NCBI RefSeq assembly: GCF_021134715.1
Contig: NC_060018.1
Span: forward strand, 1,302,001-1,366,000
Length of the DNA stretch: 64,000 nucleotides
Direction of reading: 5' to 3'
DNA from: Daphnia pulex
Taxonomy: Eukaryota > Arthropoda > Branchiopoda > Diplostraca > Daphniidae
Part shown: piece after piece, positions 1 to 64,000 of the stretch
How positions within the stretch are numbered: the first letter of the stretch is position 1
Layout of the letters: the number at the start of each line of letters is the position of its first letter
Translations under genes and position numbers: made by a program
Notes under the pieces: model-generated
The model's input: the letters and a program-made list of their open reading frames with translations, nothing else
The model's database searches: none
Told to the model about the DNA's origin: nothing

Positions 1-182
1 GAGCCGGTAGTGCTAATGGTCCTCTTGTTGTTGGCGGTCGTCTCGCCGGCCACGACGACGACCCGTTTCTGATTGTGCTGCTGCTCTTGCTGCTGCTGCT
101 GCTGCTGGGAAAAGGAGCCGGGAGGAGCTCCTGCCCGGTTCTCAGCGGCCAGACCAGATGAAGATCCAACTGCAGCGGCGCT
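1..182 (-). CDS. Partial exon with a polyglutamine tract, unrecognised gene
   Basis: A minus-strand frame stays open from a splice acceptor near 183 (CAG after a long pyrimidine-rich tract at about 190-235) to the left edge of the window. It encodes an Ala/Ser/Gly-rich stretch, then a glutamine run from a CAG repeat (about 77-108 on the plus strand), then the basic stretch NQKRVVVVAGETTANNKR. Third codon positions in the last third are mostly G or C, as expected for coding DNA here. The acceptor can be used in phase 0, or two bases later in the phase that fits the exon ending at 996. The exon is therefore probably a downstream exon of the same minus-strand gene, encoding a disordered tail. 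I do not recognise the protein. It is cut by the window edge. Confidence 0.45.
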
Positions 183-995
183 CTGTGACCGACCGCACCA
201 TAAAAGCAAGCAACAAAATAAAAGAAAAAGAAAAAAAGGAGCATATCATCAGTCATGTGTCATCTGCGCAAGAGATCTCGGGATATTCTACGGGACTAGC
301 CAACATGTCGAAGCCACACACAGCTATACGCCATATATTTCACTATACACACAAGGCTCAATCGAAAGCGACTTGACAAATGCGCACTAAGAGTGTCTAA
401 AAAGCCGAGAAAGAAAAAAAAAACAAACAAACTCTCTTTTAGAATCGAAAAGAAGAAGAAGATAAGTAGTGCGTGATTAAAGCCAGTGCTGATACATGTA
501 CTCCAGAGAAATAAGATAAAAAGAAGAAAAAGTTGTCCGTCTCCATTAGTCAGCACGTCACCAATTTAGTGGAATTAAGGAAAAGACAAAAGAAAAAACC
601 CCACGGTATATAACGCTGAGAACATCAATCGATCGGGATATTCAGGTCCCATCTTTAACATTTTGAGTCAATATTACAAGACAATCAAAATGCTCAGCGT
701 GTCGTCTGACGTCGTGTAGAATACAAAATCATTTAGAGTCAACTTATTCCATGCCACCACCAATATAAATCAAAACATTTTGGCAATCCACAAATACAAG
801 CCAGAATCAAATCAACCAACTACTACGTTATTCAAATTAGTATATAGACATGTTAACTACGGGCGAACAAGTTAACTGTTTTATAATAGTGCTTCAGGTG
901 ATTGATACGTTATGTATGTTAAAATGTTTTTGTTTTTTTGGTTATTTGGTTAGATTGTGGTGGAGGGGGTTTGGTATGTGTTGTTCAAGTCTTAC
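183..995. other. Apparent intron or noncoding stretch
   Basis: AT-rich DNA between two candidate minus-strand exons. It shows no convincing coding frame. The pyrimidine-rich tract (minus strand) next to the acceptor at 183 lies at its left end. It is probably an intron of the unrecognised minus-strand gene. Confidence 0.35.
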
Positions 996-3900
996 AGCTG
1001 GAACGAGCCAATGTTCGGGTCTTTGCTGCTCGGTGACGTGTCGTCGTCTTCCGTGTACCCAGGCGGCCATGGGACCCGGTTCGCAAGCTGCTACACCTCC
1101 CTGCGCTCCTCCTGGACCAGCACCACCGGCACGTTGATGAGGCCCTTCCGACTGACTTCGTCGCAAAACTTGCAAATACAGCTGATTCTGCATAGTCGAG
1201 GAGGATTGGGTTTCGGGAGATTGTTTTTTGGTTGGTTTGTTTTGTTTTCACGTTCATTTTATTGTCTTAATTTAACTAAATTGTAAAATGTTTCGTGTGC
1301 AATGTTTCAACGTAATAAACGAAATTAAAATAATTGTATACAGAGTGACGTCACACGAAATGTCCAATTTGGGGGGAAAAGAAAACAAAAAGACAATGGC
1401 GATGAGAGGCCATCACCATAAAAATAGTAAATCGTAATAAAAATCGTGTGCAAAGCCCCATTCACAATGAACGCTGGGGGAGAGAAAATTGCGTCGCCAA
1501 CACTTACTTTCAGCCAAAGAAGAAAAATAAAAAAGAGAAAATAAAACACTGCGCAATCAAGTAGATGTATAGGGGAAAAAGCTCGGAGTAGAGATATCCG
1601 GCAGACTCTAAACAACTGACGAGACTAATTTACAGTCAGTATAGAGACTACACGGCAATATTTTTCGCTTCGGGTGAATGGGGCTTCGAAGTAACACGAA
1701 ACTGGCGAGGTAGGGAGGAATAAAATATTTGGAAAATAACAAAACGGGTGTGGGGATGATATAACAAGTGCGTCTAAAAAACTTACGTCGATTTTCAAGT
1801 GAGCAGGTATAGCTAGTAGAGTGGGTTCCATGAAATCATGAACGACTCCACTCAAGTCCTGCTGTACGTCGTCTCCGTCCTTTCGAACTCTCGTAGAGGA
1901 TTCGGTGACCGAATGCCCTGTCAGCAGCACACACACGCCGGATCCAACACAACACAAGATAGAGAGATAGAAAAAGATATATCAGAAATATATCGAAAAA
2001 CGACACGGAGCGCAACTTGATTGGTAGAGCTGGCAGATTGGAATGGCCGCCGACGACGACCGAGGGAGAAAATAAAATAAAAAAGGAGACCCCCCCTCTA
2101 ACTTTTTATTTTTGTGTTGGAGAGATGGAAACCAAACAAAAAGAAAAAAAACTAGACAAAAAATGGTGGAGTCGATGAGAGAAAAAAACCGGCTCGATGG
2201 GGTTTCAAAGTCGCCCAGAATTAGTAATTTGAAAAATAAAAAAATAAAAAGTCTTGTGGTTTTTATCCTGTGACGTCGTAGGGGGGGAAAAGAGGCGTGA
2301 GCTCAAGTTGTCTCGCCGTGAGAAGAAATCCTGAACTTTCATTTGCACGAGATTATCAAGACCAAGATGATTAGCTGTCGGTTTTTTCTTTCTTTAATTT
2401 TCAGGGGGGAACTAAAGATCTTGTTTAATTGAATTGAAAGTAAATGTCGAAATCACGACGTGAAAAATAAAAGTTGCGACACTTGTGTGTGTGACGGATG
2501 CCATTCACGAATCCGTGAACGCGCCGTCGACGAATAATGATACAGGGGAATAAAATGAAGCCGGCCGCTGTCGTCCGCTGGGCTGAGCACAGATCACACG
2601 AGAGAGAGCAAGAGAATGATAAAAGACAAAAAGAAATATGTACAAGAGGCCGGTTCTATGAGGACACACACACATGAAAAACTATCCTCGTAAAGTATCC
2701 AACTTTCCCTTCGTTTCAAGTGCACGTCACGTTCAATCCCTTAGCTCGTTCATTTGCGGTCACTCGTGTGAAACATCACGAAGTAGAGACGTTGAGCCTC
2801 CCGAAAATTTTTTGTTGTTTTCGTGAGTCTCAGTTCCGCCATTGCGCCCAAAAGACAACAACACGAGAAAGAAAACAAATAAAATTGCGGGGTTAGAAAA
2901 AGCTAGCGAAATTTCGTTCACGTTTGTTTTGCGCGTTCACGAAAAATGAGAAAGTTGGGCAAAACGATGCACATGACTGGCGAAGACGACGACGACGACG
3001 ATGCTCTTTAGACCTTTACCGGGGGGTTATTGTACTTTTTGGGGGCTAAAATAATAAATCATATGACGCTCCGGGGAAATGTGTGAATTCCGTAGCCGCA
3101 AATTTTCTTTTCTTTCTTTCCATTCCGCCCGTCAGATGGCATTCCGCCGGCCCCACCTCTCGGAAAATATTGATTATGTCGTCTCAGCGGCGAGCTCCTC
3201 GCTCGACTACATCCAGCACGTCGTTTGCTTTTCGTCCGAGGCCTTTTCTATAATGAAAAGAGTTAAACTCTCTTACCCCCACCCTACCAACTATATTTCC
3301 CCGACTGCTTTTCCCCTTTCACCTTTCAAGTTTGGGTAAAAGATCAGGACGATGGATAGCAGCCGACCGCCCCACTAGACGATCGATTATCGATCCCGCT
3401 CGGCCAGCACTTGTCGTTCTTTATTTTGTTTTCTACATAAGCCGTAAAAGATGTATGTGCAAAAGAGTTGATGCCAATATACTTTTTAAAAGGTCCGCCA
3501 ATGACCAAGAAATCAAAAGTAGATTTTTTAAAAGGCGACTGATGGAAATCGATCACGAGAGTTGGGAAACCAGTTGTGTCTCTACGTGTTAAATGTAAAC
3601 GCTCACGCAAGCGACACACACGGCCATATATTCCTATATTGATCGGAGGGATTTCTTTCTAGAAGAAATAACAAAAAAGCAGACGGCGACTTATCGGATT
3701 TTTTTGTTCTTTCAAAGAGAGAAAAAATAAATCTAAAAGTTTTTCTGTGTGGATATTATCCAAAGATAAAAGAGAGAAAGCTCAACTCTTTTCCTTATGC
3801 TGTATAAATCATTTCATGCTCCAGCTAATAAAACACGCAGCAACCGTCTTGGTAATCGAAATAAAAAGAAAAGGAGCCGGCAAAATGTGGATATATGTAC

Positions 3901-5391
3901 ACACACAAGATGGACGACGCTCTAGGCCAGCAACCCTACGTGCCACTGACATCCATCAATCAATAAAAGTCAGCCAGAGACACTGAATATATACACAACG
4001 AAGCTATCAACTCGCCATATATCACAAACGGAAAATAGCCGAGAGACTATATATAAAAATAAAAACACAAAATGTCACTCTTCTATTTTTTGAAGCTCAT
4101 TTGTCTGCTGGGCTGGTGACGTAACGCGCAAAATGATGGATGTAAAATAATCAAGTCAACAAGTTGCAACTGTCGAATGTTTCAACTTACCTCGAGCGAA
4201 TCTGCGGACTTGACGACTTTTTTCAAGATTTAAAAGACTCAAACTGATCTGTCACATTCAATTCACACTGCTGTGAGAGATAGGAAGACCTTTTTTTAAA
4301 TCGGCACTTGAAAAACTCAAAAAACCAAAATGGCGAATTCAAATTACAAATTTTTTCCCTTTCCCTCAATATAGAACCGAAAAAACTGAAATGCCCACCC
4401 CCAAAAGTCCCAGGAGAAGCACGAAACACACTTGACTTTGACTCTTGGAGAGCTCGAATGTTCAACAATGAACGTCAGTAAAAAAATAAGAAAGTGGCGT
4501 GAGTTGCTTTGTTTTTCTGTCGGTTCTTTTTTCTTGTTTCAAGGCAATATCGGTATTCACGCTGCTGCTCTGTGTCTCTCTGCTTGGTACTAACGGAGGG
4601 ACTCGTTTATTCTGCGTCCACACCGGCGTCGGCGTCGTAGTTTCTTTGGGCGCAGAATCCGAAACAGACCCCCTAACGACTTTCCGGTCGGCGCGCACGA
4701 ATCCCGAACGAGAAACCAGAAACGACTGAGGCGCCATCAGACGGTCGGATCGTTCACGACGTTCATTTTTTTCCCCCAGGAAAATTACCCAAGGAATTCG
4801 TAAAACTGAGCAAAGAGGAAAAATAAATAAAATATCACGAAATTGTTTCTTTTCATTTTTCGTTTGGAAGCGTCGCGACGCCCGACTGATTTTCTGGCGC
4901 AGGTGTTTCCACTTGTTTTCTTCTTCTACTTCTTTTCAAAATGACCAAAACATAATTTTATTGGTTCCCGTTGCCGTTTCCAGTCCACGTGAGACCGAAA
5001 AAGATTCGCTTCGTCGCTTTTCGGGGTGTTCCACGTGAGTTGAATCGAAGGCCGAACGACGACGACGTCCGGCGACGGTGGGAAAAGAAAAAACTATGGA
5101 CATACTTCTTCTTCTTGTGTGTGGGCGGAGTTTCGTTGCGGCGTGGAATTAACTTTTCAAACTTCCCGCCACACGGACTGAAATTAAATTCTTTTCATCG
5201 GCGTCGACGTTACATCATTCGTGTGTGTGTGTTCTCAACGTCGGAAATCAACAATTCTCCAGAGGTAGTTTCAAATAAAAAATAAGAAAAGAAAAGAGGA
5301 GGAACTTACCCGAGCATTGGGGAGCGTGTTCGATGACTCGGGCGGCGGTCGGCACGTCGCGATACTCTGTCCAACGGTATTTGCCATCCAG
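996..5391 (-). CDS. Unrecognised multi-exon gene, internal exons
   Basis: Three minus-strand exons can be joined in frame: 5391-5310 (82 nt), 1917-1787 (131 nt), and one ending at 996 that starts at 1168 or 1090. All three donors look strong (GTAAGT, GTAAGT, GTAAGA). The first two acceptors are CAG after pyrimidine-rich tracts. The first exon begins LDGKYRWTEYRDVPTAAR and ends in phase 1. The second starts with the two matching bases and ends HDFMEPTLLAIPAHLKID in phase 0. The third reads FCDEVSRKGLINVPVVLVQE, reaches a TAG at 1093-1091, and is open again for 31 codons to its donor. Codon third positions are G/C-rich throughout, unlike the flanks. I do not recognise the family. The 5' end is not settled, and the gene seems to continue into the exon at 1-182. 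The long introns (3.4 kb and about 0.6 kb) contrast with the compact genes further right. Confidence 0.45.
1169..1786. other. Apparent intron between candidate exons
   Basis: AT-rich and without a plausible coding frame. It includes canonical-looking acceptors near 1188 and 1182 on the minus strand. Neither keeps the frame with the preceding exon, so the AAG acceptor at 1169 or the tandem TAG/CAG acceptor at 1093-1088 is preferred. Confidence 0.35.
1918..5309. other. Long intron with simple repeats
   Basis: This 3.4-kb stretch separates two exons that join in frame. It is AT-rich with short purine and pyrimidine runs, and has a (GAC)n run at about 2982-3002. A donor-like minus-strand site near 4191 and G/C-third-position open frames around 3136-3250 and 4560-4737 were inspected. 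No acceptor/donor pair could be placed that keeps frame with the neighbours. Confidence 0.3.
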
Positions 5392-7021
5392 CTGCAGCAT
5401 ATCACGTGGTGGTGATCCGGAAGAAGTGAGAGAGAGAGTAACAAAAAGGATGTGGTTAAACCATCAAAGCCTCAATAAAAGAACAGCGGAAAATGTCGGA
5501 AGGCAAATAAAGAAATGGACGATGGCAGACGTCGATCCGTAACACATCCGACATGTTTATACATCTATTCGGCTTCTCTCTCTCTCTGTGTGTACACGCG
5601 AAAAGTCATCCAAGTTTAATGACGAGCATTTCGGCAAAAATTTCAGTTTCCAAAAAACCGACAAATAACTTTTGGGTAGATTTTCTTTATGTTTCCGCAA
5701 GTTGAGAATAACCAGAAAAACATCAAACGGACGCGCGGTGGGAAAAGTGCCACCTTTTAGAGCTAGACGCTGCGCCTACACGCACAAAACGAGTCGGAGC
5801 TGGGGGAATATATAATAATCATTCTCATGGCATCTCTCAAAACTGTACCTCACTGCTGGATAAATAACGTCATAAAGTGATACATCTAGTCGGCATCAGC
5901 TGCATGTCCAGATAAAGAAAAATTCGTTTTTAATGACGGCGAGCCGACCTCCCACACGATAGTACACCATTTGATATGGCGTCTAGTTGAAAAAAAAGAT
6001 TACACGACAGTTCCGGCGTGCTAATGCCATCTGACGGTCGGATGACGTAGTCGCCAGCCGGCGAACTTGACACGAAACAAAACACAACAACAAGAAGAGA
6101 TTCTTTTCTCTACATTTTCTTTGTCCTTTTGGCAAGGAATTGCGATCATTGTCCTGACTTTACCGACAACATTTCGTATTCAATATGGGGGATCGATGGT
6201 CTTAATTGAGCAACCCCCCCTCCCATTCCTCCACGATATTTGCGCATGGTTGGCATTTGACCAGCTCCGAGTAGTACATACGTAACATGTATCAAAGTCG
6301 AAATAAGGTGGGGGGATCGTAAAAATGGCGTCGCTATAAGGAGAGGAAGAAGGGAAAAGGGCGTGGTTTGTCTGTCTACGCAATCATCATTAAATGTAGG
6401 AGAATGAACTGGAGCATGTTGCCGGGGGGGGAGAGACAAGAGAAAGAGAGAAAGAGGAAAGAAGGTAAAGATCGTAGTAGACGAACGATATTGCCGAGCG
6501 CCGGGACAAGTTCACCTGGCTGTGAACAAGTCGAACAAATCAAGTGGTCCGTGACAGGAAATCGATCAGTTTTTCTTCTTCTTCTTCTTCTTTTGCTAAA
6601 ATAGGATGGGTCGGGGTTCTGCTGCTGCCGCAACGTGCGCCAATAACGTGATCGTCTCTCCTTCGAGCGCTAACTCAATTAGAAAATCGCCAGACGAACG
6701 GGTGAGGGCCACCAGCGAGCCAAAGCGGCCAAATGAGCTTATAGGCTCCTCTTATATATACGTATATACGTCCGTACAAATGCTAATGGAAATAAAAGGG
6801 GAAGAGAGACACACACAGCCAAAAAAAAAGAAAAGATTGATGAAACGGGAATTGACATTATGGCCGGGACTTTCTCTCTTTCCCGATGCCGCAGTTGTCA
6901 TTGAGTCGAACCGCATCTGTATTATATTGATGCACTTTGAGACATTGCAGTCTATACAACACAGTGATACCATCATAGTTCCTGCTGTAGTATATACCCC
7001 CAGCCCCCCTCCCGAGAGACT

Positions 7022-7063
7022 ATATCTACACACACACATGTGAGTGTGTGTGTGTGTAGATAT
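7022..7063. repeat. Perfect inverted repeat in a CA/TG microsatellite
   Basis: A 17-bp arm at 7022-7038 (ATATCTACACACACACA) is exactly complementary to 7047-7063. The eight-base loop is at 7039-7046. It could form a cruciform or an RNA hairpin. It is largely dinucleotide repeat and may only reflect slippage. Confidence 0.85.
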
Positions 7064-8047
7064 TACAGCGTGAGTCTTCCAGCTGAAAAGAAATAAATGT
7101 ACAACGGGTCGGGGGACTGCGGCGCGCACGAGGTCTGCAGTCCCGCGCGTCGTAGCAGCCGCTACACATATAACTCCTGTCGACGTCTACTGCTAGTAGA
7201 GCACAAGGAAAACCGGGAGCGCAAAAGAGAGTGGGCCGGGTGTGCGGATCGATATTAGTGTACAGCACACACACACACACGCTAGCGCGAAGTGAAGAAG
7301 AAATAACGAAAAAAATAAAAATAAAAATCCCGACCTTTTTTCGCGAAAAATCCCTGGCTGTAGACAATTTTCCCACTCACTCTCGTTGTTGTTGTTCTTA
7401 CTTTTTCTTTTGGCTTGACTCCCATCATCTCGGCCGGATTGATTTGGGAAAATCCTTCTTCTTTTTCTTTTATGTCGGCGCCGAGTAGCTGTTTTTGTCT
7501 TATAGAAAGTAGCCGGGGACCCAATGGATCCATTGTGAAGTAATAAGTTCTTGGGAAGGAGAACCCACCCATCAAAAAACCTTCTCTTATACACACAACA
7601 CCGTGAGGTGCCAAAGCTCTTGACGTCGATCTCAGTTATAGATCGGCCTTTGTTGTTGATTTTTTTTCCTTTTTTTTCTTTCTGATTATATCAACGTCAC
7701 ACACTCGTGTGTGTGTCTGTGTCATCGATCCGGCCAATTTCATTTTCTCTGGAATGTGTTGTCGACATATCCAGCAGCAGTAAGCAGATGGGCGGCATAT
7801 AATTCGGTCGATAGGGAAAACAACAATCAAACTTGAGTGCCATATGAAAAACAGTTTCAGGTATTTAGAGGGTTCAAAGACACGTCAAAGTTGATTGATG
7901 ACATAGTAAATGACTTGGACAATCAACCTGACATCTTATTCTATCAAGTCAAAGAAATCTTTCTGGTCGTTTCGTCCGGTTTAACCACCCCACCCCACCC
8001 ACCCTTGGCCCGTCCTATCGCATTATAAATCGACGTTTGCTGCTGTT

Positions 8048-8060
8048 GGGGGGGGGGGGG
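8048..8060. repeat. Thirteen-base G run
   Basis: An uninterrupted run of 13 G in AT-rich flanking DNA. A ten-base-class G run also occurs in the 3' UTR of the secreted-protein gene near 11573-11582. Such runs are prone to length errors in assembly. Confidence 0.8.
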
Positions 8061-10178
8061 AAATGTCGACGGAATCGACCGAAAACCCCCCCACCACGAA
8101 GAAAAAAAGAGGAGCAGTCGTCCATGACTGAACGACGTCGGGAAATGGAAAAAGAAAAGAACAAAAAAAAGTGGTACGGTCACGCCCGTCTCAAAGTGGG
8201 TGCAGGCCGGAATTGAGATACGACAAGATAAACGTAGTACATCACTTGATGACACAGTAATTGTACCCCGGTATTTATCCCGTCGTTATTTTTTCGTGAA
8301 ACAAAAGCAAAAAATTGAATTGAGACCAGTCAGCAACAGTGCTGCTGCCCTATAGGGTAGAGAGACCCCCCACTAGTATCTAAGTTTTCTATTATACTCT
8401 CGTCAATCAATAATCGATATAAGAATCTTTGTCTGCCCACTGATGAATAAAGCAAACTCGTTTGTTTTCCCTTGTTATACAAATTGAATAAGAGATGAAG
8501 TCACTTATTACCTTGCCGGTGACGGAGGGGCACGTTTGGCACAGAGTCCACAGTGAGCTAATCATGCTGCTGGATCCTTTTTGGTTGGATGGATTTCCGG
8601 TGTGGCAGCAGTCTCACGAAACAAACAAAAAACTAACCAGGGAAAAGGGAGAAGAAAAGGAAGACGAGGGTGGTGGCTAACTTCTACTCTCCTTGCAGTA
8701 GCAGAGTAGTATGTATGTACGTAACGATGATCACGGAACTAGTACGACAACAATCAAGTTGCTCCTTGTGCCGGGGCCGAGAGCTGGTGAGCGACAGGAC
8801 GATCCACGAACGAATCGGAAGCGGCTAGTCTACCACCGTCGGTTTTATTATTCCCATTTTTGCCTTTTTTCTTTCTTCTTCTTCTTCTTCTCTTTTTCCC
8901 TTTTTTTTATTTTCTGTCGGGGTTTTCCTACTACACCAACCACCCTCGCCCAAGTTGACGGGGTTCCCGCGGCGCAGTCGCACTCGTCCCGATGGATGTA
9001 TCCCGTGTCAACCGGAGTGAAGTAACCAATCGGTTCACAGCGGACTGGGCTAGCTGCAGCACAGTCGAAATGTCTTTCATGTCAAACAGATTCACTTTTC
9101 CACGACGCAGAAGCCAAGCAATTCAATAATAAGGTGAAAGAAGAAGAGATTCAATATCGAATCACCTTTTCATTTTTCAGTCTTTCTCATTTGATAAATC
9201 TAATTCAATATCTTTTAGAGGGCTGTCACGATGGGTCTTATTTTGGACTGGACCAAGGATCAAGATATTTTCTGGGGGATGGATCGCTTGTTGTTGTTGT
9301 TGTTAAGGGAGGGGGGGTCGTATAAGCCAAAGGCAGGGAAAGATAGAAAAGAGAAAAAAAAGGGGCGGATAGTTTATGATGGGGGTATAATATAGACAAG
9401 TTTTTAGCTCTGTCATACTTTTAAGGGATGAGGGGGGAAATAAAGGGCGCCGGATCTATTCCTCCAGGATATCCCCACGGCATCCACTTTTCCCGCAGGA
9501 ATGCGGGACACTTATTCTAATATAACGCCAACCGTCGAGAGAAGAATCTTTTATTTATTTTTAACTAAATATATATTTTCTCTGTTGGTCTATTCTTGGA
9601 ACAGATGATTCGTATCAACAATAATCCTCACTTAAAAGCCTTCTAATAATATTTCTTACTTTACCGAACCCCAAAAACTAAACACCATGGGCTTTTTCCT
9701 TTCTGTTGACATGCCAGAATATAAGCGTCCCCCGTTGAGAGGGCTTTTCAAAACTTTTGACCGTCTACCTTCATTATTATTTATCTTTTACACACACACA
9801 CACATATACCCTCTCTCGTAAAGAGCAAACGAACAATAAAAAATATAAAATAAACATAACGAGAAAAAACAAAAATTTCCCCAAAAACTTTCTCCACTCA
9901 GCCCGCCTATCCATCCCATCCATCCATCCACCACCCCACATCGTATTTAGCCCGGGCTCTCGTGTGTCTCTAGCACGTGAGAGAGTTTGTTGTAAAAGAA
10001 ACACCACTTCTTGTGTGTGTTTGTTCAGGTTCATGACAGGAGGTCACGGCCAAATTCGGTTATTAGAGAAAGTGTCGCCCCGACCTCAACCCAGTTTCCG
10101 GGTAGTAGAGGAATCCATCTTTTCTTTTTGGGTGTTTGGGGTCCATGTCCGACAGATGCCCAGGGATGGAACCGAGTC

Positions 10179-10186
10179 TATATAAG
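10179..10186 (+). promoter_or_regulatory. TATA box of the orphan secreted-protein gene
   Basis: TATATAAG lies about 100 nt upstream of the start codon at 10287. The expected start site 25-35 nt downstream falls at about 10209-10230, in a C/T-rich stretch. This is the clearest core promoter in the window, since the housekeeping genes show no comparable TATA box. A TATA-driven promoter suggests regulated rather than constitutive expression. Confidence 0.6.
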
Positions 10187-10286
10187 CGATCGCCTACGTG
10201 AGAGTTCGTCTTGTCTCTCTCGAGCTTCATTCAACTCAAGACATAACGTTGGATTCTGTGCTGCCTACCTACTACTTTAACTCACC

Positions 10287-11451
10287 ATGTTTGCGCCAAG
10301 GTAAATTCGGAGAAACATCCATTTCGATTTCTAGTTGAATTAAAAAAGCCTCTGATAAGGATTGACACTGTCCAGCTACACACACAGATCTAGGCTCTGG
10401 CTACATCAGTAGATTTATGTATGTGAGCTGGACGTCTATGTAGAAGCTGGGCGAGAGTTTCAAACGAGAGTCGGCATACATATTGATGCGCGCCACCATC
10501 TTATTCCATTTGAATTGCTAATCATTGTCGCTTTGATACTACCAACGTCTGAGTTAAGAGCATCGCCTGAGGAACAGATATATACATGTACATTTCGCAA
10601 AAGAATTCTCTCTCCTTTTACTCGCCGAATCGATATGTTTGTTATTATAAGAGAGTAGACTCGATGTTGACATTCAAAAAAGATAAGACGGGCTTTCTCT
10701 TCTTCTTTTCCCACGTTCTGATTATGTTCTATTATTCAAGATTACTCAATAGCGGCAGATGTTTCCTCCTGCTGCTGGTTGTGAGTGCGACCTTATTAAT
10801 AGCCGATGGCCAACAACAACACAACAACAACAACAACCGATCAACGTTGTTGCGGTCCATGTCGCAAGTTCGTTCGGCTGCTTCCCCCGCAACGACCAGC
10901 AGTTCAAAGACCGTCAGACAGGAGGTAATGCGCCAACCATTTGTTTCAATACTTTTTCTGATTAATCCCAAACTGTATAAATCTGTGTCGGAAAAACTTA
11001 GCCATCGATTCTCGTTGGCGGCGTCAAATTAGCGCAGGAGCAGCAGCAAGTCGATCGAATTTCAACTCCGGATTTGGAACCACGTCCAACACTCACAATT
11101 CAGCCGGAGGATCGACTTAAACTCCGGCAAAGCGTCATGGATCTTAACAAGAGGAGAAGGGTGACGGCCATCAAACCGACCATGTCTCCCGATGTGATTT
11201 CCACTCCAAACGTGTACCACTTCTTCTCCAAGTAAGTCAAAAGAAAAAGCAACTTTTTTGTCAAATCCCAAGAGTCTACAGCGGTTGACAGTTTGAAGGG
11301 TATTTATACGATTCCGTTCCTACAACTTTTCTTTTTCACGAAAAAAAACAGGAAACGTTTCGAACGGGTACGGTCCAACTTGACAGTGACGACATCACCA
11401 ACATCATCCACGACGGAAGCATCCGCTCCAGTTGTCACACAAGCTGCTTAA
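10287..11451 (+). CDS. Orphan secreted protein, 163 aa
   Basis: Exons 10287-10300, 10741-10924, 11038-11231 and 11352-11451 join in frame with good donors (GTAAAT, GTAATG, GTAAGT) and CAG or AAG acceptors. The product starts MFAPRLLNSGRC, followed by a leucine/valine-rich core ending ADG. This is a textbook signal peptide of about 28 residues. The mature part begins with a Gln/Asn run, is rich in Ser and Thr, and has no cysteine. It contains two basic clusters that could be proprotein cleavage sites (KRRR near 104-107, KKR near 131-133), a possible N-glycosylation site at Asn140, and a Thr/Ser/Ala-rich tail. A poly(A) signal AATAAA lies at 11626-11631. The start at 10287 is preferred over an in-frame ATG at 10724 because of the TATA box and the strong acceptor at 10741. 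I do not recognise the family. A peptide hormone precursor is one possibility, but the cleaved segments lack an amidation-type Gly next to the basic sites. Confidence 0.7.
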
Positions 11452-11631
11452 AGTAAAGAGTCTGAGACTTATCACATTTTGTCATATAAGACCACTGCGC
11501 ACCGCTGTACAGATGATACAAAAGAGAAAGAACGGGAGAGAGTCCAACACGTTATTGTTCAGCCAGCACAATGGGGGGGGGGGGAAGGGTATGGCCGATG
11601 TCAATTTGTTTAAAAATTCGCGATCAATAAA

Positions 11632-12273
11632 CTTGCGCCTTTCTTTAAATTCGAACAATAATTTGTATTTACACAAGAATTTTTTTAACAGAAACGAAAC
11701 CAAAACCCCAAAAAGAGAAACTAAACTGTGATTGGGGGAAAAGGTTTTCAAGAATTCAACGGTGACTTGCTGAACCAATTTCATAGAGTGATGGGAGGAA
11801 AAAAAAATATATAAGCGATACTATATACTCTCCAGATTGATACAAATCCTCTTAATTATGTGCAATTAGCTAATTCCCTCTTTCCGTCTCTGAACCTATC
11901 GTTTTAAGCGCTTTGATATGACAACATGCAGACCAAAAATTTAAATAATAATAATAAAAAAAAGAAAGAAAATTTATGAAAAGAGGAAATACGACCGTCA
12001 CCGGGGAGTGGTGGCAGTCGATCTGGCAAACAAGGCACAATCATCATCGCTAAGTTCGCAGTCAAACCGTAGAGTTGAATTTCTTCTTTTCCAAAGACCA
12101 ACATGTTATTAGCTCGTCGTTTCTCGATTAAAAAAAGAGACAACGCATCTAGTCGAATGTAACCAAAAAATGTACAAAATTTTCTCCAAAACCAAAGTAA
12201 TTGGTTTCTTAAAAAAAGATAATCAAAAGTGATGGAACAATTCCAACATAGGACTTATTGATGCAGCAAATAG
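11632..12273. other. Intergenic spacer between convergent genes
   Basis: About 640 nt of AT-rich DNA between the poly(A) signal of the secreted-protein gene and the stop codon of exportin-T. It should hold the exportin-T 3' UTR (minus strand). No further gene is seen. Confidence 0.5.
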
Positions 12274-15200
12274 TCATAATCCCCTGGCCTGCTGGAAGAA
12301 CATCTAAATATAATTTTAAACGATTAAATTAGCATGGAAATCAACCAACAAAATCATTCACGGGTATCTCACCTTATAGTAGGATTTGAACAACTTCTGG
12401 TCAGATCTTAAAGCCATGCAAAATTCTTGCGACTGCTGCAGATTCAATTTCAATGTTGGCAAGTATTGAGTCTGAAGAAAAGTGATAAGTTCTTCATCTC
12501 CCTAAACGGAAAAATACGGAAAAGGTGTGAAAAGACAGTCGAATGCGAGTTTAACTAGAACAATCTCACCCTCTTTTCAAGGATGGCTCGAAGGCAAAGG
12601 GCACTTTCGCTGAGTGCCATCGTAGTCTGGGCGTCATTGAGGTCAAACGTGTCTCGCAGTGGGGCTAAAAAGCAGGCCGGAACGATTTGCTTGTAAACAA
12701 ATTCGACAAACTCCGCTGGCCCATCTTTTCCACCCCAAATCTCCACTAACCGGCGGAGAGTAGAAAAACAAGTTTTCTGGGCCTGCAAAATCATACACAG
12801 TAAACATAATTTATGGGGTGACAGCCGGTAAGGTTATAAAATTCAGTTACTCACCACTGGATCTGGATAATCAACAGCTCCCTGAACGAGTGAGACAAGG
12901 ACCTGTTGTAGAGTTGCAGGATCCTGGGAAGCCAACACTTCCATCAATCCACTGCCGACAATAGCGGCAACGAATGAGAAATAGGATCTTTGCAGTGACT
13001 GACGTTCTAGACGAGCTTCCTCGTCATTGACGGAAGCAGCCGAAGCGGCAAGAGCGTTAAAAATAGACGAGATGATAGGAGCAAAAGCCTGGGTCAAGAA
13101 CGGCACAACTTGTTTCTGCAAACGAAAGAAAAAGTTAACTTGGTTTCAACAGAAATCAAGGAAGCATAAATACCTTGAATTTAGCTATGATCTGATTTAT
13201 CAGTGGGATGTACTCAGCCAATGACTGAACGCTACTTGATTTGAGCAAAACTTGTGAAGCAGATGGAACAAAGGGAAGCAACTCTTCACCAAGACATACA
13301 GTCATTCGATGTAAATATTGTCTAAGACCAGCTTGAATTTCTGGGACGACCTCGGGAAGCTATTAATAGTAGAGGTGAAATATTAATATCACGTTCGACA
13401 GGCAATTACAAATCCTGCAATATTACTTGGATGGCACGAAGAAAGACTTCAAGGGCTTTCAGATACACCGACAAACACCCCGAAGCTTTGATATTCTGAC
13501 TGTTGGTAAAAGCTTTCGAGCTCCAGGCAACAGCCGACATGGCATGAGAAAGACACTGGGCTAATATGGCCCTTCTTTTCTGGTTGGTTGCGTCAGCCGC
13601 CCCAACGGCATTAGGGGATTGAGGAGTGAGTCGAATAAGTTCTTCCAGCAGTACGGCAAACTTATCAAGAACCGGCGAAACAAGACTGTGCATCAAGTTT
13701 CTCTTTATCTGCATGAAAACACATTTTAATATTGATACAATGAATGACAATAAATAAAACGGATTTTTTCTCCTCAATTACCTCTGCGTCAAAGTTTCCT
13801 GACGTAATTAAAAGTCCTGCCGTTTCAAAAATAAACAGTTGGTCGTCATGTGTGAGCAATGCCGTCTGGGGTCCACTTTCAACAGGAATGAGTACCAAGA
13901 GATCCTGCAGTCGACGGAGCACATCCTCAGTATAATCCGTCATGTGGGTTCTAAATAGAGATCAATAATGGTAACATGACGACCTATAACGAGAAACGGG
14001 AGTAATCCTTTACTTGACCGCACGAACGAAGCGTGAGAAGAGGTAGGCCACTCGACTACGGACTTTAGGGTTCGCATGTCTCATGCCTCCTTGGTCTAAG
14101 AAGGCCACCAGAGTCGGAGCAACAAACTGGGGTTCAACCAGGAAAAATTTCTCGTAGCGAACGACTAGTTCAAAGAAGCATAGAGTCACAGCGGGGTGTG
14201 GGTAATTGCTCACTCCGCAAGACAGAAGTGACTGCATCATTGGCTGAAGCGCCGATGCCTTGGCCTAATTGAAATTCAGGGAAATTTGTTAATGTTAAAG
14301 CGGACAACAGATAAAGACTAAACTTACCGAGTCTCCAGAAAAATGATTCCCGTGAGAAACGGGGAGCGCTTCGCCCAACTGGTAAAGGAAAGTAAGGGCA
14401 GCCTCAACTTCAGCGAAAGACGAGGTTTGCCAACGGGGTAATGTCATATTAACCAAATCTCGTACACGGTTCAAAACTAAATCACGATCGAGGACTGCTA
14501 CGTTGTCGAACAACGTTCTGAGCTGCTTTCTGTTATGTAAGAACATAAAAACTCAGAAAAATCATCGTTATAGATGTAAGACTTGTTCATACCTGTATTC
14601 AAGAAAAATGGCTTCCTCTTCACCATCACGATCAAAGTAAAAGCCTTCATCATATTTAGTCTTTTCGAATATGATAAACAGAAGATTTTCCACTTGCTGT
14701 CGTTCTGTTTCGTTGAGCGCCGCTTTCTGCTTCAACATCTGTAACAAAAAGTGTTGGTTTGATAAATTTCTAACTTAATTGTTTAATATCTGATTACCTG
14801 AACATATTCTTTCACAAATTCCATCACACTAGCAGAAACATCATCATCTGAATGGCTTAAAAACCGGAAACAAAGAGGAATCTTCGATTCAAGTAGTTGC
14901 ATCACAGCACATGCGCTATCATTATCACCAGCTTTCTTAAGCCTGTATCAAAATTCAAATGTGTAATTGAAATTTAAGACAAGACCAAAATGTGAATTAC
15001 TTTGTCCAACTGAGAGCCATCTGCAATCCAATGCAATTGATAAGACGAGCTAATTTGCACAAGTAATCGACATCCTCCTCCTACATAAACATGTTGTTAG
15101 AATAATAATAATAATAATAATAACATAATTATAATAATAAATACCATGTCTATGTTCAGAATCCCAGCAGAGTCTAACACTGAAAAAAGCGATTCGACGA

Positions 15201-16241
15201 GCTTTATCTTTGCAACCGGATCCATTCCTTTTGCGACAATGTCGTGAAGGCAATCGGCAGCAGCCTCTCGCAAAGGCTGTTCACGCAAAAATCGAACAAG
15301 AAGGTCCACAAATCGCATGTTAGCTATCAGGTCAATGTTGATCCACGCGATGTATGCACCAACAATTTCTAATGTTTGGCATACCAAATCGGTATTCGAC
15401 GTTTCATAAACCGACTATTAATAAAAGAGAGGTTAATGACGGTAAATGAAACTGAAATAATATTACATACCAAGATATGGTACCAAGAGTCCACAAGGGA
15501 ATCCACACAAGTTTCTCGCATGTGGTCCTTGATTAAAGTGTTACGGTCGGCTTCTTCTTTAGAGTGCAAAATTTCCCGGTCCACAACTTCCGAGTCTATG
15601 GCCAGAAGAACGCGAAGGTAAAGATCTATCGCGTGTGGACCCAGAGAAAGAGTTTGCAACAAGTCAGTGAAGAAGTTGGGCCAGCGCTTGGGATAGTCAC
15701 AAACAAACACCAAGGCAAATATTTGTGCTGCTTTATTCCTGATGAAAACCTTGTCTTGTACAGGTTGCGAGACCTAATATACCAATAACAAATAATGTAA
15801 AATCAGAAGTTTTGGACAATGTATAAAATATTAAACCTTTCAAGATGTACTAAAAGCACGAGTTGTCTATTATTTAAAATAATAATCATTTATACCTGTA
15901 ACTGAATCCATTGGCTGAGAAAGTGTTTCATTGCTTGCTGTTGAGATGGAGAACTCTTTTGATAGGACTGTTTAATGAAGACTTCAATAACTTGAAGGGC
16001 AAAAAACTTGACATGATCGTTTAAACTTGGTCCAGCAGCATTTGTATTAATGAGAGTATTAGTTGCTAGTTGCCAGCCAGTGTCTGAAGATTTGAGTTGC
16101 TCAAAGTACGCCAATGCCTTTTAAAATATTCCAGTTTATAGGTGGTACTCTACAGAAACAATGTGAATGTATTCTACATACCCGAGATTGTGCATTGGCA
16201 TCCGAAGGGTTGGATAAAAACTGGAGTAATTGAAGATCCAT
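12274..16241 (-). CDS. XPOT: Exportin-T (nuclear tRNA export receptor)
   Basis: Exportin-T is a karyopherin-beta that carries mature tRNA out of the nucleus together with Ran-GTP. Sixteen exons were placed: 16241-16182, 16117-15896, 15773-15471, 15414-15145, 15080-15001, 14942-14798, 14738-14593, 14529-14328, 14264-14014, 13950-13782, 13708-13427, 13359-13174, 13115-12855, 12782-12570, 12501-12373, 12303-12274. They give 982 aa; the human protein has 962. The N-terminus matches the family well (ALAYFEQLK, then DHVKFFALQVIE and FLSQWIQLQ), followed by the conserved CDYPKRWPNFFTDLL block of the importin-beta N-terminal region. The rest is helical HEAT-type sequence. All junctions keep frame, and nothing is missing or broken. 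The last exon encodes only nine residues. The gene is divergent from RpL18A, so the two share an 856-nt promoter region. Confidence 0.95.
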
Positions 16242-17097
16242 GATGTTGCACTTGTTGTTGATGAATTAGTAGATTAAATGATATTACTAAACGGGTTCAA
16301 TCTGCTCATCAGTGACGTGCCGTGAATCGGCCAGCACGTGGACCAGAGAACATCGATAGTTATGTTTAATTAAACCACATGCACCACTTTTCAGGGTATA
16401 CCTTTACAGTCCATTCCAACCCCAATTGAACAATATTCCACTATCTTGTGAAATACGAAGAATTTCGCGATTCGTAAAAACCACGTTGCTGGTTTCATCA
16501 GTCTTGTCAGTTTTTCCAATCCAAAATGTTTAGTTTACTTGACAGAAGATGTACCTCATAACCGCCACGGCTTCACGGGAATTTTTGGTTCGGCAACCAC
16601 TTGTCCAAGAATGCAGTTGGCTTGAGGCGTTATCGGCGTTTTTAATTCATTTTCAAAGATGAACACTGTATGTTATACATGAACTCGCATTTCATTGAAA
16701 TTAGTTTAGAAGTTCATTTTCTGTATTTTGACGTTTAATTGATTTACTTTGTCATAATTAAGGAACGCTATTCGAATTCGCGACAACGTTATACACTATC
16801 TATCAATCAAAATGAGTGAAATACAGTTTAATTGCATTATAACTTTTTTTTAAACAAAATTGTGTATTTCAAAAACAAATATTTCGAAAAGCCAGCAAAA
16901 ATAGTTATACTTTAATTTTTGCAATGATGAAAACCAAATATTTACGGAAATCGTGAAACTGCTCGACCCACTAGATGTGTTTAGGGTTGCAACATTCTAG
17001 TAGTCGTCATTTTCTCTCGGAAACTTCTTCCCTTGTGTCTCTTCAGGATCAAGTCTTTTCCGGTTTGTCGAAAACACGTTCACTAACCTAGCTGAAA
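16242..17097. promoter_or_regulatory. Shared 5' region of XPOT and RpL18A
   Basis: An 856-nt AT-rich stretch between two divergent start codons. The RpL18A side has pyrimidine-rich stretches (about 17009-17060, including TTTTCTCTC and CTTTTCC), compatible with the TCT/5'TOP initiators typical of ribosomal protein genes. No TATA box was recognised next to either gene. Confidence 0.45.
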
Positions 17098-18178
17098 ATG
17101 AAGGCCAGCGGTTTGGTAAGTAAATTATTGCTTAATGTTCAGTTTATTATAAGCCCTTTAAGCCAAAAACGAGTAGAATCTGTAGTATTTGAGTGAAAAA
17201 CATTTTCTCAACTTAGAGAATGTGAAAAAGTATGAAAGTGTTGGTAGAACCGGCTGTCAATACGACGAGGTTTGCCCCACATGGGAAACTGAATCTTGCA
17301 ATTTAACTTAGTATATAATCTAGTTGGAATTCCAACGATTCGAATTGTGTAGTAAACTACTTTCGTATTGTCCAATAATTTAGTTGATAATTTAAAAGTA
17401 AGCTGTGTAAATGGGTGCTTGAGCTACCCTTTTGATTGGCTAGTTGTAAGGCATGTTTCTTATGTTTCATTGTTTCATAATTGTTTTATATTAATTACAG
17501 TTGAAGGAATACAAAGTCGTCGGGCGCAAGCTCGCGTCGGAGAAGGAACCCAATCCTCCTCTGTACAGAATGAGGATCTTTGCACCAGATCATATTGTTG
17601 CCAAGTCACGTTTCTGGTATTTCTTGCGCCAATTGCGTAAATTCAAGAAAGCTACTGGTGAAATTGTCAGCTGTCAGATGGTATGGGTTCTTACTTTATA
17701 ACTTGTATGAACTTTTAAACAGTCCTATTTCAATCCATTAGGTTCATGACAAGAGCCCACTGAAGGTTAAGAACTTTGGTATCTGGCTTCGTTATGACTC
17801 TCGCTCTGGTACTCACAACATGTACCGTGAGTACAGAGACTTGACTGTCTCTGCTGCTGTTACACAGTGCTATCGTGATATGGGAGCCCGTCATCGCGCT
17901 CGCGCTCATGCCATTCAGGTTTTTAGCTTTTAAAATATAAATTCATGTGATATTACTGTGAACTTCTTGTCTGTCAGCAATGTTTTGTTCTGTCACTAAT
18001 GTTTGTGTTATACTATTTACAGATCATTCGAGTGGAGGAGGTGGCTAACGACAAGTGCCGTCGCCCACATGTCAAGCAGTTCCATGATTCTACTATTAGA
18101 TTCCCACTTCCCCACAGGGCTAACACCATCGATATGCCCGAACTGTCTTACCGCAAGCCCAAAACTTACTTCGGTTAA
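17098..18178 (+). CDS. RpL18A: Large-subunit ribosomal protein eL20 (L18a)
   Basis: A component of the cytosolic 60S ribosomal subunit. Exons 17098-17115, 17501-17680, 17742-17918 and 18023-18178 encode 176 aa, the usual length for the family. The sequence is strongly conserved: it has [40 protein letters not shown] and the ending [10 protein letters not shown]. The first coding exon holds only six codons, and a 385-nt first intron follows, a common arrangement in ribosomal protein genes. The introns were checked for box C/D and H/ACA snoRNA signatures and none was convincing. The gene is convergent with ACAD9, with 279 nt between stop codons, so the 3' UTRs may nearly touch. Confidence 0.98.
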
Positions 18179-18457
18179 AAAACGGCAATTTTGTACGGGA
18201 TTGTACGTGGAACATCCACTTGGCTATAAATACAAGAAAGAATTTCATAGCCTCAAAACTGTGTACTGTAATTTTACTTCTAGTGGAAATTTATTTTGCT
18301 ACTTACAAACTTAATAATTTTTTAAAAGAAAATAGCAGTCTTTAAATCTAATTTTAAAATTGCAAATTAAATTTTACTCATTCTTCTACAACATCAATAT
18401 TTTGAAAAAAGTAAAATAGAGAATTATTACTTTTTATTACAAATGGCAACATTTAAT

Positions 18458-21145
18458 TTAAGCATTTTGTTTGAGGGGATGCTCAGCACAATAACCCTTA
18501 TTTTGGAAAATGGTCGTGGCAATTTTCTTTAAAGATAAATCTTGAGTAAATTGCTCCCCTGCAAATAATTCTGAAATGAACCGTTCACAACGTATATCGG
18601 CGTCAACACAAAACGAGTTGGCCAACTCAAGCTGTAGAAAAAATAATTACGAAATTATTATCATTTTAAAATACTTCTATGGGTAAAATAATTACTTCAT
18701 GTTCTGCGTTTCGTAAGCCGATACAATACGCCCGAGATGATCTGCTCAGAACAGCAGTCATGGCAAACAAATCTATAGCAACATCAGCCACTCGCCGAAG
18801 ATCCATTTGCTTAGTGCTCACTTCCTTCCCATGTCGAGACAATAAAATTTCTACTGCCATTTCAAACTGCAAAACACGTTTTTCTAATAATTCCGAAGGT
18901 CTCTAAACAACGAAAAAAAAATGTAGAAAAATATAATAGCAAAACATTAAGTAAAACTCTTTACCTTTAGACTAGGATGCAAAAAGCTTTCCAAGTGAAG
19001 ATTAAGGCTAGGGTTTTGGGGGTTCCTTCGAAATCGTTCCCACATTTTCTTAACTACGAATCCGGGATTGGCAGTAGGATTACGCACTTTACGAACCATC
19101 TCTGAAAGACTTTTTCCTGCATGCTGAAGACCTACAAGTAGCATAAGATATTATTTCCTCGTGACATTGTTGCAATTTAGCTTACCTAACAGAGAGATGA
19201 GAATACGTAGAATTTCGTTGGTTCCCTCGAAAATGAGCAAGATTCGAGCGTCTCTCAAAAAACGCTCATATGGATAATCTTTCATATAGCCTAACCCTCC
19301 CAGAATCTGTAAACATTCACTAGTGCAATTCCAAACAGCCTCTGAGCTAAAAACCTGCAAAATAATTGGATTTAATGAGAAATCGAAGATGTAAAATAAA
19401 TGTAACTAGATAAACACTTCGGATTCATAATACCTTAACCATGGCTGCCTCCATAGCGCAATCTGGTTCCTCGTACGTGTCTAGCATTCCTATAAATACA
19501 TATTTTAGAAATTTCGTTTAAAAAAACTGTAAATTTTTTCACTGAAGGCTTAAGGTTCACCTGAGGTAAGATACGCCATTGATTCCATGGCGTAGATGGT
19601 AACAGCCATTTTCGCAAATTTTTCTTGAATTAGTTCGAATTCCATTAGCGGTTTGCCAAATTGCTTGCGATTTATCGCATGTTCGGCAGACCAACCAACA
19701 AGTTTTTTTAACATTCCTTTAAAGAAAATCCAAACCAATTAGGATTTCATATTAAATTGAATATAAACTAGTAAAACGTAATTATAACAACCTGCTCCTG
19801 AACTACCCATGCTGAACCTCCCCGAATTTAAAATATTCAATGCAATTTTGAATCCAGCGCCAACTTCCCCGAGTACATTCTCTTTCGGAATGGGCACATT
19901 TTCAAAAAATACCTGCCATAAAATGTTACCGGAATAAGCAAAACGTTCTAGTGTTAAGTAAATTTTCATCAAACTGATTACCTGACAAGTATTTGAGCCT
20001 CGAATACCAAGTTTATCCTCTGGCTTTCCGTGCGTCACTCCTCCAAAATTACGCTCAACCAGAAATGCGGTGACTCGATCCTCCATTTCGCCCGTTTTAC
20101 CCCTCACCTTTTCCATTTAAAAATTTAGTTTAATTAATAAGGAAATGATTCAATGTATGAAAAGTGTTATTTACAGATGTTTTCGCGAATACTGTGAAAA
20201 AGTCGGCAATGCCACCATTTGATATCCAGATTTTGTTGCCATTCATGATCCAATGGTTACCATCATCGGATAAGACAGCTTTGGTCTGTAACACCCATAA
20301 TGTAGATTTTTAGAAATTTAAACATTGGCAAATAATTTATAAAGGCCATGACATAACACAGCTATACCTGAACAGATGCAGCATCTGATCCACTGCCTGG
20401 TTCAGTGAGACAAAATGCGGCAACCCATTCACCTGTGGCTAAACGAGGTAGGTATTTAGCTTTTTGTTCTTCATTTCCAGCTATTAGTAGACCCTAGAAA
20501 AAATTTCCATTCATCACACAGTTAAAAGTTAATTGTGTTTTATTTAATAACATGCCTTGAGACCAATTGACTGATGAGCAGCAAGTGTTACTGCAACAGA
20601 AGAATCTATTGCTGTAATCTCAGCAATTCTTGCAAATTCAGTTGCATTAAATCCCAGACCACCATACTCTGTAGGTATCTGTTGTCCAAACAACCCCAAT
20701 GCTTTGAGTCCATCCAAAGTTTCTTTTGGGATCTTTCCCTCAGCATCAATTTTTTTTGAATCAATTGCCTCAAAGAATTTTTCAACTGGAGCAACCATTT
20801 CATCCAACATCTGAAGTCTCTCCTTATCAAGAACTTCAGGGAAAGCCAAAATTTCATTATCAAACTTTCCTAAAAACAAGTTTTTACCAAAGGGAGGTCG
20901 TTGAAGCTTTTTGACTACATTTGTTGCGTCTGTTTGGGGTGCTTTGTACTCTTTAATATCCTATATCATCACAAACACAATACATACATGGTTTAGACAG
21001 AAAATTCAATAATTATTAAATGACCCACCTTATCATACACTGATGCAGAACTAGACAAGTAGGCTGTTTGAAAATAATGGGATTTCGACACATGTCTCAA
21101 AACGGGCATCCATGATTTCGAAGTTAAGAACTTGTAAGAGGCCAT
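18458..21145 (-). CDS. ACAD9: Acyl-CoA dehydrogenase family member 9
   Basis: A mitochondrial flavoprotein of the very-long-chain acyl-CoA dehydrogenase group. In animals it mainly serves respiratory complex I assembly (with NDUFAF1 and ECSIT) and has residual fatty-acid oxidation activity. Twelve exons: 21145-21029, 20960-20556, 20493-20368, 20285-20175, 20107-19982, 19912-19792, 19716-19561, 19489-19434, 19354-19186, 19131-18965, 18902-18696, 18631-18458. The product is 644 aa; human has 621. A basic, Ser-rich N-terminus fits a mitochondrial targeting peptide. Family hallmarks are [25 protein letters not shown] and [14 protein letters not shown], with the catalytic glutamate at about 449. 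The C-terminal extension typical of ACAD9/VLCAD is present ([20 protein letters not shown]). [14 protein letters not shown] and the whole tail favour ACAD9 over VLCAD. The second intron uses a GC donor (AAG/GCATGT at 20556/20555). A minus-strand AATAAA lies at 18438-18433. Confidence 0.95.
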
Positions 21146-22013
21146 CGCTCTGAATTATACTTGAACAATGAAATACTTTTTACAATGAAATACTAAATGG
21201 AGCTGGTTTTAAATCGACTGATAAGGTGATCTAGTTTTTATATCAATTATCTCAAGGCAAACTTAACAGTTAACACCGGCTGTACAGAGCAGACGATACT
21301 TGGGAATTTCCATTGGGATTTTCCGCTTTTTAGCAAAATATTTGTTTATGTCCGTTGAGTGACATCTATCAAGTCAAAATTAATCGAGGAAAAAATCAAG
21401 ATTTCAATTTGCGATTTTACAGAAATTGATGCGCAACGAAAAATTATGTTTTTTCTGTTAATAGAATTTAAAAAAGTGACGTCAGGTGATAAAAAGCAAC
21501 ATAAGAGCTTAACTGAAAGCGGATAAAATACTGTTCGAACAGCTAACACGTAATCAAGGATTACTTGCGTCAGGGGTATGGAGAGGCTCTTCATGCCCAT
21601 GCTTGCGTTAAAATACCGACAAAAAGTAATACACAACATTATCTGTGTATTTGAAAAAAAAAGCTCTTGGATTACAATAAGAGACAGATTATAAACCTCT
21701 TTTTGTCGCAGTTAACAGGTTTGATACTGAGCCAATAGTTTGAAAATGGTTATAGATCACTTTTTGTTCATCTCTGTCATACGAAACAGTAGAGCCCGTA
21801 CAATGATTTTAATCCTTAACAAAACATTTAATGTTAAAAAATGTCGGTAATATATGAGGATAGCTTGCTTAGTCGATATATCAACAATAAAAAGACGATT
21901 CACCATAGAATAAAAAGTTTTGCTCCACAAGAATGGCATGAACACCTCGTAGGTTTGCCACAATAAAGTTTAGTGTAAAACAGAAATAGATGTATGATTT
22001 GAATTCCTTCCTG
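21146..22013. other. ACAD9 promoter and SNX17 3' region
   Basis: 868 nt of AT-rich DNA between two tandem minus-strand genes. It should contain the SNX17 3' UTR on the right and the ACAD9 promoter on the left. No additional coding frame or structured RNA was recognised. Confidence 0.45.
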
Positions 22014-24030
22014 TCACAAATCTTCATCGCGAATATCTTCAAATGCATGATTCTCGATTCGGGCTTCTTCGAAAGAATGATTTCTTCCATTACGAAATCG
22101 GACACGAATACTTTCTTTGAGTCCCAATGATTTTTTAACAGGATCCTACAAACAAAATGTTAATCTAATGATCAATTTTGCAACAAATTTATTCGTACCT
22201 TAGAAATTCTAGTCTTCCCCGTTGACTCAGAAATGCAGAGCAAATTTCCGTGCTTTCCCAAGAATGTAAGTTTCTGAATCACTTCATCTGCCAACTAAAA
22301 AAACCAATGGATTCAGAATTTATTTCACCTGAAATAAGTACCAAAAGTGAATTACCTGAGGGAAGCTGCTGCCGCCACCCCCATCTTGCTGCTTTCGCAT
22401 CAACTCTTCAACCATACTTTGTAAGCATAAAGAAAGAAAAATGACTTGGGTGCTATCTACTGTGATCCATTGTAGCCGATCTTTAGACAAAAGATATTCA
22501 AAGGACAACTCCAATTTAGGATGATCTACATTGTGTTCCTAATAAAGATTACGTTGAAATAATTAAAAAGTAATTTTTTAATAGAATTATGTGTTTTACC
22601 TGGACAATTGTGGTAATTCTCCAAGAGCGCATGCGTGTTACTCGAAACGATCTTTCTGTAAGATCAGGATAGCAAAAAACTAATTCCTTGTTCAGAGCGT
22701 AGATAGATACAGGAGTACGGGTTGTTGGAAAGTCAGTTAAACAGGGTAAGAAGTTAACGCCTCCGTAAAATCGAATCTGTCGTGCCAGCTTCATTACCTA
22801 TTTAGAAAATATGCGGGTAAATTAAATTACGTTATAACAAATGGGTCTAAAAATATTTACTTCATGCTGCTTGTCTTGATCTATTAATCTTTTCAGAGAT
22901 ATGAGCTGTTGTTCATTAGGTTGTATCCAATATCTTTTATGGTCATCTCGGAATTGATTATAAACCAGCTTGGTTCCAATGGGACTTTTTAACAATTCAT
23001 CGTCATAAATAGAATCCCAATAGCTTTAAATACAAAGACAAATTTTAATTATTTTTGATAAAGGAAAATTATTGGTTCAAATATACCTTTTCCTCATAAC
23101 AAGGCTTGCGCTTTCACCGGAAAGTTTCACAGCTAAGAACGGCGATTCATAATTTAAGAGTCTTCTGACCACTACGTTAAAAATAAGAATTGAGTATTAA
23201 GTAATGAGTTTAGAATAGTCTAAACACTTACAGCAATATTGGTTAAATTCATTAGCATCTTGAATGAAAAGAGCAAAATAATCAGCCAACTCTTCTGGAA
23301 GTCCAACATGCTGAGCAACTTTCTAAAATGAGAAAACAGAAACAATACATAAACTTGTCTAGGAAAAAAAAAATTTAAAAAGCTTGCTACCTTTATAACG
23401 GAACTAGTCTCTTGAATTGGTGTGACTGGAATGGAAATTACTTCTTCTCCAGGTAAAGTAATCCTTATGTGAATAATTTTTTGGTCATCACTAGATAAGT
23501 GAGTTTCATTTTGAGCCATGCGGAGGAAAGCATGAAAAAAGGTGCTACTGCTGATTCTATGATCCAGTGCAACTAAAAATAAAAAGTAAATATAACAATA
23601 TTTTAACTTGTGCATGTGTTATAATAATAATAATCAAGTATATATTACTTGATTGCAAGTATTTTTCCAGGTATAGTCTACGCTCCTCAAGCTGGAGGGT
23701 TGTCAATGGAAGTAGTTTTTTAGAAGGAAATTCTGGTATGGTATCATGACTGAATAGCTTCTTCAACTGGTCATGAAGGTGTCTAAGTTGTTTGTACCGA
23801 AGAGTACAATGATGGTTTCCATTGATGTGAACATGATATCCCTAAAAGAAAATGAACTTTTTGATAAGACTTTCTGTTTTTAAGCTAAACAACCACATGT
23901 TAACCATAATTAGTTTAAAGAGTGAGAGAGAGAGACAGAATAACTCGAGCTATTCGAAGTAACGCTTTACCTGATAATAACTTCCGTCTTTGTCCTGAAG
24001 ATTTTCTGTTTCTGGAATAGAAAAATGCAT
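22014..24030 (-). CDS. SNX17: Sorting nexin 17 (PX-FERM cargo adaptor)
   Basis: SNX17 recycles NPxY-bearing cargo (integrins, LDL-receptor family) from early endosomes through the Retriever complex. Ten exons: 24030-23971, 23841-23649, 23572-23391, 23322-23232, 23171-23087, 23023-22861, 22797-22600, 22538-22356, 22294-22199, 22145-22014. They encode 460 aa; human has 470. It starts MHFSIPET exactly like the vertebrate protein. The PX domain spans about 1-105, with the PI3P-contact residues Arg35 (in RYKQL), Lys61/Lys62 (FPSKKLL) and Arg74/Arg75. The FERM-like module follows (SYWDSIYDDELL, FRVTRMRSWRIT, FEYLLSKDRLQWIT). The C-terminus ends RDEDL; the vertebrate C-terminal DEDL tail is the part reported to bind Retriever, so that contact seems conserved. 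Tandem with UBE2J2 and ACAD9 on the same strand. Confidence 0.96.
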
Positions 24031-24360
24031 GGCTTTATCGCAGTTACTCCATGCAAATATTCCTATCTCACAACGAGTTAAATATCCAATTAACTAAACT
24101 ATAACAGCTATAACACACACCACCTAAAAATTCGGAACTAGCCAAGTACCGTTTTTGTTTTGAGAGGCGTCTGCTAGACTGACTGGACAACAGCGTTGTA
24201 AACTATTTGCATTGCATTTCTATCTTTGGTGTTGTTTTTTTTTTTGGTCCGATTGTTACATACTTACATCATGCTAAGATGCTATACTAGTGGCATCCAG
24301 ATCCGGTACAGTTAGAACTCAGAAAGCATAACAGAGCATACAGTAAATATATAACTGGAT

Positions 24361-24505
24361 GATGTGGAAAAATAAATTTTTGTATCTATTTCCTCCTTCC
24401 ATGCCGCAAAATTTAGAAAGAAAAATTTTACTGTTACCTATTTGATTGTGTAGCTATTAACTAAACATTTCTCAATAATAAACGCGTTGAAACTTGTTCC
24501 GAACA
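24361..24505. repeat. Direct repeat, copy 1
   Basis: About 145 bp that recurs at 24860-25003 in the same orientation, about 500 bp away. Shared blocks include GATGTGGAAAAATAAATTT, CTCCTTCCATGCCGCAAAAT and CTATTAACTAAACATTTCTC, ending near ACTTGTTCCGAACA. The copies differ by scattered substitutions and small indels. No terminal inverted repeats or coding capacity was seen. Confidence 0.9.
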
Positions 24506-24859
24506 CACCAAACTTTAAATGGGAAGCAGCGTAAAAAAAAATGTCACACATAGTCGAGGACTCCCGGTCTCCCCTACTCTACAAATATTAAAAAAAAAGA
24601 ATAACTCTATACTATAACAATAAGAAATACCGGTCCTTTACAAATTACCCCTTTGCTTCGTGCGGCTTTTGCAATAGTGAATTTACTGCCGTACTGGCTC
24701 CCATCATGAATGAATTTAGTTTTGTAATTAATTTGACTGCACCCTAATCATTGACAATTCGAATACGAACACCTCTTAGTGACGTATTCTCCTTCTTATA
24801 ATTTAAACGAACAATAATATAATTTAATTTTCATCAATATAATTTATCGAACAACTTTC

Positions 24860-25003
24860 GATGTGGAAAAATAAATTTGTGTATTTATTTCCTCCTTCCA
24901 TGCCGCAAAATTTAGGAAGAAAAAGGTTACTGTGACTATTTGATTATTTAGCTATTAACTAAACATTTCTCAATAATACACTTGTTGAAACTTGTTCCGA
25001 ACA
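24860..25003. repeat. Direct repeat, copy 2
   Basis: Second copy of the repeat at 24361-24505. It starts just beyond the likely poly(A) site of UBE2J2. It may be a local segmental duplication of the UBE2J2 downstream flank or two insertions of a short nonautonomous element. Confidence 0.9.
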
Positions 25004-25112
25004 TGTTTTATATTTTTTTGTGTGCAGCAACATTTTATTCAACCATAAGTTTGCCACATAAACCATTGAATTTCGGCATCGTGTATTAAAGAGGATATAT
25101 ATATATTGGGAT

Positions 25113-26372
25113 TTAGTCTATGCTCAAACTCTTTAGTACATGCTTGACAATGAACGCAAATAAAGTAAAGCCTGCAATCACAACAACATTTGCTAGTAGT
25201 CCAGGGTAATCCACCCGACCCACTCGACGATCACCAAGGAATGGTAGAGGGTTGTTTCCGCTCTCTGTGCTAAGAATAGTAGGTAGTGAAGATTTTGTTG
25301 CCATTTCGACAGCAGCTTTCCTTAGCTCAATCTCTTTTTGGATTTTCTGTGAAAGAACAATAATTTATTTGGTGATGAGCTTATTGCACTATTTGGGTAT
25401 TTTTTACTATTGCAATATCTGGAAATAGTTCATTGAAAATTTTATCTCCAAGATTGAATTTCAGACTTTGCTCAGCAAGACATCTCTTTTCATGGTCAGT
25501 GGTTTCAATGCTTCCCAAAGTAGGACTCTTTTCCAGCTGTAACAAAATGGATTTCAAAATATGAATTGATGCATTTCAACAATAATTTTAGGCAGTAATT
25601 TACCATAAAACTCAATAATCCTGTCAAAATAGTTGATACACTCCAAGCCTGTTGACATATTCAATATAATCATGTGATGTTTAAAAACAACAATATAGTA
25701 ATTGTGAAAAGCTTACTGGATTCCATGAATCTGGGTGAAAGTCACTGATTGATAAGCACAACCTTAACATGAAATGCACAAATAAAGATATAAGTAACTT
25801 TTCATTCATGTTAACAAATAACTATAGGATGCATTCTGAATAATAAAAATATTTTTGCATGTTGAATTTCAAAGTAACTTTTACTGCTTTTACCAAAACT
25901 CTTATTGTTCAAAGAATTTCGAAAAACTGATATACATATGTATAACAGCTTTCGAGTTTGATGTTGACATCATTACCTTGTATTGGGCTTGAACCTGTGT
26001 ATACAAAAAAAAAATGAAGATGAATGATTTTGTGGTTGAAAATGAAATTTTTATCTTGATTACCTTCCATTCGGAGTGATCATATAAATACCTAGGATAC
26101 ATAAAAACTTTTATAAAAAGATTGTCTGTTCCACAGTTCAGATAAGGTTTGAACATACTTGGAGGCTTGAATGGAAATTCAGCGGGGAACAAGAGTTTTC
26201 CGTGATAGTATCCTCCTTCGTAAGGCGAATTTTCAGGACCGCTTACGACATAATGCCACTCTAAAATGTTTGACGGTAAGGGTTCTGCAACAACATAAGG
26301 AATAGGGTCCTTTTTCAAACGTAAATAGTCCTGTTTCAAACGTGATGTCGCGCTATTATTGTGTTTACTCAT
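25113..26372 (-). CDS. UBE2J2: Ubiquitin-conjugating enzyme E2 J2 (Ubc6-type, ER tail-anchored)
   Basis: A membrane-anchored E2 that works in ER-associated degradation, with its catalytic domain in the cytosol. Exons: 26372-26159, 26091-26064, 25994-25977, 25762-25717, 25648-25604, 25536-25408, 25346-25113, giving 237 aa. The UBC fold starts near residue 11 (SRLKQDYLRLKKDP), with the family block EPLPSNILEWHYVVSGPENS. The active-site cysteine is in RLCLSISDFHPDSWNPAWSV. The extended region after the active site replaces the usual HPN motif, as in Ubc6 relatives. The C-terminus has one hydrophobic helix (VVVIAGFTLFAFIV) and a short tail, as expected for a tail anchor. Exons 2 and 3 are micro-exons of 28 and 18 nt, needed to keep frame and to complete ITPNGRFKPNTR. 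The gene is divergent from ATG1. Confidence 0.95.
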
Positions 26373-27502
26373 TCTACAGTACGACCTAGACTTGATAATA
26401 GATTTTATAATCTGAAGTAGAAAGTAGAAACGTTCGGTTTGTGGAAGTCAAAATTGATCCATGACGATTGACAAACGCAGACGACTTTCATTCAAGGTGT
26501 TCGGTAAACAAGGCCTGCGCTCCGTTCGGGGGTGGGGTCGAACCATCGCTATTAAACATTAAAACGTTGTTTTTTAGTTTGTCTCTAAATGATTTTGCAT
26601 AGCAATTATTTTTTTTTTACACACCATAAAAAACGAATTTCACGGTTGAATAACAAACACAAACAGCAACCATTTGTAAAAGGGAACTCAAAAACCATCG
26701 CTAGATGGCTAGATTTTTCATGGTATGGGCTGACTGCCATATTAATGAATGTTGTTTTCAAGTGGAGATATCTCAACAGTCAATAATGGACATCGTGTAA
26801 ACCATAAATTGATGTGACAATCGGTTGTGAGATTTGTCTTTGTTATCCAGTGAGTTTTCTTGTGGGTAACGAAAACAAATGAATGAAATTTGAACATTGA
26901 CTGTAGTTGATTCGACCCATAAAATCATTCATTGCGTAATATAATTATGGGATCCTCTTCAGAATCGCTTCAAACTTTATACACGACTTAATGCTTACTC
27001 TTTTTCTAACGAAAAATGAGTTAAATCGATGATCATGACGAATGATGAAGTTTTTCAAAGGCGAAACAAAGAGTTGTGAGCCATCTAGCGGCCAAATGCG
27101 TCGCGTATGGAAAAAACATTCGTCTCAAAAAGCTCTCGCCCTCCCCAGTTCTTCAGTTCTTTGTCTACAGAGTAGACGTCCCAAAACATTGGGAGTCTGG
27201 TAGCCATTGTATATCTATTGTGTACATTTATTAGTTTGTGCTTTTGTTTAGTGTCGTTTAAACTGTCATATACGACAGTATATTCGTAGTATTTCATTCG
27301 TGGTGTGAATTAATATCATCGAGAATTGTTTGCGACTGCGCTGTCACAGACGACAATGGCTGCTCTCAAGTGCCACTGTTATTATTAGTTGTACAACTCT
27401 TGTACTAGTTGTACAGGGCTGTTCGACGTCGTATCAGCGCTGATGGAGTTCGATTGCATTAGTTGATCTTCAATCAAACGATTGACAAAGTAAAAATTCG
27501 CG
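26373..27502. promoter_or_regulatory. Shared 5' region of UBE2J2 and ATG1
   Basis: 1,130 nt between divergent start codons. It is AT-rich, and no TATA box was identified at a convincing distance. The ATG1 5' UTR probably occupies roughly 27.1-27.5 kb, which is less AT-rich than the rest. Confidence 0.4.
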
Positions 27503-30500
27503 ATGGAAAGTGTAGGCGAATTCGAGTACAACGCCAAAGACCTGATCGGCCATGGCGCCTTCGCCGTAGTATTCAAGGGCAGACACAAAAAGGTAAAACG
27601 ATCTCGATTCAACAACCCCTCTTCCGTTTTGTCTCTCCAATTTCCTACAGTCTTTTTCACCCTCCGAGCTTTGTGTGTACGTGTTGTTTAAAACAACAAC
27701 TCCACGAATAACGATGACGTCAATCCCACCACCTCGTGTTGTTGTATAATGACATCAGCGATAATCCGCCTTTGGGCAACACTTGTTTTTTGCAGAATTC
27801 GAGTTCCCCCGTCGCCATCAAGTCTATCACAAAGAAAAACCTTTCCAAATCGCACAATCTACTGGGAAAAGAGATCAAAATTCTCAAGGTAACAATATCA
27901 ATAATAATTTCATCTGCCCTCAGCTTTGTGAAGAAAGCGGTTAGCAATTTAGCCGAAATCTCACGAACTTTTTGTTATATTTTTCTTTAGGAGCTCTCCG
28001 AAGTTCATCATGAGAATATCGTGGCGCTGCTGGATTGCCAGGTACTTACAGGAACCCTTTTTTCTTCTTTCCTTCATCTGTACTTGGTTAACCGTATCCC
28101 CCCCTTAAAGAAAAAAAGATGTTCCAGGTTCCCTTATTGTTTTCACGATAGCTCATGGGAGAGGCACGTGATCAGCCAAGGTCGACAACCTCTCATTTGC
28201 AAGAGGATTTCTTTTCTATACCAACTTTAAAGGGGATGTTCCACAGACCCCCAAGGCCTTTTAATGTAATATGGGAGCATTGCGCTTGGTTGGAGACGCA
28301 TGGGAGAGCTTTCTCTCCCCCCATAGTTTTTTCATCCTGGCGATAAGAAATATATGGGAGAAGAGGAGCAAGCAGGTTTAAAATTAAACCCGAGCTGGGT
28401 GTGGGTCTCCGACCAGATGCGCATGTCTCGACTCGCATTTCCCTTGGTGGGAGGTGTCGAAATATAATTCGGGAGTTGACGTCATTAGGTAATGAAAATG
28501 TGGACGTCTGCCCTGGCATACCAACCAAATATTATGGAGGGAAAACCTGCTCTCAGATGAGAGACTTTGGCCCTAGCTACACACACTGTCTGTGCGTTTT
28601 CATAATATGGCACACGACACGCTGCGCAGTTTTTTGTTACTGCGCTTGACCTCGAAAAAGTGTTGGACATGTTTGGTATTGTGACGCAATTTCTCGACAG
28701 CCACGCAACACTCGAACGTTTTGCAGATGCTGTTTTATTACTACCTGCGTAGAAAACCTTATCTCGGATGACCTAGAAGACGGTAGCAATACGTAGCTGC
28801 TTACGTACTCGAGTTGAATTGTTTGTCAGACGTATCACTTTTCTCTTTTTTGAGCTTCGTCTGCCAATTTGACCCACTTTGGCGCACAATGGACTTTGTT
28901 TAAAAAGTGTTTGCCAGACGTTTGGGGAGGAAAATGTTTCGAGATTTTCGTTTTAGCGTGTAAACTGCCGCAAGCCAATGGCCATGAAGTTGGGTCTTTT
29001 TTTTAATTATTTGTTTGTCCTTTTTTGTTATTTTGCGAAGCGAGACGGGCGAGGGCGTTGATATCTATACGAGTAACGTAGTGTGGTAACGTAGTAATAA
29101 CCCAACAAAGGAGAGTGTGTATCCGCACGAAAGGCCACCACGAACTTTACATTCGTAACCTTGGTGAGTGCCTTTTTTTAGATATTAAAAGCCTCATGGC
29201 AAGCAAGGAATACAATGGGGTTGGGCCTTTTTTTAATAGTTATCTCGTGACCATACAACGTACATCCTCTTTCCGCTTAATCTGCCATTGCACTCTTTCA
29301 ATCAATAATTATTATGTGTGTGTATATAATCCCCCAGGAAACGCAGCATCATGTCTTCCTCGTCATGGAATATTGCAACGGCGGAGATTTGGCTGATTAT
29401 CTTTCAGGTTGCTATCCTTTTTTGTTCGTTTGTTTTTTTCCCGAAACGATTTGTAAACATTTTGGTTAATTGTAGTCAAGGGAACGCTCAGCGAGGATAC
29501 GATTCGCAATTTCCTGAAGCAACTTGGTAAGTGTCGAAGAAGAGAAATGGTACGGGCTGACGTCACATAATTTCACCTCCAATTTATTCACAGCTGGGGC
29601 GATGAAAGCGTTGCAACACAAGGGCATAGTCCATCGTGATTTGAAACCGCAGAACATCTTGCTCAGTCACGCTGGCAAACCCAATCCCCAGCCGAATGAC
29701 ATTCGCTTGAAAATCGGTGAGTGACCTGAATTTTTATCGCATAATGATAAAAGAAAATGGTTTCAAGTGCAATGGTACTTGTCCGGTTCTTTTTCTCCTG
29801 GTTGACCATCCTACTCTTTTGTATACTCTTATCGTTGAATAGCGGATTTCGGGTTCGCCCGGTTTCTTCAAGATGGTGTCATGGCAGCCACGCTTTGCGG
29901 CTCTCCAATGTACATGGTACGTTTGTAAATAAGCTGTAACCGGAATCGTTGTGTCGGTTCCCTTATCTCTCAACTGTTTTCCCTTTGTTTCACAATTAAC
30001 GTCTGTTGACTTTTGGATTGTTTTATTTTACTTTTTCAAGGCACCCGAAGTGATCATGTCACTTCAATATGACGCCAAAGCGGATCTGTGGAGTTTGGGT
30101 ACGATCGTGTTCCAATGTCTGACGGGACGGGCGCCCTTCACGGCTCAGACTCCACAAGCATTGAAAATGTACTACGAACGGAACCATAATCTCAGTCCCA
30201 AGTAAGGACCACTATAACTTTTTTGTCAAGGAGAAAAAAGAGCGAAAAATAAAAACTGCGTAGGGCAGCCTTGTGACGTCATTTTAGCGTACCCATGGTG
30301 AATGTACGTCGTAGAGCCGCTCTTGTGGTGGCCGTCACGATTCTAACGTAAAAAACATCTGCTGATGCAAACTGTACTACTTTTGACGGATTAAATCGCA
30401 TGATGCAATTGCGTGTGATCCAGTTTCTATGAAATTTAAAGAAGGGAAATTCCTCTACATGGCTCGATATTCATTGAATTGGATTATTCTACCTCTAGGA

Positions 30501-33045
30501 TACCTTCTGGCACGTCGCCCGAATTGACTGCGCTGCTTACGGGATTGCTGCGACGAAACGCCAAGGATCGGATGGAATTCGACGATTTTTTCAATCATTC
30601 TTTCATACGGAAATCGCAGACACCACCCACCACTCCGCCGTTGCCCGTCCCAAATCTGGCTCGCCTTTCAACACCTCCAAAGACGCCGCCGGTCACAGTG
30701 CCTGCTAGGCCCGTGCCGACGGCTCCAGCCTCTCAAAACAACAACGCAACGACTCCCGAAGAGGCCGACGATTTCGTGTTGGTACCGAGCCCAAGCCAGT
30801 TGCGTAGCGAGTCTAGGGGTGCGGTCGTTGGCGGTATCAACCAGAATGAAGGCGATACACAACCATTACCTGTTCCATCTCAAAGAGATGCCTTTATCAA
30901 GGTTAGTCTAACCTTGGAAGTTGTTCATTCTCTTTTGTTTGTTATTTATATTCGCAATCCAAATAACCTCCGTTTTCCTCCCCCTGCAGATGCAAACTTC
31001 GCATCGCAACAGCGATTACTCGCCCATCGGCAGTCCATCTTCCAGTCCAGGAGTCAGAGCCGCTCCATTACCACGATCGCAGCCAATTAGTGTGGCTCAA
31101 AAGGCTACGTCACCGACTAATGATAGCAGCAACTCTAGAACCGGAGTCTCGGGAGACATTAATTCGCTCTCTCCTCCATCGGTAATTTTCTTTTCAATTA
31201 AGAGTCGAGGTTGAATGTGGAAATTAATTCTTATTTTCAATTGAAAAGGTCCAATTTTGCGTTGGCACTCCTCCCGGAATCCCTGGTCGACGCCGATCGA
31301 CATCCGGTAGCAGTTGCGGCACGTCGCCTCCTGCATTTGCCGCACCTTGGCCGCAGTTGATGACTTCGCCACTCCGTCGAACTGCGGGAAGTGCGGGTGT
31401 CGTTGCCCCCGCCGGTCCCTTGGCTCCCATTAAGGGATCGCCAATCCGCATTTCTTCTCTGGCCAATGTTTCCGAAACAGCCACTACGCCATCGAGCGGT
31501 GGAATAGTCCAATTGCGGAATGTGGGGGGATCTGGGGCGGCCGTGGAATGGAATCCTTTAGTTCACCATCCAACTCGCACCATGACCCTGCCCGAGTTCA
31601 CTGGTAATAATATTTCGTAGCCTTGAAATTCTCGTTTTTCTAGCTCAATGTGTCTTATCTCCCTATCTTTTGGAACATGTTCCTTTTTATTTTCATTTTA
31701 TTTGTTGTGGCTGACTGGCTGTAGCCTCGCCCTCGGTGACCATGTGTGGAACGACTCCTAATCATGGATTCCATCGAAGCCAGACCGAGTACATGGCCAG
31801 CTCGCCAAGTTACGGAGGAAACCGAAGCCCCATGCAATGTTTTGCAGGAGGGGGATTGCAGAACAGTAATGGCAGCAGCTGGAGTTTGCAACGGAAACCC
31901 AGTTTCGATCATCAAATGGGAGCTTATTGCTATGGCACTTCGCCACCGATGGAAGGCCCCATCGTTTTTACGGCTCCCGAGCTGACACAGGAAACTCTTT
32001 TAGAGGTATATACTACGTCTTTGTGTTTTCACGCACGATCGAGGTACTCATATATTTCCTTCCATTTCAACAGAAGGAGCACAACGACACGTTGGCTAAA
32101 CTCAACTTTGTTTTGGCTTTGGTTGAGTGCATTATGGATGTGGCTCGTAATCGAGCCTCTCCACTTGCTGCTGCTCTCAACGAGTCGATCCACACCCGCA
32201 AGAACCCCATGGCCTCTTCACCTCCCGGTATGTTGATAGTTTGGAATGGCGTCGATTTTTTAAAATTCATAACATTTTATCCAATTAGGGGATGGCGCCA
32301 TTAGTCCGGCACACTCCGATGCCCAGCGCAGAGCTGAGCAATTGGTTTTGTACATCCGTGCTCTTCAATTGCTCTCGTCTGCTCTCAACTTATCCAAGGA
32401 GGAATTACAGGCCGAAAGGCTCCACCCTTCACACTCTGTCAAACAGGTAAAAAAAAGGAAAGGGGGGAAACACCTTTTTTTCGCAGGGTCATTAAACTTT
32501 TTCTGACTATTTTTCATTTTTAGGTTGTGGCCGTTTTGAACCAAAGATTCCACCACTGTTTGTCTCAATGTAAGCAGCTGAACGGCCAGTCACTGGCCCA
32601 CCAGTTGGGCGATTCAAATGCCGCCCAATTGACGGCTGATAAACTGCTGTATAATCACGCCATCGATTTGGTAAATCATGTTACTTTTTTCTGTTTCACA
32701 TTGTTGGGTCATTGGCCTCTGATTTTTCGCTTTTTCTAATCTCATTTTTCGTTTCTCTAGTGTCAATCGGCTGCTTTAGATGAGCTCTTTGGCAATCCGG
32801 CGAGCTGTTGCCGACGTTATCAAACGGCCCATATTCTGTTTCACAGTTTGGCGCAGCAAGTGACTCAGCACGCAGACAAGTCCATCCTTAATAAATGTGA
32901 GTGAAACAAGACGAGATATAATATTTAACTTCATTATTGACCTTGGTTATGTAACCGTTTGGATTTGACAGACCGCGAGGCCGTGGAGAAGCGCTTGTTT
33001 GTACTCCAACAGCAAGGCTTTATCAACGCCTATGATACTTCGTGA
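27503..33045 (+). CDS. Atg1: Autophagy-initiating Ser/Thr kinase Atg1/ULK (unc-51 family)
   Basis: ULK/Atg1 starts autophagosome formation in complex with Atg13, FIP200 and Atg101, and is controlled by TOR and AMPK. Seventeen exons: 27503-27592, 27796-27888, 27991-28041, 29338-29407, 29476-29526, 29594-29716, 29843-29916, 30041-30201, 30499-30901, 30990-31181, 31249-31603, 31725-32005, 32074-32227, 32289-32446, 32524-32670, 32761-32896, 32972-33045. They encode 870 aa. The kinase domain covers about 9-275: glycine loop [13 protein letters not shown] lysine 39, HRDLKPQN with Asp134, DFG at 161-163, activation-loop Thr176 (equivalent to ULK1 Thr180) in [11 protein letters not shown], and APE at 185-187. 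A Ser/Pro-rich spacer follows, including DFVLVP near 329. The C-terminal EAT/MIT module (about 630-870) begins [12 protein letters not shown] and binds Atg13 in the family. It is closer to ULK1/2 than to ULK3, which lacks this tail type. AATAAA signals lie at 33297-33302 and 33687-33692. Confidence 0.97.
28042..29337 (+). other. Third intron of Atg1, 1.3 kb
   Basis: Unusually long for this gene, whose other introns are mostly 65-300 nt. It splits the kinase domain between the segment ending LLDCQ and the segment beginning [12 protein letters not shown]. No coding exon keeps frame inside it. Long early introns often carry regulatory elements, but none was identified. Confidence 0.6.
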
Positions 33046-34399
33046 CCTGCCAAAGGTTTTTTCTAAAAGTTTATGATCTCTCATCTTTCCGACTAGGACG
33101 TCGTCGCGTGAAAAGAAGAATTTACACGAGGAAAAAGGAAAAAAATTAGCCCAAAAAATGCAGAAAAAGCAGTTATTTTTTCTTTCTTAAATGAAAAATA
33201 ATGTTTCTCCTTACTGTCGATATGCATCCTGGTCATAGATCCAATTACTTCTTAAACGTTTTAAGCGAAAACATAGACATTAAAAAAAAAATGACTAATA
33301 AATAATTAAGATCCATCCCGTGGTCCGTTTCGTGTGTAGAGTGCCAGATTTGATTAGCTGGAATGGCTACTTGGGTCTTATATAAGAGAACTGACGTAGA
33401 GAGAAGCTACTGTATAATCAACATGTGTTAATGATAAACAAATATTATTTCTCTTATCGTGTTGACGGTGGTTGGGTACGTTGATTTCAACATCAGTGCA
33501 GTTGGGTTTTTTTAGTTGATTTTCTCGCTCCTTTTTCTCGTTCGTTTTCATCGCTATACGTGATTTGTAAAACTATACCTCGCTATGTAATTGCTGAAAT
33601 GTTTTTGGTTGTGTTTTATTTTTTTTTGTGTTTAATTTTCGGCTTACTGAATCGTACCAGCGCGAATCATTTAAGTTTACACGTGAAATAAAAATACAAA
33701 TCATGTTTTTTTTTGTACTATAAAAATATCTGTGTCATTTGTTGAAAAATTTCTTGGATTTATTTATTGGCTGCCAGCGGGCCGTGAATGATGATGGCGG
33801 TATATAAAGCCGAGGTACACACAACACATGCATGTATAAACAACAAGAAGGAATCACTCTTATGACCGCAAGAAAAAAAAGAAAAAGGAGGACATGGAAG
33901 AATGACGGGCGAACGAAAAGAAGGAAATAATAAAAAAAAGATGCGCCGTCTTGTGTGGAAACGGATAGGACGGCAACGTCGCTCTTTGCTTCCATCTCCA
34001 TTCCTTGGTTTGTGGAAAATTTTGTTTCTTTTGTTGCTCGAAGCGACTCAGAAGAATTCCTCGCTCGCTGAAATACTCTGGACGAGCGTTTTCTAATTAT
34101 ATGGGCGTTGAAAAGTGTTTGATTGATTAAAGAATTTTAACGACATAAATTTCATTCGTGTGCCTATTAAAAGTCTGGAGATTTCTTCATGTTTGGGCAT
34201 TCGTCGAGGCGTGGGGTCTTGTAGGGTTAAGTGACAGTGACAATCCCCATCGTGTTCTTGTGTTACGTGTGTATTAAACTAGGTTCCGAGCATTATGAAA
34301 TGAACTACAGCGATAGCTCGTACAGTGCAACTCGTTTCATGCAATGCTCCTTGATTTTAAAGAAGACTATAGAAGAGAACATGTGCTATCTTGATTGGA
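33046..34399. other. Atg1 3' UTR and upstream region of the AUTS2-like gene
   Basis: It contains the Atg1 poly(A) signals named above. The right part presumably holds the promoter and 5' UTR of the AUTS2-like gene. An in-frame TAG upstream of 34400 bounds that gene's start codon. No other gene is seen. Confidence 0.5.
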
Positions 34400-37300
34400 A
34401 TGGCCAGCAACGACCAACAATGGGCCATTACTAGTCGGGCAAAACAACAAATCAGGCAAACTAAGAGGAGGGAGAGAGCCCAGCGTATGCACATGCAGGT
34501 GATGATGATGAATTCCCATTTTTAAATGGCTCATTTATTATTAGAATTCATACCACACAATTGATGTCAAGTGTAGGCCTAGTTAGGGCAGGTCTCTTAT
34601 CAATATCTATTTGTTTTGAATTTTTTCAACAGGCCCAGCAGAAGGAATGTGTTGATTCATCCCAAGGATCACACGGTGGCATCCATTCCAATTCACACAG
34701 TGTTGGTGGTTTCTCATCACGGGTACCAGCCTTTTCTAGCCCGTTGTGCCATGAGAGTAATGAAGATGAGGATAGTGAGACATCCTACAGTGAGGACAAT
34801 CAAAAGCCTTTAAAAACAACTAAGAACAAGAGCGGTAGCAGTGGTCCCAAACTTGCTGAGCCCTTGTATGAAGAAGATGTGATTGATGGATTTGCTATTA
34901 TTAGCTTCTCTACATATGAGGACTTGGAGGTTTGTTCTCAATGTGGACTCTAACTTTCTTTTAAAAAAAGAAATATTAATTTTTTGTTTTTTTACTTTTT
35001 AGGATGCTGTGAGGATTACAGAGAAAACGTCTTGCCTACCAGATCCTTTGGTACCTTTGGATACCAAAGAAAGAAATCGTTCAAGTCCGGGACAGCGAAG
35101 TAGTAAAAAATCAAACACCAGCCGAAGTAATGGAGCCATCAAAGGGCGATGTGGTCTCGACAGTACATCTCAGCCTTCCGTTAGCCACACCAACGGTCCT
35201 CCTGCTGAGACCAACAGTGTTAGCGTCAAACCGGAAGCGGCGATTGACTCGGGATCTCGGGACTCCCGGGCCACATCTATTGATAGGTTCAGTGATGTCA
35301 GTCGACACAGCAACTCTTCAAGAGGCTACCTTGTAAGTTAACCGATACACTTTCCCGTATTTTTCCCACTCACTAAATCGCTTGTTTTCTCGTTTTCAGT
35401 GTGATAGTGAAAGTGAGGAACTTGAGAAAGCCAACAACCACCAGGAACTAAGAGGGCTCAGTCCAAATGGTGGTAATAGCCGGCCAACCGAATTCGTAGC
35501 ACCTGTTAAGCGTTCTTTCAGTCCTGGCCATGCCAGTGTGGCAACTAATAGCCACAGTACCATAAGTAACGCGAGTAGTTCTAGCGGTAGTAGCTCTAAT
35601 GCTCCGGCGGCAGGAGAGAACTGCAACAACTTACGTTGGGTTGGTCTTTCTGGAAGTCCCCGTCCTGCCACTGCTGTTGCCCCCCTCGGTCATCTCCAGG
35701 TAATACTTATATTGATATAATCACCCGAGTTGGTATTCTAAATACAATTTCGTCTGTATTTCGTAATTCAGAATGGACCGAGACTATCGGATTGTCAACC
35801 AACGGAAGGAGGTGCCGGTCCGAGTCCGGATGGACCTCCGGCAGCTCCTTCACCTCGGTTACCGCTGCATCCTCCGGTTGCTGGATCTCCACTTAACACA
35901 TTTCAACACACCTCCAGCCCGTCGACTAATCCGGTTCCTGTTTTAAGAAGTGGCGGCTTTAATTCTCACCCCATCCCGCAATTTACAGCTCCTTCAAGTT
36001 GTCCACCTCTCTCCTACGTTGCTCCGCCATTCAGTACGACGGCACAGTCGATGTCTGGTCCTAAGCCACCGTCACCTGTCGCTCGTATCTCAGCGGAAAG
36101 CAGCAGAGCAGGCGAGGGACAGAGGCAGCAGCAGCAACCACCACCGCCGCATCCACCGCAGCAGCTACCAACTGCGATGATTCCTCCGCTGTCGTCTCAA
36201 AAGTTACCGCCACCTCCTGCTCCTTACGTGAAGCCGCCCAGTCCGTTTCATCCCAACAACTCAACGACAGGAATTCGACCGGTCTTCTCTTCAGCGCCTT
36301 CCAATGTCCCGCCAACGTCTAGCCTATCCTCCCCTGCACCTCCTTCTGTGTTCAGCACCAGCTCATCCTTCCCCTTCTTCCCTCCAGTGTCTATGGCTCG
36401 AACTATACCAAATCACAATAGCAACAGCAGCCACCCGACAACAACAACAACTTCAAGCGGATTTCCAACACCTTTCCTGGCTCCGTCTCCGCCTATTGTT
36501 GCCTCCGCTCCGCCAGCTCAGCCAAAGCACACCTCTCTCGGCGCTCCCCCAATGGCATTTGGCGACCCACCGTTTGCATTGACACGACTTCCGTTTTCTA
36601 CGGCTTCGTTTGCGCCTACAAGTTCAGCTAAACCGGTTACGTCAGTTGCTGAAATCGCGCCCAATTCATCACGCCCTAGTAGCCGAACATCATCATCATC
36701 TTCGTTGTACAACAACAATGAACCCAGCAGCAGGGACAGAACGGGCAGCTTACCGTTTCCTGGCCACTCTTCTACGACGAGGTCACCTAGTCTACCTCCT
36801 CCACTTGCTCCCTCAACCTTTCCCATACCAGGTAAATACAGTTTGTCACAGTTCAAAAGGTCACGCATCCTTGATCTCTCGTTAATTTTTTCCCTTACGT
36901 GTCATTTAGTTTCTTCTGCGTGGCCCCGTCCGCCGCATCCTGACTCATCAAGACAATACAGCCCTAGCCCCAATCCTGGGTCAAAACGTACTTCGCCTAC
37001 GGTTCGTCCTTCCGGCGGCAGACAGAGTCCTGGAAAGGATGCATTGCCTCTGGTAATAGACAACAAGATATAGTTGTTTGAATGTGTACGGTTTCTAATA
37101 ATAGATTATCATGATTGAGCAGGTGACTGGAAGAGCCCCAGGTCCTTCTCCAATTTCGCAAATGAGCACAGAGTCGTATTCTGACATGCTTAGACGTGAG
37201 CTGGACTCGAGATTTCTCAATTCGACGCCCAATATGAGTTCGCTTCTTCCACCGCCGCCTCTGTCCGCCACAACCGGTCCCAACAAACTATTGGATCCTT

Positions 37301-39468
37301 CTTCTTTGTACCGCCCGATGATGCCTCACATGGGTCTACCTGGTTTAAATCCATCGCCGTATCCGCCGCATTCCGTTGGATATGGTGTGAATTCAGTACC
37401 GTCCTCCGCCATGAGTGTCAGTTCTGCGATGGGTCAGCCGCAGTCGGGTGGCGGAATTCTCAGCAATCTTGGAGGAATGTCCCTACCACCTGCACCGTCC
37501 AGCTTGTCGCTTCCGCCTAAGGTATGTCATCACGCAGTTCACGTTGTTTGGTTGTATTATCATGCCTGTATTTCCCAATTACGCCACAGAAACCTGGCAA
37601 GTGGAATGCCATGCACGTCCGAATAGCATGGGAGATCCACCAGAATCAACAACGGCAGCCCCGGGATATGCAATTGGATCCGAAAAAGATGATGAGTTTG
37701 GCGCCTAAATTGAACTTAGGAATATCTACAGGTCCACCTCCAGGCCCATCATCTCATCCCCCTCAACTTCCTCCTCACCCGCCCCATCAGACTCATGCAA
37801 AGTCGACAGGCGGTTTTGATACCTTGCCCAGCGCGCTCAATTCGCACAATTCGCCATTTGGTTATACCCATCACAACATGGCCGGCTTTCTTCCCCGTAT
37901 TCCTTCCGTCCCTACACCTCCTCCTTCTCACCATTCAATGCAGCCACCTGGTGGAGTGAGACACAGTCCGGCACCCGATCAATGGACTAGGTAATAGGAT
38001 CCTGGAAAAAAAAAGTATTGGAGAAATTTGAGGTGTTTTGACATACTTTTTCTTTGATTTTATTAGAATGCCACATTCTTCATCCTCGTCCTCGATGACG
38101 GCCCCTTGGCTGGCCCCGTTGATGAGCGCCGGATCGATGTCATCGATGAAATCCGAGCAGTCCCCGACGACGTCTCATCATAGCGCTGCTGCTGCAATGT
38201 CCAACCATCATCAGATGGCCAAAGAGAGAGAGAGACAGAAGAAGGAAGAACGAGAGCGTGAGCGTGAAAGAGAACGTGAAAGGGAGCGGGAACGAGAACT
38301 GGAACGGGAGCGGGAACGAGAGCGCGAAAGAGAAAGAGAACGTGAAAGAGAGAGGGAACGGGAGCGAGAAAAGGAAAGACAAAAGGAGAGAGAAAGGAGT
38401 GAAAGACAAGAGCGTGAAAAGAAAAGAGAGGAGGAAAAGGAACGAGAAAGGAGGAGACACGCCTCACGATCCCCTCTACATCCACATTCGCGGACGTCGG
38501 CCAACGGTGGATCTTCGAAATCGGATCAGTCCAACAAATCTAACGCCTCGCAGTCCATGTCCAGCAATCTTCCGCCGTTATCATTCCATCCGGGGATGCA
38601 AATGCCCGCCAACATGTTGGACAGATCCCGTATGGGGATGCACACGCCGTTACACGCGTACAGCCACGGTTCCTTCGATCCTTTCAGAGACGTCCTGCGT
38701 GGGATGGATCCGATGCGGGAGAGTATGGATCGCGAATCGTTTTTGAGAAACTACGGTGCGGCAGCCAATCATCTGGCATTAGGTGGACCGGGACTGCACG
38801 GATACGGGACACCTCCTTCTTCTTATGGATTGCCTGGACTTCCTCCCGACCGATACAGAGACGGGTTATCGTTGCCTCCTCACCTCGGCCACCCATCTAT
38901 GGCTGGATCCTATTCCTTGGCAGGTCAACAAGGTGGACCGTATGGGCAGCAAAATGATCGCTTTGGATCCCTTCCAGGGATGAGTGGAGCCCCGACTCTC
39001 TATCCGCCCACTTCAACGTCGTATCCGTTTCCGCCTCTAGGCCCTGGTGGACTTTTAGGAGCCGGATTGGGAAGTGGCATGAGCTCCTTGTCAATGTTGC
39101 CTCAATCGCTGTTGACTTCTGGTGGTAAACGGACTCCACCGCCATCGGGACAACCACCGACATCACTCCCGGGTTCGTCGGCGCTGGCTTCGCTTGGGCG
39201 GACTCACATGGGTCTCATGCCGGCCGGCCTAGGGTTGTCACCATATCCAATGCCGTCACCATCTCCTCACATGATGAATCCGCATCACTTGCTCCCTCCG
39301 CACCACGGGTCTTCTATGGGAGGCGCCCGACCGCCCTCCAATAGTACGCCTCCATCCGGTGTGGGTCGTCCTTTAATGGATTTGACGTCGCCGCATCCTT
39401 CCTCCGGCTTAGCGCCCTTTAATCCGATGGATCCGTATCCTCGCAAAGACGACCCCCAATCGCGGTAG
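34400..39468 (+). CDS. tay: AUTS2/FBRSL1 family chromatin regulator (Drosophila tay homologue)
   Basis: Vertebrate AUTS2 joins a noncanonical PRC1 complex and turns it into an activator by recruiting p300; Drosophila tay affects brain structure and locomotion. Nine exons: 34400-34498, 34633-34929, 35003-35332, 35400-35699, 35772-36831, 36910-37052, 37123-37521, 37590-37990, 38067-39468, giving 1,476 aa. Family landmarks appear in order: a basic N-terminus, DVIDGFAIISFSTYEDLE (about 115-132), GYLCDSESEELE (240-251), a long Pro/Ser-rich region, YSDMLRRELDSRFLNS (about 762), KPGKWNAMHVRIAWEI (877, the most diagnostic AUTS2 block), an Arg/Glu repeat region (about 1063-1140), and the DPFRDVLRGMDPMRESMDR block (about 1215). 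Intron 6 is 78 nt, stop-free and in frame, so retention would be tolerated. The start of exon 7 could also be 37105. The 3' UTR probably ends near ATTAAA at 40168-40173. Start codon choice is reasonable, but upstream exons cannot be excluded. Confidence 0.9.
38220..38460 (+). repeat. Arg/Glu codon repeat inside the AUTS2-like gene
   Basis: A purine-rich imprecise hexamer repeat of Arg and Glu codons encodes a charged stretch of about 80 residues, predicted to form a single long helix. Long antisense open frames over it are shadows caused by the lack of stop codons in the complement. Confidence 0.85.
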
Positions 39469-40875
39469 CAATAGCACAAGTGCAGTGTACTCGTACTAAA
39501 AGATAAAAAAAGACGATCATCATCATCGGTTTCCTCTTTCTTTCTTTCTCACACAAAAATTCAATGCGCTCTCCCCTGCGTCTTGCCATCGCTTCTCTTT
39601 TCTTTATAGTGTGAAGGAATTCCAGTGTTTGATTCGACGAACGAGTGGCGTAATGAACCTCATTTCTTTCGGTGCAAACGTTTTTTCCGCTCACTCTTCG
39701 TCACACATGCCAATCTTCCTGCCCTATTTCCTCTCATGCGCGTTAGATCTGACTACATGAAAAAATCGACTGGTGTAGACATGAATTTTTTGTAGACCCC
39801 TCTCTTCTCATTCTTTTCTTTCCTTTTTTACCATTCTGGAATTTCTGTTCGATTAAAAATGAAAACACGAAGAAGCATCTGTCTATTTTGTATTGAGATA
39901 TTACGGCATATTAGTGGACCTTTGCTGTACATTTTCGTCCTCTGCCTTGAATGTATTTTCTTTTGTTTTTTTTTTCTCATGAGGTTCTATTTATTTCAGT
40001 TTTTCAGTTCTACCCTCTTCGATTTCTCTCTATGCGGCGCGCGTCTCTGTTGTGTCTCGTGTCTCGTAAACATTTCGATGTATTGTTGAATCTTTCCAAT
40101 CCCCCTAACCCTCCCACGAATGATTTATGTGACGTGTCGAGCATTTTGTCTTTATATTATACAAACTATTAAAGCGATATTATGCTCGTATCTATTTATA
40201 CATTTTTTTTTGGCACTCCGATGTGTGGGGGGAATGCTGGACGGCTTAACCAGTCTTTAATTTCGGATGCCTTTTCGATTACGCACCAAAAATTCTTTCG
40301 GAGAAATGGAGAGTTCTCATTTCGGAATACTTGGCAACGCCGAAGACTTATATTGCGCATTCCATCCTTTACTTCGACTGTTTAGTGTTTACAACAACAC
40401 TACTCTGACTGACAAGATGGCTGCACAAGTTTACACGTCGTGGTCGTTTTAATTGGTGAACTTCTTACTCTTATAAAAACCGAGTGGTATAATATAAAAA
40501 TAATTGTTAATTATAGAGTCTACTTTTGCCCACTTACTCCCGATATAAAACAAGGTAAAGCAATATTTCTAAACTCGGTTGGAAAGCATTTCTTGAATCC
40601 TTTTGTCTCATACTTTCTCTTTGCAGATTATAAATGTTAAATATTGGGCGAATATACGTGATTGTTACTAACAATATGTTTAACTAAACTTAGTAGTATT
40701 ACTTAAACTCAAAGGGATTTACAATCTGTTTTAAGTCTTTTGATGTGCACTCTTTCATAGGGGTACTTGAAAGTTTAACCAGTTATTAAGAAAATTTATT
40801 ATAATTAGATATATACTTACCCTAAGCTAAACATATATTTTAAAATAAATATTTATTCTTTCTTGGTAGATTATC
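39469..40875. other. AUTS2-like 3' UTR and RNF146 upstream region
   Basis: The left half is T/C-rich and holds the AUTS2-like 3' UTR (poly(A) signal ATTAAA at 40168-40173). The right half should contain the RNF146 promoter. A donor-like AAG/GTAAAG at 40553/40554 and an acceptor-like TTGGTAG just before 40871 suggest a noncoding 5' exon of RNF146. Confidence 0.45.
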
Positions 40876-42527
40876 ATGTCTGAGTCGGGGACCACTTCTG
40901 GAGATCAATGCTCAAGGATGAATGTAAGAGGCTCAAGAGCGACCAGCCGAAATGCCTCATTACAGAGTAGCAGAGAAGATTTGTCAAATAATTCTGTCCT
41001 GTCCTCAGGACTGAAACAAACAGATTGCAGTGCAAGTAGCAAGGCAGAAGATTCTCCAGTTGACAAAGGAGAAAATAGCAGTACTGTGATAGAATGTGCT
41101 GTATGCCTCCAAACATGCATTCATCCAGTGAAGCTGCCTTGTTCACATATCTTCTGCTATCTTTGCGTGAAAGGCGTGGCTTTCCAGTCGAAAAGATGCG
41201 CCATGTGTCGACAAGAAATTCCCAGCGATTTCCTTATTCACCCACAATTACTTGACCGGACTCAGCTGGAAAAAGAATCCACTTTAGAAGATGGATACCA
41301 ATGGTTTTATGAAGGGAGAAACGGTAATTAATCTTTTTCTCTATCAACATATTTTTGAGTGGTCCAGCTTTTAGACTGTGTAGATTTTGACATTTCATTC
41401 CTTACGGATCTTTAAGGCTGGTGGCAGTACGACGACCGCACCGCTGTTGATCTCGAGCAGAATTACAAACGTGGGGAAAGAACGTTTGAAATGGTCATTG
41501 CAGGAGCCAGTTATGTTATCGATTTTCAGCAACTTATTCAATTTCCTAAACATAGAGCGGGAAGAATACGCAAAATAAAAAGAAGTGCTGCATCTTTTCC
41601 CATACTCGGTGTTGCAGGAATTCGTTTGTGAAATCTTTCAAATAACAATAAAATTAAGAACAAACAAACAAAATAATAATGAAAATAATAAAGAAATGTG
41701 AATATACATGTAATTTCGTACTCGATCAAAATTCTCTTTATGTAAGCACAAAACGTTAACTAAATACAACATTTTGTATGGCTTTCAAACAAAACGAGCA
41801 CATTTTGAATGCTTCATTTGTTTGTTTTTTTGTTTTCTTCGTTTTAGGTTGGTGGGCGTATGACGAACGAACCAGTTTCGAGATGGAATGTGCCTATAAG
41901 CGTTCTCAGCGTATTTGCGAGTTGCTGATTGCTGGATTTCTTTACACGATCGATTTCGATCAGATGTTTCAATCCAGGAAGACGGAGCCTTCGCGACGTC
42001 GACGCATTAAACGCGATCTTGCCTCAATACCAAAGAAAGGAGTTGCTGGGTTGCGGCTGGAACAGAGTGACGAAACTGAAAATGGTCAAGCTGCTTCTTT
42101 AGATCTTCTTTCAGTGGCTGCCAGCAGAGCAGCTCTCACTTCCAACTGTTTATCTCCTAGCCAAACACCCCAAGCTCCTTCCAACACTCCTCAAACACCT
42201 CAGACCCCTCAAACGCCGCGTAGTCCTCCGTCTCCAGCTCCGGAAACGATTTCTAATCAAGACTCTGTAGCTCAAACATTGCCCAGTGAATCTCGTTGGC
42301 AGGAGCGGGAAAGACGTCGTCTCCGACGAGCTGTTGAAGAAATCGAACGTCTAAGACTCCATGACGGAGATAGGTTCACTCCACCGCTCTCCAGATTAGA
42401 TAACATGGTCATCTATTATAATATGGATGAAGAAACTAGCGTTATACACGACGATACTCACGACGACTTGTGGCCAAGTGAAGACAGCTCTTCTGATGAC
42501 GAAGAAGGAGAGGTGATCATTAGTTAG
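40876..42527 (+). CDS. RNF146: PAR-dependent E3 ubiquitin ligase RNF146/Iduna, two alternative terminal exons
   Basis: RNF146 binds iso-ADP-ribose units of poly(ADP-ribose) through its WWE domain, which activates its RING. It then ubiquitinates PARylated proteins such as Axin. The common exon 40876-41323 encodes the RING (CAVC at 74-77, then [10 protein letters not shown], then CAMC) and the start of the WWE domain (YQWFYEGRN, ending at residue 149 in phase 1). Two exons can complete it in the same phase: 41417-41631 (isoform A, 220 aa, stops directly after the WWE) and 41848-42527 (isoform B, 375 aa, with an acidic Ser/Pro-rich tail). Isoform B keeps all PAR-contact residues known from human RNF146. 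Isoform A keeps most but has Leu in place of Lys175. The B form matches the family's usual architecture and is probably the main product. Confidence 0.93.
41417..41631 (+). CDS. Upstream alternative WWE exon (exon A) with own stop
   Basis: After an AAG acceptor at 41416 the frame reads [15 protein letters not shown] through GVAGIRL and ends with TGA at 41629-41631. It aligns without gaps to the WWE of human RNF146. Equivalents of Trp114, Tyr144, Gln153 and Arg163 are present. The position of Lys175 is Leu, and the Phe-Leu before Tyr144 is Ala-Ser. Two AATAAA signals follow within 65 nt, so the exon can end a transcript. The intact frame, with amino-acid-level conservation, argues against a dead copy. 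Confidence 0.82.
41647..41692 (+). terminator. Two poly(A) signals after WWE exon A
   Basis: AATAAA at 41647-41652 and 41687-41692, between exon A and exon B. They support exon A as a true terminal exon rather than an internal one. Confidence 0.6.
41848..42527 (+). CDS. Downstream WWE exon (exon B) and C-terminal tail
   Basis: After a strong pyrimidine tract and TTTTAG the frame reads [17 protein letters not shown] and continues through [11 protein letters not shown], nearly identical to the human block. It then runs into a tail of about 155 residues with a Thr/Pro/Gln repeat ([12 protein letters not shown]), an Arg/Glu-rich helix and an acidic end (SSSDDEEGE). An AATAAA lies at 42764-42769. 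Confidence 0.92.
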
Positions 42528-43270
42528 TATCGTAAATCTGTCTTACTCTTTTCAGAATTACCTTGAAATTGTAATTGAATCAAGAAGATCTTTCTGCCTT
42601 ATTCATTCTTGGGTCATGGCGACCGAGAAAATGTAATCCCCTCAACCTCCAACTCGTGTGTTGTATTTTAGATTGGATTTTGATTAGATTAGAGAGTGAA
42701 AACTCTTGATTCTCTATTTGATTTCCATTCGCAAATATATTGTAGAGTGGACTACATTTTTGAAATAAATTTTTTGCCTCATAACTTTAATAAGTCATGT
42801 TTTATATTAAGTTTATCCCTTCAGCCTTTTATAATGAATGGGATTTGTAGCGAGACGAAATTTCATTGTGATATTTTATCATTTGATAAAACCATCAGAG
42901 AAAAAATGTCCGCAGGCGCAGTCACGAAGTAAAAAGTAATAGCGTGTACTCAAGTCGGATCTTGGTCGGATACCTATCCAAAATATCTTCCCTTTTTTTT
43001 AAATGGTAAAATAGGTTCGAATGCCACGAACGGTCGAACGCGAATTTTTAATTTTTTAATTTCCTGTCGTTTTTTGTTGTAGAGATATTTGGCAACAAAG
43101 AACTTCTCTAAAGCATGGCTGAAGAGCAGACGATTTATGAAAACGTGTTCGTTTCAAGTTGTCAAAGTTTCAAGAATTAATTCTTGTGTTGACATTTACC
43201 GAGTTCGCTCTTTACATTCTTACTAAATCAAGAAATTGTTTTTATAGGTAGCTGTTATAATATTATAATC
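42528..43270. other. RNF146 3' UTR and KLHDC4 upstream region
   Basis: Contains the RNF146 poly(A) signal at 42764-42769 and the presumed KLHDC4 promoter. AT-rich, with no additional coding frame recognised. Confidence 0.5.
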
Positions 43271-45482
<2,212 letters not shown>

Positions 45483-45788
45483 ATGTGTTTAGGAATGTGA
45501 AAATCGATTTTTACGTTTTCGCTGCTACAATCCTGTTATCACTCGTCTAAAAACTGTCTCAATAAATGTTAAGAAAACTGTTGTGAATGTAATTTCCAAA
45601 AGTCTAATTTGCATGCAATTCGAGTTTAGTGATTGATATCAAGCGATTTGGCAGTTCAGTAGAAGAATACGGCACTGACATTTACAAATCAAAAGACATG
45701 GATCTTTATTTATCAGATTGAACTGTTATTTCAATCAATGACTAAATATTCAAATACAAAATGAGGGGAGATTAAGATTGAAAGGGTC

Positions 45789-47438
45789 CTACTTTTGCCT
45801 CATATTTGGTGTAATTTCTGGTGGAAAGTATGCGTCTTCTTCGGCCTGCCGCAGCAATTTAGAACTGATCTTTTTACCTCGTCCCTCTTGTTGTTTAATA
45901 AGCATTTCCTTTTGCAACATTTTTTCCTCGTGTCGCAACTCCCACTCATCCAAGTTATCGAAGAAGTGAAGCTGCTCTTCTTTCTCTTGCAATTCCTTTT
46001 TCTTAGCTTCCAGAATGGCCAGCCGTTTTCGGTGTTCAATAGCTTGGGTTTGTCTTTCGATTTCTTGTTCTCTCTGCTGTTCCCAGAGTTGGTATTGTTC
46101 TTTTTGACGTTGAATATCCTCGTTTTCATGCTTGCTGACAGCGTCCTTGATTCGCTGTTTCAAAATATCGTTCACATTACCAGGAACGACAAAACCTTCA
46201 GTTTCCAGTTGATTCACTCGGTTATTGAAGTTTTCCAAAAAAATTTCGGGTAAGTTTGTGGATTCCTGCACTGTCTTTTTGCATAGCTCTAGCTCTTCCT
46301 TTAATAGTTGCGGCTTAGAGGATGATCCCAGTATCGTATCTAAAGTCTGGATAATCTTGTCATGTTTCTCAAACAAAGTCCATCCCAATAGAATGGAAGT
46401 ATAAGCCACAGAATCAGGCGACTGACGAAGGAAGTGTTTTCCGAATCCAACGAGAGTCTTGCCAATAAGATGGCGAGGTTGGGTAAGATCAAAATGATCG
46501 TCAAAGAATGGCTCACGAATGTAGTCAACTCGAACTTTGACATCTTCAACAGGTTCCACAGGTTTGGGTTTAGGTTGTGGATCCCAAGGGTCTGGCTGTG
46601 GATTGTTGAGATAGCAATAACATGAATACAATGCCAGATGACTAGTAATTGGATGGTCAAACTCTTCTTGAAGCATCAGCTGAATTGCAACCTTGGCAGC
46701 ATCTGAAATAGTGTGAAAAAATTGATTAATGGTAATATATCTAAGCAAAATAATACTAAGAAAAATACCGCGGAAGTTTCCCTGCTTGAGAAACGAATCC
46801 ATCAACAAATTACTCAAATAGTAATCTAGAAACAGTCCATAGTTGAGACGATCATCAACCATTCTCATCAAAGAGTCAGTATGCTTGAATTCCAAGTATG
46901 TTCTGATAACTGAATGACCAGTAGAGGGAAGGGCATGGATAGTGTTTGGGCATCTTCGAAATTTCTGAGTAATAGCTTCCAAATCATCTAGATGCAGCTC
47001 ATTCAAGACGAAAGTAGAGAACTGAATAAAAGATGATATCCATTACTTGAACAATACAACAATTTCTGAAAGTTTTACACACCAAATCAACATCAATCGC
47101 ACTGGCTTTGCTTTCCTTCTGGAATTTTTTCATTAACTCTCCATAAAAATTTTCTATAAAAAAAAATATTAGATAAAAGGTTTTAACAGAAAAATTATAT
47201 AAACTTTTACCATTTTTTAGTTTTTCAAGTAATGGATTATTCAATCTTCCCTTCCATTCGGCATCACATTGGTAAGCATCCGATAGAAATGTTCGGAGAC
47301 CTGAATGAGACAATGAGTAACGAAACAATTCATTTTGAGATTCATAGTAACAGTAATTATGATTTTACATATTCTTTGAAGGTTCTGAAAGCGATATCCC
47401 AGCAAATTACACTTTAAAAGTAATCCTTTTCCAGCCAT
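45789..47438 (-). CDS. MRPS27: Mitochondrial small ribosomal subunit protein mS27
   Basis: A pentatricopeptide-type helical protein of the mitochondrial 28S subunit. Exons: 47438-47369, 47300-47211, 47153-47083, 47021-46769, 46702-45789, giving 465 aa; human has about 414. Matches to the family include LSDAYQCDAEWKGR near the N-terminus, the block NYGLFLDYYLSNLLMDSFLK, and AIQLMLQEEF. The C-terminal third is Gln/Glu/Lys-rich and predicted to be coiled coil. The N-terminal residues (MAGKGLLLKCNLLGYR) fit a mitochondrial presequence. The fourth intron (46768-46703, 66 nt) is a multiple of three and free of stops, so a retained form would insert 22 residues. A minus-strand AATAAA lies at 45710-45705. 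The gene is divergent from mL54. Confidence 0.92.
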
Positions 47439-47605
47439 TACTTGTTTAGTTGTTTTGGGAACAACGTGGAAATTCTTATTTCGACAAGTCGGCTTTTTTC
47501 ACGACATATCGTCTGCTATTATTGTGATCCCACACACCATCTAACGAAAGGTTTAGCAACTTAAATCACTCTACATCAATCTGCACTCTGCAGACTGCAG
47601 ACATC
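47439..47605. promoter_or_regulatory. Compact bidirectional promoter of mS27 and mL54
   Basis: Only 167 nt separate the two start codons, so both 5' UTRs and both start sites must fit here. No TATA box was seen. A CACGACATATCGTC stretch sits near the middle (about 47500). The arrangement predicts coordinated output of one small-subunit and one large-subunit mitoribosomal protein. Confidence 0.7.
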
Positions 47606-48188
47606 ATGGCTGCAATATCTTGTGTTGCACGGCAATTTACATGTGCCAAACTTCTTTTTCGAACTTCAACACCATGGAATTTCCAAAGAATCGCAGAATA
47701 TGCAAAACCAACTGGAGGAGGTATGAAACAATCGGACGAAACTAGTTGAGGAATAATATTCTTAACGTCTTCTATTCAATTTCGATTTTTTAGTGGGTGG
47801 GTTGGGCGCCAAAAAAGCCGGCAAGGGTGCTGGTGGAAAACTGGGCTCTGTTGTGCAAAAGATAGTTTTACCTGTTGAAACAGATCCAGTAAAGCTAGTC
47901 AATTATGTCTGTGGCAGTAACATATTGAAAGAAGGGAAAGATGTTGAGTTGAAACCAGACAGTGAATATCCAGACTGGCTGTGGTCAATAAGATTAGGTA
48001 TGCAGCCAATTAATTACAGTTTTTGTATTTCACATGAAAACAATTTGTACGATTTCATTTCTCTCTGAAATTAAGGTAATCCTCCTGCACTGGAAGATAT
48101 GGATCCAAACACCTTGCAGTATTGGAGACGACTGAGAAAACTTAGCCTTCGCAGACAATCCAAGTTGATGTCACTCAGGAAATACTAA
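47606..48188 (+). CDS. MRPL54: Mitochondrial large ribosomal subunit protein mL54
   Basis: A component of the mitochondrial 39S subunit. Exons 47606-47720, 47794-47997 and 48076-48188 give 143 aa; human has 138. The first exon encodes a basic, hydrophobic presequence typical of mitochondrial import. The mature part contains VGGLGAKKAGKGAGGK, VNYVCGSNILKEGKDV and the diagnostic YPDWLWSIRLGNPPALEDMD. It ends with an Arg/Lys-rich helix (WRRLRKLSLRRQSKLMSLRK). A poly(A) signal lies at 48232-48237. Start chosen as the first ATG giving the presequence. Confidence 0.95.
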
Positions 48189-50780
48189 GAATAACCCACA
48201 CAAGTATACTAGCTATTCGTTTTGATTTTCAAATAAAAAAAATTTAAATGGTCCATTTATTTTTCTTTTTAGTGAGACTTTGCTTTCACTTCCATTAAAA
48301 AAATGATTGCTTCTAGCTGGAAGATCTTGCACTTTACTTTAAGAAAAAAAGAAACAATCTTGGTCTTAGTTACTGATAAGTAAAAAAGATGTGTAAAAAG
48401 CAAACTTTCACTTGATCGCGCTAGACTAGGTATAGCTATCAATTTCCTACAATTAACAGGGTGAGTCAAGGCTAATAAATGATTATTAGGTTTCCTTAAA
48501 AGGGAGGAAGGCCGTAATCCGTGGAGTTGATGCGGCGACGCGGGGAGAAGAGATTACGTCGACCATCAATGTAAAGCCAGGTGAGAACTGCGCCGTACAG
48601 TCAAGAATCGAATAGTAGATTCATAGTCAAGTTTTTACGATTGTCGATGAAAAGCCGGGTCGTCATTAAAAGAAGAAGAGAACAGAGTGTATGATCAAAG
48701 ATAATAATGTACCAATGGAAAGTCTGGGACTTTATAGCCGTGTATACATATGGAAGTGATCAAAATCGTGAATGGGGTGCCGGCCAACCAACCGACATTC
48801 ATTTCATTCTGTCCGTCCAAAACGGGGGTTTCTCTTGTCGTATATCTTCAGTAGATGGCACTGATGAATTTTTCGAGGGCGAAACGATCGTGAGGGCATG
48901 CTAAATGGCTCTTAGAGAGTACCATTTAACGAGCCTATTATGATGGGCACAATTATTTTCCGTCTCTCGCAGTTTCCATCCCAGAAATTGAAATATGCAT
49001 CTTTGAACAGGTTTCTTGATTAATTTCGTTGTCACAGCACGAGGTCGTGCGGATTCGTCAGTGATACATCTTTTCGCTAGACGTCATCTTTATTTGGATT
49101 GCGTTTTCAGACTTTCATCTCTCCGTTTGAGAGACGAGGCCACAGCGAAGTTAGTCGGGCAAAGAAAAAGACGCGAGGGATTGTCGTTATTAATCTCTCG
49201 ATCTCATCTTGTGAATGTCTCCCGCCCGCCATCAAAGCAAGAAAAAGTAAAAGAAATGCAGCTCTGAAAAATAGCATCGCTCCTTTTTTGAAAAAAAGAA
49301 CAAACTTTTACTTACTCTCTCGCTAGTATTTGTCCGTTCTAAGCTGCTAGAATTGCGCCGAGTGCCATTTCCTCCTATGATTTACAAAACCTTCAGGTGT
49401 ACTCTAGCTCGATTGTTTTCGCGGAAGACTTACAAGGTTTTAAAATCCACAAAGTTTTTAAATAGACAGAGTTGCTTCAGACGTCAGAAAATCCAAAATC
49501 GCTGATGACAGCTGAAGCGATGGTTTTCCAGATCACGGAATCAAGTTATTACCCGTTTCAATTTGTCCCATTGGTGAGTTAAGTTGCCCCTTTTGGCGTC
49601 ACGCTCTCCTTGTTTTTGTCCCGATGATTTAACACCTGGACGGAACCGAGTAGCCAACAATGAACATTTGGGTGTTGTCTATCCCTTTTTCGGCTTCTCG
49701 CTCAAGTTCGCGGTTCATTTGTCTGCCCGTCTCATAGGCTGAGATGGTATTTTTCACTTCAACCTTGACTCCCGATACGTTTCTGTTTCCTCCTTCAAGT
49801 ACTTTTTATTTTCATTTTTCAAAGGTAAAGAGTTCTTAGGCGATAGAACCAGAAAAATAAATACAGACGGCAGCCCTAATAGTACACCTTGAGGGCTTTC
49901 CGCTGACGGAACTTCTTCCATGAAACCTGCTGGTGCAGCTCGGTGAAGGGAAGGGGAGGAGGAGGAGGAGGAGGAATAGGGTGCTCTATACTATACTACA
50001 GCCTTCTCTCCTTTGGCTCTGGTCTGCAACCCAACCAGTGCCCTCCTTCAGTTGCTCAGGTGCTTGCCTGCGCTACGGACGTCAGTTGTTTCTCTCTCTC
50101 TGTGCTCCCACCCAAATCCTCAAACGAAAGAGAAGACCATCCACGCGCGTACACTTTTGGGTGCCCCGTTTTGTTTGATATTTTTTTTTTCACGAATCAC
50201 CCGACACCCGAAGAAAATCGTCTTCTAAGGATTCCCTCGCAACCGGCCATTTGGAGCGATGCCGTGCTTGATCTGATTTCAGGATTTTTGTCGTTTTTTT
50301 TTGTTCTCTGGACCTTTTCCCAGCTTCTTTCGGTTTTACAAATCGTCCCGTGTTTGAAGGTACGCTCGACTGGGCTCCAGTTTTTCTCTCTCTCTCTCTC
50401 GTTGTTGTTGTCGTTCTATTATATCTGACCGTCCGCGCTGCACTTGGCAAAAGAAAGTCGGTGGAAACAAGTTGAGCTGCGATAATAGAGTTCTGTGCTG
50501 CTAACTGACGCTGACGCGCTTATTACTTTTTTGTGTCGGATCGTCAGCGTGGAACCGAAATGATGGAAACGGACTGTGCCCTTTCTAGAGAAATTCTCTC
50601 CACTTTTTCTTATTTTCTTATTTTGCCTTTTTTTGTATTTCTTTTTATTCTCTCATCAGTGACGATCTGTTTGTACCGTGATTTTTCACGCTCTTGTTTG
50701 CATTCAAATTTCTCATAATTTTTCTTTGATCTCTTTTTTATTTTCTAGAGCGCGCGCTGAAAAAATAAAATATTTCTTCC
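48189..50780. other. mL54 3' end and 5' region of the FERM gene
   Basis: 2.6 kb without a supported coding exon. It presumably contains promoter and 5' UTR sequence of the gene starting at 50781. An acceptor-like TTTTCTAG ends near 50748, suggesting a noncoding first exon upstream. Several short open frames here have no family resemblance. Confidence 0.4.
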
Positions 50781-50894
50781 ATGGAAAACCTTCTGGGCCT
50801 TAACATGCGGATCAATTGTTTCGGTGACAAAGTGTCGAGTCTCCACTGCAAGATCGTCTTACTCGACGAACAGCAACTTGTCCACGAAGTCTTG
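50781..50894 (+). CDS. First coding exon of a FERM-domain protein
   Basis: An exon of 38 codons (MENLLGLNMRINCFGDK, then SSLHCKIVLLDEQQLVHEVL) ends at a strong donor GTGAGT in phase 0. The pattern HCKIVLLDE is typical of the first strand pair of the FERM F1 lobe, which starts proteins of the 4.1/FRMD superfamily linking membrane proteins to the cytoskeleton. The rest of the domain is not in the window, so the subfamily cannot be named; FRMD- or protein 4.1-like proteins are the best guess. Good Kozak context (TTCCATGG). The next exon lies more than 13 kb away or beyond the window. Confidence 0.55.
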
Positions 50895-52934
50895 GTGAGT
50901 CCTCCTCCACCCTACTCTACTTCTTTTCATTTTGTGGTTGTTGAGACTTGGCGATCTTTTTGAAACGCCGCGCGTTTATTTTGTCCGTCTTCTTTTTTTT
51001 TCCCGCGTCTGCGTGGCGGCATTCAAAATTCGTTTCGGTCGAGGCCTCTGTTATGGCACGGTCACGAAAGAGTGGACTCTGGAGCTTGCTATTCTTCTCT
51101 TTTAAGCTCTATTGTTCACCTTTTTCGATGTGGTTGTTGTTGTTGTTGTGAGTGAAGGACGGGGTGCTGACGATCCCCGCCGTGTGTTATCGGGAGAAAT
51201 CGATCGGAACAACGACATCTTCGTTTTTTTTTTTCGGTTGGGGATAGCCAAAAAGGCAAAAGGAAATAACGCGCCGACTAAAGAGTTTGACGCACGCAGA
51301 GTTTGTGTGTCTTATCGGCACGGGATCCGTATGGAACGGAAAGTGTACGTCTCGATAAATTTAAATGATGATCGACTCGTGTGCCGTATATCTTCCAATC
51401 TGATCTTCTTTTCTTCACTTTGATTTTCCAGACTGCGAGGGGAGAGAAATCGTTTCTTCTTTTTTTTCGGTCCATCTTCTCTCTCTCTTTCTCTGCGATG
51501 TGCTTTGTCCAATTACAAAGCCCAGGGGTTCTTCTTCTGCCTATTTATGGAGTCAACTCTTTTTCAAGATGAGGCTCTCCTCGTTAGTCGTCGGGACTCT
51601 CTCGACTCTCCTCTCGGATGAGATGGAGGGGGCTAGAACTTATTATATCCTATCGCTACATCATTTTCGTTTTTTGAGGCCAGTATCGGCCGCCGAGAGC
51701 TGTTCATTGTTCAACTCACACACACACGGCGAGCCGAGCGAACCCAGTGAAAGTGGTCCGGGTTTGTTGGTCATTCCACAGGCATATTATACCAACTCTT
51801 ACACACACACACACGTACTAACACACACAAGAGATAATCTTTGTTGTTGTTGTTGTGGTCATAGTGCGTGGCGTGACCGATAAATCCATCAGGTTCCTAT
51901 TATGAGTTTTTTCTTTCTTCTCATTTCCATTGGTCCTGCCGTTTCTTTTTTCCTTTCTTCTTTCTCTCTCTCCAATCACCAAGTCGCTTTTTTTCTTTCG
52001 TATTAAGAATCGATTATTTATGGAGTGTCACCTCTAACCCCCACCGCCGTCTAACCCTAACCGTCATTTTCGTTTCACGGCGAGTGGATAACATGGGATA
52101 AGAAGGAAGAGAAAGAAATAACCTTTTAGCCGAGTTGTCGTCATCTTCTTATTATTGCGTAACTTTGGCAGAGGTTAAAAGGAAAAGACTCTGAACGGGT
52201 TGCCACGATGATCATGTTCGTGTCTTCCCTTTTTTGATAGTTGTACCCCCTAATAATCGGATCTGAACTTTGCGACCTCTTCCAACATCATTTCGTCTGA
52301 AGAAATCCTGAAAAACCCCAAAAATAAAAACCCCGAACGGACTCGGGACGAAATAACGTCTACAATCTCGAGTCAAATGTCTTTGTCGATTGAATTGTGT
52401 TGCCGGAACAGCAACAGACGTTTTTTTAACTGTTGGGAAAAGAGCCCGATATATCCCATGGGTGGGGGGTATCTATCGAGACATGACAAACCACCATCAA
52501 AGAAATAACACGGCGCTGGTGTTACCGCGTATACTATCTCGAATACGGATATTCTATCGCGACTTACACGCGATCTCTTTTTATTTTGTTCGGCGGGTTT
52601 TTTTTTTTTACCTTCCCCCAACCAACTTCTATCAATTCCATTCATCTCATTTTCAGTTTAATTTTTTATTTTTTCCACGGGAGAACAAAAAATTGAATGG
52701 TGAAATTTACTTGGAGTGAAGAATGTGATGCGATGATTAGGGGGGTTGGTTTATAGTGCGTGTTTTTATCAAAGCGAATCTGGAAAAATCGACTAAACGA
52801 ACGCGCTACCTGCAATTAACTTTCGGACTTTATTCGGGTTTCTCCTTAAAAAAAAATATGTAATAATTTTTTTGTGCTTTGTGAAATGTGAAATGCCGCC
52901 GGGAGGGAAACGAAATCAACGGTGACGACAGCCA

Positions 52935-52954
52935 ACCACCACCACCACCACCAC
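52935..52954. repeat. (CCA)n microsatellite
   Basis: About six uninterrupted CCA units in the FERM-gene intron. Confidence 0.9.
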
Positions 52955-53189
52955 CTATCTGTGTGTTTAACGTTCACACATAAACATACACAAAAAAAAA
53001 GAGATGGGAGACCCAGAAAACGCGTCTAATAACGACCCGATTTAGCACGAAATTAAACAACTTTTTTTCCTACATAATAATAAAAAAAAAGGCCAAGGAG
53101 AAACAGGATCATGAAGGTTTTTTTGTATAAAGAAAGAAAAAAAAAAGAGTGGATCATTAAAATCACCGGGTCGTCGTGTTGTAGGAGTA

Positions 53190-53211
53190 GGAAGAAGAAG
53201 AAGAAGAAGAG
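53190..53211. repeat. (GAA)n microsatellite
   Basis: Seven GAA units; a second, longer GAA/AGA tract lies at about 53682-53711. Both are in the FERM-gene intron. Confidence 0.9.
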
Positions 53212-56200
53212 TCTGAGAGTGGTTAAGTTGATATAAAATGACCTCATTGCCCTCGAACGAGCTGCAGTAAAGAAAGAATTACCGTCTCAAATTGAGGCAA
53301 GTTGAAAAAAAAAATAATATAAACTTTGCCAAAAAAAAAGTAACCAGAAACAACTCGACATTTAGCTAGGAAGAAGAGGCGGAGCTTAAGCGACCGACCA
53401 AATTGTAAAATAATCATAATAATAATAATAAAAGGAAAAAAAGAGTTTTGGACGAGTAAAAAAAGGGACGGAGCATTTTTTTTTTATAATGTGCTGCAAT
53501 CCGTACGTGTATATACGTCATGCAAAGAAAGAGAGCACACACACACACATTTAAATGTTACCTGTGTGTGTGCTGTGTGGCCAGAGGTGAAAAGCAAAGG
53601 TCTTGGGAACGTCCTGCGGCCATGCCAACATGACATAAGGAAAAGGTTGTCTTAGACATTCTGTTATGTGTACCGATCCCCAGAAGAAGAAGAAGAAGAA
53701 GAAGAAGAAGAGGGTTGTTGTGTTTCAGGTGAGGTTGGGGTCTCTCTGGTGGAAGGAGGGGGAGGAAGGGCTGAACTTTCATGAGGAAAACGTGCCGTTG
53801 TATTTTTGAAAAAAGAAATAGAAGGTTTTCGTTTTGAACCGAGGAGCGTCTCCGACACACGAATTCGTGGGGCAGTTTAGATTATATTAGAGGAGCTGTG
53901 GGGGTTGTTGCACGCTGATGGCGAAGGGGTGAAAATGCCCCTCGATTTAAGAAAAGGGACCCCGGTGGAAATGATGAAGATTGTCTTTGTCACTTTGGTG
54001 CTGCTGCCCTTTCGTGTTGTGTTCGTGTCTCGTGACGTCCGTTGAATAATAAATTCGAAAAATAAAAAGAAAAGAAAAAAACAGATTTATTTTTTGAAGA
54101 AAAAGCAAGGCCAGAAAAAAAAAGCAAAAGGCTTTCTGAAAATGGTGAGGCGCGCAATCATAGCTCAACAATTGGTCTGCGCCTCTCTCCGTTTCGGAGT
54201 GATGGTCAGGAACTATTTAGCATTAAATTATTTCGCAAATCATAAAAGAAGCGGCAGAGCGTCAGAAGTAGTTAGCTCTCAGTTGTCTTTTTTTCTTTTC
54301 CTTAAAGACTCGGAATTGGTATTCCCGGTGGCGAAATGAATCAAAAACGGAGAAGAAGAAAAAAACAAACTCGTGTGTCGTATTCAGCCAAGGTCTCGTC
54401 GGCGGTTCATCTGCGTCGGTATTGTTTTCGCAACGACTTTTGAGTTTTTTTCGCCGCACTTGATGGCACCGGAGAGTGGATGACGTTGCCGCTTTTCCAA
54501 AAGAGATTTACACAATATCCTATGCCTTTTTCTCTTTCCCCCCGACTTCCTGGATATGATGGTGCTATAAAAACAGTAGTTATACTCGTGTGTGTCTCTC
54601 TCTCGGAAGGTTCAATATCCAAATGCGCCAAGGAGAAGAAGAAAAAACAAGAAGAAGAAAAGGGAATTGAATGGCAGTGAGTACATTTGAGGCCGACAAG
54701 ATCCGGGCCTTCGGGTTACTATCAAATAACGTGTGTGTGTCGGATCAGAAGAGAACAACACATACACTCTTCTATCATCCCGTCACACACAGTGTGTGTA
54801 GGTCCCTCGTTATAATACTGTTCTCCTTGCCTGTTCTCTCACGCCGGCGTCCAGTTAACGCTCAACAAAAAAAGGTTAGACACAAAAGTCTCTTGACTGG
54901 GATGGCTGCGTACATCAAAGAGGAGGTACTGATCGCTGGGAATTGTAAAGCCCCAGGTGCGCTCCTTCCGTCCTATATGTATTTATATACTACACCATTT
55001 CGAACGGGCACGATACGAAATGTAAACCTTTACCTTAAGACACGGAGAAGATTTTTGGGGGGGTTTTTTGTTTTTCTCTTTAGAATTTACTGACAACGAG
55101 AGAAACCGAGAATGACAAAGCGATCTTACCCATCGGGCAGCAGCGGTCGCTGTGTGGTATGAGGTGCGATTGTTTTTCTTCTTCTTCCTCTTCCCATACG
55201 CCAACCATTTGAAAATCTTTTTCCTTTCCATATTGTTGGATTTTTCTTGTTTTTTTTCTTCTTGTTATTGACCATGGGAGGCGTTGTATTTCCCGCTCCA
55301 ATTTGCCCCTTGTCTGTTCGGTCGGGGTTTATTTTCGTTCGTTTCTATACAGAAATAACCGCCCCAACCAATAATTCATCATTAGGAAGGGGTCCGACAC
55401 AAAGTTTCCTTTTCACTGCGGAAGTCGATAGGTAGAGACGGAACTGGACATTGTAAAAGCGACGGGTTTCTTGACTTGCCAATGATTTATCTGAGTGGGA
55501 TGGACTCTGAAACCTGGGTGGCATTTTTCTTTTCTTTTTTTTTTTTGTTTCGGGATAACACGTCAGACAAATGTTTTTTATTATTTCGCAGTTGGCTCGT
55601 CCTTGATTTTCGGGCAAATTAAGGACTCGGATTACAATTTACAAGACCGCAGCAGTCCTTGATCTTGATTTGTTCGCCAGGCGTTTCTTCAATTGTCTTT
55701 TCGAGTTGGAGGGGGGCACCGTGAAATCATTTGACACAGAAACGGGCGATGATAAGAAAAGAAAAGACAAAAAAAGTGAACGTGAATTGATAATAATAAT
55801 CAACGTCTTTTCTTTTTTTGCAAGTTCAATCGTTGCGTGAGTGTTTGATGGGATGCGTGGAGACAACTCGAACTGCCTCTCCCTTTTTTGTTTTTTTCCT
55901 CCACACATCCGAATGGGTGGGATGGAGGGATGGCAACGAGTTTCTGACGAGCGTGAGAGAGAAAGACCTTCTTGTGTTTTGATTAATTTTATTCCCCCCT
56001 CCAACTGTCCTCTAGGTGCCTCCCCCCTCACATCCCCCGATGAGTGTCGATGTCATTCCCATCGACGTGAAATTTCAATTTTTTTCTTTTTCTTTTTTGT
56101 CTTTTTGGCCATGGAGGAATTTCTCTTTCTGTGACTGAAAGGAGGAAACTCTTGTCATCTTTTTATACCTTTCGGCGAAGCCCATCTCCTCCGCCCAGCT

Positions 56201-59200
56201 CTCTCACATGTGTGCTGTTGATTGTTTCCCTTTTCGTATGTTTGGTAAGGAGAGGGGGGGACGGAATGCCTTTGACGGAAACGCAAACAGCCGCACACAT
56301 GACGGACGGGCGGATGCAACGACCGACGAATTATCTGTTTAGTTTGATAAGGAAACGAAAGAAACAATTCCGTGAACGTATCGTAAGTTAAAAGATGACA
56401 TTAAGGTAAAAGGTCTCTTTCCAAGACCGACCATCATCGGCCGGGATTGGAAGAGGAGGTGACTTGTGTTATGATCCAGTCATTCCGACCGGCTGGCCCC
56501 CAACACATTTCAGCTAGTGGCTTTTTTTTTTCAAAAATGAAGTATCACATCTGGGGGGGTTAGAGATGAGAATTTTAAAAACTAGCAGTAGATGTTGATA
56601 CCTTTAAGTCATAGCGGCACTTTCGTTCACGGATCTGGAAGGCAACTCGAAGAAAAAGACTGATGACATCTGCCGGGATGGATGGATGAAGCCAACACGC
56701 TCCCCCGTTATAATACTCGGCTCTTCACATTTCTTCTTTTCTGTTTGTTTGTTTTGGTTTTTCCAGTCGGTTGCTGATGAGAAAAAAAAAGAAAAAACCG
56801 AAAGTGTCGTCGTTGACGAGCCCTACACGAAATAAAATAAATAAAAAAGAGTCAAGAGAGCGAAGCCGCTGCTCGTCCGTGGTCTCCGACGATCCAACGG
56901 TGCGGCGGTTCTTGCGGCTCTTCTTCTTGTGCAACAGCAGCAGCAGCACGGGCTCTGGCCGATCATAATCGTAAAAATAAGAAATAAAAGAAAGAACGAA
57001 AGAAGAAAAAAAAAAGTTTATTTTTACTCTTTTTTTTTGTTGTTGTTGTTGTTGGGTATCGATTCGTATCCCCCGCCACATCTTTCCGTTTGTTTTTGAT
57101 CGGTTTGTTTGCCGGGAGAGATGCCATCGCCCGAACAATCAGATAACAACAGTAGTCTTGGCCTTTTTTATTTGAAATTCTTCTCGGTATTTTCGTATGT
57201 GGTTCGAGCGATCCCAAGAAAGTCGCAACGAAGAATCAAGAGAGAGAGGCTACACCAAATATCTCGACAAACTTGTCGATCGCGATCGAGAGAATGAAAA
57301 GAAACGGGTCAAGAGCTCAAGAGAGCGATCGTCTGTTATTCGTTTGCCAGAGTGTTACGCGAGGGGAAAAAACAATCACCTTTAAAAGGATATCTAGTCC
57401 TCAAAAGGTGACTGCTTTACTATACGGTACTCTCTCGTTTGACTCTTGAAAATCGGCTCTGAATGATGTCAACTCCAATCTGGTTTCTTTTCTCTTTATT
57501 TTTAATTGAATTTTTTTAGTTTTTTTTGTCGTCGTCTGTGTGTCCAACTATTGGCCGACCCGGTTTCGAGTGTCATTTCACGTTATTTGCCCTCTTTTTC
57601 TCTCTCTCCCTCTCGTCCAGCTCCAATGAAAAATCACTTGTTTTCCCGGCTTTTGCGCATGAACTCGAATCTCCCCAAAACGAGATTGGTGGACCTGGAC
57701 GTGAGAGAATACCGGTCGTACCGTTTTGCCGACTCCGTGTCTCTTGTACAAACAAACTCTTTTTTTTCTTGAAAAAGCCAACTGAGCCAACTCTAGACCA
57801 AAAAATTTCAGAGCCGGGGCTATTCGGGTACTACACACATAATAAAGAAGTAAAAAAAAGAGCAAACGGTTTTAAGAGTTGCAGCAGGTTGTCTGACCAG
57901 TAAAAAAAAAAAAAAAACTCCCTTGCAGGTTGATTAGCCCGCTTATGGAGTCTCTCATGTTTGTTTCCCGTTCATCTGGTTTTCTTTTTTTCTTTCGGTG
58001 CTTTTTGATGGACGCCGATTATTAGGGATGATGACAGTCATCTGCTTCCTTATTTTTTTTTTTTTTTTTCACGAGCCGGGCAAGGAATGCAGGGCGGCCG
58101 TGGTTTCAATGAGATATCGCACTATAAAGAGCTGGCCAATAAAAATGAAACGGGACGAATAGAAGTAGAAGAAAAAAAAAAGGAGGGGATTTGTATTTAA
58201 AAGTCGCTCGTTCGGGAGCAGCTGACTGAACTGGGTGCACCGCCGCTCGCTCCCGTCAATCAACAGCCCCAGTGGGTCGTTAATGTTGTGGGAAAAGATA
58301 AAGACACTTTGGGGGAAATGTTTTATGGGTAGTTGAATCTCCCCACCCAAAGTTGTTATTCGGCAGAGTCAGAACAGGAAGAGCCAAGAAGGAGCCAGAA
58401 CAAGATTGGAGGGAAGAAAACAAGTCATCTAATTATGACATTATATGGCAAGGGCGGACGCATTCGGGGAAAAGAAAAAGGGTTCGTCGCTCGCTCCTTG
58501 ACGGCGGAGCAATTTGCACGATGCGGCGTATCGCAGTCGGAAATGTCGATGTACCGTTCGTTTTCATCCGTCAGTGGCTCCTGAGAAGAAGAAGAAGATC
58601 TTTTCGGGAGTCAGCCGAGCGGTGGGTTAGCTGAACTGGAAATATATAGACGCTCATCAATTCCAAATCAAGTGAATGAGACACTAACCCAACATCTAAA
58701 TGACGTCAGTTCTTTCTTTTTTTTCATGTCGTAAAAAGAATACGACACAAAATAAAAATAAAAGTTTAATCCAGCAGATATCAAACGTGTGTGACATGAA
58801 ACCATCCGAGCGATTCGGTCAACAGACCTTGGCCATTTGTCCTTTACCAATTTAACTTGACTCGGTATAGGCAGGGAGAGCAATAACACGAAAATGAGTT
58901 TGTTAGTCTGACACAACATTTTCGTGTTGGATTTTCGTTTTTGTTTTTTTGTTTTTCTCGATTGACGATCAGTTAGAATCGTCACTCGGAATGTCCACAC
59001 ACGAAAAAAAAAACGAACAGAAGGCTGGACGTGACCGTGCAACTCAACTAGTGGAAAGCTCTCTGCTCTGTCGATGGTCCGTGAGTGGAGCGGCGAGGCG
59101 ACGGATCGGGAGCAACAGAGATGCAAGTCCCGACAAAAAAAAAATGTGTTTTTCTTTTAAAGGTCCCCAAAAAACCGAAATGGAACCAGTTTTCCGTTTT

Positions 59201-60538
59201 GTTTTGTTTTCTCTCTCTTCCTTGTGTACATATCCCGCCGTGCCTGAATGTTGTCGCCCAACGTCACCGCGCCGAGCGGTTGAAAACGTGAAATTCTTCC
59301 AGCGCCGTCGTCCGTCGTCCACCCATCCATCGATTCACCCACCCAAATATGTCGAAACCGTTTGCGACCTCTTTGTATCCTATACACATACATATCCCGA
59401 AATTTATTCCTTATATATTCCCCTCTCCTGTTATCTAAGCTTTATTTGTTTTGGCTTCTTGTCTTTTTTGAAACCCACAAAAAGAAAGAAAAAGAATTCT
59501 CCACCCCATTTTCTTATTTTCCCTTTCCATTTGAACCGTTGGGAAAATGTTCTTTCATTTGCAAGTTTCCATCGTTTATCAACTAGTCACGCCACGAGTG
59601 AGGAGAGGTCGTTGAGCGACCGGATCTGCTCGTTGAGGCCAACTCTTGTTTTAAATTTGATTTCATATTTTGTCTTCCCCATCTGCATCTGCAGCGGCGG
59701 GATGATCGTCTTCTTACCCGAAAAACATGTCGGCCATAACAGTACTCCCTCGATGAGGGCAACACTGGAGGCCATGCATCTCCAGGATGGATGGATAGTG
59801 CGACGTATATAATAACTATTGTGCTCTTGCTGTTGCTGCTGCTGCGATCAGAATATTTTTTCAGAAAGGAAAAAATCTGGTCCCGGTTTGAAAGCGCGCC
59901 GTTTTCTTCTTCTTCTTCTGAAAGTAACGAGACAGTTGCTCAAGGGGTAGTTGAGGGGGGTTACACGAAGAAGAAGAAGAAGAAGATGCGATAAATAATA
60001 AAAAAAAAGCGGAGAGAGGAGAGCAAACGCCGTTGGATGTTGAGGAGTAGCAGCAGCAGCAGCAGCTCAGATGATGAGAGGCCGTTGTCCTCCCCGATAG
60101 CGCCAGCCATTTTGATTTGTATGAAGTTCACGGTCGGGAAAACTCTCTCTATACTTACTATACATACGCCATGACGCCATCGCGATGATGAATAGAAGTA
60201 GAAGAAGAAGAACAAGACCAACGTAGCGAGACTGATGATGCAAGGAAGAGCCAATGCGCGACCCTATCTCTTTATTTTATTTTATTTTATTTTTTTAACT
60301 GTCGAAAAGATGATGATGACCACCACACATTGGGGTGAAAAACGTCTCCAGCCATTCACGACGGCTAATTGAAAAATCGAGCCAATAGCGCGTTTCTTAT
60401 TTATGAAGGCGACGAGTTGTTAAGGGACGAGAGAAAACCGATGGTCCGTTTCGTTCGTTTTTCTTTCACGCTTCCACCTTTTTTGGGTGTTTACCTCGTT
60501 TAAAGTTTATTGGACACCATTTTGCGGCTGAATGTTCA

Positions 60539-60558
60539 CTCGCTCGCTCGCTCGCTCG
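60539..60558. repeat. (CTCG)n microsatellite
   Basis: Nearly five CTCG units, an uncommon GC-rich tetranucleotide repeat with several CpGs. A (TG)n run follows at about 60600-60615 and an (AGC)n run precedes at about 60048-60067. Confidence 0.9.
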
Positions 60559-61639
60559 GGATATATGCATACGGTGTGGCGGTCGGTGGTGAACGATACG
60601 TGTGTGTGTGTGTGTTCTGCTGAGTCGGAACTCTTCTTGGGCGCGCCATCTGTTCCATCATCAAATGGCATCGAATAATTTGAACAACGTCAAGAATGCC
60701 CGCACCGGTAGTAGTAGGAGAGACTGCTAACTCTTTTTTCGTATTATAAAATATGCGCAAGTCGGACGGGTTTTTGTTTTTCCCGCTCGGCCCTTCTGGT
60801 GTTTGATTCCCGAATTTTCTTTTTAAAAAAATTCAAGTAAGAAGGGGGGAGTAGGTGGAAAGGTCCGAAGTTTGGCGGGTCCCGCGGTCATTGCCTTCGT
60901 TCTTTTTTTCCATTTCTTCACTCACCGGGTCCCCTTATCTTTTCATGGCAGAAATGTGTCCCCGCCAGCTGCTGCTGTTCACTCGGCATGTCTGTCATTG
61001 CCGTTTCATCGTGTTCCACTCGATTCGTTCGACTGTGCATCCTCTTCATCTCCATCAGAGCTGACGAATGGATCAAAGGAAGATCTTCCTTTTTTTTTTT
61101 CAAATGTTTTTTTAAAAAGATATTCATTTTGGCTTTAAACTGACTGGACCCACACACACAGTCGATTTGATATTCCATCCGAGTCGGGTGTAGGAGAAGA
61201 GAACAGAAACGGAGCCAAAAACAAAACAAGATGGAAGAAAACAACAACAAAAAAGAAAAAAGACCGGGTCGAACGCTTAATAGCTATTCTTTGTAGGTGT
61301 GAAAAACTGAAATCATCAGTCACGAACGAACCTGTTTCGTGCCACACACAGCGCCGGTCAACGGGAAAACAAAACAAAAAAATAAGAAAAAGGAGATAAG
61401 AAGAAAAGGAACGAAAAAAGACGATAGAGGGAAAAACTTTCTCTTCAACTCCCACCCGTCCATCACTTTCGATTTGTGTATCGGAGGGATGTGTCTGTTT
61501 GAGCTCGTTCACGCTCAGCAGCAGCGGCTCCCGATACCCACCGCACACACTGGCACCACTAGTGTGATGTAATAAAGAGGGAGTCTTTTCTTCACCCGTT
61601 TCATATTCATCATTTGTTCCAAACCGAAGGCAGAGAGTG

Positions 61640-61662
61640 GGAGAGAGAGAGAGAGAGAGAGA
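61640..61662. repeat. (GA)n microsatellite
   Basis: About eleven GA units. GA-rich tracts are bound by GAGA-type factors in insects, but no such role can be shown from this sequence. A (CAG)n run lies at 61844-61861. Confidence 0.85.
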
Positions 61663-64000
61663 AAGAAAAAGACTGGACACTCCTATCCAATCATTTTCAG
61701 TGTCAGTCGGAACCACCAAATCGAATTTGGGGGTCTGCTGCTCCGGGACCCAACAATTTGCTGGACGTTTGCATATTGACGGAATTGAGTTTATTTTTTT
61801 GTTTCCCCCCCTCAATTTGATTACCAATTAAACTGGCCCAACTGCAGCAGCAGCAGCAGCAACAACAGCCGGCGTGATTGGTCTGGCTAACAGCTGATGG
61901 TACCTCAGGGCCATCTGAATAGTTTCGAGTATATATACATATGCATAGAGTTAGAATTTTTTCAAAAAAAAAAAAAAGATAGATAGCCAAATGACCAAAT
62001 AATCGGCCTGGAGCAAAGGCTCCTTTTCCTCCGCGCTTTGGCCTCCATCTCTGGGTGTAGTAAGTGGAGATTTCGTGAGGCCGAATTTCCGTATTTATCT
62101 TTTTATTTATTTTTTTGCCGCCTGCAACTTGTTTTTTTGATTGAAAGTCGGTGACGTCATGAATGTATGGCTATCGTCAAATAGTATTTATATTATATAA
62201 GGCCTACGACGACGCCCCTGTACACCCATGGGCGCTGCTGGTATTGAGCGACCAGTTTTTCTTCCCCCCTTCACCTAACAGAAATCTTTTTGAAAATTTA
62301 TTTATTTTTGGCTGTTTGTTACACAGTAAGTGTTCCAGGAAACTTTCTTTCGGATAGATAGATGATAATGATGAAGGAGGCCTTGCCGACGATGACTTTG
62401 CATAGACGGAATGTTGTGTGTACATACTCGTTGTAGTAGTACCACTATTAGTATCTTGTTCGTTGTTGTTGTGGCCTGTTATCTTCCGGCTATTTTGGCG
62501 ATGATTCGACTACCTTCCTTGGTTTTTTATTTTTTATTTCATATTTTGCGTGAGGGAGCGGTCAATCAATTTTTAGAAATGCGAATCGATCGGTTTGAAA
62601 ACGGACAGACAGACAGGACGGACGATGACGCTGATGTTTGGGAAATGATGGCGGGCCGGTGGCGGCTGGAATAATTAGCGCCGGAAAAATGACCTCAAAT
62701 GTTTTCTTGATAAAGGCCAAGGATAAAACATTTTTCTGAAGGGAAGAAAAAGAAATATCGAGGGCAGGACATAATAGACGCAGCCACACACAAAGAAAAG
62801 ACGAAAGAGAGGCCGTGCGCTCGTCTGGCGTGATTCACGCCGACCCAACGAGCGGCTGCTGGGATTTTCTGCTGCTCACACATCAAGACCAATTCAATTT
62901 GAATATAAGAAGCCGGGGAGATGTCGAGACTGTGCACTAGGGCGAGTGCAGTCACGACTCTTTTTTTCTGTTACCAGACATCTGGCCACGCTCGGCTACT
63001 CTCCCAACAAGACACCCAAACCGAAAACGTCTACACACCTCTCGCCTCCGTTCCTTCTTCTCTTTTTCCCAACTTTGTTTATGTGATGTATTATGCAAGT
63101 TTCATCACCCACCTTTGTGGGTCTCAACATGAACATGACTCTCGATACGCTCACCCCACCCTTGCGAGTACTACCTGGCCATTTTTTCTGACTTGTTTTC
63201 TTCTTTTTTTTTGGATTTGATTTTTCTTTTTTCCCGCTTGGAAATTCTCGTTTCACGCTCCTCTCCCGGGATAAGGTGTAAGAGCCTCATCTCATGCCAC
63301 CGCAACCGCCAACGAGTGAGAGAAATCGAATCGAATTGTTTGACCAAATCAAAGCCAAAAAAAAAAAAAGGAAAATCACCAGAAAGGCCGCGTACAGTTA
63401 TACAATGATAACATCTTATAGTACTAGCCCCCCGTTGATGATGATGAGTCCTATAGTGAAGGCGTGTTTGTGTACATACGCAATTTGGGATGTGCCATCC
63501 GCGCGCATCACACGCCGTACCGTATTATATCACCGCACTCGTCATACCTACATGTATAATATACCCCGTATGCAAACATATACGGGTGTTGTTGGGGTTG
63601 TTGTTTTTCTCATAACGCGAGACTGTACGGTGGTTGGTAGGTAACTCTGCGGCCGCCATCATCTTCTCTCATTTTACTTTGAATTCAATTTTTCTTCCGC
63701 GTTTCGTTCACGGACGTTCTTTTATTTTTTGTTTGTCTTCTTCACGCCAATTCCTTTGGGCTGCTGATACGATTGGAATGTTTCATTTGTAAGAAGAAGA
63801 AGAAGAAAAAATTATCTTTTTTCGTCTGTGTTGTGTTATAACCTTCGTCCGCTCGCAATCTGCCGCTGTTTGACTTCCCGCTGACGGACGAACCGCCAAA
63901 TGGAAAGAAACCCGAAACCAGATTTCCACCAAAGACTTGCACTGATTTTTTTTGTTTTTCTGTTTTATCCCGTTTTGTCTGCTCGGTCGTTTTGGCTCGG

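Follow-up and report, generated by a model that had tools for sequence, protein, structure and literature searches.

RNF146 (Iduna) is a ubiquitin ligase through which poly-ADP-ribosylation leads to the destruction of proteins, with roles in Wnt signalling and DNA repair (reviewed in PMC11852910). Its WWE domain holds the AMP side of the ligand through Tyr107, Tyr144, Gln153 and Arg163, whose roles are set out in PMC8853533, and the distal-phosphate contacts of iso-ADP-ribose are Arg110, Trp114 and Lys175 according to PMC11269756; the same source reports that the WWE domains of HUWE1 and TRIP12 prefer ADP-ribose over iso-ADP-ribose and have Trp in place of Tyr107. The C-terminal domain of the human protein is credited with five putative tankyrase-binding motifs in PMC11852910; in PMC9688111 their number and place vary among RNF146 orthologs and direct tankyrase binding in Drosophila is given as not investigated.

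A second kind of system concerns the end of the gene. In human CAPZB and in Drosophila pip, PGRP-LC and CG42235, alternative 3'-terminal exons that are homologous to one another and have multiple poly(A) sites are described (PMC3228551, PMC9013439).

In the 64,000 nucleotides of Daphnia pulex DNA analysed here (the window, C2:1302001-1366000), the last exon of RNF146 is, as judged by sequence comparison, partly duplicated, an event of long ago that has left both copies intact. The upstream copy, exon A, is probably an alternative 3'-terminal exon yielding a tail-less RING-WWE isoform beside the 375-aa form, the use of exon A being inferred from the sequence.

Gene Structure and Predicted Splice Products

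The coding part of the gene comprises the following elements, all on the forward strand:

40876..41323 (+), coding part of RNF146 exon 1, 448 nt: N-terminus, RING finger and first WWE strand with the equivalents of Tyr107 and Arg110 (from the frame, Pfam, 4qpl alignment and genome search)
41324..41416 (+), intron of 93 nt leading from exon 1 to exon A, GT-AG with the weak acceptor TTTAAG
41417..41631 (+), exon A, 215 nt, with 70 codons behind the split Gly: rest of the WWE and C-terminal loop, then TGA
41632..41847 (+), spacer of 216 nt separating exon A from exon B, GC 0.24, with a long T tract at the B acceptor (41847)
41848..42527 (+), exon B: rest of the WWE and 155-aa tail, then stop, the canonical RNF146 form

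Scripted splicing of the window sequence gives 220 aa for exon 1 with A and 375 aa for exon 1 with B. In both products a Gly codon spans the junction, its first base supplied by exon 1, and TGG TGG follows; the GC content of exon A (0.44) exceeds that of its flanks (0.31 and 0.24). Pfam places the RING at residues 73-115 and the WWE at 141-205, identical residues in both products, with WWE scores of 63.0 bits for the A product and 63.2 bits for the B product (cut-off 21.1). The best solved-structure match of each is 4qpl (RNF146 RING-WWE), without gaps: residues 68-220 of the A product align to chain residues 2-154 (153 residues, 202 bits) and residues 68-221 of the B product to 2-155 (154 residues, 220 bits). 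Both therefore contain a C3HC4 RING followed by a single WWE at the fixed RNF146 spacing, and by gene and sequence both are RNF146. The A product ends in GVAGIRL; because this end lies one residue before that of the 155-residue 4qpl chain, the short form should fold and would carry the PAR-responsive RING-WWE core.

The earlier note, made from the letters alone, had described a duplicated WWE-completing exon with acceptors in the same phase and intact frames, two copies that align gap-free to the human WWE, a stop right after the domain in the upstream copy, and a short RING-WWE product if that copy is used. Splicing, structure alignment and Pfam bore out all of this, the two lengths to the residue.

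Genomic Context and Copy Number

Searches of the 133.2-Mb assembly (13 contigs), in which only the best candidates were scored, returned 16 matches of the exon 1 protein at E <=0.01, itself at E 7.6e-98; the other 15 are weak (best E 1.8e-5, 38% identity) and are presumably other RING genes. Exon A found only itself and exon B at E <=1, the latter at E 1.9e-16. RNF146 thus appears to be single-copy in this assembly. A WWE profile search of the genome gave six matches, namely A, B, a TRIP12-like gene, a HUWE1-like gene and a neighbouring pair of partial matches on C10, representing one split domain or two. No relatives of exon A were found in IMG/VR and none of exon 1 in GTDB contigs, collections that are not aimed at animals and hence uninformative on them.

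Upstream, at 38032-39468 (+), an open frame of 478 aa carries long repeats of Arg-Glu as well as stretches rich in Pro; its stop precedes the start codon of RNF146 by about 1.4 kb, and Pfam has no match in it at E 0.001. It is taken to be the last exon of an Atrophin/RERE-type gene. The gene behind RNF146, at 43271-44300 (+), shows Kelch-type repeats (FGGEYF...) and a Lys-rich start and is presumably KLHDC4-like, and a 417-aa frame at 45789-47042 (-) encodes mitochondrial ribosomal protein S27 (Pfam MRP-S27, E 4.4e-68), intron-free in the matched part. Elsewhere in the assembly, the best matches to the PARP catalytic domain are split pieces at C8:8498252-8499091 and C9:270793-271582, with weaker ones on C10 and C3. 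C13 carries a full-length COX1 match (439.5 bits) in a 523-aa open frame read in the invertebrate mitochondrial code, and short COX1-like pieces occur off this mitochondrial contig at C11:6254056-6254226, C4:8522513-8522671 and 8537517-8537675, and C3:12924026-12924100; only the C11 piece exceeds the family cut-off, and these pieces are possibly nuclear copies of mitochondrial DNA.

Age of the Duplication and Constraint on Exon A

Over the 70 aligned residues, A and B are identical at 36, A and human at 33, and B and human at 42. The two exons differ at 32, 21 and 49 of 70 first, second and third codon positions (second versus third, chi-square p 5e-6), the third positions being close to saturation; 24 of the 36 identical residues are encoded by different codons, and the base differs at 10 of the 14 fourfold sites common to both exons. 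NG86 gives dN 0.51 and no finite dS, which is presumably saturated. The dN/dS of exon A, named in the earlier note as a check, therefore favours constraint, as far as a contrast of two exons within one genome can show it.

The same differences bear on the alternative that exon A is a chance open frame resembling a WWE or a recent duplicate of the assembly. A recent or assembly copy is excluded by the 49 of 70 differing third positions, and a chance frame is ruled out by the A-B match (E 1.9e-16) and the Pfam WWE score of 63 bits for the A product; nothing was found in favour of either, and the probability of this alternative is negligible. Outside the exons, the region behind A resembles the B tail or 3' region no better than shuffles do (200/200 reach the score), nor do the two upstream introns resemble each other (106/200), a nucleotide comparison that is weak here, as even the A versus B exon score is reached by 3/200 shuffles. 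A tree with the WWE domains of the genome's own TRIP12-like and HUWE1-like genes as outgroups accepts each of the three possible groupings of A, B and human (p-AU 0.67, 0.27 and 0.43) and is compatible with an exon pair that could be as old as the arthropod-vertebrate split.

Neutral evolution was simulated over seven distances, 3000 runs for each, and B took the place of the ancestral exon. At half the lower-bound third-position distance (1.11/2, about 0.55), a neutral A is expected to keep 15 human matches versus the 33 seen. None of the simulations at >=0.4 substitutions per site kept 33, a number reached by 0.13% of them at 0.3 and by 71% at 0.1, where 28% also retained an open frame. Only short neutral periods therefore fit exon A, which on this comparison was under protein-level constraint for most of its history.

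A short neutral period is what is proposed if exon A, long functional, has recently lost its use, the frame being still open by recency and the splice site decaying. B agrees with human against A at 16 sites and A agrees with human against B at 7 (two-sided p 0.09), the branch of A is twice that of B (0.63 versus 0.31), and an intact frame has a probability of about 0.22 after 0.05 substitutions per site of pure neutrality under an assumed indel rate; from these results a recent relaxation of A is possible, and A may evolve faster than B, with a recent loss of use as one possible outcome. The weak acceptor of A and the change of residues common to B and human, including Lys174-Lys175, point the same way. 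However, 70 codons stand without stop or indel, an in-phase AG is kept at the exactly homologous place, Tyr144, Gln153, Arg163 and the GVAG-RL end are retained, and the simulations leave room only for a short neutral phase; such a relic is rather improbable, and a terminal exon still in use is preferred.

Splice Sites and Transcript Ends

Splice sites were scored with approximate consensus matrices, and percentiles refer to the 64-kb window. The exon 1 donor at 41324 (ACG/GTAATT, the slash marking the junction) reaches 2.88 bits (top 2.3% of GT). The B acceptor, GTTTTAG/GT, is strong, with 8.82 bits (top 0.3% of AG), and the A acceptor, TTTAAG/GC, an AAG behind a broken pyrimidine tract, scores 0.84 bits (top 9.4% of AG); between 41340 and 41900 three AG besides that of B outscore it. 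The A acceptor sits at exactly the place homologous to that of B, AG making up 5.6% of the dinucleotides of the window. Weak acceptors are common in regulated exons. Unusual folding was not detected in either intron relative to shuffles (z -1.02 and 0.32; 31/200 and 124/200 shuffles fold as well); an inverted repeat of 27 nt joins 41659-41685 to 41804-41830, 74% complementary, AT-rich and repetitive.

Behind the stop codons, the following signals are of interest:

41647..41652 (+), AATAAA, putative first poly(A) signal for a transcript ending in exon A (sequence match)
41687..41692 (+), AATAAA, putative second poly(A) signal for a transcript ending in exon A (sequence match)
41742..41747 (+), donor-like TAT/GTAAGC after the A stop (2.22 bits, within the top 3.0% of GT), which would join A to B
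42764..42769 (+), AATAAA, putative poly(A) signal for the transcript ending in exon B (sequence match)

The two AATAAA that the earlier note had seen behind the A stop are thus present, at 41647 and 41687; as evidence of polyadenylation they are marginal. Among AT-rich stretches of the window, 6 of 153 with a length of 75 nt and 9 of 64 with a length of 216 nt contain at least two AATAAA, a frequency that makes the pair suggestive only. A further AATAAA lies at 41574, within the coding part of exon A, and the hexamer is over-represented in the window on both strands (154 versus 89 expected from dinucleotide shuffles).

The donor-like sites open two other routes for exon A. A second one, CAT/GTAATT at 41710, scores 1.84 bits (top 3.8% of GT), and from either this site or that at 41742 exon A could be spliced on to B, which would place its stop upstream of a junction and lead to nonsense-mediated decay, A then setting the level of RNF146 and giving no protein. 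The closeness of both scores to the 2.88 bits of the exon 1 donor and the pairing of a strong B with a weak A acceptor agree with such a poison cassette, which nonetheless has no need for 70 codons kept as a WWE with its pocket residues and GVAGIRL end, and it is judged unlikely. The other route includes both A and B in one translated transcript, with a second half-WWE in tandem, by means of an in-phase G/GTGTTG at 41609, within A and before its stop; this site, however, scores -3.13 bits (top 30% of GT), and exon B would stand without the first WWE strand, so that this arrangement is highly improbable.

In the preferred reading, A as a terminal exon, use of the weak A acceptor together with cleavage at the AATAAA sites behind A would give the 220-aa RING-WWE ligase without tail, and skipping of that acceptor would lead to exon B and the 375-aa form. 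The short form would be without whatever partners the tail binds.

The ADP-Ribose Pocket and the C-Terminal Tail

With residue numbering anchored on the published RNF146 contacts, the alignment shows the AMP-side residues Tyr107 (from exon 1), Tyr144, Gln153 and Arg163 in both products. All three distal-phosphate contacts are present in the B product and two in the A product, where Arg110 (from exon 1) and Trp114 are kept and Lys175 is Leu. Exon A has Ile-Leu for Lys174-Lys175, Ala-Ser for Phe142-Leu143, Pro for Arg155 and Ile for Arg162. The Leu at 175, the Ala-Ser for Phe-Leu and the retention of Trp114, Tyr144, Gln153 and Arg163 had been read from the letters before, and the anchored alignment agrees in each residue, B having the human residue at all of these positions.

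Because the contacts to the adenine and the first phosphate are kept in A and Lys175 is not, a weaker preference for iso-ADP-ribose is predicted: the C-terminal loop that grips the distal phosphate would be deprived of this residue, and the A product is expected to bind iso-ADP-ribose less tightly and to discriminate less between it and ADP-ribose. The change is predicted to be a partial shift away from iso-ADP-ribose, nucleotide binding not being lost; iso-ADP-ribose reading by the A product is accordingly not assured by its being RNF146 by gene and sequence.

The stop after the WWE removes the 155-aa tail, as had been proposed; the role of this tail is less clear than the proposal implied. 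In the B tail no match was found to the tankyrase-binding consensus Rxx[AGPV]xG or Rxxx[AGPV]xG, and one Rx5G candidate occurs at residue 317. The sole Rxx[AGPV]xG match, RMNVRG at residues 14-19, is encoded in exon 1 and hence common to both products, and 39% of 2000 shuffled proteins contain a match of the two broad kinds.

A wider role can be put forward only tentatively: RNF146 may here be a ligase with two readers, in which the choice of last exon gives either a tail-bearing reader of iso-ADP-ribose or a form without the tail that is adapted to mono-ADP-ribose or to ADP-ribose ends, or that competes with the long form, and PAR-triggered ubiquitination would be uncoupled from the partners of the tail. 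In tardigrades, the RNA of RNF146 rises strongly after ionising radiation (PMC11233135), which by analogy suggests DNA damage as a condition possibly relevant to the use of exon A. If the isoform is real, its RING-WWE core with one distal-phosphate contact changed is a natural test of the role of the tail and would show how far Lys175 sets the preference for iso-ADP-ribose; a regulated choice of exon would amount to a switch acting on PAR-dependent degradation, of a kind not found described in the literature searched.

Comparison with Known Systems

No RNF146 with a duplicated alternative last exon was found among the listed papers of the open literature, as searched by title and in part by start of abstract, and within this scope the claim that the arrangement is undescribed in RNF146 holds; the short isoform may already stand in a database as a prediction. 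Homologous alternative terminal exons are a known kind, of which the instance in RNF146 was not found described.

Like the described alternative 3'-terminal exons, the locus has two homologous last exons that can follow one and the same upstream part and that end separately, and A and B are indeed tandem homologous exons with the same acceptor phase, each ending in a stop. The difference from the cited systems is that here the putative choice would swap the PAR-reading domain and drop a 155-aa tail. Competing RNA structures are reported for PGRP-LC, whereas the RNF146 introns fold no better than shuffles. Strict mutually exclusive exons form an internal cluster with shared coding exons behind it (PMC3228551); A and B are not of this type, as both end in a stop and no coding exon follows either.

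Among the proteins, both products are like RNF146/Iduna (4qpl, 3v3l, 1ujr/2rsf, 2d8t) in having a RING and a WWE at the same spacing and Tyr107, Tyr144, Gln153 and Arg163; the locus is unlike it in its second WWE-completing exon with a stop after the domain, which brings Ile-Leu for Lys174-Lys175 and no tail. WWE2 of ZAP/PARP13 likewise keeps the deep AMP sub-pocket and not the shallow phosphoribose one (PMC8853533); ZAP is described there without a C-terminal extension, whereas A has the extension with Ile-Leu for Lys-Lys. With the WWE domains of HUWE1 and TRIP12, as PMC11269756 presents them, A has in common the conserved adenine and proximal-phosphate contacts and would resemble them in missing a contact of the Lys175 type. 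Unlike them, the A product keeps Tyr107 and Arg110 from exon 1, and for this reason it may lie between the RNF146 type and the HUWE1/TRIP12 type.
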